A DNA stretch of 48,079 nucleotides from Ruminococcus sp. (lineage in GTDB: Bacteria > Bacillota > Clostridia > Oscillospirales > Ruminococcaceae): NCBI GenBank assembly GCA_015066805.1, contig SVNP01000017.1, positions 1 to 48,079 of the forward strand, given 5' to 3'. The notes under the pieces were generated by a model that was given only the letters and a program-made list of their open reading frames with translations, had not been told where the DNA came from and did no database searches. Positions 1-48,079 of the stretch are shown piece by piece. Every line of letters begins with the position of its first letter. The stretch's first letter is position 1. Position numbers and translations under genes: made by a program.

Positions 1-81
1 TCCAAAGATGCAGAAAAGCTCCGCGAGTTTTTCGCAGAGCGTCAGGAACCGGCTGCGCTTGAAAAAACTTCAAGCGCAAGC
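1..81 (+). CDS. Possible 3' end of a host gene (partial, unidentified)
   Basis: Frame 1 is open from the window edge to a TAA at 79-81 and ends ...ALEKTSSAS, with a charged helical stretch before it (KDAEKLREFFAERQ). Only 26 residues are visible and I do not recognise the family. A perfect 8-bp inverted repeat (56-63 with 69-76) lies over its last codons. The antisense strand of the same stretch is also open, as the odd tail of the integrase frame, so only one of the two readings can be real. I favour this plus-strand reading because the minus-strand tail does not look like an integrase. Confidence 0.25.
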
Positions 82-955
82 TAAAAATTTTTGTCGTGTG
101 CTTGACATACGGGTGCCTGAGATCATGAAAACGAAAACGGGGCACCTTACAGCGTTCCAAAAGCAAAACAAACTGATTGGTAATGCTTCCTGGTGTCAGT
201 GCCACTACCCTCTCCTCGCACTGTGAGATGCGCTCGATCACAAACGGCGGTAGTGTAATGGTACGGTATCCTGCCTCGGTTTTGGGCTGTTTGATCACCC
301 ATTCATGATCTTCCGACCGCACCATTGCTTTGTTCACTGTAATCTGATTGCCGTTGATATCGCTTCTGAGCAGTGCAGCGATCTCACTGCGACGGAGAGA
401 GCCGAAGGCTGCAAGCATGATGGCCTTTTCCAGTTCACTCCCCTGCGCTGCCTGTATGATCTTCTGTACGTCCTCTGTGGATGGGATATACAGCTCCGGA
501 CGTTTGCGCTGTGGCAATGCTGTATGCAGATTCATCTCCGGCAGATACACGCTCAACACAGCCGAAAGCAGACCATGCACATTGCGTACGGTTTTGGGGC
601 TGAGCTGTGCTGCTTCCCGGTTGATGGCGTTCTGGATCATGGCTTGTGTCAGATCACAAAGGCGCACGCTCATCAGCTGCTGCAGATTGGTTCGCTTGAT
701 CTTGTAATATCCTTTGATGGTAGACGGCGACAGCACCTGATCCTTGCTTTGGATGTACTGTGCAAAGGCTTCTGCAAGGGTCATTTCAGAGGCTTTCACA
801 GCCTTATGCGTGATGGCATACTGCGCCGCCATATACTCCGCCTGTTTTTTGGTCTCGGCGGTAAAGGATTGGTACCGCCGCTTGCCGTTTTCATCTTTAC
901 CATCGTACACCAACACTCTCCAGCTGCCGCTGGGGAGTTTTTTTGCTTTGGCCAT
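1..955 (-). CDS. int: Tyrosine recombinase / phage integrase, C-terminal catalytic part missing
   Basis: Starts at ATG 955 behind a GGAGG ribosome binding site (spacing 7) and is the last gene of the minus-strand lysogeny operon. The N-terminus has the arm-type DNA-binding fold of phage integrases (KKLPSGSWRVLVYDGKDENG), then a SAM-like core-binding domain, then the catalytic domain. The box I arginine is in GSLRRSEIAAL (about residue 188) and the HxxR motif is HDLRH (277-281). Directly after HDLRH the similarity ends: the frame continues PYVKHTTKIF... to the window edge with no GH motif and no active-site Tyr. About 60-80 residues of a normal integrase are therefore missing. Either the gene is cut by the attachment site or a rearrangement, or the contig is joined wrongly here. 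As read it should not be catalytic. Confidence 0.85.
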   Translation of the reverse strand, partial: MAKAKKLPSGSWRVLVYDGKDENGKRRYQSFTAETKKQAEYMAAQYAITHKAVKASEMTLAEAFAQYIQSKDQVLSPSTIKGYYKIKRTNLQQLMSVRLCDLTQAMIQNAINREAAQLSPKTVRNVHGLLSAVLSVYLPEMNLHTALPQRKRPELYIPSTEDVQKIIQAAQGSELEKAIMLAAFGSLRRSEIAALLRSDINGNQITVNKAMVRSEDHEWVIKQPKTEAGYRTITLPPFVIERISQCEERVVALTPGSITNQFVLLLERCKVPRFRFHDLRHPYVKHTTKIFSLRLKFFQAQPVPDALRKTRGAFLHLW

Positions 956-974
956 GGCGGTACCTCCTTTATAT

Positions 975-2060
975 TCATGATTCCTCAGATATAGAAATTC
1001 CCTTTTCTTTTGCCTGCTCAACCAGTTTTCGATAATTCTCGGTATTCGCATTTTTCATACGAGCATAACCACTTAACGACTTGGGCGCAATGTCCGGCAT
1101 TGCTGCAACAATCTGCTCATATTCGATTTTTGTGTTTTCTTTCCTGCGTTTCTCTTTGATGTAATCTTCATAGAATTGGATTTGTTCTTCAGTTCGGTCA
1201 TCAACAAACGGTCTATTGCTAGTTGCAATAATATCCCCTTCAACATATCTTGCTATATCATATTCCTCATGAAATGGATAAACGATGAGACCACAATGCG
1301 CCCCCTTTGATTCACGCAAATAGTCTGGGAATTTGGGAAACCGTTTATCTTTTCCGGATATACTATAGATGCGGCCTTGGTACTTCGCACATTCACCACA
1401 AATTCGATAACTAGTCGTTACCTCTACAAGATCCGTATTCATTTGCTCAGCCCAATGCATTTGTTTTTCAAAGGCTTCTTCTGATGCAGAAGTGTAGGTA
1501 TGAATCTCCGTACTTTCATACACCTGCTTAGCATATGAAACACATTCAGGTGGTAAATTATAAGACAACAATTCTGTGTAAGCAGTAAGTATTTTCCGTT
1601 TCTTTGCATCATCAGTCTTTAACACAGCAGCTTTTTCTAAAGCATCATCGAATACTCGGGCAATCAGAAAATTAACTGTTTCGATGTAATGTTCCATAAT
1701 GTGCTGAAATTGTTCGGAGGGATACGGTTTTTGGAAGACTCCATAAGGCTCGAGTTTGCCGATTTCTGCGGTTATTTGCTCCAACATTTCAAAACGCTGA
1801 AAAAACACTTCCGGATTTTTGGTACTGTTGATCAAGCGTACACAATCTGTAATAATACGAGAACGATCTTCAATGATCAACTGAACAGCAGAACATAACT
1901 TTTCACTTGTTACAACGGCTCTGGTCTCGTTGAGACGAAAAACAATATTTTGCACTTGGATAAAGCGTTCCTTATTCTTGATCTGTTCTTCAAATGGTAC
2001 ATCTTCAAAACTCGTTTCGCAAGAGTTCGATTTTCCAAATAATTTACGGAAGAATCCCAT
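975..2060 (-). CDS. Lysogeny-operon protein with a phage minor-capsid-2-like domain
   Basis: 361 aa. ATG 2060 lies 8 nt after AGGAG and overlaps the end of the repressor gene (TGA 2063-2065), so it is co-transcribed with the repressor and precedes int. The N-terminal 200 residues are helical and unrecognised. The C-terminal third has CGECAKYQGRIYSISGKDK (about 222-240) followed by HCGLIVYPF (about 255-263) and a charged tail (YEDYIKEKRRKE). This is the layout of the phage minor capsid 2 / MuF-type domain, and the head protein at 20847-22715 has the matching CAKDQGKIF...CGHHVYPF. The gene is clearly more AT-rich than the structural genes, a sign of separate origin. Function is not known. A capsid-domain protein made in the lysogen could interfere with head assembly of incoming phage, but that is only inference. 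Confidence 0.75.
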   Translation of the reverse strand: MGFFRKLFGKSNSCETSFEDVPFEEQIKNKERFIQVQNIVFRLNETRAVVTSEKLCSAVQLIIEDRSRIITDCVRLINSTKNPEVFFQRFEMLEQITAEIGKLEPYGVFQKPYPSEQFQHIMEHYIETVNFLIARVFDDALEKAAVLKTDDAKKRKILTAYTELLSYNLPPECVSYAKQVYESTEIHTYTSASEEAFEKQMHWAEQMNTDLVEVTTSYRICGECAKYQGRIYSISGKDKRFPKFPDYLRESKGAHCGLIVYPFHEEYDIARYVEGDIIATSNRPFVDDRTEEQIQFYEDYIKEKRRKENTKIEYEQIVAAMPDIAPKSLSGYARMKNANTENYRKLVEQAKEKGISISEES

Positions 2061-2062
2061 AC

Positions 2063-2827
2063 TCACAACTCCTTTATGACACGCTTCACCTTACCCACGA
2101 CCCTCAGGCGCAGCACATCGGCATCCTCAAACCGCTGCACGGGGTACATAGGATTGATGGAATGCAGCTCGATCCAGGTGGGGCCGTAGATGACCTTTTT
2201 CACCAGGCCTTCTTCTCCATCCAGCAGCACCACGGCGATATCTCCGCTGTCTACGCTGTCCTGCTTGTGCACCTGGATCAGGTCGCCATCTTCGATCTTG
2301 GGGAACATGGAATCCCCCTGTACACGGATGCAGATGGTCTCAGCCGCTTCGTAGTCGCTGACAATGCGCAGGGGGATGAAATCCACCACGCTGTTTTCTG
2401 CCAGTGCGCCAAAGCCGGCGGATACGCTCTCAAATACGGGCACCATGCGGATGTGGTCGTCATATACGGCGGAGATGTTGGAGGGCTCGGCAAGTGTTTG
2501 CTGCTTTGCTGCATTTAGTTTCTTAAGATGTTCAGCAATGATACTATCGCGCAGTCCAGCTGGTATTGGATATCCATTATTATAATCTTTAAGAAACATC
2601 CAATGACAATCCGCACCATCAGGATCATCAGTCAACCCAAGCAAATACTCGGGAGTAGTTTTTAATACTGCCGCAAATTCCATGATTCGTTTTTGGCGAA
2701 TATCTGTTTTTCCTTTTTCAATTTTGTTAATGGAAGATTTGTCTGCATAACCAAGCATCTGTGCCAATACTTCTTGTGTAAGTCCCAATGATTCTCTTCT
2801 GATCTTAATTCGATCACCTAATGTCAT
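2063..2827 (-). CDS. LexA/CI-type phage repressor (HTH-XRE plus S24 peptidase)
   Basis: 254 aa from ATG 2827, chosen because AGGTG lies just upstream and because a classic XRE helix-turn-helix begins at once (LGDRIKIRRESLGLTQEVLA). The C-terminal half is an S24/LexA-type autoprotease: cleavage site Ala137-Gly138 in SVSAGFG, nucleophile Ser173 in QGDSMFP, general base Lys210 in GLVKKVIYG. It should hold the lytic promoter off and be inactivated through RecA during DNA damage. The gene is mosaic: the part for the N-terminus (about 2510-2827) is AT-rich like the operator region, the peptidase part is GC-rich. It heads the minus-strand operon repressor > capsid-domain protein > integrase. An upstream in-frame Met at 2887 overlaps the promoter and is rejected. 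Confidence 0.93.
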   Translation of the reverse strand: MTLGDRIKIRRESLGLTQEVLAQMLGYADKSSINKIEKGKTDIRQKRIMEFAAVLKTTPEYLLGLTDDPDGADCHWMFLKDYNNGYPIPAGLRDSIIAEHLKKLNAAKQQTLAEPSNISAVYDDHIRMVPVFESVSAGFGALAENSVVDFIPLRIVSDYEAAETICIRVQGDSMFPKIEDGDLIQVHKQDSVDSGDIAVVLLDGEEGLVKKVIYGPTWIELHSINPMYPVQRFEDADVLRLRVVGKVKRVIKEL

Positions 2828-2854
2828 AAAAAGCACCTGCCCTTCTTGTTGTTC

Positions 2855-2883
2855 ATTATACCACAATGTTGAACAAATGTCAA
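2855..2883 (-). promoter_or_regulatory. Repressor promoter (sigma-A type)
   Basis: On the minus strand TTGACA (2878-2883) and TATAAT (2855-2860) are separated by 17 bp: a full consensus promoter reading into the repressor. Operator O1 (2868-2884) covers the -35 and the spacer, so the repressor can control its own synthesis. Confidence 0.9.
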
Positions 2884-2884
2884 C
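2868..2884. promoter_or_regulatory. Operator O1
   Basis: GTTGAACAAATGTCAAC, a 17-bp imperfect palindrome of the type GTTGA(A/C)-N5-TTCAAC (read on the minus strand). It overlaps the -35 of the repressor promoter. Confidence 0.75.
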
Positions 2885-2908
2885 CATTATTTTTGGTAGT
2901 TTTGTCAG

Positions 2909-2925
2909 GTTGACATTTTTTCAAC
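2909..2925. promoter_or_regulatory. Operator O2
   Basis: GTTGACATTTTTTCAAC, same 17-bp consensus. It covers the -35 element and spacer of the lytic promoter, so binding should block early transcription. Confidence 0.75.
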
Positions 2926-2938
2926 TTCATGGTATACT
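2910..2938 (+). promoter_or_regulatory. Lytic (early) promoter
   Basis: TTGACA (2910-2915), 17-bp spacer, TATACT (2933-2938). It diverges from the repressor promoter and reads into cro and the early operon. Confidence 0.9.
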
Positions 2939-2945
2939 TGAGTAG

Positions 2946-2962
2946 GTTGAAAAACGTTCAAC
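2946..2962. promoter_or_regulatory. Operator O3
   Basis: GTTGAAAAACGTTCAAC, extended to a 19-bp palindrome by flanking G and C. It lies just downstream of the -10 of the lytic promoter, near the expected transcript start. Confidence 0.75.
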
Positions 2963-2986
2963 CGCAATATTGGAGGAGGTGAAATA

Positions 2987-3202
2987 ATGACTGATGCACT
3001 CAAATTCAAGATTGCTTTGTTAACCGCTGGCATTACTGTGTCTGATTTAGCAGAGAAAATCGGGGTTTCCAGAACATACATCTACAACTGCTTAAACCAT
3101 AAAAGTGATTTCCGTGCAAGCGAAATCAGTGCCATCGCAAATGTCTTGGGGTTAACAGCCAATCAAACAACTTCAATTTTTTTTGCTCACGACGTTGAAT
3201 AA
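2987..3202 (+). CDS. Cro-like HTH-XRE regulator
   Basis: 71 aa, ATG behind GGAGGAGGTGA. Nearly the whole protein is one helix-turn-helix domain (VSDLAEKIGVSRTYIYNCL, about 19-37), the size and place of a Cro protein: first gene of the rightward operon, opposite the repressor. It probably binds the same GTTGA-type operators and turns repressor synthesis down after induction. Operator O4 overlaps its last codons. It is AT-rich like the repressor N-terminus and the operators, in line with a swapped immunity module. Confidence 0.85.
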   Translation: MTDALKFKIALLTAGITVSDLAEKIGVSRTYIYNCLNHKSDFRASEISAIANVLGLTANQTTSIFFAHDVE

Positions 3203-3210
3203 ATTTCAAC
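3194..3210. promoter_or_regulatory. Operator O4 (distal)
   Basis: GTTGAATAAATTTCAAC, the most symmetric of the four 17-bp sites, about 230 bp from the others. It overlaps the stop codon of cro and lies upstream of the antirepressor gene. It may serve a DNA loop or act as a roadblock for antirepressor expression. Confidence 0.65.
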
Positions 3211-3303
3211 TCCATGAAAATGAGCGAGAAAACAGCCTAACCTTATATGTTTATGGAGACAGACGCTCTGTTTTGTCTTACACACTTTTTAGGAGGTATT
3301 ATT

Positions 3304-4011
3304 ATGAACGAGTTAATCAGCATCAACTACGAGAACAGCGAACGCCCCACGGTATCGGGCAGAGACCTGCATGAGGCTCTGGAGGTAAAAACACCGTACA
3401 CACAGTGGTTCGAGAGAATGTGTGAATACGGATTTACCGAGAACGAGGATTTCGGATTGGTATCACAAAAATGTGAAACCAATAATCCTAAGAATCCTTA
3501 CACGGTGAGGAACGACCACGCCCTCACAATCCCGATGGCAAAGGAACTCTGTATGCTGCAGCGCAGCGAGAAGGGCAAGCTCTTCCGGCAGTACTTCATC
3601 AAGGTGGAGGAAGCATGGAACAGTCCCGAGATGATTATGAAGCGTGCCCTTGAGATTGCAAATGCCACTGTGAAGAAATTGCAGATCAAGGTTTCTGCTT
3701 TGACCGTTGACAACCAGATTATGCAACCTAAGGCAGAATACTTCGATGCACTTGTGGATCGCAATCTGCTGACTGGCATCCGTGAAACTGCCAAAGAGTT
3801 ACATATCAAGGAACGAGCTTTTGTGGCTTTTCTGCTTGAGAAAAAGTACCTCTATCGTGATAAGAAGGGCAGACTGATGCCGTTTGCTCCTCATGTCACA
3901 GGCGGTTTGTTCGAACTGAAAGAGTTCACAAACGAAAAGACCGGCTTTTCCAGCACACAGACACTTATTACTCCAAAGGGCAAGGAGACATTTCGGCTGT
4001 TGTATGTGTAA
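3304..4011 (+). CDS. Phage antirepressor (AntA/AntB N-terminus, KilA-C C-terminus)
   Basis: 235 aa from ATG 3304 behind AGGAGG; the upstream in-frame Met at 3247 has no ribosome binding site. The N-terminal part (SGRDLHEALEVKTPYTQWFERM...ENEDF) is the AntA/AntB domain; the C-terminal part (LTGIRETAKELHIKERAFVAFLLEKKYLYRDKKGRLMPF) is the phage KilAC antirepressor domain. Such proteins antagonise prophage repressors by contact, and their expression is itself under operator control. It is one of two antirepressor-like genes here. The ANT half resembles many Firmicute prophage genes, so the family call is secure while the target is inferred. Confidence 0.9.
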   Translation: MNELISINYENSERPTVSGRDLHEALEVKTPYTQWFERMCEYGFTENEDFGLVSQKCETNNPKNPYTVRNDHALTIPMAKELCMLQRSEKGKLFRQYFIKVEEAWNSPEMIMKRALEIANATVKKLQIKVSALTVDNQIMQPKAEYFDALVDRNLLTGIRETAKELHIKERAFVAFLLEKKYLYRDKKGRLMPFAPHVTGGLFELKEFTNEKTGFSSTQTLITPKGKETFRLLYV

Positions 4012-4055
4012 TTACAATGACGCCTACAACCAATGAATGAAAGGGGGTAACCAAA

Positions 4056-4172
4056 TTGAGACAGCCAAGGGATGAACGTGGTTTTCTCAATCAAAACTGG
4101 AAGGCAGGTCTGGTTTCTGCGCTCACGGCAGTGATAACCAATATTTTATTAGACCTATTAAAATGGTGGTAA
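4056..4172 (+). CDS. Small hydrophobic peptide, TTG start (tentative)
   Basis: 38-codon frame starting at TTG 4056, 7 nt behind a strong AAAGGGGGT. The C-terminal half (SALTAVITNILLDLLKWW) could be one membrane helix; the N-terminus is polar. Its last 50 nt overlap, tail to tail, the end of the minus-strand gene 4123-4476, whose C-terminus is also a membrane helix. It has no recognised family. The ribosome binding site is the main support; the non-ATG start is the main weakness. Confidence 0.4.
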   Translation: MRQPRDERGFLNQNWKAGLVSALTAVITNILLDLLKWW

Positions 4173-4476
4173 TAAACGAAACGGCCATAGGGAACAGAAT
4201 TCCATTTCTGATTGTGGCAAGCCATTCTCTTGTGATGTAGTGCCTATGATCTTCCAGATATGCTCTCCCGCTATCGGTAACGCCATAGGTAATCGGCTCA
4301 CCCGGACTTTGCCACTGATTCAGAGCAGATGTCATTCTGATATATCCGTTGTTCAACAGCTCTGAAGTTCTGTGCGCTGCGGTTCGCCCTGTTTTCCTAC
4401 TGATTTCGTCTGCCGTTTTATCACCTGCGCAAATGAATCTGAGCAGCTTATAAGTTTTGTTTGAAAGAATCTGCAT
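4123..4476 (-). CDS. Winged-helix protein with C-terminal membrane anchor, self-promoted
   Basis: 117 aa, ATG 4476 behind AGGAGG. Residues about 1-85 look like a winged helix (DKTADEISRKTGRTAAHRTSELLNNGYI, with a YGVTDSGRAYL wing as in MarR/PadR-type proteins). Residues about 92-115 are hydrophobic (ILFPMAVSFITTILIGLIKYWL), so it may be tail-anchored in the membrane. It is antisense to the early operon and has its own sigma-A promoter in the 66-bp module at 4482-4547. It is therefore likely expressed in the lysogen, like a moron. Specific function unknown. Confidence 0.75.
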   Translation of the reverse strand: MQILSNKTYKLLRFICAGDKTADEISRKTGRTAAHRTSELLNNGYIRMTSALNQWQSPGEPITYGVTDSGRAYLEDHRHYITREWLATIRNGILFPMAVSFITTILIGLIKYWLSLP

Positions 4477-4481
4477 TCCGC

Positions 4482-4547
4482 CTCACCTCCTTTCTGTGCT
4501 GATTATATCAGAAATCGGAGGCGATGGCAAGCAATGAATGAAAGGAG
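4482..4547. repeat. 66-bp promoter module, copy 1
   Basis: Nearly identical to 5831-5896. Each copy has, in order, a minus-strand ribosome binding site, a minus-strand promoter, and a plus-strand leader CAATGAATGAAAGGAG that supplies the ribosome binding site of the next plus-strand gene. Only a few bases around the transcript start and one in the leader differ. Confidence 0.9.
4502..4530 (-). promoter_or_regulatory. Promoter of the minus-strand winged-helix gene
   Basis: TTGCCA (4525-4530), 17-bp spacer, TATAAT (4502-4507) with an upstream TGA (extended -10), then AGGAGGTGA and the ATG at 4476. Identical to the promoter at 5851-5879. Confidence 0.85.
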
Positions 4548-4555
4548 CAACCCGT

Positions 4556-5323
4556 ATGAGTGAAATCCAAGTATTCAACAACGAGGAGTTCGGCGACATC
4601 CGAACATTGGAAGAAGGTGGCAAGGTGCTGTTCTGTGGATCAGACGTTGCAAAGGCACTCGGCTACAAGAACCAGAGAAAGGCACTTTCAGACCATTGCA
4701 AGGGAGTAACGAAACGTTACACCCTTACCAACGGGGGCAAACAGGAAATGTCTTTCATCCCCGAAGGCGATGTATACCGCCTGATCACGCACAGCAAGCT
4801 GCCTGCCGCAGAGAAGTTTGAAAGCTGGGTGTTTGATGAAGTGCTGCCCACCATCCGCAAAACAGGCAGCTACATCACTGCAGAGCTTTCTCCGCAGCTG
4901 CAGTTCTTGATTCAGATGGAACAGCGACAGAACGCACTGGAAGCAAAACAAAGCGAACTGGAAGAAAAACTCAACTTCAACCGCACAGAAGTCATCTCGG
5001 CTACAATGGAGTTCGGCAGAATCGGTCCGATGCAGCGGGCACAGATCAGCAAGGCTGTGAAGCTGCGGGCAATCAATCTTTGTATGTACGCCCCCACTTA
5101 TGAGAAGCTTGGCAAGCGTGTGATTGCAAGCATCTACAAGGCATTGCAAAAGAAGTTTGATGTGCCCTCCTATCTTGATCTGGAACACCGGCACTACACA
5201 GATGCATTGATCTTCATCGAATGCTATGAGCCGGATGCAAAGCTACGCAGAAGCATCACAGACCATTTCCCTAAGATGAACCTGAACTTCTTGAATCTAC
5301 TGGCTGAAACAGCCAACGAATGA
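4556..5323 (+). CDS. Bro-N / ORF6C antirepressor
   Basis: 255 aa from ATG 4556, behind AAAGGAG; an earlier Met at 4538 overlaps that site. The N-terminal 105 residues are a Bro-N domain (LFCGSDVAKALGYKNQRKAL...FIPEGDVYRLITHSKLPAAEKFESWVFDEVLPTIRKTGSY). A coiled coil follows (QNALEAKQSELEEKL). The end (MQRAQISKAVKLRAINL...YKALQKKFDVPSYLDL) matches the ORF6C domain of phage antirepressors. It is the second antirepressor-type gene of this prophage, so the switch may respond to two inputs. Confidence 0.9.
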   Translation: MSEIQVFNNEEFGDIRTLEEGGKVLFCGSDVAKALGYKNQRKALSDHCKGVTKRYTLTNGGKQEMSFIPEGDVYRLITHSKLPAAEKFESWVFDEVLPTIRKTGSYITAELSPQLQFLIQMEQRQNALEAKQSELEEKLNFNRTEVISATMEFGRIGPMQRAQISKAVKLRAINLCMYAPTYEKLGKRVIASIYKALQKKFDVPSYLDLEHRHYTDALIFIECYEPDAKLRRSITDHFPKMNLNFLNLLAETANE

Positions 5324-5337
5324 AAGGGGGTGGTGAT

Positions 5338-5571
5338 GTGGACAACCGCTGCAAGCGTGCCGAAGTAACTGTGGTCATCAAGACTACAACGCTGATCGGC
5401 ACAGGAACAGAAAACGACCCCGCAAGAGAGGTCGTTCAGTATTGGACGCCGGATGGCAAATTGCTTGCCACGAATGATCCAAAAGACAATATCAATGCAA
5501 TGATCCTGCAAGCCCGCAACGGCGACATTGACAGCTTAAAGCAGCTTCGTGATCTTCTCTGTAATGAGTGA
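5338..5571 (+). CDS. Small early phage protein, unknown function
   Basis: 77 aa if started at GTG 5338, 6 nt behind GGGGGT; the in-frame ATG at 5320 overlaps the upstream stop and the ribosome binding site. It contains VVIKTTTLIGTGTENDPAREVVQYWTP...LLATNDP, a pattern I know from small hypothetical proteins of Firmicute siphophages without assigned function. No membrane segment. It ends tail to tail with the minus-strand gene 5572-5826, with no gap. Confidence 0.7.
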   Translation: MDNRCKRAEVTVVIKTTTLIGTGTENDPAREVVQYWTPDGKLLATNDPKDNINAMILQARNGDIDSLKQLRDLLCNE

Positions 5572-5826
5572 TTATTCCGAAAAGTGCACTCTCAAAACGC
5601 TGTCGATTTTCTCAATTCGATTGATATGGAGCGTTCTGCCGGAACGAGCGATAAGGTAATCTCCGATGGATACATCCGGATTTTCATCAATCACATGGAT
5701 GTACTTCTGACCGTTGATGGGAATGGCTTGTAATGTGCCAATTTTTTCGCCATTTCTTTCTATCGTGAAGTTCGCGTCCGGCATATTGCCAATGATCTTT
5801 TGTGCAATTCTGCCCATGTCAGACAT
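5572..5826 (-). CDS. Self-promoted minus-strand gene, unknown function
   Basis: 84 aa from ATG 5826, 8 nt behind AGGAGG; an in-frame GTG at 5835 lies inside the ribosome binding site and is rejected. The protein is mostly beta (NFTIERNGEKIGTLQAIPINGQKYIHVIDENPDVSIGDYL), reminiscent of small phage head-completion or beta-barrel domains, but I do not recognise the family. It is antisense to the early operon and driven by the second copy of the promoter module. Being made independently of the lytic promoter, it is a candidate lysogenic-conversion gene. Confidence 0.7.
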   Translation of the reverse strand: MSDMGRIAQKIIGNMPDANFTIERNGEKIGTLQAIPINGQKYIHVIDENPDVSIGDYLIARSGRTLHINRIEKIDSVLRVHFSE

Positions 5827-5830
5827 CCGT

Positions 5831-5896
5831 CTCACCTCCTTTCTGCAATCATTATATCAGAAATCGGAGGCGATGGCAACCAATGAATGAAAGGAG
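5831..5896. repeat. 66-bp promoter module, copy 2
   Basis: Second copy of the module at 4482-4547, spacing 1,349 bp. It separates a minus-strand gene (5572-5826) from a plus-strand gene (5905-6141) in the same geometry as copy 1. Confidence 0.9.
5851..5879 (-). promoter_or_regulatory. Promoter of the minus-strand gene 5572-5826
   Basis: TTGCCA (5874-5879), 17-bp spacer, TATAAT (5851-5856), followed by AGGAGGTGA. Same sequence as copy 1 in both hexamers and the whole spacer. Confidence 0.85.
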
Positions 5897-5904
5897 GCCC
5901 CACT

Positions 5905-6141
5905 ATGGCAAGACCGAGAACATCCCCTCCCCCACGGTTTGGGCTGATCATCTGGGCGAACATTGCCAAGCACCAGACGCTGAAAGGCATTACCGATGAT
6001 GATCTCTCCCGGCTGCTGGGCTTCGGGAATCCATCCACCATCAAGCAGCGCAAAAACCACAGCTACATTATCAGTGCCGATGAGATGGAGCAGATCTGTG
6101 CTCTGCTTGGCATTGAGCCGGAACGACTTTTTGAGAAATAG
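5905..6141 (+). CDS. Small HTH DNA-binding protein
   Basis: 78 aa from ATG 5905 behind AAAGGAGG. The core (ITDDDLSRLLGFGNPSTIKQRKNHSYIISADEMEQICALLGIEPERLF) reads as an XRE-like helix-turn-helix, with a proline-rich N-terminus (MARPRTSPPPRFG). Probably an early transcription regulator. It is followed closely by the next gene behind GGAGGT. Confidence 0.75.
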   Translation: MARPRTSPPPRFGLIIWANIAKHQTLKGITDDDLSRLLGFGNPSTIKQRKNHSYIISADEMEQICALLGIEPERLFEK

Positions 6142-6150
6142 GAGGTACCC

Positions 6151-6480
6151 ATGAAACACCACAAGCAAAGCGAAGCATCCATGCTGCGGGAGATCATCGC
6201 ACAGCGGGATGCACAGATCAGGGAGCTGGAGGACAGGCTCTACACCGACAGCCTGCAGATCGCCAAGTACAGCGATGTGCAGCAGGCATGGATCAACGCC
6301 AAGGAGCAGCCCCCCAAGCGGTTTGATGATGTGATCGTCTGCACGGAAAACGGCCGTGTAGTCATCGCAGCAAGGCACTCGGAGAACGGTTATTTCACGC
6401 CTGCATTGCAGCGTGTGGAGAACGTCATCGGCTGGATGCCCAAGCCCGCACCTATGGAGGTCCCCCATGGCAGCCATTGA
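6151..6480 (+). CDS. Early phage protein with DUF551-like C-terminus
   Basis: 109 aa. An N-terminal coiled coil (SMLREIIAQRDAQIRELEDRLY) precedes a domain of the DUF551 type: WINAKEQPPKRFDDVIVCTENG...GWMPKPAPM. DUF551 proteins are common in phage early regions and have no known role. The ribosome binding site is AGGAGGT; the gene overlaps the next one by 14 nt, so the two are translationally coupled. Confidence 0.7.
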   Translation: MKHHKQSEASMLREIIAQRDAQIRELEDRLYTDSLQIAKYSDVQQAWINAKEQPPKRFDDVIVCTENGRVVIAARHSENGYFTPALQRVENVIGWMPKPAPMEVPHGSH

Positions 6481-6862
6481 TACGGTACGCAATCTGATGC
6501 ACGGGGAACGCAAGATGTGCAGCGTGTGCGAGATCGCAAGGGAAACGGGGCTGGATACCGAAACAGTCAAACCGCTGATGGTGAAGATCGCAGCGGAGCA
6601 GCCCCGATATCGCCCGATCATGCGAAAGGACAACCCCTTGCAGCCCAGAGTGAACATTCCAAGCGGCAGACCCCGCAGAGCCTATACCGATGCCGAATTG
6701 CGTCTGCTGACCGAAATGTATCACGATGGAAAGCAGGCAAGAGAGATCGCCAAGGTGCTGGAGAGGGATGAAAGCGCACTGAAAAACAAGATCCGGCATT
6801 TGCAGAAGCAGGGCATTTTACCGTGGAGAAATCAAAAACGAGAGGAGAAACAAAATGATTGA
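6467..6862 (+). CDS. DNA-binding protein with SANT/Myb- or GcrA-like helix-turn-helix
   Basis: 131 aa from ATG 6467 behind GGAGGT, inside the end of the upstream gene. The N-terminal half holds a winged-helix-like segment (CSVCEIARETGLDTETVKPLMVKIA). The C-terminal half (RRAYTDAELRLLTEMYHDGKQAREIAKVLERDESALKNKIRHL) has the spacing of SANT/Myb or GcrA-type HTH domains. Likely a regulator of early genes. Its end overlaps the start of the next gene by 8 nt. Confidence 0.7.
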   Translation: MAAIDTVRNLMHGERKMCSVCEIARETGLDTETVKPLMVKIAAEQPRYRPIMRKDNPLQPRVNIPSGRPRRAYTDAELRLLTEMYHDGKQAREIAKVLERDESALKNKIRHLQKQGILPWRNQKREEKQND

Positions 6863-7061
6863 GTACATTCTGGGCTGGCTGACCTTTTTTGCAGCCATGA
6901 CCGCTCTGGGGCTGATGCTGATCAAGGGGATGCAGGATGCCGTAGAGCGCAGAGAGCAGAACGAAATCTACCGTCTGGCACAGAAGATGGCTGAAAATGC
7001 CCATGTCACCGTGGATGCAAGGATCGTCATCATTGATGAGATGGGAGGTGTACGGCAATGA
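6855..7061 (+). CDS. Small membrane protein
   Basis: 68 aa. Residues about 4-25 (YILGWLTFFAAMTALGLMLI) form one membrane helix; the rest is charged and probably cytoplasmic. It overlaps both neighbours by a few bases. Typical of small phage early membrane proteins; no family recognised. Confidence 0.65.
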   Translation: MIEYILGWLTFFAAMTALGLMLIKGMQDAVERREQNEIYRLAQKMAENAHVTVDARIVIIDEMGGVRQ

Positions 7062-7411
7062 AGGTGCTGAAAATCACCTGCACCGGCATGGAGCGGCTGG
7101 AGCTTGACAACACGCTGGCTGCGCTGCAGGAACAGGTGGAAGGCTACATCGAGGTATTTCACTTTGGCAGAAAGGATGCACGGGGCATCTGCAATGAGAA
7201 CGGTATTGCCATGGGGCTTCCTCTGAATCTGCTTGCAACGCTGATGACGGATATTACGATTCGCGGCACAGTGCTGATTGTCGGCATTGATCCCGACGAC
7301 CCATTTGCGGAGGATTTCTGCGACTGTCCCGAGGACCTTCTGGCAATTGCAGACGAATATGCCACAAAAGAAAAAGACCGCCCGACAGATGCCGGAACGG
7401 TCACAGAATAA
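7058..7411 (+). CDS. DUF3846-like protein
   Basis: 117 aa, starting in a 4-nt overlap with the upstream stop and behind GGGAGGTG. Residues LAALQEQVEGYIEVFHFG...GICNENGIAMGLPLN...TIRGTVLIVG match DUF3846, a small domain frequent in phages and conjugative elements, of unknown function. The C-terminal 35 residues are acidic (DPDDPFAEDFCDCPEDL). Confidence 0.8.
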   Translation: MKVLKITCTGMERLELDNTLAALQEQVEGYIEVFHFGRKDARGICNENGIAMGLPLNLLATLMTDITIRGTVLIVGIDPDDPFAEDFCDCPEDLLAIADEYATKEKDRPTDAGTVTE

Positions 7412-7455
7412 ATATTCGCACCCCCATTGTATCATGGGAGAAAGGATTTGTCAAG

Positions 7456-7812
7456 ATGGACAAACAATATTTCAAGGGGCCCTTTAAGGGTGCCAGACAG
7501 ATCGCCATAGCAGATTCCGTTGCAGATGCGCTGCAAACGTTCTGTACACAGGAGCCTGAATTTACACAGGCCATCGAGCAAAGCGGCAAGAGCTTCCAGC
7601 AATGTCTGGATGCGGTGGTCAAGGGCGCAGGCAGCTCTCTTTCCGATCTGGAAGCATACCGCCGTGCCGTGAAGTTCTACTTTTCTACCGCTTCCGTGCA
7701 TTTCCATATGCAGATCGACCTTTGCGGAGAGAACGGCCACAAGGCTCCGCCGATCACGCAGACCAAACAGCCATCCATGGAGCTTTCGTTAGATGCTCTG
7801 CTGGATTTCTGA
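7456..7812 (+). CDS. PcfK-like protein
   Basis: 118 aa, behind GGGAGAAAGG. The pattern FCTQEPEFTQAIEQSGKSFQQCL...GAGSSLSDLEAYRRAVKFYFSTASVHFHMQIDL is that of the PcfK-like family. It is named after a gene of enterococcal conjugative plasmid pCF10 and also found in prophages, usually next to PcfJ as here. Molecular role unknown. Its stop is followed at 16 bp by the PcfJ-like gene. Confidence 0.85.
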   Translation: MDKQYFKGPFKGARQIAIADSVADALQTFCTQEPEFTQAIEQSGKSFQQCLDAVVKGAGSSLSDLEAYRRAVKFYFSTASVHFHMQIDLCGENGHKAPPITQTKQPSMELSLDALLDF

Positions 7813-7827
7813 GGTGGGGGATTGGGT

Positions 7828-9117
7828 ATGAAGCAATCACGAAAAGATGCACTGACCCGATATATCCCTCATCTGCCCGAAAAAGCGGCAGAGCAGATGA
7901 AAGGCAAAACAGCCTGTAATTTTGCGGTGATGCTCAACAGCCCCTTGGATGATACCCTTTACATCCGCTGCTATCACCGATACAGAGGCGGTGCGCTGGC
8001 AGAGCGTCAGCGGTACATATTCGCCAAGGATGGCGCACTTCGCCTGACCACACGGGATGATATCCATTTTATGGTTGCCAAGGAGTTCCGTGAGCCGGTG
8101 TTCTGTAAATCCTCCTGCTACGGTTATCCCTTTGACAACAGCTATACCGTGCTGAATTGGCAGGCCTTGGAGCGTTCCTGCCTGAAATACAGTTGTGCGG
8201 AACTGCTTCAGGTCGATCTGCTGATGGAATATCTGAAGCTGTACTGCAAGCACCCCAATGTGGAATATCTCCTGAAATCAGGCTACGGGCATTTGCTGTA
8301 TACCGATTATGCAGGCTACTGGGGTACACAGCGCAGGCTCCGCACAGATTCCAATATCAACTGGAAAAGCAATGATCTGCTGAAAATGCTGGGGCTTACC
8401 CGCACGGAGTTCAAACTGCTTCAAGGGCATGAGGGCTATTACAACAAATATCTGGTTTGGAGAAAGCTTTACCCCAAGTATCCGCCGGAGATCCTGCTGC
8501 AGATGGCAAGAATATTCGGCTCCGATACCACTACTTTGCCCAAGTTCTGCCAATGCACAGGGCTCACACCCAGACGGCTGACTGCGTATCTGTTTGATCA
8601 GGCAGTAAGCTATTGGGATTATCGGGATTATCTGGAGCAATGTGAGAAGCTGCACTACGATCTCCACGATACCGCCATCTCCATGCCCCATGATTTTGCA
8701 GCCATGCACCGTCGGTGTTCGGAGATCATACGGTATGAACAGACAGAACAGCACAGAAAGCTGTTTGCTGCTGCTATGGCAGACCGCAGAAAGCTGGATT
8801 TTGCATACGGCGATCTGCACATCCGTCAGCCCAAAAGCATGGATGAGATCATCACCGAGGGTGCCACACTGAATCACTGTGTGGGCGGATATGCGGAACG
8901 CCATGCAGAAGGCAAGCTGCATATCCTGTTCATCCGCACGGCGGAGAAGCCCGATGTACCGTTCTACACCATGGAGCTTTCCGCAGACGGTCAAATCCGG
9001 CAGGTGCGGGGACGCAAAAACGCAGCCCCCACCCCCGCAGTACAGGCTCTTGTGGATGCCTACAAAACGTATCTGCAAGGCATATTAAACGATAAGAAAG
9101 TGAGGAGATCGGCATGA
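7828..9117 (+). CDS. PcfJ-like protein
   Basis: 429 aa from ATG 7828, 7 nt behind GAGGTGGGGG; a TTG at 7822 in frame is the alternative. The C-terminal part (PKSMDEIITEGATLNHCVGGYAERHAEGKLHILFIRTAEKPDVPFYTMELSAD) is the diagnostic PcfJ core, with an invariant-looking NHCVGGY. The middle (LKMLGLTRTEFKLLQ...EILLQMARIFGSDTTTLPKF) is helical. PcfJ-like proteins occur in mobile elements and phages with no settled function. Being paired with PcfK and placed before replication genes suggests a DNA-metabolism role. It ends in a 4-nt overlap with the next start. Confidence 0.85.
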   Translation: MKQSRKDALTRYIPHLPEKAAEQMKGKTACNFAVMLNSPLDDTLYIRCYHRYRGGALAERQRYIFAKDGALRLTTRDDIHFMVAKEFREPVFCKSSCYGYPFDNSYTVLNWQALERSCLKYSCAELLQVDLLMEYLKLYCKHPNVEYLLKSGYGHLLYTDYAGYWGTQRRLRTDSNINWKSNDLLKMLGLTRTEFKLLQGHEGYYNKYLVWRKLYPKYPPEILLQMARIFGSDTTTLPKFCQCTGLTPRRLTAYLFDQAVSYWDYRDYLEQCEKLHYDLHDTAISMPHDFAAMHRRCSEIIRYEQTEQHRKLFAAAMADRRKLDFAYGDLHIRQPKSMDEIITEGATLNHCVGGYAERHAEGKLHILFIRTAEKPDVPFYTMELSADGQIRQVRGRKNAAPTPAVQALVDAYKTYLQGILNDKKVRRSA

Positions 9118-10004
9118 TCGAAACCGGAATGAGAACTCCGCCCGCAGACACAAGCCTTGCGGTGACGGAGCAGTACACAGAAGCCTACAACCTGAATGTG
9201 AAGATCCACACCAGTATGCAGGCGATCCAGCAGAATCTTTACGATATGTGCAGTGCCCTGAAGCGGATGCGTGATGGCAAACTCTACAAGGAGCTGGGCT
9301 ACCAGAATTTTGAGGATTACTGTCAGCAGGAAGCAGGAATTACAAGCAGACAGGCATATAAGTACATCACGATTCTTGAAAAGTTACCATCGGATTTTGT
9401 GAACCCGGGTTCACAAATCGGAGTGCGGAAACTCTACCTTCTCTCCGCCCTGACCGATGAACAGCGCACCGAGATCACCGAAACCGTAGACCTGGAATCC
9501 GTCACCGTCAGGGAGCTGCAGGCGCAGCTCAATGCCCTGCGGAAGGAGAAGCAGACCGCCGAAGCCGCTGTGACCGAAGCCAAGGAGGCGCAGGCTCTGT
9601 TGGAAGCACAGGTGAGAGAGCTGGAAGCCCGCCCGGTGGAGGTAGCGATTCCGGAACCCTCTCATGAGGTACAGAATTTGCAGGACGCCATGCGCAGGAT
9701 CAATCTGGAGCATGAGCAGTGGTCTGCCCAGATTCAGGATGAGCATATCAGGCAGGTGCAGGAGATCAACCGAAAGCACCGTGCCGAGACCGATGCCTTA
9801 CGTTCCGAGTACGAGAAAAAGCTGGCTGCGGCACAGACATCGCCCACAGCTGCTTTGCCCGACAGCAAGGAGATCTTCAAGGCATATCTGGCAAATGCCA
9901 TTGATGCCGCCAAGCGCATGGCTGCTTTTCTGACCGAGCATCCCGATGATGCCTGCAAGGAGCAGGCGAAAAAATTCTTTGCCGCAATGCTGCAGGAGGT
10001 ATAA
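9114..10004 (+). CDS. Coiled-coil phage protein with DUF3102-like N-terminus
   Basis: 296 aa. Residues about 30-120 (AIQQNLYDMCSALKRMRDGKLYKELGYQNFEDYCQQEAGITSRQAYKYITILEKL) resemble phage DUF3102-type or ParB-adjacent HTH proteins, with a DNA-binding look. Residues about 135-250 are a long coiled coil (LQAQLNALRKEKQTAEAAVTEAK...). The last 50 residues are a helical cap. Likely an accessory DNA-binding protein of the replication block; function unproven. It is separated by one base from the next gene. Confidence 0.65.
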   Translation: MIETGMRTPPADTSLAVTEQYTEAYNLNVKIHTSMQAIQQNLYDMCSALKRMRDGKLYKELGYQNFEDYCQQEAGITSRQAYKYITILEKLPSDFVNPGSQIGVRKLYLLSALTDEQRTEITETVDLESVTVRELQAQLNALRKEKQTAEAAVTEAKEAQALLEAQVRELEARPVEVAIPEPSHEVQNLQDAMRRINLEHEQWSAQIQDEHIRQVQEINRKHRAETDALRSEYEKKLAAAQTSPTAALPDSKEIFKAYLANAIDAAKRMAAFLTEHPDDACKEQAKKFFAAMLQEV

Positions 10005-10005
10005 C

Positions 10006-10545
10006 ATGGCAAAATTATTTGAGATTTCCAATGATTTCGCAGAGCTTTTTGACCGCTTTGAGGATTTTAACGAGATGGAGGACCCCGCCGAAAAAGAAGC
10101 CATCCTCCAGGCATGGTATAATACGCTGGAAGGCATCGAGGGCGAGTTTGAGATCAAGGCAGAAAGCATCGGCCAGTACATCAAGCAACTGAGAGTTGAG
10201 ATCGCCGCCATGAAGGAGGAGGAACAGCGTCTGGCACAGCGCAGACGCACCAAGGAGCACAATGCGGAGGGACTGTCGATCTATCTGAAGACCTGCATGG
10301 AGCAGGTGCATCGGGATAAGATCGACACACCCCGCTGCCGGATCAGCCTCCGCAACAATGCGGAAACGGTGCAGATCGATAACGAGTCATTGTTTGTCCG
10401 GATGCTGCAGCAGCACGGTCGTGATGACCTGCTCCGCTACAAAGAGCCGGAGATCCGCAAAACGGAAGTAAAGAAGCTGCTGCAGTCCGGTGAAGTGTTC
10501 CATGGCGCACGTCTGATCCGCACCCGTTCACTGGTCATCAAGTAA
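10006..10545 (+). CDS. Siphovirus Gp157-like protein
   Basis: 179 aa from ATG 10006 behind GGAGGT; an earlier Met inside the upstream gene has no ribosome binding site. A coiled-coil N-terminus (IGQYIKQLRVEIAAMKEEEQRLAQRR) and KTCMEQVHRDKIDTPRCRISLRNNAETVQID identify the Gp157 family of siphoviruses. These proteins lie next to recombination and annealing proteins and have been linked to phage resistance in streptococci, though the mechanism is open. The next gene here is the RecA-like ATPase, as expected. Confidence 0.88.
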   Translation: MAKLFEISNDFAELFDRFEDFNEMEDPAEKEAILQAWYNTLEGIEGEFEIKAESIGQYIKQLRVEIAAMKEEEQRLAQRRRTKEHNAEGLSIYLKTCMEQVHRDKIDTPRCRISLRNNAETVQIDNESLFVRMLQQHGRDDLLRYKEPEIRKTEVKKLLQSGEVFHGARLIRTRSLVIK

Positions 10546-10558
10546 AAGGAGGTTTATT

Positions 10559-11437
10559 ATGGGATTCCAAAAAGTGACTCGTGTCAAGTCCAAGCTGCGG
10601 CTTGCACTGGCCGGACCTTCCGGCGCAGGAAAGACGCTTTCGGCACTTTATCTTGCTTACGGCATTACCGGCGACTGGTCCAAGATCGCACTGATCGACA
10701 CCGAGCACGGCAGAGCAAAATTCTATGCCGACCGTTCCGATCTCGGTACGGGCGCATTTCTCTATCAGGAGATGTGCGCACCCTATTCGCCTGAGAAGTA
10801 CAAGCAGATGGTGGCAGAGGGAGCGGCTGCGGTGGGTACCGACGGCGTTGTGATCATTGACAGCTTTTCCCATGCCTGGGATAATGAAGGCGGTGTGCTG
10901 GATATCAAATCCTACATTGCAAAGCAGGCGAACCGCAACGACTATACCGCATGGAACGAAGCCGGACAGATCCAGAACAATCTGGTCAATGCGATTCTTT
11001 CCGCAAACTGCCACACGATCATTACCCTGCGTACCAAAATGGCATACGCCCTGGAAGAAAACGAGCGTGGCAAGAAGGTTCCCGTCAAGCTGGGGCTTGC
11101 ACCCGTACAGCGAGAGAATGTGGAGTATGAATTTGACATCGTTCTGAATATCGGCACCAATCATCAGGCAATGGTCTCCAAGGATACCACATTTCTGGAT
11201 GGATGGACAGGCATCATCACGCAGGAGCTTGGCACACAGATCCGTGACTGGCTCGACAACGGTATGGAGCCCGAAAAATGTGCTGACTGCGGAATGACGA
11301 TCCTGCCGGCAGGCGGCAAAACAACAGCGGAGATCGCAGCAGGCACCGAAAAGACTTACGGGAAAAAGCTCTGCTGGAGCTGCGCCTGCATCGCACGGAA
11401 ACAGCGGAAGGATGGTGCAGATGCCGGAACTTCGTGA
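10559..11437 (+). CDS. RecA-like ATPase, Sak4-type recombination protein
   Basis: 292 aa behind AGGAGG. Walker A is GPSGAGKT (19-26), Walker B VVIIDSF. The overall length and KVTRVKSKLRLALAGPSG... start match the phage nucleotide-binding proteins of the Sak4 group, RecA-core proteins that help single-strand annealing. The end carries a treble-clef-like zinc site (CADC about 242, CWSC about 276) not present in all relatives. It works together with Gp157, the SSB-like protein and VRR-NUC in a recombination/replication module. Confidence 0.85.
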   Translation: MGFQKVTRVKSKLRLALAGPSGAGKTLSALYLAYGITGDWSKIALIDTEHGRAKFYADRSDLGTGAFLYQEMCAPYSPEKYKQMVAEGAAAVGTDGVVIIDSFSHAWDNEGGVLDIKSYIAKQANRNDYTAWNEAGQIQNNLVNAILSANCHTIITLRTKMAYALEENERGKKVPVKLGLAPVQRENVEYEFDIVLNIGTNHQAMVSKDTTFLDGWTGIITQELGTQIRDWLDNGMEPEKCADCGMTILPAGGKTTAEIAAGTEKTYGKKLCWSCACIARKQRKDGADAGTS

Positions 11438-12776
11438 GTATCAGCTCCGGTTGGTTGACGGTGTTTCGTATTCGTGGCGCACGGGGCACAAAGCCCCCTG
11501 CATTGTGCTCCCGTGCGGCGGCGGAAAATCGGTCATCGTTGCAGAAATGGCAAAGCGTACCGCATACAGCGGCAAATACATTCTGTTTCTGGTACATCGC
11601 AGGGAGCTTTGCGAGCAGATCCTGCACACCTTCCTCTGGTGGGGCGTGGATATGCGTTTTGTCAGGATCATGATGGTACAGACCGCCTGCAATCGTCTGG
11701 GTAAGCTTCCGCCGCCCTCGCTGATCATCACGGATGAAAACCATCACAGCAAGGCAAGCAGCTACCGGAAGATCTATGATTATTATTCCCATGCCTACCG
11801 TGTGGGCGTAACGGCAACACCGGTCAGGCTGGACGGCTCCGGTCTCATTGACGTGAATGATGATCTGGTGGTCGGTGTATCGGCAAAGTGGCTGATCGAA
11901 AATCACTGCCTTGCCCCCTATGACTACTATGCACCTGCCGTTGCGGATCTCTCTACTGTCAAGGTGCAGCGGGGCGAGTTCGACGCAAGGTCTGCGGAAA
12001 AGGTCATGCTGGAAAGCAAGGTCTACGGCGATGTCATCGGCTACTACCGCAAATTCGCTGAAGGTAAACAGGCTGTCTGCTACTGCACCACCGTCAAGCA
12101 CTCGCAGGCAATGGCAGCACAGTTTTGTGCGGCAGGCATCGACGCAGCACATATTGACGGGCAGATGCAAAAAGCCGAGCGTGCGCAGATCGTTGAGCAG
12201 TTTCGGCGTGGGGCCATCGACATTCTCTGCAATGTGGATCTGATCTCAGAGGGCTTTGACGTGCCCGACTGTTCCTGCGTTATCATGCTGCGCCCCACAC
12301 AGAGTCTTACGCTGTTTATCCAGCAGGCAATGCGCTGTATGCGATACCGCAAGGGCAAGCGTGCAGTGATCCTCGATCATGTAGGCAACTACGCACGGCA
12401 CGGAATGCCCGACGATGACAGAGAATGGACGCTGGAAGGCAAACCCAAGCGAAAGGGTATCAAGCAGGAACAGGAACCCACAGAAAGCTATGTCACCTGT
12501 ACGCAATGCTATGCCGTTTTCAAGCCGGAACCCATATCGGAGCCGGGCATTGCCCGATGCCCGTATTGCGGTGCGGCTGTGGAGCATAAGGAGCGCAAGG
12601 CAATCGAGCAGGTCAGGGAAACAGAGCTGGTGCAGATCAGGGGCTTTACCGTCAACACAAAAACACCGGCAGAATGCCGCAGCTATCAGGAACTGCTGGA
12701 GTATGCCCGAATGATGGGCTATAAGCCGGGGTGGGCGTACTATCAGGCAAAGCAAAGGGGGCTGCTGACAGGATGA
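11421..12776 (+). CDS. Superfamily 2 DEAD/DEAH-type helicase
   Basis: 451 aa from ATG 11421 (ATG 11412 is nearly as good; GGAAGG lies just before it). The motifs in order are: Q-like MPELREYQLRLVDG, Walker A PCGGGKS (about 30-36), motif II DENHH, motif III VGVTATP, motif IV-V with CYCTTVKHSQAM, SEGFDVPDC, and motif VI QQAMRCMR. The C-terminus has a zinc ribbon (CTQCYAVF...CPYCGAAVEH). The DENHH box replaces DEAH/DECH, as in many phage helicases. It likely unwinds branched DNA in replication. It starts inside the ATPase gene and ends in an ATGA overlap with the nuclease. Confidence 0.9.
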   Translation: MPELREYQLRLVDGVSYSWRTGHKAPCIVLPCGGGKSVIVAEMAKRTAYSGKYILFLVHRRELCEQILHTFLWWGVDMRFVRIMMVQTACNRLGKLPPPSLIITDENHHSKASSYRKIYDYYSHAYRVGVTATPVRLDGSGLIDVNDDLVVGVSAKWLIENHCLAPYDYYAPAVADLSTVKVQRGEFDARSAEKVMLESKVYGDVIGYYRKFAEGKQAVCYCTTVKHSQAMAAQFCAAGIDAAHIDGQMQKAERAQIVEQFRRGAIDILCNVDLISEGFDVPDCSCVIMLRPTQSLTLFIQQAMRCMRYRKGKRAVILDHVGNYARHGMPDDDREWTLEGKPKRKGIKQEQEPTESYVTCTQCYAVFKPEPISEPGIARCPYCGAAVEHKERKAIEQVRETELVQIRGFTVNTKTPAECRSYQELLEYARMMGYKPGWAYYQAKQRGLLTG

Positions 12777-13087
12777 CCGAGGAGCACGCAATCCAAAACC
12801 GCATCCGTGCTGCTCTTGCGCCCTATTGCGTGATCTTTCGCATCAACGTAGGCGCAGCACTGACCCCTGACGGAAGATTCTTCCGTACAGGTGTACCGCC
12901 CGGCTTTTCCGATCTGTTCGGCGTTCGGAGATCGGATGGGCGTGCAGTATTCATCGAGGTGAAAACGGCATCCGGCAGGGTGTCGAAGGATCAAAAGCAA
13001 TTTCTCTCCCGGATGCGTGCGTGCGGGGCAATCGCCGGTGTCGCACGATCGGAGGAGGAAGCAATCAAACTGATAATGGAGGGTTAA
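12773..13087 (+). CDS. VRR-NUC domain nuclease
   Basis: 104 aa, start in the ATGA overlap with the helicase stop. A compact PD-(D/E)XK fold: E at the start (TEEHAIQNRI), PPGFSDLFGV with the catalytic Asp, and VFIEVKTASGRVSKDQKQFL with the ExK pair. It is the minimal stand-alone VRR-NUC of phages, thought to resolve or trim branched DNA beside the helicase, whose coupling here supports that. Confidence 0.92.
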   Translation: MTEEHAIQNRIRAALAPYCVIFRINVGAALTPDGRFFRTGVPPGFSDLFGVRRSDGRAVFIEVKTASGRVSKDQKQFLSRMRACGAIAGVARSEEEAIKLIMEG

Positions 13088-13090
13088 ACA

Positions 13091-13729
13091 ATGGCATTTG
13101 GTACAAACTACGAAAACATTCCCCAAGGCGGCAATCTTGTGCCGGAAGGCGACTATGAGTGCATTATCACCAATGCAGAGATCAAAAAGACACACAACGG
13201 CAAGTACAAGGTCGGCTTTATGCTGACCATCCGCAACGATATCCGACAGGAGTGTCAGAACCGTGTGCTGTTTATGGATATCTGGCGCAAGAAAGAACCC
13301 ACCCCCGCAGATGAACAGGTGGACGGCTTCAACTTTGCGCAGCTCATGGCGGTCAGCCGTGCCGCACAGATCCCGTCGGGGCAGAGCTTTGAATCGCTGG
13401 AGCAGTTCATGCAGGCCCTTTGCGGACGGCTTCTGCTGGCAAAGGTAAAGCACGAAACCTACAATGGCAGCACGAATGCCAAGGTGGATCCGCTCAGCAC
13501 CGCACCCACTGCATTCCCCGAATGCCGTCATGTGCAGAAGCAGAAAACCCAGACTCCCGCATACGGCGCAACCGCACCACGTTCGCAGCAGGGGTATGCA
13601 CAGCGGCCTGCACAGGGGTATGCACAGCAGATGGGCTATCAGCAGACAGCTCCGCCTGCACCGGCTTCCATGCAGGTGGATCCCAATGAATTTGAAGAGA
13701 TCCTCGGCAATGGCGATGTACCGTTTTGA
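13091..13729 (+). CDS. DUF669-family single-strand DNA-binding-like protein with SSB-type tail
   Basis: 212 aa behind GGAGGGTT. Residues 1-135 (LVPEGDYECIITNAEIKKTHNGKYKVGFMLTIRND) match DUF669, phage proteins thought to be OB-fold ssDNA binders. A Gln/Pro/Tyr-rich linker follows, with repeated GYAQ units (about 155-190). The last residues, ...EFEEILGNGDVPF, copy the acidic hydrophobic tip of bacterial SSB (ends DIPF). That tip is the docking peptide for host replication and repair partners. It lies just upstream of the primase-helicase. Confidence 0.85.
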   Translation: MAFGTNYENIPQGGNLVPEGDYECIITNAEIKKTHNGKYKVGFMLTIRNDIRQECQNRVLFMDIWRKKEPTPADEQVDGFNFAQLMAVSRAAQIPSGQSFESLEQFMQALCGRLLLAKVKHETYNGSTNAKVDPLSTAPTAFPECRHVQKQKTQTPAYGATAPRSQQGYAQRPAQGYAQQMGYQQTAPPAPASMQVDPNEFEEILGNGDVPF

Positions 13730-13789
13730 TGCAGCGCAGGGGTATGATATGCTGTCATGCCCCTGCATTTCACGGAAAGGAGCGATGCA

Positions 13790-16108
13790 ATGTACGAACT
13801 GATTCCCGACGAAATAAAAGCCCTGCCTCGCTGGGTGTGCTGGAGAGCTGTGCCTGATCCGAAATCACACTCAGGCATCTCCAAGCAGCCTGTCAATCCC
13901 CGTACCGGCGGCATGGCACGTTCCAATGATCCAAGCACCTGGACAGACTTTGACACGGCAGTATCCGCTTCGGTGGATTATGCCGGCATCGGGTTTATGT
14001 TCCATGAATCCGGCTATATCGGCATTGACATTGACGACCGACCGGGCGAGCTGGAAGCCTATTGCAACGGTGACCGTGACAATATCTTCGGGCAGCTCAA
14101 TGACGCACTGCAAACCTATGCGGAGTTTTCACAGTCGGGCAACGGTGTGCACTTCATCGGGCGGGGCACACTGCCGGATAAGGACTTCAATAACCATGAT
14201 ATGGGCGTTGAGATGTATACCGGCGCACGGTTCTTCGTCATGACCGGCAATCCCTGCTCTGAGTTTGTGGATATCACCGATATCACCGAGGCAGTCAAGC
14301 CCTACTATGCAAAATACCGCACCAAGCAAAAACAGCAGACAAATTCTGCCCCGAGCGGTCAGCTTCCTCTCGGTGATTTTGCAGGCGGGGGCTTCCCGCT
14401 GACGGCGCAGGAGGTGATCGACCGTGCTTCCCGTTCAAGACAGGGGCAGAAATTCTCCGCACTCTACGGCGGTGATACATCCGGTTATCATTCTCCCTCG
14501 GAAGCGGACATGGCGTTCTGCAATCTGCTGGCATTCTGGTGTCAGGGCAACATACAGCTTATGGATGAGATCTTCCGCAGCTCCGGTCTGATGCGTGAAA
14601 AGTGGGACCGCAGGCAATCCGGCACCACCTACGGTGCCATCACACTGCAAAAGGCGGTGGAGGGCGCATCTGCCGTATACAGCGGAACAGAGGGTGACAG
14701 CGGCTATTCTGTTACCATACGGAAATGTATGCAGCAAGGTGCAGCCCGTACCCGGGGCAAAATGTATCGCTTTGACGATACCGGCAATGCGGAACGATTG
14801 TTTGATGCCTTCGGTGATATGCTGCGGTTCTGCTACACCGACAAGAAATGGCTCTATTACTTTGAGGGCAAATGGTATTCCGACAATATCGGCTATATCC
14901 GTCAGCTTGCGGACAGTGCAACCATACTGCAGGAGCAGGAGCGTGTGCTGTATGCCCATGATGAAGATATGCTGAAAGCCTTTGACCGGCATCTGAAGAA
15001 ATCACGCAGCTTTGCGGGCAAGACCAACATGATCCGGGAGGCGGAGCATCATGCGCCCATCCTGCCGCAGAATCTGGATCGGAATAAGGCGATCATCGGC
15101 GCAAAGAACGGCATCATTGATCTGAAGACAGGTGAGCTGCTCCCACATGACAGGGAGGCGTATCTGACCAAGCAGTGTCCCTTTTCTTACAATCCCGATG
15201 CACCCGAGCCCAAGCTGTGGCTGCAATTCCTCTCGGATATTTTCGGCGACGATCCCTATATGATCGACTACATCCAGAAATGCGTCGGTTATTCTCTCAC
15301 CGGCTCCACAGCGGAGCAGTGCGCATTCTTCCTGTTCGGTACAGGGCGCAACGGCAAGTCCACATTCCTGGAGATCGTGCGTGGCATTCTTGGCGACTAC
15401 GCAACCAATATCCAGCCGCAGACCATTATGGTCAATCCAAAATCCGGCAATGCGCCTTCTTCGGATATTGCCCGTCTCAAAGGCGCACGTCTGGTCACAT
15501 CCGTGGAGCCCAATGAGGGAATGCGTCTGGATGAGGGCTTATTAAAGCAGCTCACCGGAGATGATGTTGTGACCGCACGCAAGATGTTCTCCGAAGAATT
15601 TGAGTTCAAACCCGAATTCAAGCTGTGGATGGCAACCAACCACAAGCCGTTGATCCGTGGCACGGATACGGGCATCTGGCGGCGCATTCACCTGATTCCC
15701 TTTGAGGTGCAGATCCCTGCGGATCAGGTGGACAAAAAGCTGAAGTATAAGCTGGTGAAGGAAGCCGAAAGCATTCTGAAATGGGCGGTACAGGGCTGTA
15801 TCAAGTGGCAGAATGAGGGTCTTACCATGCCCCGGAAGGTGCTGGATGCAGTCAGAGAGTACCGGCATGAGATGGATGTGATCTCCGCATTCCTGGATGC
15901 CTGCTGTGTGATGGGAGAGGGTGAGACCAAGGCTTCCAAGCTCTATGCCATTTACGCAAAGTGGGCAGAGGAGCACAATGAATACCTGATGTCCAGCACA
16001 AAGTTTGGCACGGAGTTGACCAAACGAGATGGCATCGGTAAAAAGAAAGCACAAGGATTCATTTTCTATACGGGCATATCGCTCGAGCAAACGGAATATA
16101 ACCAATAA
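13790..16108 (+). CDS. Phage replicative primase-helicase (D5/SF3 type)
   Basis: 772 aa from ATG 13790 behind AAAGGAG. The N-terminus (LPRWVCWRAVPD...GIGFMFHESGYIGIDIDD...QSGNGVHFIGRG) is a primase-polymerase domain, with the acidic DIDD pair. A PriCT-like and D5-N segment follow (YSDNIGYIRQLADSATILQEQ...NGIIDLKTGEL). The C-terminal half is an SF3 helicase: Walker A FGTGRNGKST (about 518-527), Walker B LVTSVEPNEG, sensor MATNHKP, arginine finger IWRRIHLIPF. It should melt and prime the phage origin; the palindromic repeats just downstream are the best candidate for that origin. Confidence 0.93.
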   Translation: MYELIPDEIKALPRWVCWRAVPDPKSHSGISKQPVNPRTGGMARSNDPSTWTDFDTAVSASVDYAGIGFMFHESGYIGIDIDDRPGELEAYCNGDRDNIFGQLNDALQTYAEFSQSGNGVHFIGRGTLPDKDFNNHDMGVEMYTGARFFVMTGNPCSEFVDITDITEAVKPYYAKYRTKQKQQTNSAPSGQLPLGDFAGGGFPLTAQEVIDRASRSRQGQKFSALYGGDTSGYHSPSEADMAFCNLLAFWCQGNIQLMDEIFRSSGLMREKWDRRQSGTTYGAITLQKAVEGASAVYSGTEGDSGYSVTIRKCMQQGAARTRGKMYRFDDTGNAERLFDAFGDMLRFCYTDKKWLYYFEGKWYSDNIGYIRQLADSATILQEQERVLYAHDEDMLKAFDRHLKKSRSFAGKTNMIREAEHHAPILPQNLDRNKAIIGAKNGIIDLKTGELLPHDREAYLTKQCPFSYNPDAPEPKLWLQFLSDIFGDDPYMIDYIQKCVGYSLTGSTAEQCAFFLFGTGRNGKSTFLEIVRGILGDYATNIQPQTIMVNPKSGNAPSSDIARLKGARLVTSVEPNEGMRLDEGLLKQLTGDDVVTARKMFSEEFEFKPEFKLWMATNHKPLIRGTDTGIWRRIHLIPFEVQIPADQVDKKLKYKLVKEAESILKWAVQGCIKWQNEGLTMPRKVLDAVREYRHEMDVISAFLDACCVMGEGETKASKLYAIYAKWAEEHNEYLMSSTKFGTELTKRDGIGKKKAQGFIFYTGISLEQTEYNQ

Positions 16109-16122
16109 TTCATGGATGGACT

Positions 16123-16219
16123 GGAGGGTTGGAGGGTTATTCCTATTCTATCATATGAAAAATTGAAGTGAAATTATATATATACTCTATGGTAAACCCT
16201 CCAACCCTCCATAACCCTC
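16123..16219. other. Candidate phage replication origin (inverted iterons around an AT-rich core)
   Basis: GGAGGGTTGGAGGGTT (16123-16138) and its exact complement AACCCTCCAACCCTCC (16195-16210) flank 56 bp of AT-rich sequence (16139-16194, with an alternating TATATATA run). A further ATAACCCTC unit (16211-16219) extends the right arm. Each arm is itself a tandem of an 8-bp unit. It lies between the primase-helicase and the next gene, with no coding potential. Confidence 0.55.
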
Positions 16220-16239
16220 AAGCGAAAAGGAGCGAGACT

Positions 16240-16872
16240 ATGAAAATTGATCTGCGAAACCCTGAGACATGGGCAGCACTGGAACGGCAGGCGTATAACG
16301 GCACTGTGAACCTGCTCCCTCTGCCTCCCGCCGCCTACAAGTATTTTGCCGAGCTGACTGCCGTGTACCGTGCCTTCCGTTTTGACGGAATGGCCAAGGA
16401 GGATGCCGAAAACCGAAAGCGGCTGCTCCTGAAAGACTATCAGCGGCAGGTACAGGAGATTTACCGTGCACGGGAGGTCTATGCCGAGTATCAGAATGCC
16501 ATCCGCACGGTGGGCACGCTGACCGCCGAGATCGAGAAAGCACAGTCGGTCTATGAGATCGCAGAAAAAGCCTGCACGGTGATCGGTCTGCTGACCGGTG
16601 ACAACGGCTTTTACGGCAGGCAGATCAGGAAGATGCAGAAGTGCGGTGAAGCAGAAGTAATCCACGCTCGATGGATAGAGCGAGAGACCGAGCCCTACGG
16701 TGACCCGTATGAAGAATGTTCCCATTGTGGAGAGCCGAGACCGATTTCACACAATGACTACTACCATAGGGACAAAATACGAAGTGCTTATGGCGCTTTC
16801 TGTAATTGCTGCGGCGCAAAGATGGACTTAAAGCCACCCGAAGAAACCGAGAAAGGAGAATCCCCATGCTGA
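16240..16872 (+). CDS. Zinc-ribbon phage protein, unknown function
   Basis: 210 aa from ATG 16240 behind AAAAGGAG; the earlier in-frame Met at 16168 would place the repeats inside the protein. The first 140 residues are helical and charged (RLLLKDYQRQVQEIYRAREVYAEYQNA). The C-terminus has a four-cysteine zinc ribbon (CSHCGEPR... CNCCGAKMD), of the kind seen in many small phage proteins. A role in DNA or RNA transactions is likely but unproven. It overlaps the MazG-like gene by 7 nt. Confidence 0.7.
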   Translation: MKIDLRNPETWAALERQAYNGTVNLLPLPPAAYKYFAELTAVYRAFRFDGMAKEDAENRKRLLLKDYQRQVQEIYRAREVYAEYQNAIRTVGTLTAEIEKAQSVYEIAEKACTVIGLLTGDNGFYGRQIRKMQKCGEAEVIHARWIERETEPYGDPYEECSHCGEPRPISHNDYYHRDKIRSAYGAFCNCCGAKMDLKPPEETEKGESPC

Positions 16873-17171
16873 CCCCGCTACACAACCAAACTGCCGACCG
16901 TATCCTTGCACACTACGGTACGGAGAATCAGAAGATCCAGGCAGTGCAGGAGCTTTCGGAGCTGATCCTGCTGCTGACCCGCCGTGCCGATCAGATCACT
17001 TCACAGTTTTGTGAGGATGTGACCTCGGAGCTGGCAGATTGCTACATCATGCTGCGGCAGGTGCAGACCATGTACGGCATCACCGATGCAGCCATCACCG
17101 AGCAGATCGACCGCAAGGAGCTGCGGCAGCTTGAAAGAATTGACCGTGAGATTCTGCACTACGACCCTTGA
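16866..17171 (+). CDS. MazG-like nucleotide pyrophosphohydrolase
   Basis: 101 aa behind AAAGGAG. The helical pattern IQAVQELSELILLLTRR...FCEDVTSELADCYIMLRQVQTMYGI has the E..E and ELAD metal-binding spacing of the all-alpha NTP pyrophosphatase (MazG) fold. Phage MazG-like proteins act on non-canonical NTPs or host alarmones; which applies here cannot be read. It is followed closely by the sigma-like regulator. Confidence 0.8.
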   Translation: MLTPLHNQTADRILAHYGTENQKIQAVQELSELILLLTRRADQITSQFCEDVTSELADCYIMLRQVQTMYGITDAAITEQIDRKELRQLERIDREILHYDP

Positions 17172-17188
17172 AGAAAGGAGCAACGCCA

Positions 17189-17620
17189 ATGGACCCCAAA
17201 GCCTTTTTGCTGCGATACCGGGAAATACAGCATCAGATCGAAGCCAATGCACAGGAAGCCATCTGTCTGCGGTCATTGGCAGAGAAATGTACCGTCAGCT
17301 TTGATTCCGAAAGCGGTGGTACCGGTGATGGTCAGCGCATTCCCCGCATCACAGAGCAACTGCTCCGACTGGAAGCGCAGACCGAGCAGCTTACCCATAC
17401 GCTGGATGCGGTCAGAGCAGAGATCATTGCAGTCATCAACGCAGTACCGCAGCAGCATCACCGTGAGCTGCTCCGCTATCGGTATCTTGCCGGCATGAAG
17501 TTTGAACAGATCGCTGTGGAGATGCATTACAGCTATCAGCATACCGTTCATGTGCTGCATCCGGAATCTCTGCGGGCTGTCAAACATCTAATTGAATCTA
17601 ACATACAACCTGTGATATAA
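17189..17620 (+). CDS. Sigma-70-like late transcription regulator (ArpU/DUF1492 type)
   Basis: 143 aa from ATG 17189 behind AAAGGAG. A helical N-terminus is followed by LRYRYLAGMKFEQIAVEMHYSYQHTVHVLHPESLRAV, a region-4-like HTH as in DUF1492/ArpU proteins. These sit at the early/late boundary of Firmicute phages and switch on late genes. The place is right: last early gene, directly before terminase. Its final codons contain the candidate late promoter. Confidence 0.82.
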   Translation: MDPKAFLLRYREIQHQIEANAQEAICLRSLAEKCTVSFDSESGGTGDGQRIPRITEQLLRLEAQTEQLTHTLDAVRAEIIAVINAVPQQHHRELLRYRYLAGMKFEQIAVEMHYSYQHTVHVLHPESLRAVKHLIESNIQPVI

Positions 17621-17621
17621 T
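17592..17621 (+). promoter_or_regulatory. Candidate late promoter
   Basis: TTGAAT (17592-17597), 18-bp spacer, TATAAT (17616-17621) with an extended TG motif one base upstream (TGATATAAT). It overlaps the last codons of the sigma-like gene and precedes the packaging genes. Confidence 0.65.
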
Positions 17622-17661
17622 GTAGAATAGAAAAGCAGCGGAGCATGAGACAGGCTTTTCG

Positions 17662-17697
17662 GCACCGTACACCCCACACAGGATGTACGGTGCTTTT
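17662..17697 (+). terminator. Hairpin between late promoter and terminase
   Basis: GCACCGTACA (17662-17671) pairs exactly with TGTACGGTGC (17684-17693), followed by TTTTC. The stem is strong but the T-run short. It could end early transcripts, act as an antitermination point, or be part of the packaging (cos/pac) region. Confidence 0.5.
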
Positions 17698-17706
17698 CGT
17701 CTCCGC

Positions 17707-18156
17707 ATGAAGGAGGGTGGTGAGCAGCAAACAGTGAACGATCATAACTTAATCCCTGCGGCGCACAAGCTGACAGTCGAGGAACAGTCGAACGGCGGCA
17801 AGGCATCGGCAGCAGCCAGACGCAGAAAGAAGTCTATGAAGCAAAAGCTGCAGCTGCTCCTTTCGCTCCCTCCGTGCGATAATGACAAAGAACAGCTGGA
17901 TGCGCTTGGTGTGGAAGAAGAAGATACCGACAATGAGATGGTATTGCTGACAGCATTATTTCTGAAGGCCGCTGCCGGTGACGTACAAGCCTTCCGTGAG
18001 ATCCGCAGCATTCTGGGCAAGGATATTGCCGCAGCGGAACTGGAGCTGAAACGGCAGGAGCTGAAGCTGAAGAAGGATGCAGCTGTCAGGGATACTCCTT
18101 CGGCTGCTGCAGAAACACCGCTGCTGTATCAGGCATTGGGGGCAGATGACACATGA
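17707..18156 (+). CDS. terS: Terminase small subunit
   Basis: 149 aa as given. The start is uncertain: ATG 17707 sits on the ribosome binding site (AAGGAGGGTGG), and GTG 17734 is the alternative. Residues 25-50 are basic (SNGGKASAAARRRKKSMKQKLQ). The middle (NEMVLLTALFLKAAAGDVQAFREIRSILG) resembles TerS proteins of SPP1-like and related siphophages. It binds the packaging site and hands DNA to TerL, whose ATG lies inside its stop. Confidence 0.8.
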   Translation: MKEGGEQQTVNDHNLIPAAHKLTVEEQSNGGKASAAARRRKKSMKQKLQLLLSLPPCDNDKEQLDALGVEEEDTDNEMVLLTALFLKAAAGDVQAFREIRSILGKDIAAAELELKRQELKLKKDAAVRDTPSAAAETPLLYQALGADDT

Positions 18157-19433
18157 CGTTTGCAAAGCTATCTTCCAAGCAGAAGCAATTGTTCCGATGG
18201 TGCTACGGCCATGCTTACCGTGCAGTGATCTGCGACGGTGCTGTCCGTTCCGGTAAGACTGTATGCATGATCGCTGCCTTTATTTTGTGGGCAATGCATG
18301 AGTTTGACGGAGCGACCTTTGGCATCTGCGGCAAAACCGTTCGTTCGACAGAGCGCAACATTATTATGCCTTTACAAAGCATTGCAGATATTACGGCATA
18401 TTTCAAGCTGACCTATACCCGTTCCATCAATCTGCTGACGGTAGAGGGCAATGGGCGTAAAAATCATTTCTATGTCTTTGGCGGTAAGGATGAATCCTCC
18501 TATATGCTGATTCAGGGCATCACGCTGAGTGGTGTCCTTTTTGATGAAGCAGCGCTGATGCCCCGCAGCTTTGTGGAGCAGGCTATTACCAGAACGCTTT
18601 CGGTAGAAAATGCCAAGCTGTGGTTCAACTGCAACCCGGAGCATCAGTTTCACTGGTTTTATAAGGAGTGGATCTGTAAGGCAAAGGAACGAAACGCTCT
18701 GCACCTGCATTTTCTCATGTCGGATAATCCGACTTTGACACCGGAACAACTGGCACACGCCGAAAAGAACTTCTCAGGTGTATTCCATGATCGGTATATC
18801 AAGGGGCTGTGGTGCAATGCAGAGGGCCTGATCTATCGGGCATTTGCAAACAACACAGCAGATTATCTGCTGGATGCACCGCCCGATGATATTCTCTTTG
18901 CCAATATCGGCTTTGACTTCGGCGGCAACGGCTCCGCTCATGCAGGCATCTGTACAGGCTTTTCCCGATCCTTACAGCGGGTAGTGGTGCTGGAGGAATA
19001 CTACCGCAAGGAAGTGATCTCTCCATCCGTATTGGAGCAGGATATTCTTGCATTTATCCGCCGTTGTCAAAAGCAGTACAGAGTGTATAATGCCTATTTC
19101 GATTCCGCAGAACAGGTACTGATCAAAGGCGTGACAGCGGCAGCGGTAAAAGCCCGTGTCCCGATCAACATTCACAACGCCAAAAAGTCCGGGATCCTTG
19201 GACGCATCCGTCTGACGGATCATCTGCTGTCACAGCATCGCTTTTTCGTGATGAAGCATTGCAGGCATCTCATTGAAGCCATGCAGACGGCTGTCTGGGA
19301 CAGCAAGCAGATTACCAAGGACGTGCGGCTGGATGACGGCAACTACAATATTGACAGTCTGGATGCCATGGAATACAGCATCGAGCCTTATATGCAAGAT
19401 CTCGTTGAAACAGGAGGTATGAAACAGTCATGA
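18153..19433 (+). CDS. terL: Terminase large subunit
   Basis: 426 aa, ATGA overlap with terS. Walker A is GAVRSGKT (29-36), Walker B with catalytic Glu is GVLFDEAALM, coupling motif NCNPEHQFHW, and the nuclease domain starts with GFDFGGNGSAHA and continues with acidic YFDSAE. This is the packaging motor and headful/cos nuclease of a terminase_3-type siphovirus. Full length for the family. It overlaps the portal start by 4 nt. Confidence 0.96.
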   Translation: MTFAKLSSKQKQLFRWCYGHAYRAVICDGAVRSGKTVCMIAAFILWAMHEFDGATFGICGKTVRSTERNIIMPLQSIADITAYFKLTYTRSINLLTVEGNGRKNHFYVFGGKDESSYMLIQGITLSGVLFDEAALMPRSFVEQAITRTLSVENAKLWFNCNPEHQFHWFYKEWICKAKERNALHLHFLMSDNPTLTPEQLAHAEKNFSGVFHDRYIKGLWCNAEGLIYRAFANNTADYLLDAPPDDILFANIGFDFGGNGSAHAGICTGFSRSLQRVVVLEEYYRKEVISPSVLEQDILAFIRRCQKQYRVYNAYFDSAEQVLIKGVTAAAVKARVPINIHNAKKSGILGRIRLTDHLLSQHRFFVMKHCRHLIEAMQTAVWDSKQITKDVRLDDGNYNIDSLDAMEYSIEPYMQDLVETGGMKQS

Positions 19434-20878
19434 ATCTTTCGGCCATACAAGCGGCCTTTCCGCAGGATCCCATCCCCGATGTATCCGCTTATTACAGTGA
19501 ACGGATCAGACTGTGGCGTGATATCTTTGAAAACAATCCCCCCTGGCTGAAGGTCAAGCGTGGCGGTCTGTACAAAAAGGGTGACAGGAGCCGATATACC
19601 CTCAGCACTGCCAAGGTGCTGTGTGATCACTTTTCTGCACTCACCTTTTCGGAGCAGTGCAGCATCACTGTCAGCAATGAGCAATATCAAAGCTACATTG
19701 ATCAGCAGTTGGATCGCAACGGCTTCTGGGACAATATGCCCCTGCTTCTGACCGATGCCTATGCTCTGGGAGGTGGTGTGGTCAAGGTATATGCAGACCA
19801 AAAGCAGCCGCAGCTCAGCTACATCCATGCAGAACAGTTTCTCCCCACCGGCTGGGACTCCAAGACAGTCCTGGCCGGTGATTTTGTATCCACAACCCGC
19901 AGCAAGGAGTATTATTACACCCTTGTGGAACGGCATCAGCGGGGCAGGATCACCCACAAGCTGTTTCAGGCACGCTCCAACGGAGAAGTGGGCACGCCTT
20001 GTCCGCTGAGCACCCTGTATGCGTTCCCCGAGCAGACGGATTATCAGACGGATACCCCCATGTTTGCCTATTTCAAGCCCTGTGTCTCCAACAATGCAGA
20101 GTATGACACACCGCTGGGCATGAGCATCTATGCCAATGCTCTTTCCACGCTGGAGGCACTGGATATTGCATTTGACAGCTTTGTGCGGGAGTTTCTTCTC
20201 GGTAAAAAGCGGATCATCGTGCCGGCATCTGCCATCCAGACGGTAGTGGACCCCACTTCCGGAGAACTGGTACGGTATTTTGATGCCGATGATGAAGCGT
20301 TTGTAGCGCTGAAAGCAGACGACACCAAGGAAATGAAGATCACAGACAACACCATTACTCTGCGAATCGAGGAGCACGTTGCAGGCATCAATGCGCTGCT
20401 GAATATCCTCTGTTTTCAGGTGGGACTTTCGCCCGGCTCCCTCTCTTTTGATGCGGTACAGGGGCTGAAAACGGCTACGGAGATCATCTCCCAGGACAGC
20501 AAGACCGCACGCACGGTCAAATCCAATAAAAACCTGCTGACAGAGACCATTGAAACGATCATTCATGCGCTAATCGCCGTGGGTGTCTTTCTGAAGCTGA
20601 TCCCCCAAGCCGAATACACCGTGACGGTAGGCTGGCAGGACAACATCGTCATTGATGACAACACCCTCATTGATAACAACATCAAGCTGGTGGATGCAGG
20701 TCTGAAATCCAAGGTAAAGGCCATAATGGATGTGCAGAAGTGCGATGAAGCCGAAGCACTGGCAGAGCTGGAACGTATCGCCAAGGAGCAATCGGTCGGC
20801 GGTCTTGCGGTAGATGATTTTCTGAGCAGCAGAAAGGGCGAAGGCGATGACACCTCTGGAACTGATGCAGTGGAGTGA
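19430..20878 (+). CDS. Portal protein (SPP1 gp6-like)
   Basis: 482 aa. The N-terminus (YYSERIRLWRDIFENNPPWLK), the central YALGGGVVKVYAD and ALDIAFDSFVREF, and the late GLSPGSLSFDAVQGLKTATEIISQDSKTARTV are typical of SPP1-type portal proteins. It forms the dodecameric ring for DNA entry and docks TerL. The last 32 nt overlap the MuF gene, the usual coupling of portal and MuF. Confidence 0.94.
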   Translation: MNLSAIQAAFPQDPIPDVSAYYSERIRLWRDIFENNPPWLKVKRGGLYKKGDRSRYTLSTAKVLCDHFSALTFSEQCSITVSNEQYQSYIDQQLDRNGFWDNMPLLLTDAYALGGGVVKVYADQKQPQLSYIHAEQFLPTGWDSKTVLAGDFVSTTRSKEYYYTLVERHQRGRITHKLFQARSNGEVGTPCPLSTLYAFPEQTDYQTDTPMFAYFKPCVSNNAEYDTPLGMSIYANALSTLEALDIAFDSFVREFLLGKKRIIVPASAIQTVVDPTSGELVRYFDADDEAFVALKADDTKEMKITDNTITLRIEEHVAGINALLNILCFQVGLSPGSLSFDAVQGLKTATEIISQDSKTARTVKSNKNLLTETIETIIHALIAVGVFLKLIPQAEYTVTVGWQDNIVIDDNTLIDNNIKLVDAGLKSKVKAIMDVQKCDEAEALAELERIAKEQSVGGLAVDDFLSSRKGEGDDTSGTDAVE

Positions 20879-22715
20879 GGGCCTTGCCGATCTCTACACG
20901 GGATTGGAAACAGACCTCATCGCCAATATTGCGGCATATCTGGCAAAGGGCAGCGCAGACAGCAGCACGGCACAATGGAAGCTGCAGATGCTTGCACAGA
21001 TGGGTGCGCTCAACCGGCAGAACCTGCAGACCATTCTCTCCTATTCGGATATCATCACGGAAGAAATGCAGGCTGCTCTGGAAACTGCGGCTCTGGCAGC
21101 CATAGAGGAGCTGGAGCCGGGCTTCCGGCAGCTTGCCCGTGAAGGCTTCATCAATGATACCGACATTCCCGTAGATGTGACCACCGCAGCAGTCCTGAAA
21201 GCCTATCGCAAACAGGCACAGGATGCGCTGAATATGGTGAATACAGTAATGCAGTACAAGGCAAAGGCGGCTGCCCGCAGGCTCATCAACGATACCGCAG
21301 AGCTTGCTGATAAACCTGAGTTCCTTGCTATGCTGAACAAAGCAGCAGGCTCCATGGTAACGGGTGGGGAAAGCCGTCAGGCAGCATTGCGGCGCTGTAT
21401 TCATCAGATGACGGAAAAAGGCATTCCCGCCTTTGTGGATAAGCTGGGCAGAGAGTGGACTCCCGAAGCGTATATCAACATGGATCTGCGTACTACCATG
21501 TCCAACGTGGCACATCAGGTACAGTTTGACCGCATGGACGCTTACGATCTTACCTTGCTGGAGGTCAGCAGCCATGCCGGAGCCCGCCCTAAGTGTGCCA
21601 AGGATCAGGGCAAGATCTTCAACCGCAACGGCAGCGGCGGCTATACCACCGATCTCCACGGCAGGAAGATCCGCTATTATGCCTGGAAGGACAGCTCCTA
21701 CGGTGAGCCGGATGGGCTGCTTGGTATCAACTGCGGGCATCATGTCTATCCGTTCACACCCGGTATTGATGTGCAGCGGTATTTCCCCTATGACGAAAAG
21801 GAAAATGATGCGCTGTATCAGAAGATGCAGCATCAGCGGGAGCTGGAACGCCGTGTGAGACGCTCCAAACGGGAATGCATGATGCTGGAGACTACCGGTG
21901 ATACCGAGGGCTTTGCAAAGGCATCTGTTACGCTGAAACAGCGGGAGCAGGCTTTGAAGCAGTATTGCGCCGATGAGGGACTTGACTATAAAAACGACCG
22001 CACCGCCGTGGTGGGCTATGGCAGAAGCACCGCTGCAAAGGCCTCTGCTGCTGCCAAGCGAAAACTTGCCGAACAGACCCGAAAACGCCTTGACAAATCT
22101 GCGGAAAGTGGTATAATGGAGTCAAGGGACAAAAAAGCAGGCGGTCTTTCTGCACCAATCGTACCTTCAAAGGTTGATACCACAAAGCGCATTGGTAGTG
22201 ATACTTTTAGTGAAGAAGCACGCACTGAGCTGTTTCGTGATGAGCGTATCATCTCAGGCAATGCATATGAGACTGCATCTCTGTATAATGCGAACGGTGA
22301 GAAGATATTCCGAAAAAAAGGAACCCAAGACTCGGTGACATTCACTGCCAAAGAAATGAAGTTGATGCATGGCGGTATATTGACTCACAATCATCCCAAC
22401 GGTTCAGTTTTTTCAGCAGAAGACATCAATATGCTTCGGCGAGGAAAGCTCGCGGAGATTCGTGCTTGTAACCGTCTTGGCACTTATGTGCTACAAACGC
22501 CCGGTGCATGGCCAAAGGAACTTTCCAGTCTTGAAGATATACGTTCCGCCTATGATCGCATCATGGCCGAAGCAGGCGAAAAGTATAAAGACATTGCAGC
22601 ACAGGAAGGTAGGAGCATTCTTTACTATCTCGATAGAATGGATGAGGATGCCATGGATATGTTTAGTAAGGAATTTGGCCTAATATTCAGATGGGAGGCA
22701 GCTGATAATGATTAG
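20847..22715 (+). CDS. MuF-type minor head protein fused to a JAB-like (HNHPNG) C-terminal domain
   Basis: 622 aa. Residues 1-340 are a phage minor capsid 2 / MuF-type head protein, with helical N-terminus and CAKDQGKIF (about 250) to CGHHVYPF (about 297). A basic helical linker follows (about 340-415). From about 420 composition turns AT-richer and a new domain begins: TFSEEARTELF...THNHPNGSVFSAED, with H514, H516, P517, G519, S523 and D526. That is close to the JAMM/RadC motif HxHPxG-x(n)-S-x2-D. Its end is acidic. Phage MuF proteins often carry toxin or enzyme domains at this position and deliver them with the virion. A peptidase-like or toxin role is inferred; an upstream catalytic Glu could not be assigned with certainty. 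A promoter lies inside the linker (22090-22117). Confidence 0.85.
   Translation: MTPLELMQWSEGLADLYTGLETDLIANIAAYLAKGSADSSTAQWKLQMLAQMGALNRQNLQTILSYSDIITEEMQAALETAALAAIEELEPGFRQLAREGFINDTDIPVDVTTAAVLKAYRKQAQDALNMVNTVMQYKAKAAARRLINDTAELADKPEFLAMLNKAAGSMVTGGESRQAALRRCIHQMTEKGIPAFVDKLGREWTPEAYINMDLRTTMSNVAHQVQFDRMDAYDLTLLEVSSHAGARPKCAKDQGKIFNRNGSGGYTTDLHGRKIRYYAWKDSSYGEPDGLLGINCGHHVYPFTPGIDVQRYFPYDEKENDALYQKMQHQRELERRVRRSKRECMMLETTGDTEGFAKASVTLKQREQALKQYCADEGLDYKNDRTAVVGYGRSTAAKASAAAKRKLAEQTRKRLDKSAESGIMESRDKKAGGLSAPIVPSKVDTTKRIGSDTFSEEARTELFRDERIISGNAYETASLYNANGEKIFRKKGTQDSVTFTAKEMKLMHGGILTHNHPNGSVFSAEDINMLRRGKLAEIRACNRLGTYVLQTPGAWPKELSSLEDIRSAYDRIMAEAGEKYKDIAAQEGRSILYYLDRMDEDAMDMFSKEFGLIFRWEAADND
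22090..22117 (+). promoter_or_regulatory. Internal promoter at the MuF/accessory-domain junction
   Basis: TTGACA (22090-22095), 16-bp spacer, TATAAT (22112-22117): both hexamers are perfect consensus although they lie in coding sequence (codons 415-424). Transcripts would start near 22124 and run over the HNHPNG domain and the small gene to the terminator at 22890-22917. Confidence 0.6.
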
Positions 22716-22899
22716 TATTTCGGATGTTTCGGATGAGAGAGACTTTAGTGATTATCCTGAGAATACTGAGTTTATTCACAGTGAACAATTTCCTCGTTAT
22801 CTGCTCAATCCTTTCGAAATCATTTTCCCTTCTGACCCTAGATATGCTGATGCATTAACACGAGAAGAATTAACTGCAAAGCAGTCAAAAACCGTCTGA
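22708..22899 (+). CDS. Small acidic protein, candidate immunity or partner of the MuF domain
   Basis: 63 aa, ATG 8 nt inside the end of the MuF gene, behind GGGAGG. The sequence is strongly acidic at the N-terminus ([19 protein letters not shown]), then [19 protein letters not shown]. No family recognised. The position directly after a MuF-linked accessory domain, the overlap, the low charge and the terminator folded over its stop codon fit a cognate immunity protein. That is inference from layout only. Confidence 0.7.
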
Positions 22900-22917
22900 A
22901 TAATCAGGCGGTTTTTT
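22890..22917 (+). terminator. Intrinsic terminator after the MuF accessory cassette
   Basis: AACCGTCTGA (22890-22899) pairs with TCAGGCGGTT (22904-22913) with one G-U, followed by a T-run to 22917. The stop codon of the small gene is part of the stem. It lies in the middle of the late operon, so late transcription must read through or be antiterminated. Confidence 0.85.
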
Positions 22918-22927
22918 CATACCCAAA
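22912..22927 (+). repeat. Direct repeat, left copy (flanks the Tad1-like cassette)
   Basis: TTTTTTCATACCCAAA, identical to 23352-23367. Starts inside the T-run of the upstream terminator. Confidence 0.8.
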
Positions 22928-22949
22928 ACAAGAAAGTGAGGAATTTATT

Positions 22950-23321
22950 ATGAGAGAACTGAGCACCATCCAGAAGCGAGAGAAGCTGAACCGTGTATTT
23001 GCCGCTGATGATACCGGCTCCGGCAATGCGAACCATGCGTATGACATCTACCCTGCCGAAGGCTTTGACGAAAACACGGAACCGCTTCTTTGCATCCAAT
23101 TCCAGCACGGTCCACGCAAAGAAGCAGCCAGTACACACGGCGTTCTTGACACAGACCTTTTGGAGATCGTTCGTGACCGTCTGCGAGGTTTCCAAAGCGG
23201 TTCTTTCGCTTGCCGTGAGAATGCCTGCGCATTAACTCACATCGAAGAAGCGCTGATGTGGATGAATCGGCGTGTTGAAGATCGCATTGAACGCAATGTG
23301 CTTGGCACAGAGCAGAAATAA
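22950..23321 (+). CDS. tad1: Tad1/Acb2-like cyclic-nucleotide sponge (anti-Thoeris / anti-CBASS)
   Basis: 123 aa, ATG behind GTGAGG. The core [15 protein letters not shown]...[51 protein letters not shown] matches the phage family I know as Tad1 (in the Acb2/Tad1 group). These proteins bind the signal molecules of Thoeris (cyclic ADP-ribose isomers), and relatives also bind CBASS cyclic oligonucleotides. Family hallmarks present are the FQxGPxKE loop, FQxGxFACREN and the ALTxxEEALxW helix with trailing arginines. The first 45 residues are variable. It would protect the phage or the lysogen against these systems. It sits alone between two terminators in the head operon; no own promoter is obvious in the 30-bp gap. 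Confidence 0.78.
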
Positions 23322-23332
23322 ATACGGAATCT

Positions 23333-23357
23333 AGCATCTCGAAAGAGGTGCTTTTTT
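23333..23357 (+). terminator. Intrinsic terminator after the Tad1-like gene
   Basis: AGCATCTC (23333-23340), GAAA loop, GAGGTGCT (23345-23352), then six T. Second terminator within 470 bp of the late operon. Confidence 0.88.
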
Positions 23358-23367
23358 CATACCCAAA
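23352..23367 (+). repeat. Direct repeat, right copy
   Basis: Second copy of TTTTTTCATACCCAAA, exactly 440 bp after the first, again starting in a terminator T-run. The unit between the copies is one gene plus one terminator. Confidence 0.8.
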
Positions 23368-23391
23368 TCACAACAAAGGAGGCTATTTCCC

Positions 23392-23922
23392 ATGGATGAA
23401 GGATCCAAGACCACACCGCAGGCACCGCCCACCGAGCCGCAGCCTGCACCTGCACCTGCTCCTGCACCTGCACCGCAGACCCCGCCGCAGGAAACCCCCG
23501 CACCTGCACCGGCAGAGCCCAAGGAGTATGCACCCTCTGCCGATGAGCTGGAGGCATTCCGCAAATGGAAGGAATCGCAGCAGTCCGAGGCGGAAAAACA
23601 GGCTGCTGCCATCAGCAAAGCAGAAAAAGCCCGTACCGCTGCCGAAGCAAAGGCTGCCGCTGCCGAGCTGAAGCTCACTGCCATGCGCAAGGGTGTACCC
23701 GCAGATGCACTGGATGATGTGATCGCACTGGCAAAAACCAAGATCACCGACAAGGTGACCGCTGAAGCTGCCATTGATGAGATCATCAGGAAGTACCCCG
23801 CATTTTCCGCAGCAGGGGCAGCATCCGGTACCACCGGAGCAGCTACCCCCAACAATCCGCCGCCCACCGGTACCGACGAAGCCAAGGCACGCCGTATCAT
23901 GGGCCTTCCGCCCCTTAAGTAA
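23392..23922 (+). CDS. Capsid scaffold protein
   Basis: 176 aa behind AAAGGAGG. Residues 8-45 are a Pro/Ala low-complexity stretch (repeated PAPAPA). Residues 50-100 are a coiled coil (ESQQSEAEKQAAAISKAEKARTAAEAKAAA), then helices and a C-terminal DEAKARRIMGLPPLK. This layout just before the major capsid gene is typical of DUF4355-like phage scaffolds, which guide procapsid assembly and leave before DNA entry. Confidence 0.85.
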   Translation: MDEGSKTTPQAPPTEPQPAPAPAPAPAPQTPPQETPAPAPAEPKEYAPSADELEAFRKWKESQQSEAEKQAAAISKAEKARTAAEAKAAAAELKLTAMRKGVPADALDDVIALAKTKITDKVTAEAAIDEIIRKYPAFSAAGAASGTTGAATPNNPPPTGTDEAKARRIMGLPPLK

Positions 23923-23950
23923 CGATGAATCAATCAGGAGGTAAACAACT

Positions 23951-24826
23951 ATGGCAAACGTTATCACACTCTTCAAGAAGTACATTGACCTGCTGGATGA
24001 GGTGTATGCACAGGCATCTCTCACATCCTGTCTGGACAGTGACCCCGAGCTGGCCCGTGCCGGTGCCAATGCAAACGAGATCGTCATTCCCAAGCTGAGC
24101 ATGGACGGCCTTGCCGATTACAGCCGAAACGACGGCTATGTGGCAGGCAATGTCACCATGGTCTATGAGACCGTAGCCTATAACTACGACCGTGGCCGTA
24201 AGTTCGATGTGGATAACATGGACAACGAAGAGACTGCCGGTCTGGCATTCGGCAAGCTGTCCGCAGAGTTCATCCGTACCTGTGTGGTACCCGAGATGGA
24301 CGCATTCCGTATGGCCACCTACGCAGGCACCGAAGATATCTCTACCACTGCTCCCGCTGATCTGACTACCGGTGAAGCTGTGATTGCTGCCATCCGTGCC
24401 GCAGTCAGCAAGATGGATGAGGATGAAGTGCCCAAGGAAGGCAGAATCCTGTACATCACGCCCACCAAGAAGGGCATGGTGGATGATCTGGATACCACCA
24501 AGTCCCGTGAGGTATTCAAGGGCTTCTCCCGCATTGTGGAGATGCCCCAGAGCCGCTTCTATACCGCTATCAAGCTGATGGATGGTAAGTCCTCCGGCGA
24601 AGAGGCAGGCGGCTACACCAAGGCAGACGATGCTGCGAATATCAACTTCATGATCATTCATCCCTCTGCCCTGATGCAGTACCCCAAGCACACGGTAAAC
24701 AAGGTCATTTCTCCCGCAGAGAACCAGGATAAGGATGCATGGCGCTTCTTCTACCGTGCATACGGCCTTGCCGATGTGTACGAGAATAAGCGCGCAGGTA
24801 TCTATCTGCACAAGGCTACCACCTGA
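23951..24826 (+). CDS. Major capsid protein
   Basis: 291 aa behind AGGAGG, directly after the scaffold and before the connectors. It has no signal or membrane segment. Motifs such as ANEIVIPKLSMDGLADYSRNDGY, FDVDNMDNEETAGLAFGKLSAEFIRTCVVPEMDAFR and NFMIIHPSALMQYPKH are those of HK97-fold major capsid proteins of clostridial siphophages. Length is normal. High use of preferred codons fits a highly expressed protein. Confidence 0.93.
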   Translation: MANVITLFKKYIDLLDEVYAQASLTSCLDSDPELARAGANANEIVIPKLSMDGLADYSRNDGYVAGNVTMVYETVAYNYDRGRKFDVDNMDNEETAGLAFGKLSAEFIRTCVVPEMDAFRMATYAGTEDISTTAPADLTTGEAVIAAIRAAVSKMDEDEVPKEGRILYITPTKKGMVDDLDTTKSREVFKGFSRIVEMPQSRFYTAIKLMDGKSSGEEAGGYTKADDAANINFMIIHPSALMQYPKHTVNKVISPAENQDKDAWRFFYRAYGLADVYENKRAGIYLHKATT

Positions 24827-24841
24827 TAAGGAGGCATTACA

Positions 24842-24934
24842 ATGGGCAAGATCGTAGGCATTACCTATCCCAAGCCTGCACCCACTCCCGCACCTGAACA
24901 GCCGAAACCCAAGGGCAAGGGTGAGGACAAGTGA
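24842..24934 (+). CDS. 30-aa phage peptide between capsid and connector
   Basis: MGKIVGITYPKPAP... ends in a Lys/Glu-rich tail; ATG 24842 lies behind AAGGAGG. Short peptides starting MGK(I/V)VGI occur at this position in related phages. The stop overlaps the GTG start of the next gene (GTGA). Function unknown; possibly a capsid decoration or assembly factor. Confidence 0.75.
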   Translation: MGKIVGITYPKPAPTPAPEQPKPKGKGEDK

Positions 24935-25317
24935 CCGGATTCTATCATAACCAATGGAACGGCAGCTTTGACGGCACCGAGGAGGAGCTTGCGCTTCTCC
25001 TCTTCCGTGCCGCAGATATTGTAGACAATGCCATCAGCATCAGCGGCTATACGGTGAAGACCGTGCCGCAGCTCTGGCATGACAGAGTATACAAGGCAGT
25101 CTGTGCGCAAGCGGATTTCATTGAAGCACAGGGCGGTGCAGAAAGCCTCACAGAAAGCGCGTACAGCAGCGTGACTCTCGGGAAGTTCAGCTACACCAAG
25201 GCAGCATCAAACGCCTCTGAGAACACGTCAGGCACATCTGCGGAGGTGCTTTGCCCCTTGGCGCAGAGCTACCTTGTACCCACAGGCTTGCTGTATCGGG
25301 GGGTGACTGTCGTATGA
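24931..25317 (+). CDS. Head-tail connector / adaptor protein
   Basis: 128 aa from GTG 24931. The helical pattern ELALLLFRAADIVDNAISISGY...LWHDRVYKAVCAQADFIEAQGG and SVTLGKFSYTKA are those of gp15-like head completion adaptors, first gene after the capsid. It would bind the portal. It overlaps the next gene by 4 nt. Confidence 0.85.
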   Translation: MTGFYHNQWNGSFDGTEEELALLLFRAADIVDNAISISGYTVKTVPQLWHDRVYKAVCAQADFIEAQGGAESLTESAYSSVTLGKFSYTKAASNASENTSGTSAEVLCPLAQSYLVPTGLLYRGVTVV

Positions 25318-25655
25318 AGCCCATCCCGAAAGAGCTGCTGCTTCATACAGCGACGCTGCAAACCGTTACACAGGATGCATGGCAGTCGGATACGATCACC
25401 AATACCGTCACTCTGACAAAAATCAGGGTAGAGCCGTCTGCCAAGCTGGTCAGCGACAAACAGGGCAGGCAGATCACACTTTCCGCCGCATTGCTTTATG
25501 ATTGCCGCAGCAGCCGTCCGAAAGGCGTACAGTTCTCTCAGGGGCAGCGCATCCTGTTTGACGGCAAGCAATATACCATAGAGCTGATCGAGCCGATGTA
25601 TGACGGCAGACGGCTGCATCACTATGAATTGGGGCTGACGACATGGCAGGAGTAA
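25314..25655 (+). CDS. Minor capsid / stopper protein (minor capsid 1 type)
   Basis: 113 aa, ATGA overlap with the upstream gene. The beta-rich sequence (LLLHTATLQTVTQDAWQSDTITNTVTLTKIRVEP...QRILFDGKQYTIELIEPMYDG) matches the minor capsid protein family of Firmicute siphophages, equivalent to the head-closure stopper. Second of a run of four connector genes. Confidence 0.85.
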   Translation: MKPIPKELLLHTATLQTVTQDAWQSDTITNTVTLTKIRVEPSAKLVSDKQGRQITLSAALLYDCRSSRPKGVQFSQGQRILFDGKQYTIELIEPMYDGRRLHHYELGLTTWQE

Positions 25656-25996
25656 CCATCACACTGAATATGGCAGCAGTCAAAGAACGGCTGCAGGAAG
25701 CAGCACAACGGGCAGTAGCCGATACTGCTATGGCAGCGCTGAAGGACTGCAACTACTACTGCAAGCAGGATCAGGGACAGCTCATTGCAAGCAGTCAGAT
25801 ACACAGCGAGCCCGAAAAGGGTATTCTCCGATGGAAAACGCCTTACGCCCGCCGTCAGTATTATCTGGATGCGGCACGAAAGAAACCGAACCCCAATGCC
25901 CGTAAGATGTGGGCGCATCATGCCGCAAGCGTACACGGTGCAGAATGGCTGCTGCGGATGCAGACGGCATTTACCAAATATGCAAAGGAGCGATGA
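25643..25996 (+). CDS. Minor capsid protein 2 / tail completion protein
   Basis: 117 aa, overlapping the upstream gene by 13 nt. ITLNMAAVKERLQEAAQRAVADTAMAALKDCNYYCKQDQGQLIASSQIHSEPEKGILRWKTPYARRQYY is the HK97 gp10-like / minor capsid 2 pattern of tail completion proteins. It should link the head stopper to the tail terminator. Confidence 0.85.
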   Translation: MAGVTITLNMAAVKERLQEAAQRAVADTAMAALKDCNYYCKQDQGQLIASSQIHSEPEKGILRWKTPYARRQYYLDAARKKPNPNARKMWAHHAASVHGAEWLLRMQTAFTKYAKER

Positions 25997-25997
25997 T

Positions 25998-26357
25998 ATG
26001 CAATCGACTTTGCTGGATTATTTTTCCAAGCTGACCGGTGCGGTCATCGGGCAGCTCCCCGAGGGCAATGCTCTTTGCGTGCAGCTTGCTCCGTCTTCGG
26101 AGGGTACGCAATATCTCAGCGGTACAAGCAGTGACGATCTGTCGCTGCTTTTTTTGTGCCGCAACGAGAATCAGCAGACAGCACTCTCCACACTGGAACA
26201 GATCTGCAGCACCCTGACCCGAACAAAAGCACACCCTCACGGAATCTACCGGCTCAGCGTTGCTACTCAGCCCAACTATGTGGACAGAGAGGGCAAGAGC
26301 TGGGTCTATTCCTGCATGATCCATTGCAGATATTACGATCCAAACGGATTTTCATAA
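25998..26357 (+). CDS. Minor capsid protein 3 / tail terminator-like protein
   Basis: 119 aa from ATG 25998 behind AAAGGAG. LLDYFSKLTGAVIGQLPEGNALCVQLAPSSEGTQYLSG...LSLLFLCRNENQQTALSTLEQICSTLTR is the minor capsid 3 (tail terminator) family. It caps the tail tube and docks it on the head. Next gene is the tail tube protein, as expected. Confidence 0.85.
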   Translation: MQSTLLDYFSKLTGAVIGQLPEGNALCVQLAPSSEGTQYLSGTSSDDLSLLFLCRNENQQTALSTLEQICSTLTRTKAHPHGIYRLSVATQPNYVDREGKSWVYSCMIHCRYYDPNGFS

Positions 26358-26372
26358 CAGGAGGTTATTTGT

Positions 26373-26831
26373 ATGAGCGCAAAAAGCACAGGTATGATCA
26401 AGACCAATTACAACTATGAACTGAGCATCAACACCACCCCCGACAGTGAGACCGCTACCATGGCACCTGTGGCCGAAGGCTTTGATAACATCGCCGAATC
26501 GCTGAATGAGGTACTGTATCAGTCTTCTTTTCTGGGGGACGGCGGCTGGGGCCGTTCGGAAGTCACCGGCGGCCAGCTGATCCTTACCCTTTCCGGTGTG
26601 CGTGTTGTCGGTGATGCCGCACAGGACTACATCTTCGGGGATGCGGTATACTTCGGTTTTGGCGAAAACCGCAAGACCGATGCCCAGCTCACCTGCCCCG
26701 ATGGTTCCACCATCACCTGCGGTGTGACCCTTGCCAAGATTGCACGCACGGGCGGTGCCGCCAACAATGCAACAGCCGTTTCGGTGGAGCTGCACTTTAA
26801 CGGCAAGCCTGTTGTCACAACAGCAGGCTGA
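26373..26831 (+). CDS. Major tail tube protein
   Basis: 152 aa behind GGAGGT. Beta-rich with NYELSINTTPDSETATMAPVAEGFDNIAESLNEVLYQSSFLGDGGWG, a pattern of phage major tail proteins of this class. It builds the tube, so it should be strongly expressed. Gene order (terminator protein, tube, two chaperones, tape measure) confirms it. Confidence 0.88.
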   Translation: MSAKSTGMIKTNYNYELSINTTPDSETATMAPVAEGFDNIAESLNEVLYQSSFLGDGGWGRSEVTGGQLILTLSGVRVVGDAAQDYIFGDAVYFGFGENRKTDAQLTCPDGSTITCGVTLAKIARTGGAANNATAVSVELHFNGKPVVTTAG

Positions 26832-26857
26832 TAGCAGAATAATAAGGAGGAACTTTT

Positions 26858-27283
26858 ATGGCGTATCAGATTAAAAAAGCAGAACGGATCACGGAAGATC
26901 TGGAGCTGCTTGGTGATGATAACAGCGTAGCGCTGACCATTCATGTGGACATTGACGTTGACCGCATTGCCCGTGATTACCGCATGGCCATGCTGCATCT
27001 GACCGAGACGCAGAAGGCAGCGAAAAACGGTGACCCGGAGGCTCTGACACAGTACGGCGAAGCCATTGTGCAGGCCTATGAGCTGGTATTCGGCGTGGAG
27101 AATACCCAGCGGATCCTTGCTTACTTTGACGGCAAAACAACCGATATGGTTCTGCAGACCATGCCTTTTCTGTATGACGTTATCGAGCCTGCGGTATACA
27201 GAGCTGTACAAAGCAAGCGGAAAGTGATCGCCAATAACCTGCGGCTGAGCCGTTCTCAGCGCAGAAGACTGGGCCTGTTATGA
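26858..27283 (+). CDS. Tail assembly chaperone
   Basis: 141 aa behind AAGGAGG. ERITEDLELLGDDNSVALTIHVDIDVDRIARDYRMAML and FGVENTQRILAYFDGKTTDMV fit the first of the two tail chaperone genes between tube and tape measure. I see no -1 slippery site producing a fusion; instead the next gene starts with its own ATG in a 4-nt overlap. Confidence 0.75.
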   Translation: MAYQIKKAERITEDLELLGDDNSVALTIHVDIDVDRIARDYRMAMLHLTETQKAAKNGDPEALTQYGEAIVQAYELVFGVENTQRILAYFDGKTTDMVLQTMPFLYDVIEPAVYRAVQSKRKVIANNLRLSRSQRRRLGLL

Positions 27284-27867
27284 ATATCCTGTACCCACTG
27301 CCTAACGCTATTGTGTTTGAGGGCAGACGGTACCCCCTGGATCTCTCCTATGATACGGTGCTGAAGGTGTTTGCAGTCTACGCAAATACCGAGCTTTCTT
27401 CAACAGAGCAGGCAGAATACGCTGTGGCATTACTGGTCAGGCGCAAGGCTCCCACAGCCATTCTCACGCCTGTATTCAAGGAGCATATCAGCATTACAGG
27501 GAAGAAATCCCTGCGGCAGAGTGCAAAGTCTTTTGATTTTCAGGCAGACAGCAGCTATTTATATTCCTCCTTCCTGATGGATTACGGCGTTGATTTGTTT
27601 ACAAGTCAGCGCCGTTTGCATTGGCAGAAGTTCCTTGCCATGTTTCAGGGGCTTTCTGCCCGCACCAAAATGCGGGAGGTCATGTCCATCCGGCAGCGAC
27701 CCATCCCCGAACCCACGAAGCACAACGCAAAGGAGATCGAGGAGCTGATGCGCCTGAAAAGCTACTATGCGCTGACCGTATCCCAGGAGGAACGGGAACA
27801 ACAGATGCAGAATGCGCTGGCCGATCTGGCAGGCGCACTGCGATACCGTGCTGAGAAAGGCGGGTGA
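27280..27867 (+). CDS. Tail chaperone, phage Gp15 family
   Basis: 195 aa. FEGRRYPLDLSYDTVLKVFAVYAN at the start and SSFLMDYGVDLFTSQRRLHWQKFLAMFQGLSARTKMREVMSIRQRPIPEPTKHNAKEIEELMRLKSYYAL mark the phage Gp15 family, which lies directly before the tape measure and helps fold it. Its TGA overlaps the tape-measure ATG. Confidence 0.88.
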   Translation: MNILYPLPNAIVFEGRRYPLDLSYDTVLKVFAVYANTELSSTEQAEYAVALLVRRKAPTAILTPVFKEHISITGKKSLRQSAKSFDFQADSSYLYSSFLMDYGVDLFTSQRRLHWQKFLAMFQGLSARTKMREVMSIRQRPIPEPTKHNAKEIEELMRLKSYYALTVSQEEREQQMQNALADLAGALRYRAEKGG

Positions 27868-30485
27868 TGCATATGCCGGATACCGACGGTCAGGTCGTAT
27901 ATGAAATACGGGCGGATGACAGCAAGCTGGACAGTGATCTGGCTGCATCCAAAGAAAAGGTAACCGATGCAGCCTCCGATACCGCACAGGCGGTGGAAAA
28001 GCAATCGGAAACAGCAAGCAAGGTCATTCGTTCCGATTCCGACCAAACCACCCAGCATATCAAGAAGAACAATCAAAAACAGGTCAGGGATGAGAAAGAA
28101 TCCGCTGACCGGAAGCAGGGCTACTGGAAGAAATTCACATCCCATGTCAAGCAATCGGTAACGGAAACCAAGGAGCATTTTTCCAAGGCAACCGATAAGA
28201 TCGGCAATGCGGTGAAGCATCCGCTGCAGACCATCAAAAGCAGTGTATCCGCAGCCGCAGATAAGGTAAAAGCCACTGTGGAAAAGGGTGCCGAAAGCGT
28301 TGTGGATTTCATCTTTCATCCGGTAGAAACCTCCAAGAAAGCTGCAGCCGCCATTGTAGAGCACGCCAAAGCCGCCAAGGAAAAGGTATCGGGGCATATT
28401 GAAGCCATCAAACCGGTGGCAGAAGCTGTGGGCAGCGGCATTGTTACTGCCACCAAGGTAACGGCTGCGGGCTTTGCCGCCATCGGTTCTGCAGCATTGG
28501 CAGCCGGCATTCAGGGTACTACCTCTGCGGTGAATCTGGATCAGGCCATGAACAGCTTTGCGGCATCCACAGGTGTTTCCGCTGCCAAGCTGGATGACTA
28601 TGAATCGGTGCTGAAAAGCATCTACGCAAACAACTACGGTGAGAATTTTCAGGACATTGCCGATTCCATGGCATTGGTCAAGAAGAACCTGGGCGATCTT
28701 TCGGACAAAGAGCTGCAAGCCGTCACCGAGGCTGCATTTACCCTGCGGGACACGTTTGAGTATGATGTAGCCGAATCTACCAGAGCCGCCAAAGCCATGA
28801 TGGATAACTTCGGCATCTCCGGCGAAAACGCTATGTCGCTGATCGCAGCGGGCGCACAGAACGGGCTGGACTACTCCGGTGAGCTGATCGACAGCATCAA
28901 TGAATACTCGGTGCAGTTCGGGAAGCTGGGCTTCACTGCCGATGATATGTTCAAGATCTTCCAGCAGGGTGCCGAAAACGGCGCCTGGAATCTGGACAAG
29001 GTAGGCGATGCCATCAAGGAGTTTTCCATCCGTGCCATTGACGGCTCCGATGCCACTGCCGAAGGCTTTGCTGCCATCGGTCTGGATGCGGCGAAAATGT
29101 CCGCAGCCTTTGCCAAGGGTGGAGATACCGCCAAATCAGCCTTCCAAAAGACCGTATCTGCTCTCGTTGCCATGGAGGATCCTCTGGCAAGAGATGCAGC
29201 GGGTGTATCACTGTTTGGTACCATGTGGGAAGATCTGGGCGTGGATGCTGTGGCATCTCTGGCAGAGATCTCCCAGGGCGCATACGACACCGAAGACGCA
29301 CTCAAAGGCATTCAGGAGGTCAAATATAACGACCTTGCATCCATGTTTGAGGGTGCAAAGCGTTCGGTTGAGCTGCTGCTGATCCCTCTGGGGGAACAGC
29401 TCATTCCCGTTTTCCAACAGATCATTGAAGATGTCATGCCTGCGGTAGAGGATTCTTTACCCGTTGTCATTGACTGCTTCAGTGGACTTCTGAAACCTGT
29501 GCTTGATCTGGCTACCGATGCACTGCCGCAGCTTGTGACATGGCTGAGTGGGCTTTTTGACCCCATGAGCGAAAACACTGATCTGATGGCTACTATGAAG
29601 TCGGTCCTTCAAGAAGTCAAAGAAGTATTCAGTGCGCTTGCAGAGCCTATCAAAACGCTGATTAACGAAGCATTACCGCCTCTGTTGGAAATTTTCGGCA
29701 GGATCATGCCGGTGATCGGTCAGCTTGCGTCTGAGCTGCTGCCCCCTCTCATCGAGGTGTTTCTGGCACTATTACCGCCTATCAAAACACTTATTGAGGA
29801 ATTACTGCCACCACTGGAAAGCCTAATCACAGCCCTGAAGCCCGCCCTGGAAGCTCTTGCCCCTGTTGTGGGCATACTGGCCGAAAAGCTGGGTACATCG
29901 CTTGCGGATGCGGTAGAGGTCATCATGCCCCTGATTACAGGCATCATTGATGTACTGACCGACCTGCTCGGCTTCATCGAGGATGTTTTCACAGGCGATT
30001 GGGAATCTGCATGGGATCACATTGTATCTGCATTCAAAAAGGCGTTCAACCTCATTCCCGCAGCGGCAGAAGCTGTTATCAACAGTATGATCGGTATTCT
30101 CAACGGACTCATCGGCGGCATCAACGCTATAACAGGCACGGTTGGTATCACAGCGATTCCCGAGATCTCCACAGTATCGCTGCCCAGATTCCATACAGGC
30201 GGCATTGTAGATCTGCAGGGGCGGTATGAAGCACCCATCATGGCAAAAGACGGCGAAATGGTGCTGACACAGGCACAGCAGAAAATGCTGTTTGATATGG
30301 CAAACGGCATGGCATATCCCGCAGACAGCTCTGCCGGCACACAGCATACTGTCAACAACTACTATAACACTACAGATATCACCAACAACAACGAATTTTC
30401 CGTGCGGGATGACAGTGACATCGAGCGTATCTCCCGTGAACTGAATCATTTGCAGGCACGGGAAGATGCCGGAAAGGGAGAATGA
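27867..30485 (+). CDS. Tail tape measure protein
   Basis: 872 aa from ATG 27867 (TGATG overlap; GTG 27864 and ATG 27873 are alternatives). Residues 20-180 are long charged helices. The middle (QAMNSFAASTGVSAAKLDDYESVLKSIYANNYGENFQDIADSMALVKKNLGDLSD) is the phage tape-measure core domain. Hydrophobic LxxLLPPL repeats follow (about 590-680: LPPLLEIF, LPPLIEVF, LLPPLESL), likely membrane-active in DNA delivery. Near the end there is a beta segment (RFHTGGIVD...IMAKDGEMVL). Length predicts a tail of roughly 130 nm by the usual 0.15 nm per residue rule. Confidence 0.94.
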   Translation: MHMPDTDGQVVYEIRADDSKLDSDLAASKEKVTDAASDTAQAVEKQSETASKVIRSDSDQTTQHIKKNNQKQVRDEKESADRKQGYWKKFTSHVKQSVTETKEHFSKATDKIGNAVKHPLQTIKSSVSAAADKVKATVEKGAESVVDFIFHPVETSKKAAAAIVEHAKAAKEKVSGHIEAIKPVAEAVGSGIVTATKVTAAGFAAIGSAALAAGIQGTTSAVNLDQAMNSFAASTGVSAAKLDDYESVLKSIYANNYGENFQDIADSMALVKKNLGDLSDKELQAVTEAAFTLRDTFEYDVAESTRAAKAMMDNFGISGENAMSLIAAGAQNGLDYSGELIDSINEYSVQFGKLGFTADDMFKIFQQGAENGAWNLDKVGDAIKEFSIRAIDGSDATAEGFAAIGLDAAKMSAAFAKGGDTAKSAFQKTVSALVAMEDPLARDAAGVSLFGTMWEDLGVDAVASLAEISQGAYDTEDALKGIQEVKYNDLASMFEGAKRSVELLLIPLGEQLIPVFQQIIEDVMPAVEDSLPVVIDCFSGLLKPVLDLATDALPQLVTWLSGLFDPMSENTDLMATMKSVLQEVKEVFSALAEPIKTLINEALPPLLEIFGRIMPVIGQLASELLPPLIEVFLALLPPIKTLIEELLPPLESLITALKPALEALAPVVGILAEKLGTSLADAVEVIMPLITGIIDVLTDLLGFIEDVFTGDWESAWDHIVSAFKKAFNLIPAAAEAVINSMIGILNGLIGGINAITGTVGITAIPEISTVSLPRFHTGGIVDLQGRYEAPIMAKDGEMVLTQAQQKMLFDMANGMAYPADSSAGTQHTVNNYYNTTDITNNNEFSVRDDSDIERISRELNHLQAREDAGKGE

Positions 30486-30487
30486 AT

Positions 30488-31207
30488 ATGTATATCATCT
30501 ACCGAGGGCATACCAACACCGAGTACGGTGTGGAGATCAAGGATCTGCAGGTACCCCCAAGGGCTGCGGAGCAATACGAAATGCAGCAGATCCCCGGCAG
30601 ATTGTCACCCATCCCGTTCAGAATGGGACAATACAAAAGCGGTAAGCTGACTGCGGTGCTGGTGCTGTGCAATACCGCCGATCTGCGGCAGATTTACAGC
30701 TGGCTCTCGGGAGAGGGTCAGCTGATCTGCAGCGATACTCCGCAGTTGTATTACCGTGTGCTGTCCTGTGATGTCATCAGTACAAAGCGTGTCGGAGCTG
30801 CAAACACCATCCGTGAGTTAAGTGTCAGCTTTACAGTGCTGCCGTTTGCCTATGCCGTGGAAAACACACCCATCATTGCTGAGAAAAGCCCTATGGAGTT
30901 TGAAACGCAAGGCAGTATTTATTCCGAACCGCTGATCTGTCTGTCGGGCATCAGCGGAGATGTGGTGCTTTCAGTCAATACCGTGGAGCTTGCCATCACC
31001 GGCATTACGGGAGATCTCTGCATTGATGTGGAACGGCGCAAGGCCTATCAGATCGCCGAAGACGGCAGCATGACTCTTGTGCTGGGCAATACCACGGGCA
31101 AGCTGTGGAACATGGTTCTGGTACCTTCCGCAACCGCAAAGAATGTGGTATCCTGGACAGGCAGTGTAGCGCAGGTATCGGTGACAAAGAATGAGAGGTG
31201 GTTGTAA
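30488..31207 (+). CDS. Distal tail protein (Dit)
   Basis: 239 aa from ATG 30488, 8 nt behind AAAGGGAG (ATG 30482 possible). RGHTNTEYGVEIKDLQVPPRAAEQYEMQQIPGRLSPIPFRMGQYKSGKLTAVLVL is the N-terminal ring domain of siphovirus Dit proteins, followed by a galectin-like C-terminus. It joins tail tube and baseplate. Order tape measure > Dit is as usual. Confidence 0.87.
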   Translation: MYIIYRGHTNTEYGVEIKDLQVPPRAAEQYEMQQIPGRLSPIPFRMGQYKSGKLTAVLVLCNTADLRQIYSWLSGEGQLICSDTPQLYYRVLSCDVISTKRVGAANTIRELSVSFTVLPFAYAVENTPIIAEKSPMEFETQGSIYSEPLICLSGISGDVVLSVNTVELAITGITGDLCIDVERRKAYQIAEDGSMTLVLGNTTGKLWNMVLVPSATAKNVVSWTGSVAQVSVTKNERWL

Positions 31208-32124
31208 TGCAGACTGCACTGACTATCGGCACAGAATACCCCGATCGTCTGATGATCGGCACGGGAACAGAAGATAATCCGTGGATCATCGGTGACAGCG
31301 ACCATGAGCAAAACCTGCAGAACCTTCTGGATGCTCTGGTAACCCCATCTGCATACATCAAGCTGACGAAGGACATCAGCGCTGCCCAAAGTGTGACCTA
31401 CCGTGAAGGCATCAGCCATGCCATCACCATAGCAGCAGCTAAGCTGTATGCAGATGAAAAGGTAAAGGTTTCGGGACTGATCATCAATACAGATTACTGT
31501 ATTCAAATCAGCGGAAGTATTACACATACCGTTGAGAATATTCAGTTTATGAGCCTGATTCACAAGGGCAGATATCCGGCTATATACGGATTATCCAACA
31601 CTCTCTATCCTACGATTTTTTCAAACTGCGATTTTTCGGGGATCAAGCGTTCCGGCGGTGATATTCGGTTTTCGATGTATGCAGTACGCTTCAGCCATTG
31701 CTCCATCAATTGGGACACAACGGCTGCGGTTGGTGACAGCAGCGGTACCGTATTTGATACATCCCTCAAATATGAATACTGCTCCATCTGCTACAAAGGT
31801 CCTGTACATGGCTATGGATATCAGACCACACCTTTGCTGAAAAACGGTGACCATGTAGGAATCGTGGGCGAAATTTCCACCAGCGTTTCCGGCACCTATC
31901 TGTTCGATGGCTGCCGGTACTGCTATTTTGCAGGTATGGTGGATTGCAGCATTATGAACACCACTATCGGCTGCGGACTGTATTCGTCCAATCCGCAATG
32001 CCTCATGTGTATCACAGAAACCACAGGAAGCTACACGCTGACAAAGAACACCAATATCACCGATGTTACACCCGATCAGCTCCGTGACCGTGACTACCTG
32101 TACAGCATCGGTTTTCTGCCGTAA
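31207..32124 (+). CDS. Beta-helix-like tail protein, candidate receptor-binding factor
   Basis: 305 aa from ATG 31207 behind GAGAGGTGG. The start (IGTEYPDRLMIGTGTEDNPWIIGD) and the alternating NCDFSGIK / FSHCSINWD / YEYCSICYK / FDGCRYCYFAGMVDCSI pattern, with Cys or Asn at turns, look like a right-handed parallel beta-helix. It lies between Dit and the Tal-like gene, where many phages have nothing. It could bind the cell surface or degrade a polysaccharide. No family recognised with certainty. Confidence 0.65.
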   Translation: MQTALTIGTEYPDRLMIGTGTEDNPWIIGDSDHEQNLQNLLDALVTPSAYIKLTKDISAAQSVTYREGISHAITIAAAKLYADEKVKVSGLIINTDYCIQISGSITHTVENIQFMSLIHKGRYPAIYGLSNTLYPTIFSNCDFSGIKRSGGDIRFSMYAVRFSHCSINWDTTAAVGDSSGTVFDTSLKYEYCSICYKGPVHGYGYQTTPLLKNGDHVGIVGEISTSVSGTYLFDGCRYCYFAGMVDCSIMNTTIGCGLYSSNPQCLMCITETTGSYTLTKNTNITDVTPDQLRDRDYLYSIGFLP

Positions 32125-32136
32125 GGAGGTGTAAAA

Positions 32137-33579
32137 ATGGCATCATGGATTGACACCAACTGGCAGCAGGATGATGCTGTAAACGGCGGTTTTCCATATC
32201 CTGTGGGGGCATCGGCTCCTATTGCCTTTGATTTGACTGCGGTATATACACCGTGGAAATTCTCCCCTTACATCAATGACGGATTCCCATATATCGTAGA
32301 GATCAATGTAAAAGAGCCGGTCCCCATGCCTGCCATTCATGAACCGCTGATCGTATATGCATCCAATGAGCACAGCTTTACTTCCAACGGTCTGCGGATC
32401 CTGCAGCCCCTCAGCTGCATTACCGAGGAGGGCGAAAGCTGGGATGCAGTCATCACCCACCCCATTGATGCGGATGGTGACTGGACAGCACTGCAAACCA
32501 AAAATATCGTGAAGATCCCATGTTGGCGCAGAGGAAAGCTCCACCCGCAGTTGTTTCGGATCTATCGTGCGGTAACAGCCATGTCCTCCAACGGAGAACA
32601 ACGGCGGACTGCTTATCTCCGCCATATTTTCTATGATCTGAATGATGCCTGGATGGAAGAAACATCGCTGACCGATCTGCCCGGTACCGAAGCGATCAAC
32701 CATGTGCTGAAAGGATTTGATCTGGTGCCGGGCGTAAACCCCGGTGTATGGTTTACTGCATACAGCGATATTACCGAGCAGCGCAGCATCACCTATGGCG
32801 GCAGTACCATCACCGCAGCATTGATCGGCACCGATAACAGTTTCATTCATCGTTGGGGCGGTGAACTGTATCGGGACAACTACTACTTCAGCATCTGTAA
32901 ACGTCGGGAAAACAGCCTGGATCACGCCTTTGCCATCACTTATAGCGTAGAAATGACGGAATTGGAAGAAGACATCAATTATTCCGATTATGCTACTTAT
33001 GTTATGGCATCGGACAACTTCGGGCACAGTGCAGTACGGTATCTGCTGGAGCTTTCGGCTTTGCGTCCCCATCATGCGGTAAGAAAGGTACAGTTCAACT
33101 ATGCTTCCCAAGAAGAAGCGGACAGCGCATTTGAGCTGGATTTTGAGAACTACTTTGCATCTGTCAGTACGCCTCTGATCTCCTATCGTGTCTGCCTGGC
33201 CGATCTTGCACACACACAGCTCTACAAGGATTTTCTGGCACTGGAAGCGTTCGATGTGGGCGATATGGGCACGGTGTATCATGAGCTGCTGGATATCTCC
33301 ACTACACAGAAGATCATCAGCAAGCGCACAGATGCACTCACCGGTAAGGTTCTGGAGATTCGTCTGGGTAACCTGCCGGGCAGCATTACCCGTAAGCGTC
33401 CGTACAGCAATACCATTTCAACAGGGCAGACAGCAGCAGAAAAACGGCTGGCAGCAACGCAGTCACAGTTGGATGCGTTGTCACTTGAAATGATCGTGAC
33501 GCACCCCATTGCAACAGCAAACGGCAAATGGCTGATCACATCAGCCGGAAAATTTATTATGTGGAAAGGTGGTACATAA
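32137..33579 (+). CDS. Tail-associated baseplate protein (prophage tail / Tal-like)
   Basis: 480 aa behind AAGGAGG. The N-terminus (NGGFPYPVGASAPIAF...PYINDGFPYI) is a short linker. The main part (LIVYASNEHSFTSNGLRILQPLSCITEEGESWDAVITHPIDADGDWTALQTKNIVKIP) and YNYDRG-like baseplate folds with DVGDMGTVYHELLDISTTQKIISKRTDALTGKVLEIRLGN match phage minor structural / prophage tail endopeptidase-type proteins, which close the tail tip. No separate peptidase motif is visible. Confidence 0.82.
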   Translation: MASWIDTNWQQDDAVNGGFPYPVGASAPIAFDLTAVYTPWKFSPYINDGFPYIVEINVKEPVPMPAIHEPLIVYASNEHSFTSNGLRILQPLSCITEEGESWDAVITHPIDADGDWTALQTKNIVKIPCWRRGKLHPQLFRIYRAVTAMSSNGEQRRTAYLRHIFYDLNDAWMEETSLTDLPGTEAINHVLKGFDLVPGVNPGVWFTAYSDITEQRSITYGGSTITAALIGTDNSFIHRWGGELYRDNYYFSICKRRENSLDHAFAITYSVEMTELEEDINYSDYATYVMASDNFGHSAVRYLLELSALRPHHAVRKVQFNYASQEEADSAFELDFENYFASVSTPLISYRVCLADLAHTQLYKDFLALEAFDVGDMGTVYHELLDISTTQKIISKRTDALTGKVLEIRLGNLPGSITRKRPYSNTISTGQTAAEKRLAATQSQLDALSLEMIVTHPIATANGKWLITSAGKFIMWKGGT

Positions 33580-34061
33580 TGGCAAACCCACAGGTTTTGA
33601 ATACCAATATGACCGATGAAGAGATCCTTGCGGCATTGGCGCATTATCTTGCAGCCAATAATCCGCACAACGTCACCGCAGAGCAGGTTCCGGTCAGTGC
33701 AGAAGGCATCACAGCGAATAATGTGAGCGCTGCATTGCTGGAGGTGCTGGCTGTAACAAAGATTCAAACTCTCTCTAAAGGCACGGCCATCCCCGAAGGA
33801 GCAGATCTGGACAGCTATACCACACCGGGCGTGTTCCATTCGCCCACAGGCGCACAATCTGCCACGCTGGTGCATAGCCCGACCAAGGTTTACGGTTTCC
33901 GGCTTGAAGTGCGTGAGATCATCTCCGGCCGCTATATGCAGATCGTGTATCCCAACGCCAAGGGCGTTTTCTATATGAGAAATCTGCTTTCCGCCGGCTG
34001 GTCTAACTGGTTCAAGTTTGCCGGCGAGGAGATCATTCCGGCAGAGGAGGCATCCGCATGA
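33579..34061 (+). CDS. Tail fibre-like protein with pyocin-knob-type end
   Basis: 160 aa; ATG overlaps the upstream TAA. The N-terminus (MTDEEILAALAHYLAANNPHNVTAEQV...GITANNVSAALLEVL) is a fibre linker with the common NPHxVT motif. The C-terminal 85 residues (DLDSYTTPGVFHSPTGAQSATLVHSP...MQIVYPNAKGVFYMRNLLSAGWSNWFKF) are like the pyocin knob domain of fibre tips. Probably the host-contact fibre. It overlaps the holin gene by 4 nt. Confidence 0.82.
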   Translation: MANPQVLNTNMTDEEILAALAHYLAANNPHNVTAEQVPVSAEGITANNVSAALLEVLAVTKIQTLSKGTAIPEGADLDSYTTPGVFHSPTGAQSATLVHSPTKVYGFRLEVREIISGRYMQIVYPNAKGVFYMRNLLSAGWSNWFKFAGEEIIPAEEASA

Positions 34062-34441
34062 AGTATATTATAATGATTTTGATCGTTCTGGGGCTTGCCG
34101 GTGCGGATTTCCTCACCGGATTGATCAAAGCCTACATCAAGGATGACGTATGCAGTGCCAAAATGCGAAAAGGCGGACTCAATAAAATGGGTGAGCTCAT
34201 CATTATGGTCACTGCCTGCGGTCTGGAGATCGGCATTGAGCAGCTTGGGCACTACTATCAGGCAGCAGAGCTGGCAGCGGTTGCCGGTAAAGTGGCCGCA
34301 GGGCTGATATTCGGCTATATCGTGGTCATGGAGCTGATCTCTATTCTGGAAAATTACAGCTCCATCTGCCCCGATGCATGGTGGGTGCGGTCGGTCATCG
34401 GTAAGCTGCGCAACGTCAAATCAAAGGAGGATACAAAATGA
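34058..34441 (+). CDS. Phage holin
   Basis: 127 aa. Hydrophobic segments at about 3-22 (YIIMILIVLGLAGADFLTGL), 45-65 (MGELIIMVTACGLEIGI) and 70-95 (AAELAAVAGKVAAGLIFGYIVVMEL) with GLIKAYIKDDVCSAKMRKGGLNKMGE between are those of the phage holin_4 / toxin secretion-lysis holin family. It opens the membrane for the amidase, whose gene overlaps it by 4 nt. Confidence 0.92.
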   Translation: MKYIIMILIVLGLAGADFLTGLIKAYIKDDVCSAKMRKGGLNKMGELIIMVTACGLEIGIEQLGHYYQAAELAAVAGKVAAGLIFGYIVVMELISILENYSSICPDAWWVRSVIGKLRNVKSKEDTK

Positions 34442-35127
34442 AGATCTGTCTGGATGCCGGGCATTTTGGCAAGTATAATCCCTCTCCTATCGTCAAGGGC
34501 TACTATGAAGCGGAAATGGCCTGGAAGCTGCATCTGCTGCTGAAAGCGGAGCTGGAAAGCTACGGCTGCGAGGTCATCACTACACGGGGCGATCAGGCAA
34601 AGGACATGGAGGTTTCCAAGCGTGGCAAAGCTGCACAGGGCTGTGATCTGTTCATTTCTCTGCATTCCAATGCTACGGCAGATGGGGCAACATCGCCTGA
34701 TTATCCCATCGTATACGGTCAGATTTCGGGCGTGGCAGATGCTCTGGCAGAAAAGCTGGCAAACCGCATCGCAGATGTCATGCAGACCAAGCAATCGGGC
34801 AGAGTGGGGCATCGCAAGGGAAACAACGGCGATTATTACGGCGTGCTTCGTGGCTCTGCTGCGGTGGGTGTGCCGGGGCTGCTGATCGAGCATAGCTTTC
34901 ACACCAACGAACGCTCCGCAAAATGGCTCATGGATGAAAGCAATCTGCGGCAGCTTGCCCAAGCGGAGGCGGAAGTGATCGCCAAGCACTACGGGCTGCA
35001 AAAGCCCAAGGTAGACAAGCTCTACCGAGTGCAGGTGGGCGCATTCCGCATCCGTGAGAATGCAGAAGCTATGGTGCGGAAAATCAAGGAGGCGGGCTTT
35101 GAGGCCTTTGTGACGGAATCTGAATAG
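34438..35127 (+). CDS. Endolysin: N-acetylmuramoyl-L-alanine amidase with SPOR domain
   Basis: 229 aa. Residues 1-180 are an Amidase_3 domain: zinc ligands in LDAGHFG, YYEAEMAW and LFISLHSNA, catalytic Glu in LLIEHSFHTN. Residues about 195-229 (LYRVQVGAFRIRENAEAMVRKIKEAGFEAFV) are a SPOR domain that binds denuded peptidoglycan. It cleaves the cell wall at lysis. No signal peptide, so it depends on the holin. Last gene of the late operon. Confidence 0.95.
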   Translation: MKICLDAGHFGKYNPSPIVKGYYEAEMAWKLHLLLKAELESYGCEVITTRGDQAKDMEVSKRGKAAQGCDLFISLHSNATADGATSPDYPIVYGQISGVADALAEKLANRIADVMQTKQSGRVGHRKGNNGDYYGVLRGSAAVGVPGLLIEHSFHTNERSAKWLMDESNLRQLAQAEAEVIAKHYGLQKPKVDKLYRVQVGAFRIRENAEAMVRKIKEAGFEAFVTESE

Positions 35128-35138
35128 GGACAAAAAAG

Positions 35139-35168
35139 CCGGCAGGGGAGATTCCTCTGCCGGTTTTT
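35139..35168 (+). terminator. Terminator of the late operon
   Basis: CCGGCAGGGGA pairs with TCCTCTGCCGG (one G-U), followed by five T and preceded by a run of A, so it can serve both strands. Confidence 0.9.
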
Positions 35169-35210
35169 GTGTTGCATTTCGTGTTGCATTTGTCTCAGTT
35201 TCGTGTTGCA
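35169..35210. repeat. Three copies of GTGTTGCA
   Basis: GTGTTGCA at 35169-35176, 35181-35188 and 35203-35210. Read on the minus strand in two frames they give NATRNAT or MQHEMQH, like the C-terminal tails of Firmicute phage integrases, but no integrase catalytic sequence precedes them and no stop follows. Could be phage-end DNA or arm-type sites. Confidence 0.5.
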
Positions 35211-35262
35211 AATAGCAGTTTTCAACGAAAAAACACAGTTTGCTGCTATCGGCAATGAAAAT

Positions 35263-35306
35263 AAAAAACGACGTAAATTCGTGTAATTGTGAAGATACGT
35301 CGTTTT
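35263..35306 (-). terminator. Terminator of the tRNA transcript
   Basis: ACGACGTA and TACGTCGT form the stem, with A-run and T-run on either side, downstream of tRNA-Gly on the minus strand. Confidence 0.8.
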
Positions 35307-35322
35307 CTTTATGTTTTCACTT

Positions 35323-35396
35323 TGGAGCAGGTGAGGGGAATCGAACCCCCGACCTCAGCTTGGGAAGCTGATGTTTTACCATTAAACTACACCTGC
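35323..35396 (-). tRNA. tRNA-Gly(CCC)
   Basis: 74 nt including an encoded CCA. Acceptor GCAGGTG/CACCTGC, T-loop GGTTCGATTCC, anticodon stem TCAGC/GCTGA with loop TTCCCAA, hence anticodon CCC. It is second in the minus-strand tRNA transcript. It may mark the attachment region of the prophage, but I found no copy of its 3' end at the left prophage boundary. Confidence 0.95.
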
Positions 35397-35432
35397 ATAC
35401 ACAAATGGCACACCAAAAGGTGCGCCATTTTG

Positions 35433-35519
35433 TGGTGCGGATAAGAGGACTTGAACCTCCATGAACTTGCGTTCATATGGACCTGAACCATACGCGTCTG
35501 CCAATTCCGCCATATCCGC
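35433..35519 (-). tRNA. tRNA-Leu(CAG)
   Basis: 87 nt with encoded CCA. Acceptor GCGGATA/TATCCGC, long variable arm (TGAACGCAAGTTCA), anticodon stem TATGG/CCATA with loop TTCAGGT, anticodon CAG. A hairpin (35405-35430) separates it from tRNA-Gly. Confidence 0.95.
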
Positions 35520-35561
35520 ATTTCGTATTCCGCATCGGGTGTCTCTCCCGAGTGCTTTATT

Positions 35562-35590
35562 ATTATAGCACAAGTGATTCCGTTTGTCAA
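35562..35590 (-). promoter_or_regulatory. tRNA operon promoter
   Basis: TTGACA (35585-35590), 17-bp spacer, TATAAT (35562-35567) on the minus strand. The preceding GTGCTTGACAAACGG differs by one base from 98-112 on the plus strand at the left prophage end. Confidence 0.9.
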
Positions 35591-35839
35591 GCACTTTTTT
35601 GAAATTTTCCAAAAAAATTTTCGTGAGAAGGGTGCAGAGCTGCAAATTTCCGCTTGAAACGGTGATTTTACGGTGAAAAAATTTTCCCGGGCGGTGGCAA
35701 GGGGCGGTACATATCTCCTGTGATTTTCACATTACCGTCTTTTTTCCATCATATAGGGAAGATAAAATGGTATGCGTGGTGTTTTCTCTCGTTTTTTCAC
35801 CCGCTGAGCCGATTTTCAAAAGATTTTTGCGGGAAAGTT
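35591..35839. other. Intergenic region between tRNA promoter and cysteine desulfurase promoter
   Basis: AT-rich and without a supported gene. Apart from the two divergent promoters at its ends I see no structure that stands out. Confidence 0.6.
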
Positions 35840-35868
35840 TTGCATTTTCCGACAAAGTATGCTATAAT
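35840..35868 (+). promoter_or_regulatory. Promoter of the cysteine desulfurase gene
   Basis: TTGCAT (35840-35845), 17-bp spacer, TATAAT (35863-35868), 38 bp before the start codon. The gdhA promoter has the same TTGCAT -35. Confidence 0.85.
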
Positions 35869-35905
35869 AGAAGAGATTGCAATTTACGGAAAGGACGATG
35901 AATCA

Positions 35906-37042
35906 ATGGCTGCATATTTAGACAACGCAGCAACCACAAAACCCTGTGCGGAATGCATTGAGGCGATGACCGATGCCATGCAGAATACCTACGGCAATCC
36001 GTCCTCACTGCACCGCATGGGACTGGATGCACAATTGGTGGTGGATGATGCCCGAAAGCAGATCGCGGCGGCACTTGCCTGCGAGCCGGGTTGCATTACA
36101 TTCACCTCCGGTGCCACCGAAAGCAACAATCTGGCCATATTTGGTGCGGCAGGAGCTTACGGCAAGCGGCAGCGTAAGGTAGTGGTCACCGCTGTGGAGC
36201 ATGCTTCTGTGCGGGCGGCTTATGATCAACTGGAAAAGCAGGGTTTTGAGGTAGTGCGGATATCCCCCAACACCAATGGCGAGATCGACCCGGATGCTTT
36301 TCTTGCAGAGATCGACGAAAACACCTGTTTGGCAAGCATGATGCTGGTCAATAATGAAACGGGAGCTGTTCTGCCGGTACGCCGTGCATTTTATGCCGCT
36401 AAGCGGAAATTCCCCAAGCTCATCACCCATTGCGATGCGGTACAGGGCTTTCTGAAGATCGGTTTTACGGCTGCAGAGCTGAATGCCGATCTAATCTCTG
36501 TCAGCGGTCATAAGATCCACGGGGCCAAGGGCGTGGGTGCCTTATACATGAAAAAAGGCGTGCGGCTGACTCCCCTGCTGTACGGCGGCGAACAAGAGCA
36601 AAAGCTGCGCCCCGGTACCGAATCTGTACCGTTGATCGCAGGCTTTGGTGCAGCGGCGGCAGCCATGCGGAAATCTATGGCACAGCGCACGGAACGGGTA
36701 ACGGCCTTGCGGAATGAATGCATCCGACAGCTAAGCAGCATGGAGGATGTGATCCTGCATCAGCCGGAAGATTGCTCCCCTTATATTCTCAGTGCAGCTA
36801 TAAAGGGCTTGCGGGCCGAGACGCTGCTGCATTTTCTGGCGGAGCGTCAGGTGTATGTTTCCAGCGGCTCTGCCTGCTCCAAGGGAAAACCCAGCGGCGT
36901 GCTGCGTGCCTTCCGTATTCCCGATGGACTGGCCGACAGTACCATACGCATCAGCTTTTGTGCAGAAAACACCGCATATGATATCAAATGCCTTGCAGAG
37001 GGCATTGCGGCTGCACAACAACAACTGATCCACAAGCGATAA
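35906..37042 (+). CDS. Cysteine desulfurase (NifS/IscS family, likely partner of ThiI)
   Basis: 378 aa from ATG 35906 behind AAAGGA. A PLP enzyme: YLDNAATTKP start, FTSGATESNNLA, VEHASV, THCDAVQG, PLP lysine in SVSGHKIHGAKGVG, and the sulfur-carrying Cys in SSGSACSKGKPSGVL. The thiI gene follows at 31 bp. Firmicutes often pair a short NifS-type enzyme (NifZ in Bacillus) with a ThiI that lacks the rhodanese domain. There the desulfurase hands sulfur directly to ThiI for 4-thiouridine in tRNA, so that is the likely job here. Confidence 0.93.
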   Translation: MAAYLDNAATTKPCAECIEAMTDAMQNTYGNPSSLHRMGLDAQLVVDDARKQIAAALACEPGCITFTSGATESNNLAIFGAAGAYGKRQRKVVVTAVEHASVRAAYDQLEKQGFEVVRISPNTNGEIDPDAFLAEIDENTCLASMMLVNNETGAVLPVRRAFYAAKRKFPKLITHCDAVQGFLKIGFTAAELNADLISVSGHKIHGAKGVGALYMKKGVRLTPLLYGGEQEQKLRPGTESVPLIAGFGAAAAAMRKSMAQRTERVTALRNECIRQLSSMEDVILHQPEDCSPYILSAAIKGLRAETLLHFLAERQVYVSSGSACSKGKPSGVLRAFRIPDGLADSTIRISFCAENTAYDIKCLAEGIAAAQQQLIHKR

Positions 37043-37073
37043 CATACTATTATAATAGAAAAGAGGTTGTATC

Positions 37074-38285
37074 ATGCAAGAGATCATTCTGCTGAAATAC
37101 GGCGAGCTTGCCCTGAAGGGCATGAACCGCAACAGCTTTGAGGATATGCTGCTGCGAAACATCCGCCACCGCCTGAAGCATATCGGCAGCTATGCCTATG
37201 CAAAGGCACAGTCTACCATTTACATCACCCCCTGCGCCGATACGGAGGAAGCCTGCGCTGCGCTGCTGGATGCCGCTATGCCTCGTCTGCATAAGGTATT
37301 TGGTATTGCTGCCCTGTGCCGCGCCCGTGTATGCGAAAAGAATTTTGCAGACATCGCAAAGCAGGCGGTACCCTATTTGCAGGAGGTTCTGCCCTATGTC
37401 AAAACCTTTAAGGTAGAGGCAAAGCGTGCGGACAAGGCCTTCCCCATGAAATCCCCGCAGATCTGCACCGAGCTGGGTGGTATTCTGCTGGAGGCATTCC
37501 CCAATCTTACCGTGGATGTGCATGAGCCTGACATCACCGTAACCGTGGAGATCCGTGATACCAATGCTTACATTCACGCTGCCAAACTGAAGGGCGCAGG
37601 CGGTCTGCCTGTGGGTACCGCAGGAAACGGTCTGCTGCTGCTTTCCGGCGGTATTGACAGCCCCGTTGCCGCATGGATGATGGCAAAGCGCGGTCTGCGG
37701 ATCACGGCCTGCCATTTTGAAAGCCCTCCTTATACCTCCGAGCGTGCCCGCATGAAGGTGGAAAAGCTGGTGGAAAAGCTGGCCCCCTGGTGCGGCAGCA
37801 TGGCTTTTTACTGCGTGCCCTTTACCGAGATCCAAGAGGTGCTGCGCCGTGAATGCCCCGAAGAATACTTTACCATCCTTATGCGCCGCCTGATGATGGA
37901 GATCGCACAGCGCATTGCAGCCCAGAACGATTGCTACGCTATCATCACCGGCGAAAGCCTGGGACAGGTGGCAAGCCAGACCCTGCAGGCCATCAACTGC
38001 ACCGATGCTGTCAGCAAGATCCCCGTACTGCGCCCCCTGATCGGTATGGATAAGACCGAGATCGTGGATATTGCACGGCGTATTGATACCTATGAAACCT
38101 CTATCCTCCCCTACGAGGATTGCTGCACGGTGTTTACACCCCGTCACCCCAAGCTGCGTCCCCGTCTGGAGGAGGTGGAGGCTGTGCAGAGTGCTGTGGA
38201 TTTCTCGGCGTTGATTGACGAAGCCGTGAAAAATACCACCAAAAAGATCTTTGCACAGCGGGTGGCAGAAGGCGACGAAGCCTGA
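37074..38285 (+). CDS. thiI: tRNA 4-thiouridine synthase ThiI
   Basis: 403 aa behind AAGAGGTTG. Order: ferredoxin-like domain (IILLKYGELALKGMNRNSFE), THUMP domain, then the PP-loop ATPase with SGGIDSPVA (191-199), and the late motifs TGESLGQVASQT and LPYEDCCTVF. It adenylates U8 of tRNA for sulfur insertion. There is no C-terminal rhodanese domain, so sulfur must come from a partner, the neighbouring desulfurase. Length is normal for this subtype. Confidence 0.95.
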   Translation: MQEIILLKYGELALKGMNRNSFEDMLLRNIRHRLKHIGSYAYAKAQSTIYITPCADTEEACAALLDAAMPRLHKVFGIAALCRARVCEKNFADIAKQAVPYLQEVLPYVKTFKVEAKRADKAFPMKSPQICTELGGILLEAFPNLTVDVHEPDITVTVEIRDTNAYIHAAKLKGAGGLPVGTAGNGLLLLSGGIDSPVAAWMMAKRGLRITACHFESPPYTSERARMKVEKLVEKLAPWCGSMAFYCVPFTEIQEVLRRECPEEYFTILMRRLMMEIAQRIAAQNDCYAIITGESLGQVASQTLQAINCTDAVSKIPVLRPLIGMDKTEIVDIARRIDTYETSILPYEDCCTVFTPRHPKLRPRLEEVEAVQSAVDFSALIDEAVKNTTKKIFAQRVAEGDEA

Positions 38286-38345
38286 GACATTCCGCCAAAA
38301 GTTTACAATCCATTCACAGATGCCATCAAATTTTTTGGTGAAGTT

Positions 38346-38906
38346 ATGAAGAATATCATGAAAATTCAGGCGGAGTATGGTAAAGATTCCAAAGTTTTTG
38401 CGGGCGACCTTGACAAAACAGTGGCGGATGTAGTAAAATTGTTACGGGAGCGGAGTTTCTCTGTCGCTACGGCCGAAAGCCTGACAGGCGGACTCCTTTC
38501 CGAGCGTATTACATCAGTGGCAGGCGCATCGCAGGTTTTTGAGCTTGGAATTTGCACCTACTCCGACAGAATGAAACGGGATATGCTCGCAGTCCCACCC
38601 GAGATCTTGCAGCGTTACGGCGCTGTCAGCAGAGAAACGGCCTGTGCCATGGCACACGGATTGTCTGTCCGTTCCGGCGCGGCTCTCTCACTGGCGGTGA
38701 CAGGCATTGCAGGGCCGGGGGGCGGCAGTGATGCACAGCCCGTGGGCACTGTTTACGCAGGCTTTGCGTTTCAGGAGCAGGTAGCTGCAACCTTGCTGCG
38801 GCTCTGGGAACTTCCGGAGCTTGACAGAGAAGGCATCCGGCACTATACCGCAAAATGTGTGTTTTGTATCGCAAAACAACTGCTGGAGGCGGAGTACATC
38901 CGCTGA
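38346..38906 (+). CDS. CinA C-terminal family protein (nicotinamide-nucleotide amidohydrolase type)
   Basis: 186 aa as given; the start is uncertain because no clear ribosome binding site precedes 38346 (ATG 38358 is an alternative). From about residue 24: LDKTVADVVKLLRERSFSVATAESLTGGLLSERITSVAGASQVFELGICTYSDRMK...AVTGIAGPGGGSDAQPVGTVY, the stand-alone CinA C-terminal domain. Such PncC-type enzymes deamidate NMN to nicotinate mononucleotide in NAD recycling. The N-terminal MoCF-like domain of full CinA is absent. It follows thiI by 60 bp. Confidence 0.85.
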   Translation: MKNIMKIQAEYGKDSKVFAGDLDKTVADVVKLLRERSFSVATAESLTGGLLSERITSVAGASQVFELGICTYSDRMKRDMLAVPPEILQRYGAVSRETACAMAHGLSVRSGAALSLAVTGIAGPGGGSDAQPVGTVYAGFAFQEQVAATLLRLWELPELDREGIRHYTAKCVFCIAKQLLEAEYIR

Positions 38907-38918
38907 AGGGAGCAACCT

Positions 38919-38985
38919 GTACGGTAGGCAGACCGCAACGACCCCCTTCTTCTTGGAAGGTCTGCTGCAGTCAACCCTTACCGTG
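38919..38985 (+). other. Structured leader before the sortase gene
   Basis: Two nested inverted repeats, TACGGTA...TTACCGT outside and GCAGACC...GGTCTGC inside, fold the 100-bp gap between the CinA-like and sortase genes. No known riboswitch recognised. Confidence 0.35.
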
Positions 38986-39006
38986 AATGATGGAGGCGTT
39001 CTTCCC

Positions 39007-40503
39007 ATGAGTGAAAATCTTCAGCAAAACCCCAACCCCAGGCAAGAGCACGAAAACTGTCCCCATCAGCGGACAGACCAACCCGTTTTTTCCTCGCTGC
39101 CCCCACGGGCAGAGGAATCCGGAGCAATGAACAGCACTGCATCTACGGCGGCTGACCCGGAAGCGTCGCAATCTGCGGTACACGCAGAGGCCTCGCCTTC
39201 CCCGACAGACAACGCAGAAGCCGCTGCGGTTCTTGCAGCCGTGAGTGAGAAAACGGATGACATCGACGCAATCCTCGCAGAGGTGGACGCAAAGCGTCAG
39301 CAGCCTGCTGCCCGTGAGAACGCCGATGTGCCCGTGACGGATCACACCCCGCAGGAAACAGATCCCGAACAGGCAGCTTCCGATGCTCCTTCTGCGGAGA
39401 TCCCAAAGGCGGAAACTGTTACCCCGCCGAAGAAGAAATCCGCCAAAAAGAAGAAGCGGAAGAAGAAAAAGCGCAAGCGCAATTCCTTTGCACAGGGTAT
39501 GCGCGATTTGTTCCCAAGACGCGGTGACTCCGCTTTCGATGTTGTCAGAAAAATCATCTTTCTTGTCGCACTCATCGTGTTCGCAGTCTGCTTGTATCTG
39601 GTGGCCGATTACTACATCGAGCGATATCTGAACAAGCGGCTGTATGAGGACATTCAGGGTGAGGTGCAGGACTTCCGTGACAACTACTCCTCTATGGAGC
39701 CGATCATTGAAACGACCCCGCAGGGTGAAGTATACGAGTACCTCGAATACAACTACATTGCGGATATGTTCCTGGAGCGCAACTCCGATCTCATCGGCTA
39801 CGTTACCATCGAAGGCACCCCCGTGAGCTACCCCGTCGTACAGCGCAAATCCACAGACCCTAACATCAATACCAACGATTATTACCTCTACCGGGCGTTT
39901 GACCTTTCCGAAAACAGAGCCGGATGTATCTTCATGGATTATCGCTGCCACTTTGATGAAGTGGTGGGCAACCGCAGAGTTGTGGATAATTCCGAGAATC
40001 TGCTGGTTTACGGGCACAACATGAACAACAAATCCATGTTCGGCAGCCTGAAAAACTACTACACGGATTACAGCTACTACAAGAACCACCCCATTATTAC
40101 GCTGGATTCCCTGTACAAGACCTACTACTATAAGATCTTTGCGATCTTTATTGTAGATGGCGCAGATACCACATCCGAGTACGCTTTCGACTGCTGGAAC
40201 ACCTTCGACTTTGAAACCGAGGAGGAGTTCCTTGCATATGTCAACAACGCCAAAAAACGCAACATGATGAAGAACGAGGTCGATGTGACCTACGGCGACC
40301 AGCTTCTGACGCTTTACACTTGCAACGGTATGCTGGATGACGCAAAGCTCATCGTTATGGCGCGTATGATGCGGGAGGACGAGGACCCCACCGACGGCAC
40401 ACAGTTCAGTGAGCCAAACGATAACGTCCTTTGGCCCAAAGCATTCTATGAATACGGAAGATATTCCCACTTTGACCCTGAACTCTTTGTCCCCTACGAT
40501 TGA
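39007..40503 (+). CDS. srtB: Class B sortase with long charged cytoplasmic N-terminus
   Basis: 498 aa from ATG 39007, GGAGG 11 nt upstream. Residues 1-140 are disordered and acidic, then a very basic stretch (KKKSAKKKKRKKKKRKR, about 140-158). One membrane helix follows (about 180-203, IIFLVALIVFAVCLYLVADYY), then an extracellular sortase domain. The catalytic triad is His337 (VYGHNMNN), Cys439 (LYTCNG) and Arg453 (VMARMM). Class B follows from the insert between strands (HFDEVVGNRRVVDNSENLLVYGH). The long inside tail is unusual and may bind membrane or partner proteins. No sortase substrate gene is adjacent. Confidence 0.92.
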   Translation: MSENLQQNPNPRQEHENCPHQRTDQPVFSSLPPRAEESGAMNSTASTAADPEASQSAVHAEASPSPTDNAEAAAVLAAVSEKTDDIDAILAEVDAKRQQPAARENADVPVTDHTPQETDPEQAASDAPSAEIPKAETVTPPKKKSAKKKKRKKKKRKRNSFAQGMRDLFPRRGDSAFDVVRKIIFLVALIVFAVCLYLVADYYIERYLNKRLYEDIQGEVQDFRDNYSSMEPIIETTPQGEVYEYLEYNYIADMFLERNSDLIGYVTIEGTPVSYPVVQRKSTDPNINTNDYYLYRAFDLSENRAGCIFMDYRCHFDEVVGNRRVVDNSENLLVYGHNMNNKSMFGSLKNYYTDYSYYKNHPIITLDSLYKTYYYKIFAIFIVDGADTTSEYAFDCWNTFDFETEEEFLAYVNNAKKRNMMKNEVDVTYGDQLLTLYTCNGMLDDAKLIVMARMMREDEDPTDGTQFSEPNDNVLWPKAFYEYGRYSHFDPELFVPYD

Positions 40504-40863
40504 GATGAGGGTCCCCGAACCACCGGCGGCGGCCCACCCGGGAACGGACGGTTTCTCCGGATGACGCTTACCGACGGCTGCTTCGGCTTTTCGCTGCGCC
40601 CGTGTCCCCTGTGATCGGCGCACAGCCGACCTTTGTTCCGTCGCTTCGGCGACAAACACGGCACCATGCAGCAAAAAATCCACAAGATACAGAAAGGCAG
40701 AATAAGCACACGCCATTCCTGCGGCGTGTCCGTCCGGGCAAGAGGACAGTCACGGACGGCTCTTATAGGAGGACACAAACGGTTTCTGGACAAAATCCCC
40801 ATGCAATCTTGGGGAAATAAAGCCGGCCATGCGCCGGTGAGATTGATATATTGGAGAGAAACT
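40504..40863 (+). promoter_or_regulatory. Long GC-rich structured leader of the SpoIID-like gene (candidate riboswitch)
   Basis: 360 bp without a supported gene. It contains several hairpins: CCGTCGCTTCGGCGAC-type near 40640-40655, GCACACGCC...GGCGTGTCC near 40707-40730, and a GC-rich block 40510-40560 that begins CCCCGAACCACCGG and contains GGGAACGGACGG. That block faintly recalls c-di-AMP (ydaO-type) riboswitches, which often precede wall hydrolase genes, but the consensus fit is poor. Confidence 0.35.
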
Positions 40864-42123
40864 ATGCAAGTTCGAACGCGACGAAACCGCATCGCGCTTC
40901 TGGTTGCCGGAATGATGGCTTTCACCGCAACAGGTGTTACCGACATTCGACCGGACGCTTTGTATGGCTCGAGCGTTGCCGATGTAGCGTATGCAGCTAC
41001 CACCACGATGAACGGAACCGATACCGGCGCACATGCTGTACCGGGGAACTCACCGCTGACGGTAGGCCAGGCCGCAGAGCTTTCTGCCGCTGTAAACGAC
41101 TACAACGTGACCGATTGGTGGAAGGCCGATCTTTCTCAGTATGATCAGAGCCTTTCTCTCATCAGCTACGAGGCAACGCCCACTGAGCAGGACCCGCTTT
41201 TGACGACAACTGCAGTGACAACAACCCCCATGGAAACCACTACTACCACCGTGCTTACCACTTATCCGGAGCCGGCACTGACTGCCGCTTCCACCATCCA
41301 GGCACAGCCCGATACTGTCGTCTTTTATTCATCGGGATTCGGCCACGGCGTGGGTATGAGCCAGAATGGCGCAAACTTCTACGCCCGGTACGACGGTTGG
41401 AACTATGAACAGATTCTGTCGCACTACTACCCCGGCACTACGCTGGTCAATACCGGTGTGACCGAAGATACACAGATCACCATCGGCAATTGCTCCGGAG
41501 ATATCGTCTCCGTCATTGCTCAGATCGTGAATCTTGAGATGGGCCCCAGCATGGCTCCCGAAGCTTTGAAGGCACAGGCCATCGCTGTTTACAGCTTCTA
41601 TCTCTACCACGGCCACGGCTCCGGTCTGCGGGGCAAGGCCAACCCCTCTCAGAACATCATCGATGCTGTACGCTCGGTGCTGGGCACTGCTGTCTACTAC
41701 AATGACGCTCCTGCTCTGACTATGTTCTACGCCTCCAGCGGCGGCGCAACCGCTTCCTGTAAGGATATCTTCTTTATGGATATCCCCTACCTCATCAGCG
41801 TCCCCGTGGAGCACGACGATACCTGCGATCCCTATTACAGTGAAGCCACTGTATTTACCACCTCTCGTCTGAAGTATCTGCTGGAATCTGCCTACGGCGT
41901 AAGCCTCAGCGGCAGCCCATACGATTGGATGCAGATCACCTACGGTGACGGCGGATATATCGCAAGCGTTGTCATCGGCGGAACCGTAACGGTCAAGGGT
42001 AATTCCCTCCGCTCCGTACTCGGTTTGCGCTCCCCGAAGTTTGAGTTTGTGTATCAGCCTGCGGTGGCAGAAACCACTACCACCACTACGACTACCACAA
42101 CTACAACTTCCACTGCTGCCTGA
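40864..42123 (+). CDS. Secreted SpoIID/LytB-like protein with apparently permuted domain order
   Basis: 419 aa from ATG 40864 behind GGAGAG; an open frame reaches further upstream but lacks signals. A signal peptide is visible (RTRRNRIALLVAGMMAFTATGV). After a Thr-rich linker, FGHGVGMSQNGANFYARYDGWNYEQIL...YYPGTTL (159-190) comes first. NLEMGPSMAPEALKAQAIAVYSFYLY (Glu225), FYASSGGATASCKDIF and YLISVPVEHDD follow. In SpoIID and LytB proteins the GxGHGVGMSQ segment normally ends the domain. The end is a poly-Thr tail. Family members act on peptidoglycan as lytic transglycosylases (SpoIID) or its activators. Confidence 0.85.
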   Translation: MQVRTRRNRIALLVAGMMAFTATGVTDIRPDALYGSSVADVAYAATTTMNGTDTGAHAVPGNSPLTVGQAAELSAAVNDYNVTDWWKADLSQYDQSLSLISYEATPTEQDPLLTTTAVTTTPMETTTTTVLTTYPEPALTAASTIQAQPDTVVFYSSGFGHGVGMSQNGANFYARYDGWNYEQILSHYYPGTTLVNTGVTEDTQITIGNCSGDIVSVIAQIVNLEMGPSMAPEALKAQAIAVYSFYLYHGHGSGLRGKANPSQNIIDAVRSVLGTAVYYNDAPALTMFYASSGGATASCKDIFFMDIPYLISVPVEHDDTCDPYYSEATVFTTSRLKYLLESAYGVSLSGSPYDWMQITYGDGGYIASVVIGGTVTVKGNSLRSVLGLRSPKFEFVYQPAVAETTTTTTTTTTTTSTAA

Positions 42124-42155
42124 GATCAGATGGCACAGTACCTTGAATAGAGATC

Positions 42156-42183
42156 AGACGGTCGGTTCTGCTGGCCGTCTTTT
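42156..42183 (+). terminator. Terminator after the SpoIID-like gene
   Basis: AGACGGTC pairs with GGCCGTCT (one wobble), followed by TTTTC. Confidence 0.7.
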
Positions 42184-42212
42184 CTGTTATCAACCACGAA
42201 AGGATACCGCCT

Positions 42213-43541
42213 ATGAGCCGCTATCGCAGACTGTTCCGCATTCTGTTTTTGCTGCTGTTCGCCTTTGGGGCCAACAGCTTTCTGCTGATCTACCGCCATC
42301 CCCTGCTCCTTGCTGCTGCGCTGCCTGCTATGCTGATTCCCAATGTGCTGGCAGGGTTTACTGATCTCAAAATACCCACGCTGCGGCTGAAATGCTGCAA
42401 TCACGGGCTGGAATGCCTGCTGATCTTCTCTGCTTCTGCCGTGATCTCCGTTATCACACAGCTATTGCTGCTGACAAACATCGCAAGCATAGGCTGGAAG
42501 CTTTGGGCGTTCAGCGCACTGTGGGCTTTTATCACCAACGCTGTGTTCTTCTGGAACGGCATCATCTCTGTGTACTGCACCTCCTCGCAGTTAGGGGTCA
42601 AGCATCGTGTCATTGGTGCCATTTGCGGGCCCATCCCCATTGCTCATCTATTTGCGCTGCACAGCATCATTCAAATCGTGCGGGCAGAGCTGCATCTGGA
42701 GGTGGAAAAGCACTGTCTCAACGACAGCAGACGCTCCTTGGAGATCTGCAAAACCAAGTACCCTATCCTGATGGTGCATGGTGTTTTCTTCCGTGACAGC
42801 AAGGCCTTTAACTACTGGGGCAGAGTACCCGCACAACTGATTGAAAACGGTGCCACGCTGTTCTACGGCGAGCATCAATCTGCACTTTCCATTGCACAAA
42901 GTGCAGAGGAGCTGGCGGCACGCATTCGCACGCTGGTAGAGCAGGAAGGCTGCGGCAAGGTGAATATCATCGCACACTCCAAAGGTGGATTGGACTGCCG
43001 CTACGCCCTTGCACACTGCGGCATTGCCCCCTATGTGGCATCTCTGACCACTATAAATACCCCGCACAAAGGCTGCGGCTTTGCGGAATATCTGCTGGAG
43101 AAAACACCGCAGAACGTCTGTGACGGGCTGGCAGCCACCTACAACAAGGCTGCTGCGGTTCTGGGCGATACCTCCCCTGATTTTATGGCTGCTGTGAGAG
43201 ATCTGACGGCAGCACGCTGCAAGGCACAGATGGAACATCTGGCAGAGCCGGAGGGCATTTTCATTCAGAGTGTAGGCTCTATGCTGAAAGGCTCTGCGGG
43301 GGGACGGTTCCCTTTGAATTTCTCCCAGCCGCTGGTAGGCTATTTTGATGGCCCCAATGACGGTCTGGTGGCTGCGGAATCCTTCCGATGGGGTGAAAAC
43401 TATCGTTTTCTGGTACCGCCCGGAAAACGGGGAATCTCCCATGGGGATATGATCGACCTGAACCGTGAGAACATTCCCGGCTTTGATGTACGGGAGTTTT
43501 ATGTACAGCTTGTGGCGGATCTGAAGCAGCGTGGGCTGTAA
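42213..43541 (+). CDS. Membrane-bound alpha/beta hydrolase (lipase-like)
   Basis: 442 aa behind GAAAGGA. The N-terminus has four hydrophobic segments (about 8-25, 30-48, 68-90, 95-120; e.g. LLLFAFGANSFLLIY, LIFSASAVISVITQLLLL). From residue 185 there is an alpha/beta hydrolase: PILMVHGVFF with oxyanion His-Gly, SKAFNYWGRVPAQLIENGATLFYGEHQ, nucleophile elbow AHSKGG with Ser256, Asp in GPNDGLV and His in GISHGDM. It resembles triacylglycerol lipases, but substrate cannot be read. The fused membrane domain is less common and suggests action on membrane lipids. Confidence 0.85.
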   Translation: MSRYRRLFRILFLLLFAFGANSFLLIYRHPLLLAAALPAMLIPNVLAGFTDLKIPTLRLKCCNHGLECLLIFSASAVISVITQLLLLTNIASIGWKLWAFSALWAFITNAVFFWNGIISVYCTSSQLGVKHRVIGAICGPIPIAHLFALHSIIQIVRAELHLEVEKHCLNDSRRSLEICKTKYPILMVHGVFFRDSKAFNYWGRVPAQLIENGATLFYGEHQSALSIAQSAEELAARIRTLVEQEGCGKVNIIAHSKGGLDCRYALAHCGIAPYVASLTTINTPHKGCGFAEYLLEKTPQNVCDGLAATYNKAAAVLGDTSPDFMAAVRDLTAARCKAQMEHLAEPEGIFIQSVGSMLKGSAGGRFPLNFSQPLVGYFDGPNDGLVAAESFRWGENYRFLVPPGKRGISHGDMIDLNRENIPGFDVREFYVQLVADLKQRGL

Positions 43542-43552
43542 ATCCAACAAAC

Positions 43553-43589
43553 AAAGGCGTGAGATTCTACTGAGATCTCACGCCTTTTT
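43553..43589. terminator. Bidirectional terminator between convergent genes
   Basis: AAGGCGTGAGAT pairs with ATCTCACGCCTT, T-run after it on the plus strand and A-run before it, between the hydrolase and the phosphofructokinase genes, which converge. Confidence 0.92.
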
Positions 43590-43655
43590 AGGCAAAAAAA
43601 GTCCGGATGACGACGGATCGTCACCCGGCAGAAGGAAAGAGGTTACCAGCAAAAG

Positions 43656-44882
43656 TTAGGTGGCAAAACGAAAATGCACAGGCATTCCGTTTCGCATGGT
43701 GGGGAGAACCTCCCCTTGGATCAGCGGCAGGAAATAGGCTGTCGCTTCCTCCGTCACGTCATTCCCGCTGCTGTTGATCCATGCGGCAGGGAATGTACGG
43801 GTCACATTGGCAGCCGACGCTGCCGGCATATGGGAATAGGCAATCCGATATTCCTCGGAACCTGTATCACGCTGTAAGGTCACCATCTGACCGCTGAGGC
43901 CTTCCAGAGCAAGCTGCACTGCATACCTGCCTGCGCCTTCAGACTCCTCCAGATCGGCTGCAGAAGCCAGATGCGCGGCACAACGCTGCATAACATTCAG
44001 CTCAATGGAACGCACCTTGCACCCGATCTCTTTCCGTACCAGATCCTCCAGGAAACGGCCGATTCCGGAAAGATAGGCATGGCCAAAGGCATCATTGGCA
44101 CCGGAACGATAATCGCAGCCGTCCAGGGTAATGCCCTCGGAAACGGCACAGATGACGGAACGATGGCTCTCCATGGCTTTTTTCACATCACGGATGAACT
44201 GTGCGACGGAAAAATCACTTTCGGGCAGATAGATCAGATGGGGAGCGACCTCTCCATTGGAACGCAGCAGACAGGTGGAGGCAGTGAGCCAGCCGGCATC
44301 TCTGCCCATGATCTCGCAGATGGTCACAGAGGGAACACGGTATACCGAGGAATCCCGCACAACCTCCTGCATGGTCATGGCCACATATTTTGCCGCGGAG
44401 CCGAAGCCGGGGGTATGGTCTGTGCCGACAAGATCGTTGTCAATGGTCTTGGGAACGCCGATGACACGAATAGGACTCCCCTGCTTCTCCAGCCAGGCGG
44501 AGAGCTTGGCGACAGTGTCCATGGAATCATTGCCGCCGATGTAGAAGAACGCATCAATGGCGTTTTTTTGCAAAATATGATGGATCTTGTGGTAGAGAGA
44601 GTCATCCTGCTCTGCCGACGGCATACGGAACCGACAGGAACCGAGCGCCGTAGAGGGGGTTTTCCGCAGAAGATCCACGTCCTCAGGATCAGCCAAAGCC
44701 TGAGAGAGATCCACGAAATGTTCCTCCAACAGACCTTGCACGCCGTTGAACACGCCGAAAACCTCGATCTTATTGCTATTCTGCACTTTATTGCTCATTT
44801 CGGCAGCAGCGGTAAAAATACCCACCAGCGAAGCGTTGATGGCACAGGTAGGGCCACCGGACTGGGCAACAGCAAATCTCAT
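43656..44882 (-). CDS. pfp: Pyrophosphate-type 6-phosphofructokinase
   Basis: 408 aa from ATG 44882 behind GAGAGGAG. FAVAQSGGPTCAINASLVG is the nucleotide/PPi loop. The key signature is GGNDSMDT where ATP enzymes have GGDGS and PPi enzymes usually GGDDS; and PKTIDNDL, whose Lys marks PPi use. TPGFGSAAKY and MGRDAGWL complete the family pattern. It phosphorylates fructose 6-phosphate, reversibly if PPi-dependent, in glycolysis. The Asn in GGNDS is a variant seen in the long-branch PFK group. It has its own promoter and a leader hairpin. Confidence 0.9.
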   Translation of the reverse strand: MRFAVAQSGGPTCAINASLVGIFTAAAEMSNKVQNSNKIEVFGVFNGVQGLLEEHFVDLSQALADPEDVDLLRKTPSTALGSCRFRMPSAEQDDSLYHKIHHILQKNAIDAFFYIGGNDSMDTVAKLSAWLEKQGSPIRVIGVPKTIDNDLVGTDHTPGFGSAAKYVAMTMQEVVRDSSVYRVPSVTICEIMGRDAGWLTASTCLLRSNGEVAPHLIYLPESDFSVAQFIRDVKKAMESHRSVICAVSEGITLDGCDYRSGANDAFGHAYLSGIGRFLEDLVRKEIGCKVRSIELNVMQRCAAHLASAADLEESEGAGRYAVQLALEGLSGQMVTLQRDTGSEEYRIAYSHMPAASAANVTRTFPAAWINSSGNDVTEEATAYFLPLIQGEVLPTMRNGMPVHFRFAT

Positions 44883-44909
44883 GAAGCAGAAGCTCCTCTC
44901 ACGATATTG

Positions 44910-44932
44910 AAAAAACTGCGTAAAACCGCAGT
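44910..44932 (-). terminator. Attenuator-like hairpin in the pfk leader
   Basis: On the minus strand ACTGCG-GTTTTA-CGCAGT followed by a T-run lies between the promoter and the start codon, so some transcripts may end before the gene. No leader peptide or known riboswitch recognised. Confidence 0.6.
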
Positions 44933-44947
44933 CTTACCACGTTATTT

Positions 44948-44976
44948 AGTATACTCCTTTTATGACGAAAAGTCAA
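44948..44976 (-). promoter_or_regulatory. Promoter of the phosphofructokinase gene
   Basis: TTGACT (44971-44976), 17-bp spacer, TATACT (44948-44953) on the minus strand. Confidence 0.85.
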
Positions 44977-45297
44977 GGGGTGAGAGCAGATTTCGTCGCT
45001 TTTCATAATACATTATCCCTTTGCCGTATTTTACAAGTCACAACGCTCCGCTTTTTGGTATATTATTGCCATTGTTGCAATTCTGTTATGATATATCCTG
45101 TGAATAAAGCAGAATATATCATATTGTTCAAGAGAAAAAGACCCTGCGTTTTATCCGAACAGACGCGCCCCCATATCTCGTGGACAGTTTTTGAAATTAG
45201 ACCGCCGTACAAATACAACTGTACTGTACAGAATGACAGTTATTGCAGTTTTTCCTCCCCGATTTTCAAAAAAAATCACAATTCTGCGGAAAAACTA
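44977..45297. other. Intergenic region between divergent pfk and gdhA promoters
   Basis: AT-rich, no supported gene. It holds the long inverted repeat at 45087-45123. A 124-codon open frame across it lacks a ribosome binding site and any family resemblance. Confidence 0.6.
45087..45123. repeat. AT-rich perfect inverted repeat upstream of gdhA
   Basis: TATGATATAT (45087-45096) and ATATATCATA (45114-45123), 17 bp apart. Could be a regulator site or a cruciform; no T-run for a terminator. Confidence 0.5.
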
Positions 45298-45326
45298 TTG
45301 CATTTACGCCGAAAATGCAGTATAAT
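45298..45326 (+). promoter_or_regulatory. gdhA promoter
   Basis: TTGCAT (45298-45303), 17-bp spacer, TATAAT (45321-45326), 48 bp before the start codon. Confidence 0.88.
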
Positions 45327-45374
45327 ATTCCAGTAACCGAAATCTTCGGTAACCAGATTAAGGAGGTTTTTACC

Positions 45375-46730
45375 ATGTCTTTAAACAATGCATATCTGCA
45401 GGGCGTTTACGAGAGAGTCTGTGAGCGCAACCCCGGCGAGCCTGAGTTCCAGCAGACCGTATACGAGGTGCTTTCCAGCCTGGTACCCGTTGTTGAGCGT
45501 CGTCCCGACATCGTGAAGGCAGGCGTCATTGATCGTATGGTCGAGCCTGAGCGTTCCATTTCCTTCCGTGTTTCTTGGGTGGATGACAACGGCAACGTAC
45601 AGGTAAACCGCGGCTACCGTGTGCAGTTCAACTCTGCCATCGGTCCTTACAAGGGCGGTCTCCGTCTGCACCCCTCTGTAAACCTCTCTGTTATGAAGTT
45701 CCTGGGCTTCGAGCAGACCTTTAAGAACAGCCTGACCTCTCTGCCCATGGGCGGCGGTAAGGGCGGCGCAGACTTCGATCCTACCGGTAAGTCCGACGGC
45801 GAAGTGATGCGTTTCTGCCAGAGCTTTATGACTGAGCTGTCTAAGCACATCGGCCCTGATACCGACGTTCCCGCAGGTGACATCGGCGTTGGTGCTCGTG
45901 AGATCGGCTATCTGTTCGGCCAGTACAAGAGACTGCGCAACGAGTTCACCGGCGTGCTCACCGGTAAGGATATGTCCTGCGGTGGTTCTCTGATCCGCCC
46001 TGAGGCTACCGGCTACGGTGCTGTTTACTACACTGTTGAGATGCTCAAGAGCTTTGGCGAGTCCATCAAGGGCAAGACCGTTGCGATCTCCGCTTTCGGT
46101 AACGTTGCCTGGGGTACCGCTAAGAAGGTTGCAGAGCTGGGTGGTAAGGTAGTTACCCTTTCCGGCCCCGATGGCTACGTTTACGATGAGGAAGGCGTAA
46201 CCACCGAAGAGAAGTTCAACTACATGTTGGAGATGCGTGCTTCCTGCCGCAACAAGGTTAAGGATTATGCTGATAAGTTCGGCGTGCCCTTCTTCCCCGG
46301 TGAGAAGCCCTGGGGCGTAAAGGCTGACATCCTGATGCCTTGTGCAACTCAGAACGAGGTTCGCATGGAGGATGCCGAGAAGATCGTTGCAAACGGCGTG
46401 AAGTACTACGTTGAGGTTGCTAACATGCCTACCACCAACGAAGCTATCGACTACCTGAAGAAGAACGGCGTTGTGGTTGCTCCTTCCAAGGCTGTTAACG
46501 CCGGCGGCGTTGCAGTTTCCGGTCTGGAGATGTCTCAGAACTCCATGCGTTATAGCTGGACTGCTGAGGAAGTAGATGCAAAGCTGCAGACGATCATGCA
46601 GAACATCTACAAGGCTTCCTACGATGCTGCTAAGGAGTACGGCATGGAGGGCGACCTGGTTGCAGGTGCCAACATTGCAGGTTTCCTGAAGGTTGCACAG
46701 GCCATGATGTGGCAGGGCGTTTGCTACTAA
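45375..46730 (+). CDS. gdhA: NADP-type glutamate dehydrogenase
   Basis: 451 aa from ATG 45375 behind AAGGAGGT. Substrate side: GPYKGGLRLHPSVNLSVMKFLGFEQTFKNSLTSLPMGGGKGGADFDP with the two catalytic lysines, and DVPAGDIGVGAREIGYLFG. Cofactor side: Rossmann ISAFGNVAWGTAKKVAELGGKVV. Length and the family I hexameric pattern indicate the assimilatory NADPH enzyme making glutamate from ammonia and 2-oxoglutarate. Codon use is strongly biased (many CTG, GTT, AAG), as for a very highly expressed gene. Single-gene unit with own promoter and terminator. GxGxxA is GNVAWG here, a common variant. Confidence 0.97.
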   Translation: MSLNNAYLQGVYERVCERNPGEPEFQQTVYEVLSSLVPVVERRPDIVKAGVIDRMVEPERSISFRVSWVDDNGNVQVNRGYRVQFNSAIGPYKGGLRLHPSVNLSVMKFLGFEQTFKNSLTSLPMGGGKGGADFDPTGKSDGEVMRFCQSFMTELSKHIGPDTDVPAGDIGVGAREIGYLFGQYKRLRNEFTGVLTGKDMSCGGSLIRPEATGYGAVYYTVEMLKSFGESIKGKTVAISAFGNVAWGTAKKVAELGGKVVTLSGPDGYVYDEEGVTTEEKFNYMLEMRASCRNKVKDYADKFGVPFFPGEKPWGVKADILMPCATQNEVRMEDAEKIVANGVKYYVEVANMPTTNEAIDYLKKNGVVVAPSKAVNAGGVAVSGLEMSQNSMRYSWTAEEVDAKLQTIMQNIYKASYDAAKEYGMEGDLVAGANIAGFLKVAQAMMWQGVCY

Positions 46731-46762
46731 TCTGCTGATTGGCATACCAAGAGATATCAAAG

Positions 46763-46793
46763 AGCGCACTCGCAATTGCGGGTGCGCTTTTTT
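46763..46793 (+). terminator. gdhA terminator
   Basis: AGCGCAC (46763-46769) pairs with GTGCGCT (46782-46788), extended inside by CGCAATTGCG, followed by six T. Confidence 0.92.
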
Positions 46794-46947
46794 AGAACAA
46801 TTTTGCGGCTCATCGTTTATGATTATAAGAGAATGTTGCTTAGTCTTTTGTGCTACGGAAATAACAGATTTCACCACAATTCAACAAGTTTCGTACGTTT
46901 TCAAGCCAGATTGCATCAATCGGCAATAAAAACAGCACAAAACTGCA

Positions 46948-46976
46948 TTGACAGAAATGCGATTTTGCGGTAAAAT
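46948..46976 (+). promoter_or_regulatory. Orphan promoter between gdhA and rplQ
   Basis: TTGACA (46948-46953), 17-bp spacer, TAAAAT (46971-46976). No reading frame follows on this strand before the terminator at 47137. Confidence 0.7.
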
Positions 46977-46982
46977 AATATC

Positions 46983-47165
46983 GTAGTTCGGCAAGAAATT
47001 CACCTTTATTGCCAAGCTTCTGATCTTGTATGAACGCTCCGCTGCATGTTTGCAGCCGGTGTGATTTCATAGTGACTCTCCATTGCATATGGAGCCCCCC
47101 TTTTCAATTTCTCAATTTTCAATTCCTTTTGTACAGGCGGTTGCTCTTGCAACCGCTGTTTTTCT
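46983..47165 (+). ncRNA. Candidate small RNA of about 180 nt
   Basis: Lies between the orphan promoter and a strong terminator (GCGGTTGC/GCAACCGC, 47137-47156, then T-rich). Inside are further short hairpins: GGCAA..TTGCC near 46992-47014, GCTGCATGTTTGCAGC near 47041-47056, CTCCAT..ATGGAG near 47076-47092. It does not fold back into one long rod as 6S RNA would. Before the terminator there is an AATTGAAAATTGAGAA-like stretch (minus strand), found widely in intergenic DNA. Confidence 0.45.
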
Positions 47166-47168
47166 TTT
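47137..47168 (+). terminator. Terminator of the candidate small RNA
   Basis: Perfect 8-bp stem GCGGTTGC/GCAACCGC with TCTT loop, followed by TGTTTTTCTTTT. Confidence 0.75.
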
Positions 47169-47200
47169 CCGGCACTGATCATACATATCACCGCAAAGCA

Positions 47201-47237
47201 AAAAAAGAACCGGCACCCGAGGATGCCGGTTTTTTTA
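47201..47237 (-). terminator. Terminator of the rpoA-rplQ operon
   Basis: AACCGGCA and TGCCGGTT (47208-47215, 47224-47231) with A-run and T-run at either end; ends the minus-strand ribosomal operon and could also serve the plus strand. Confidence 0.9.
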
Positions 47238-47245
47238 TCTCTCGA

Positions 47246-47608
47246 TTAAACGAGCTGGATGATCGCCATCTCAGCAGCATCGCCGCGGCGAGGGCCGACC
47301 TTTACCAGTCGGGTGTAACCGCCGTTGCGCTCTGCGTAACGAGGAGCGATCTCGTCGAAGAGCTTCTTAGCGACGCTCTCCTTGGTGACATAAGCAAATA
47401 CCTGACGCTTGCAGTGCAGATCGGCAGCGGCATCGTTACCCTGAACAGCCTTGCCCAGTGTAATCATTTTTTCAGCCATTGCACGAACTTCCTTTGCTCT
47501 GGTCACAGTGGTTTCGATCTGGCCGTTCTCCAGCAGATATGTTACCATACCGCGGAGCATTGCCTTTCTGTGATCGGATGTTCTGCCGAGCTTTCTGGAA
47601 CCCGCCAT
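47246..47608 (-). CDS. rplQ: 50S ribosomal protein L17
   Basis: 120 aa, AAAGGAG upstream of ATG 47608. [53 protein letters not shown] is the L17 signature; full length. It binds 23S rRNA near the tunnel exit. It follows rpoA by 55 bp, the standard end of the alpha operon, and is followed by the operon terminator. Confidence 0.98.
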
Positions 47609-47663
47609 TGTTCTTCACTCCTTTGTAATTCATCGGTAGCCGAACTTCGGCACCGAAACGGGA

Positions 47664-48079
47664 TTAGTCATTGTCTTCAGAGCTGAGGTCAAAGCCCAGG
47701 GATCTGAGCTTCTCCTTCACCTCATCAAAGGACTTCTTACCGAGGTTTCTGACCTTCATCATCTCGTCCTCGGACTTGCTGATCAAGTCCTCTACGGTGT
47801 TGATGCCGGCGCGCTTCAAGCAGTTGAAGGAACGCACCGACAGGTCAAGCTCCTCAATGGTCATCTCAAGGATTTTCTCCTTGCCGCCATCGTTCTTCTC
47901 AATGAGAACCTGTTCAATGCTCGACTCCTCGGAGAGATCCACAAAGAGTCGGAGATGCTCGTTGAGGAGATTGGCCGCCTGGGACAGCGCCTCCTTTGCG
48001 GAGATGGTGCCGTCTGTCCAGACTTCAATCGTGAGCTTATCGTAGTCAGTGATCTGACCGAGACGAGTGTCCTCAACCT
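47664..48079 (-). CDS. rpoA: RNA polymerase alpha subunit, C-terminal part
   Basis: Runs off the right edge; 138 residues are visible. They start inside the N-terminal domain ([41 protein letters not shown]). Then come a linker and the alpha-CTD ([55 protein letters not shown]), with the DNA-contact helix around KRAGI and the NLGKKS motif. The CTD binds UP elements and activators. First gene of the pair with rplQ in this window. Confidence 0.98.

Follow-up and report, generated by a model that had tools for sequence, protein, structure and literature searches.

A conserved promoter-like element in the linker of a prophage minor-head protein and its probable role in immunity-gene expression in the lysogen

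A lysogen that encodes a toxin in its own silent late operon needs protection from that toxin, and the locus described here raises the question of how the neighbouring antidote gene could remain on when the rest of the prophage is off. The window, namely the whole stretch of DNA analysed (48,079 nucleotides), includes genes for an S24-type repressor (2063-2887, minus strand) and an AntA/KilAC antirepressor, as well as phage genes for terminase, portal, scaffold, major head, tail and amidase. Two tRNA genes, followed by bacterial metabolic genes, lie beyond the phage genes. The contig has the appearance of an integrated temperate prophage, and hence the question of expression in the lysogen is a real one. 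The repressor, the antirepressor and the bacterial genes at one end also agree with the occurrence of MuF polymorphic toxins in temperate phages and prophages. The likely answer, in our assessment, is that the locus represents a phage polymorphic toxin cassette with a linker that also functions as a constitutive promoter, driving the immunity gene in the lysogen.

The promoter and its place in the minor-head protein gene

The minor-head protein (20847-22715, plus strand; 622 aa) matches Phage_min_cap2 (PF06152, E 4.5e-92) over residues 1-375 and PHROG 581, minor head protein (E 2.4e-106), and this N-terminal phage head domain is a further feature of MuF polymorphic toxins. The C-terminal part is an accessory, putative toxin domain. 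The linker between the two (22047-22136, plus strand) was defined by a drop in GC3 and by the end, at position 22133 just past the promoter, of DNA homology to phage MT835475. In 150-nt steps, GC3 is 0.50-0.78 before the linker, 0.36 at 22047 and 0.32-0.44 thereafter. The values by part are 0.62 for the head, 0.39 for the C-terminal part, 0.28 for the small gene that follows and 0.52 for the next gene. With this step at the linker, the C-terminal end and the small gene resemble an acquired cassette, and a foreign base composition is also characteristic of prophage morons.

The promoter (22090-22117, plus strand) consists of TTGACA (22090-22095) and TATAAT (22112-22117), separated by 16 nt and matching the consensus at 12 of 12 positions. 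The original prediction that a promoter with two perfect hexamers is located where the accessory domain begins was borne out, and a TG at 22109-22110, which makes this an extended -10 and was absent from that prediction, can be added. The promoter codons encode LDKSAESGIM, residues 415-424 of the protein, past the PF06152 match and ahead of the conserved core of the C-terminal domain. The predicted transcription start is at approximately 22124.

In the whole window, searched on both strands, 0.012 sites with 12/12 matches and a 16-18 nt spacer would be expected and three were found. The second (2883, minus strand) overlaps the longest repressor frame at its 5' end, and the third (35590, minus strand) is directly upstream of a tRNA-Leu gene, so perfect sites here occupy the places expected for real promoters. 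A chance match as the origin of the linker promoter was rejected, based on this expectation and on the excess of sites among the relatives described below.

Conservation of the promoter among relatives

The IMG/VR copies of this locus (L002-L005) match the window with 100% identity along their full length and do not constitute an independent test. A first attempt used homologues of the C-terminal JAB-like domain (16 genes, including the window and L049), and only the window (p 0.020) and L038 (p 0.045) fell below 0.05. As this result was weak, homologues of the head domain were used instead. The nearest non-identical phage in the annotated phage collection is MT835475, with a head part 58.6% identical to that of the window. 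Its C-terminal domain and small gene differ from those of the window, and the extended promoter is the same and is in the same frame. A perfect element in the same codon register was also found in L049, L052, L062, L063, L065, L066 and L068, which have head domains that are 43-64% identical and C-termini and small genes that are mostly different.

A stretch that is shared up to the point where cassettes begin to differ, as seen for the window and MT835475, could mainly be a recombination anchor for cassette swaps, with its resemblance to a promoter secondary. However, conservation is concentrated in the two hexamers and the TG, and the diverged spacer, found in both 16 and 17 nt forms among the promoter-bearing loci, would make a poor homology arm. 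We regard this explanation as highly improbable.

Further relatives came from 394 genomes of the order, of which 22 had a match, the window's own included. Copies of the window, L053, L054 and L057 (identical to L052 over the gene), L059 (the same as L058), L055, L056, L060 and L064 (incomplete owing to a contig end, an N or a disrupted frame) and L048 (weak match) were dropped before counting. This left a test set of 38 loci, 32 with an extension of at least 60 aa, referred to here as toxin-bearing, and six without. The stretch scored was the 210 nt behind position 398 of the head profile and a strong site was defined as a score of >=13, with both the cut-off and the stretch chosen after a first look at the data. 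Of the 32 toxin-bearing relatives, 22 had a strong site just behind the head domain, where synonymous shuffling predicts 4.7. None of 177 control stretches taken from the head parts reached 13. Conservation of the hexamers beyond codon constraint, which had been proposed as a check on the promoter, is therefore found.

For individual loci, the shuffle p value is below 0.05 in 16 of the 22 site-bearing loci (0.013 for the window). It is 0.053-0.392 in the other six (L049, L065, L077, L080, L089 and L094), because the peptide itself favours a promoter. Three of the counted sites (L083, L094 and L095) are doubtful, as the peptide in which they lie is conserved and may itself determine codon choice, and subtraction of these loci leaves 19 of 29. 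No site scoring >=13 was found in the scored stretch of ten of the 32 loci (L061, L072, L074, L075, L078, L079, L090, L091, L092 and L093). In L061, the element is decayed and a perfect promoter is found instead 125 nt before the end of the toxin gene, and L091 has a perfect site just ahead of the scored stretch, where the boundary was mis-set. When a cluster was considered positive if any member was positive, and L091 was taken as site-bearing, 15 of 20 clusters were positive for the promoter at 70% identity, 13 of 18 at 60% and 19 of 27 at 80%.

The pattern of conservation bears on whether the promoter look-alike is a by-product of the linker peptide [VL]DKSxxSGII, which might be kept for protein reasons, for example as a flexible or cleavable linker, with no transcriptional role. 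Many of the cases do share this peptide, the peptides alone account for the 4.7 loci expected above, and the same DNA pattern is also present in a conserved phage protein unrelated to these (..DKxxASDII..; 26 of the 68 open-frame matches listed in the scan of viral contigs described below). In 15 representatives, which were selected for carrying the 16-nt form, conservation was nevertheless 0.95 for the elements, 0.60 for the spacer and 0.47 for the flanks. Third codon positions within the elements were conserved at 1.0, 0.73, 1.0, 1.0 and 1.0 in these representatives, better than those in the spacer (0.33-0.67) or the flanks (mean 0.45). L067 has a near-perfect TTGACT-17-TGGTACAAT in a different codon register and with a different peptide, and L088 likewise keeps a promoter in another register with another peptide, while L077, L085 and L047 have an altered -35 and peptide yet retain TGGTATAAT. 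For a given peptide, the promoter codons would arise by chance with a probability of approximately 0.09 to 0.0007 in each of 23 promoter-bearing loci, though, as these loci were selected for having the promoter, the values show only that the site is not imposed by the peptide. Finally, four toxin-less relatives (L058, L073, L086 and L087) are without the element and L047 keeps it after loss of the toxin. We consider a peptide by-product unlikely, and, as judged from these sequence comparisons, the promoter is neither a chance match nor explained by protein constraint alone.

The four toxin-less loci without a site, which include L058 with a head protein lacking an extension and a longer gene next, are among the six extension-less relatives in the test set, and they are relevant to what the promoter would serve. 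Extra promoters are possible in late operons, and the scaffold and major capsid genes come next after the small gene. The element could be a secondary late promoter acting on these capsid genes via a leaky terminator, and not on the small gene. However, the four relatives without a promoter presumably express capsid genes too, and in the window a strong terminator intervenes; in the terminator scan, 21 of the 38 loci had a terminator-like site following the small gene or the head gene. The remaining two extension-less relatives are exceptions, as a site follows the short head protein of L084, and in L047 a site precedes the scored stretch. A role as a secondary late promoter appears very unlikely, and a promoter for the small gene is the reading pursued below.

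The toxin-like domain, the small gene and expression in the lysogen

The C-terminal domain did not match any family in Pfam or NCBIfam. An alignment of 22 members revealed a JAB/RadC-like domain (22242-22712, plus strand) with an E, HNHP, S..D motif, in which ten residues (E36, E45, T83-P87, S93, D96 and R109) are invariant. These include E45, H84, H86, S93 and D96, the counterparts of the E, HxH, S and D of the JAB/JAMM metal site. The relatives are from a Dorea phage, an Aphanizomenon phage, a faecal phage contig and IMG/VR. Curated models gave one weak RadC match (E 0.057) and one DUF4329 match (E 0.018) among the 22 members, and hhalign of the window domain profile against one RadC protein gave a probability of 84% over 65 columns; a convincing solved relative was not found by sequence search. 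The E, HxH, S, D pattern is shared with Tox-JAB-1 and Tox-JAB-2, for which nuclease action is suggested in the available text of Zhang 2012 (PMC3482391), and with RadC-type JAB domains. The window domain differs in belonging to no Pfam family and in having an insert of variable length between HNHP and S. On this basis, it is taken as a JAB-like putative toxin, which may be either a peptidase or a nuclease.

The small gene (22708-22899, plus strand; 63 aa), a putative immunity gene, overlaps the upstream stop by 8 nt and has a ribosome-binding site, GGGAGG (22693-22698, plus strand), 9 nt ahead of its ATG. A small ORF directly downstream is again as for MuF polymorphic toxins. An intrinsic terminator (22887-22916, plus strand) with a 13-bp stem and a T run at the 3' end follows, and the TGA of the small gene (22897-22899) closes the 5' arm of the stem. 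Folding of the 60 nt at 22866-22925 gave -21.5 kcal/mol (z -6.6). The prediction of a terminator right after the small gene with the stop codon in its stem is thus correct, but the terminator is not specific to the small gene, since toxin-less L087 has one at the same place. In toxin-less L073, a weaker hairpin and T run, not listed by the terminator scan, can be recognized by eye.

Curated toxin models show that the C-terminal domain is variable and swapped on the same chassis, as in MuF polymorphic toxins. In this slot, Ntox50 (L062, L071 and L089), PBECR2 (L065) and Tox-MPTase4 (L068) were found above the cut-off, i.e. in five of the 30 C-terminal regions scanned, and Tox-MPTase3 (L061) and ART (L081) below it, with no match at E 0.01 for 23 of the 30. 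When 32 small genes were compared, 13 pairs from toxin-bearing loci matched at E 0.01 or better, and the C-terminal domains also matched in all 13. For the window and L052, the domains are 57% identical and the small genes 53% identical over 60 aa, and L090, which has the window's domain type (50% identical to the window), has a small gene resembling that of L052 over 23 residues. In addition to the window/L052/L090 group, pairings were seen for L062/L071/L089, L066/L081 and L070/L076/L088, several of them across different head clusters. As the last three groups fall in different head clusters, the toxin and small gene appear to travel together, and the small gene behaves in these comparisons as a cognate partner of the C-terminal domain.

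Two loci have lost most of the toxin. In L047, the toxin is reduced to a 17-residue stub and the promoter and small gene are kept, and this small gene, which matches those of L072, L074 and L075, looks like an antidote kept for its own sake. In L268, only the last codons of a PBECR2-type gene remain, together with a promoter and a skipping-rope RNA (see below). The suggestion that the small gene is an immunity gene expressed in the lysogen gains support from the conserved promoter, the paired small gene and these two toxin-less loci that keep a promoter and an immunity element.

From the promoter to 30 codons before the gene end, the window contains no in-frame start with a Shine-Dalgarno-like sequence, and the transcript from the promoter should therefore yield the small protein only. 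The promoter might instead also make a free toxin fragment in the lysogen, with the pair acting as a resident toxin-antitoxin module, as in Salmonella Rhs loci, where internal promoters are reported, in the portion of the source available (PMC7043789), to yield toxic proteins. Weak in-frame start candidates were seen in nine of 22 other loci, e.g. L049, L052 and L068, but not in the other 13 or in the window, and we find this alternative quite unlikely. Expression of the antidote alone is the version set out here.

A temperate phage would thus have a minor head protein with a polymorphic toxin-immunity cassette attached at its C-terminus. In the lytic cycle, the late promoter would lead to the whole fused protein and the small protein, and the fused protein would be packaged and delivered with the phage DNA; delivery of such head-toxin proteins with the particle is described in the available text of PMC5512222 and PMC5576092. 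In the lysogen, with the late operon silent, the extended sigma-A promoter in the linker codons would start a transcript at approximately 22124. This transcript would cross the toxin-domain DNA without an internal start, be translated into the 63-aa protein from the gene's own ribosome-binding site and stop at the terminator. The linker promoter probably keeps the neighbouring antidote gene on in this way while the rest of the prophage is silent, and the antidote would be present in the lysogen at all times, countering toxin that sister phages deliver or that is produced at low levels. This scheme builds on the anatomy, conservation, cassette exchange, pairing and orphan antidotes seen in the sequences, and promoter activity, toxicity, neutralization and delivery are what we infer in it. 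As promoter and linker form one element at the swap point, a new pair could be fused in frame with the antidote expressed at once, which would explain cassette swaps without death of the new owner. A conserved promoter at a known place also makes the protection mechanism directly testable.

Parts of this arrangement are known from other systems. In the available text on MuF polymorphic toxins (Jamet 2017, PMC5576092), which are from temperate Firmicutes phages, a head-protein N-terminus is likewise followed by an exchangeable C-terminal toxin domain, and a small ORF lies behind 89.4% of 191 toxin genes. The word "promoter" is absent from the main text of that paper, and the conserved promoter in the linker, and the use of portal proteins as some of the chassis, are differences. 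In the Vibrio cholerae T6SS, promoters within the toxin genes keep the immunity genes tsiV1-3 on when the operon is silent, and the available text (Miyata 2013, PMC3857813) supports this with reporters and killing assays. The T6SS differs from a phage particle, and in that text the precise sequence of the promoter is described as still sought and no linker element is mentioned. The Salmonella Rhs promoter P2 is inside rhs near the conserved PxxxDPxGL motif and beside different toxins, but is described in the part of PMC7043789 available as driving toxin and immunity as a toxin-antitoxin module, whereas no toxin start was seen in the window. Prophage moron or accessory loci, as covered in the available text of PMC7067206, include genes that are on in lysogeny, one example from its own promoter. 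The cassette here has its own promoter and terminator, as identified by sequence and conservation, and differs in that the promoter sits within the coding sequence of a virion gene. Internal immunity promoters are already known from T6SS and Rhs loci, and a search of mainly open-access literature found no report of such a promoter for phage head toxins.

Other virion proteins and a candidate RNA antidote

The element is also found on other chassis. For Phage_Mu_F (PF04233), 30 of 62 places were examined, yielding 22 extended genes, six short genes and two cut by a contig end. A site scoring >=13 was present in the extension of 17 of the 22 extended genes, when 6.5 were expected, and in the head part of two of the 22. 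The same element is seen on the Phage_Mu_F proteins of L126 (VDKSAESGIIK) and L131 (LDKSAESDIIK). A DNA-pattern scan of viral contigs covered at least 120 stretches with at least 123 matches to the element. Among the matches listed, 68 are preceded by an open frame of at least 120 codons, and these comprise 36 with at least 60 residues behind, 26 and 5 in two unrelated proteins and one other. Ten of the 36 listed extended matches were scanned and all are in virion proteins, namely three PF06152, three PF04233 and four PF04860 portal proteins. Two loci (L150 and L154) have two copies of the element each. As loci of this set were found by the DNA pattern, they indicate spread and not conservation.

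Among relatives in Streptococcus, Listeria, Bacillus and the Lactobacillus group, seven of nine do not have an extension. The toxin-bearing Streptococcus phage Javan206 has no site scoring >=13, and Javan554 has a site of 13.9 in a conserved peptide and a stronger site (14.8) in its head part. Sites in pneumococcal phage V22 (13.8, shuffle p 0.28) and S. suis phage phiS10 (13.9, shuffle p 0.14) are not significant. In these sequences, the Streptococcus relatives provide no clear case of a linker promoter. The portal protein of the isolated phage Castelnaud is without an extension, and this comparison thus yielded no ready model for laboratory work.

No small ORF was found behind the PBECR2 toxin of L065, and a skipping-rope RNA (RF02924, E 1.9e-9) is present in place of it; L178, with the same toxin type, has a skipping-rope RNA too. 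Across the class, 42 of 341 genomes contain this RNA. Among 20 skipping-rope loci listed, 14 have a frame matching a PBECR2 profile that ends 18-86 nt upstream, where the profile was built from two proteins and matches were at E 7e-3 or better within each small locus, several of them weak. On reading the sequence, L271 is a fifteenth locus with a PBECR-like gene (15 of the 20 listed). A promoter-like site scoring >=13 was found around the gene end or between the gene and the RNA in 14 of these 15 loci, the other (L259) scoring 9.8. The one paper naming skipping-rope RNA in the open literature searched gives it only as an entry among phage RNAs, and none of the papers listed in a further literature search contains the word PBECR. 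The adjacency to PBECR-like genes points to a function for this RNA, which we put forward as a candidate RNA antidote to PBECR-like RNases.

More broadly, we lean towards a general role for the element, as a universal adaptor of Firmicutes phage toxins that is both a protein linker and a constitutive sigma-A promoter. It would serve many cassettes on three unrelated virion families (PF06152 minor head, PF04233 MuF and PF04860 portal proteins), with the antidote, either a protein or, for PBECR2 RNases, skipping-rope RNA, assured in the lysogen from acquisition. The element also provides a signature by which further toxin-immunity pairs could be sought in sequence data.

Another junction peptide, ..KYN, encoded by AAG TAT AAT, was noted at 13 loci. 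The peptide is conserved, and TAT is used in all nine of the loci that were parsed.

Skipping-rope RNAs beside RNase genes

Among the 20 listed loci bearing the skipping-rope RNA (RF02924), 15 (L255–L265, L267 and L271–L273) carry it directly downstream of a PBECR2-like RNase gene, as do L065 (RNA at 4470–4568) and L178 (RNA at 4843–4939). In most of these PBECR2-associated loci the RNA has a promoter-like site of its own. An intact PBECR2-like gene was not found in the remaining five listed loci, namely L266, L268, L269, L270 and L274. The skipping-rope RNA is a candidate RNA antitoxin to PBECR2-like RNases.

Genes flanking the cassette and the repressor

In the window, the gene at 22950–23321 comes immediately after the cassette; its product is similar to PF24729, the hairpin domain of Acb2/Tad1 (E=3.7e-8), and a terminator-like site accompanies it at 23333–23352. 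Two other cassette-bearing phages have a Tad2-like gene (PF11195) nearby downstream (L061, 6267–6665; L007, 6719–7213), which points to this position as a possible slot for genes with an anti-defence role.

On the minus strand, a gene at 975–2066 lies directly behind the S24-type repressor gene (2063–2887) and in the same direction. It encodes a 363 aa protein with a PF06152 head-protein core (residues 192–276, E=1.2e-6); this relative of head proteins is probably expressed in the lysogen.

Second junction peptide and small cysteine-containing proteins

In nine loci (L083, L094, L095, L098, L105, L111, L116, L118 and L276), there is a second, KTxDxxxxxKYN-like junction peptide, encoded by DNA reading TTGxxx-17-AAGTATAAT. 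This could be a parallel promoter or merely a conserved peptide.

By eye, a C..C ... C...[FY]P pattern recurs in small proteins behind differing toxin domains (L013, L014, L015, L024, L085, L154 and L268).
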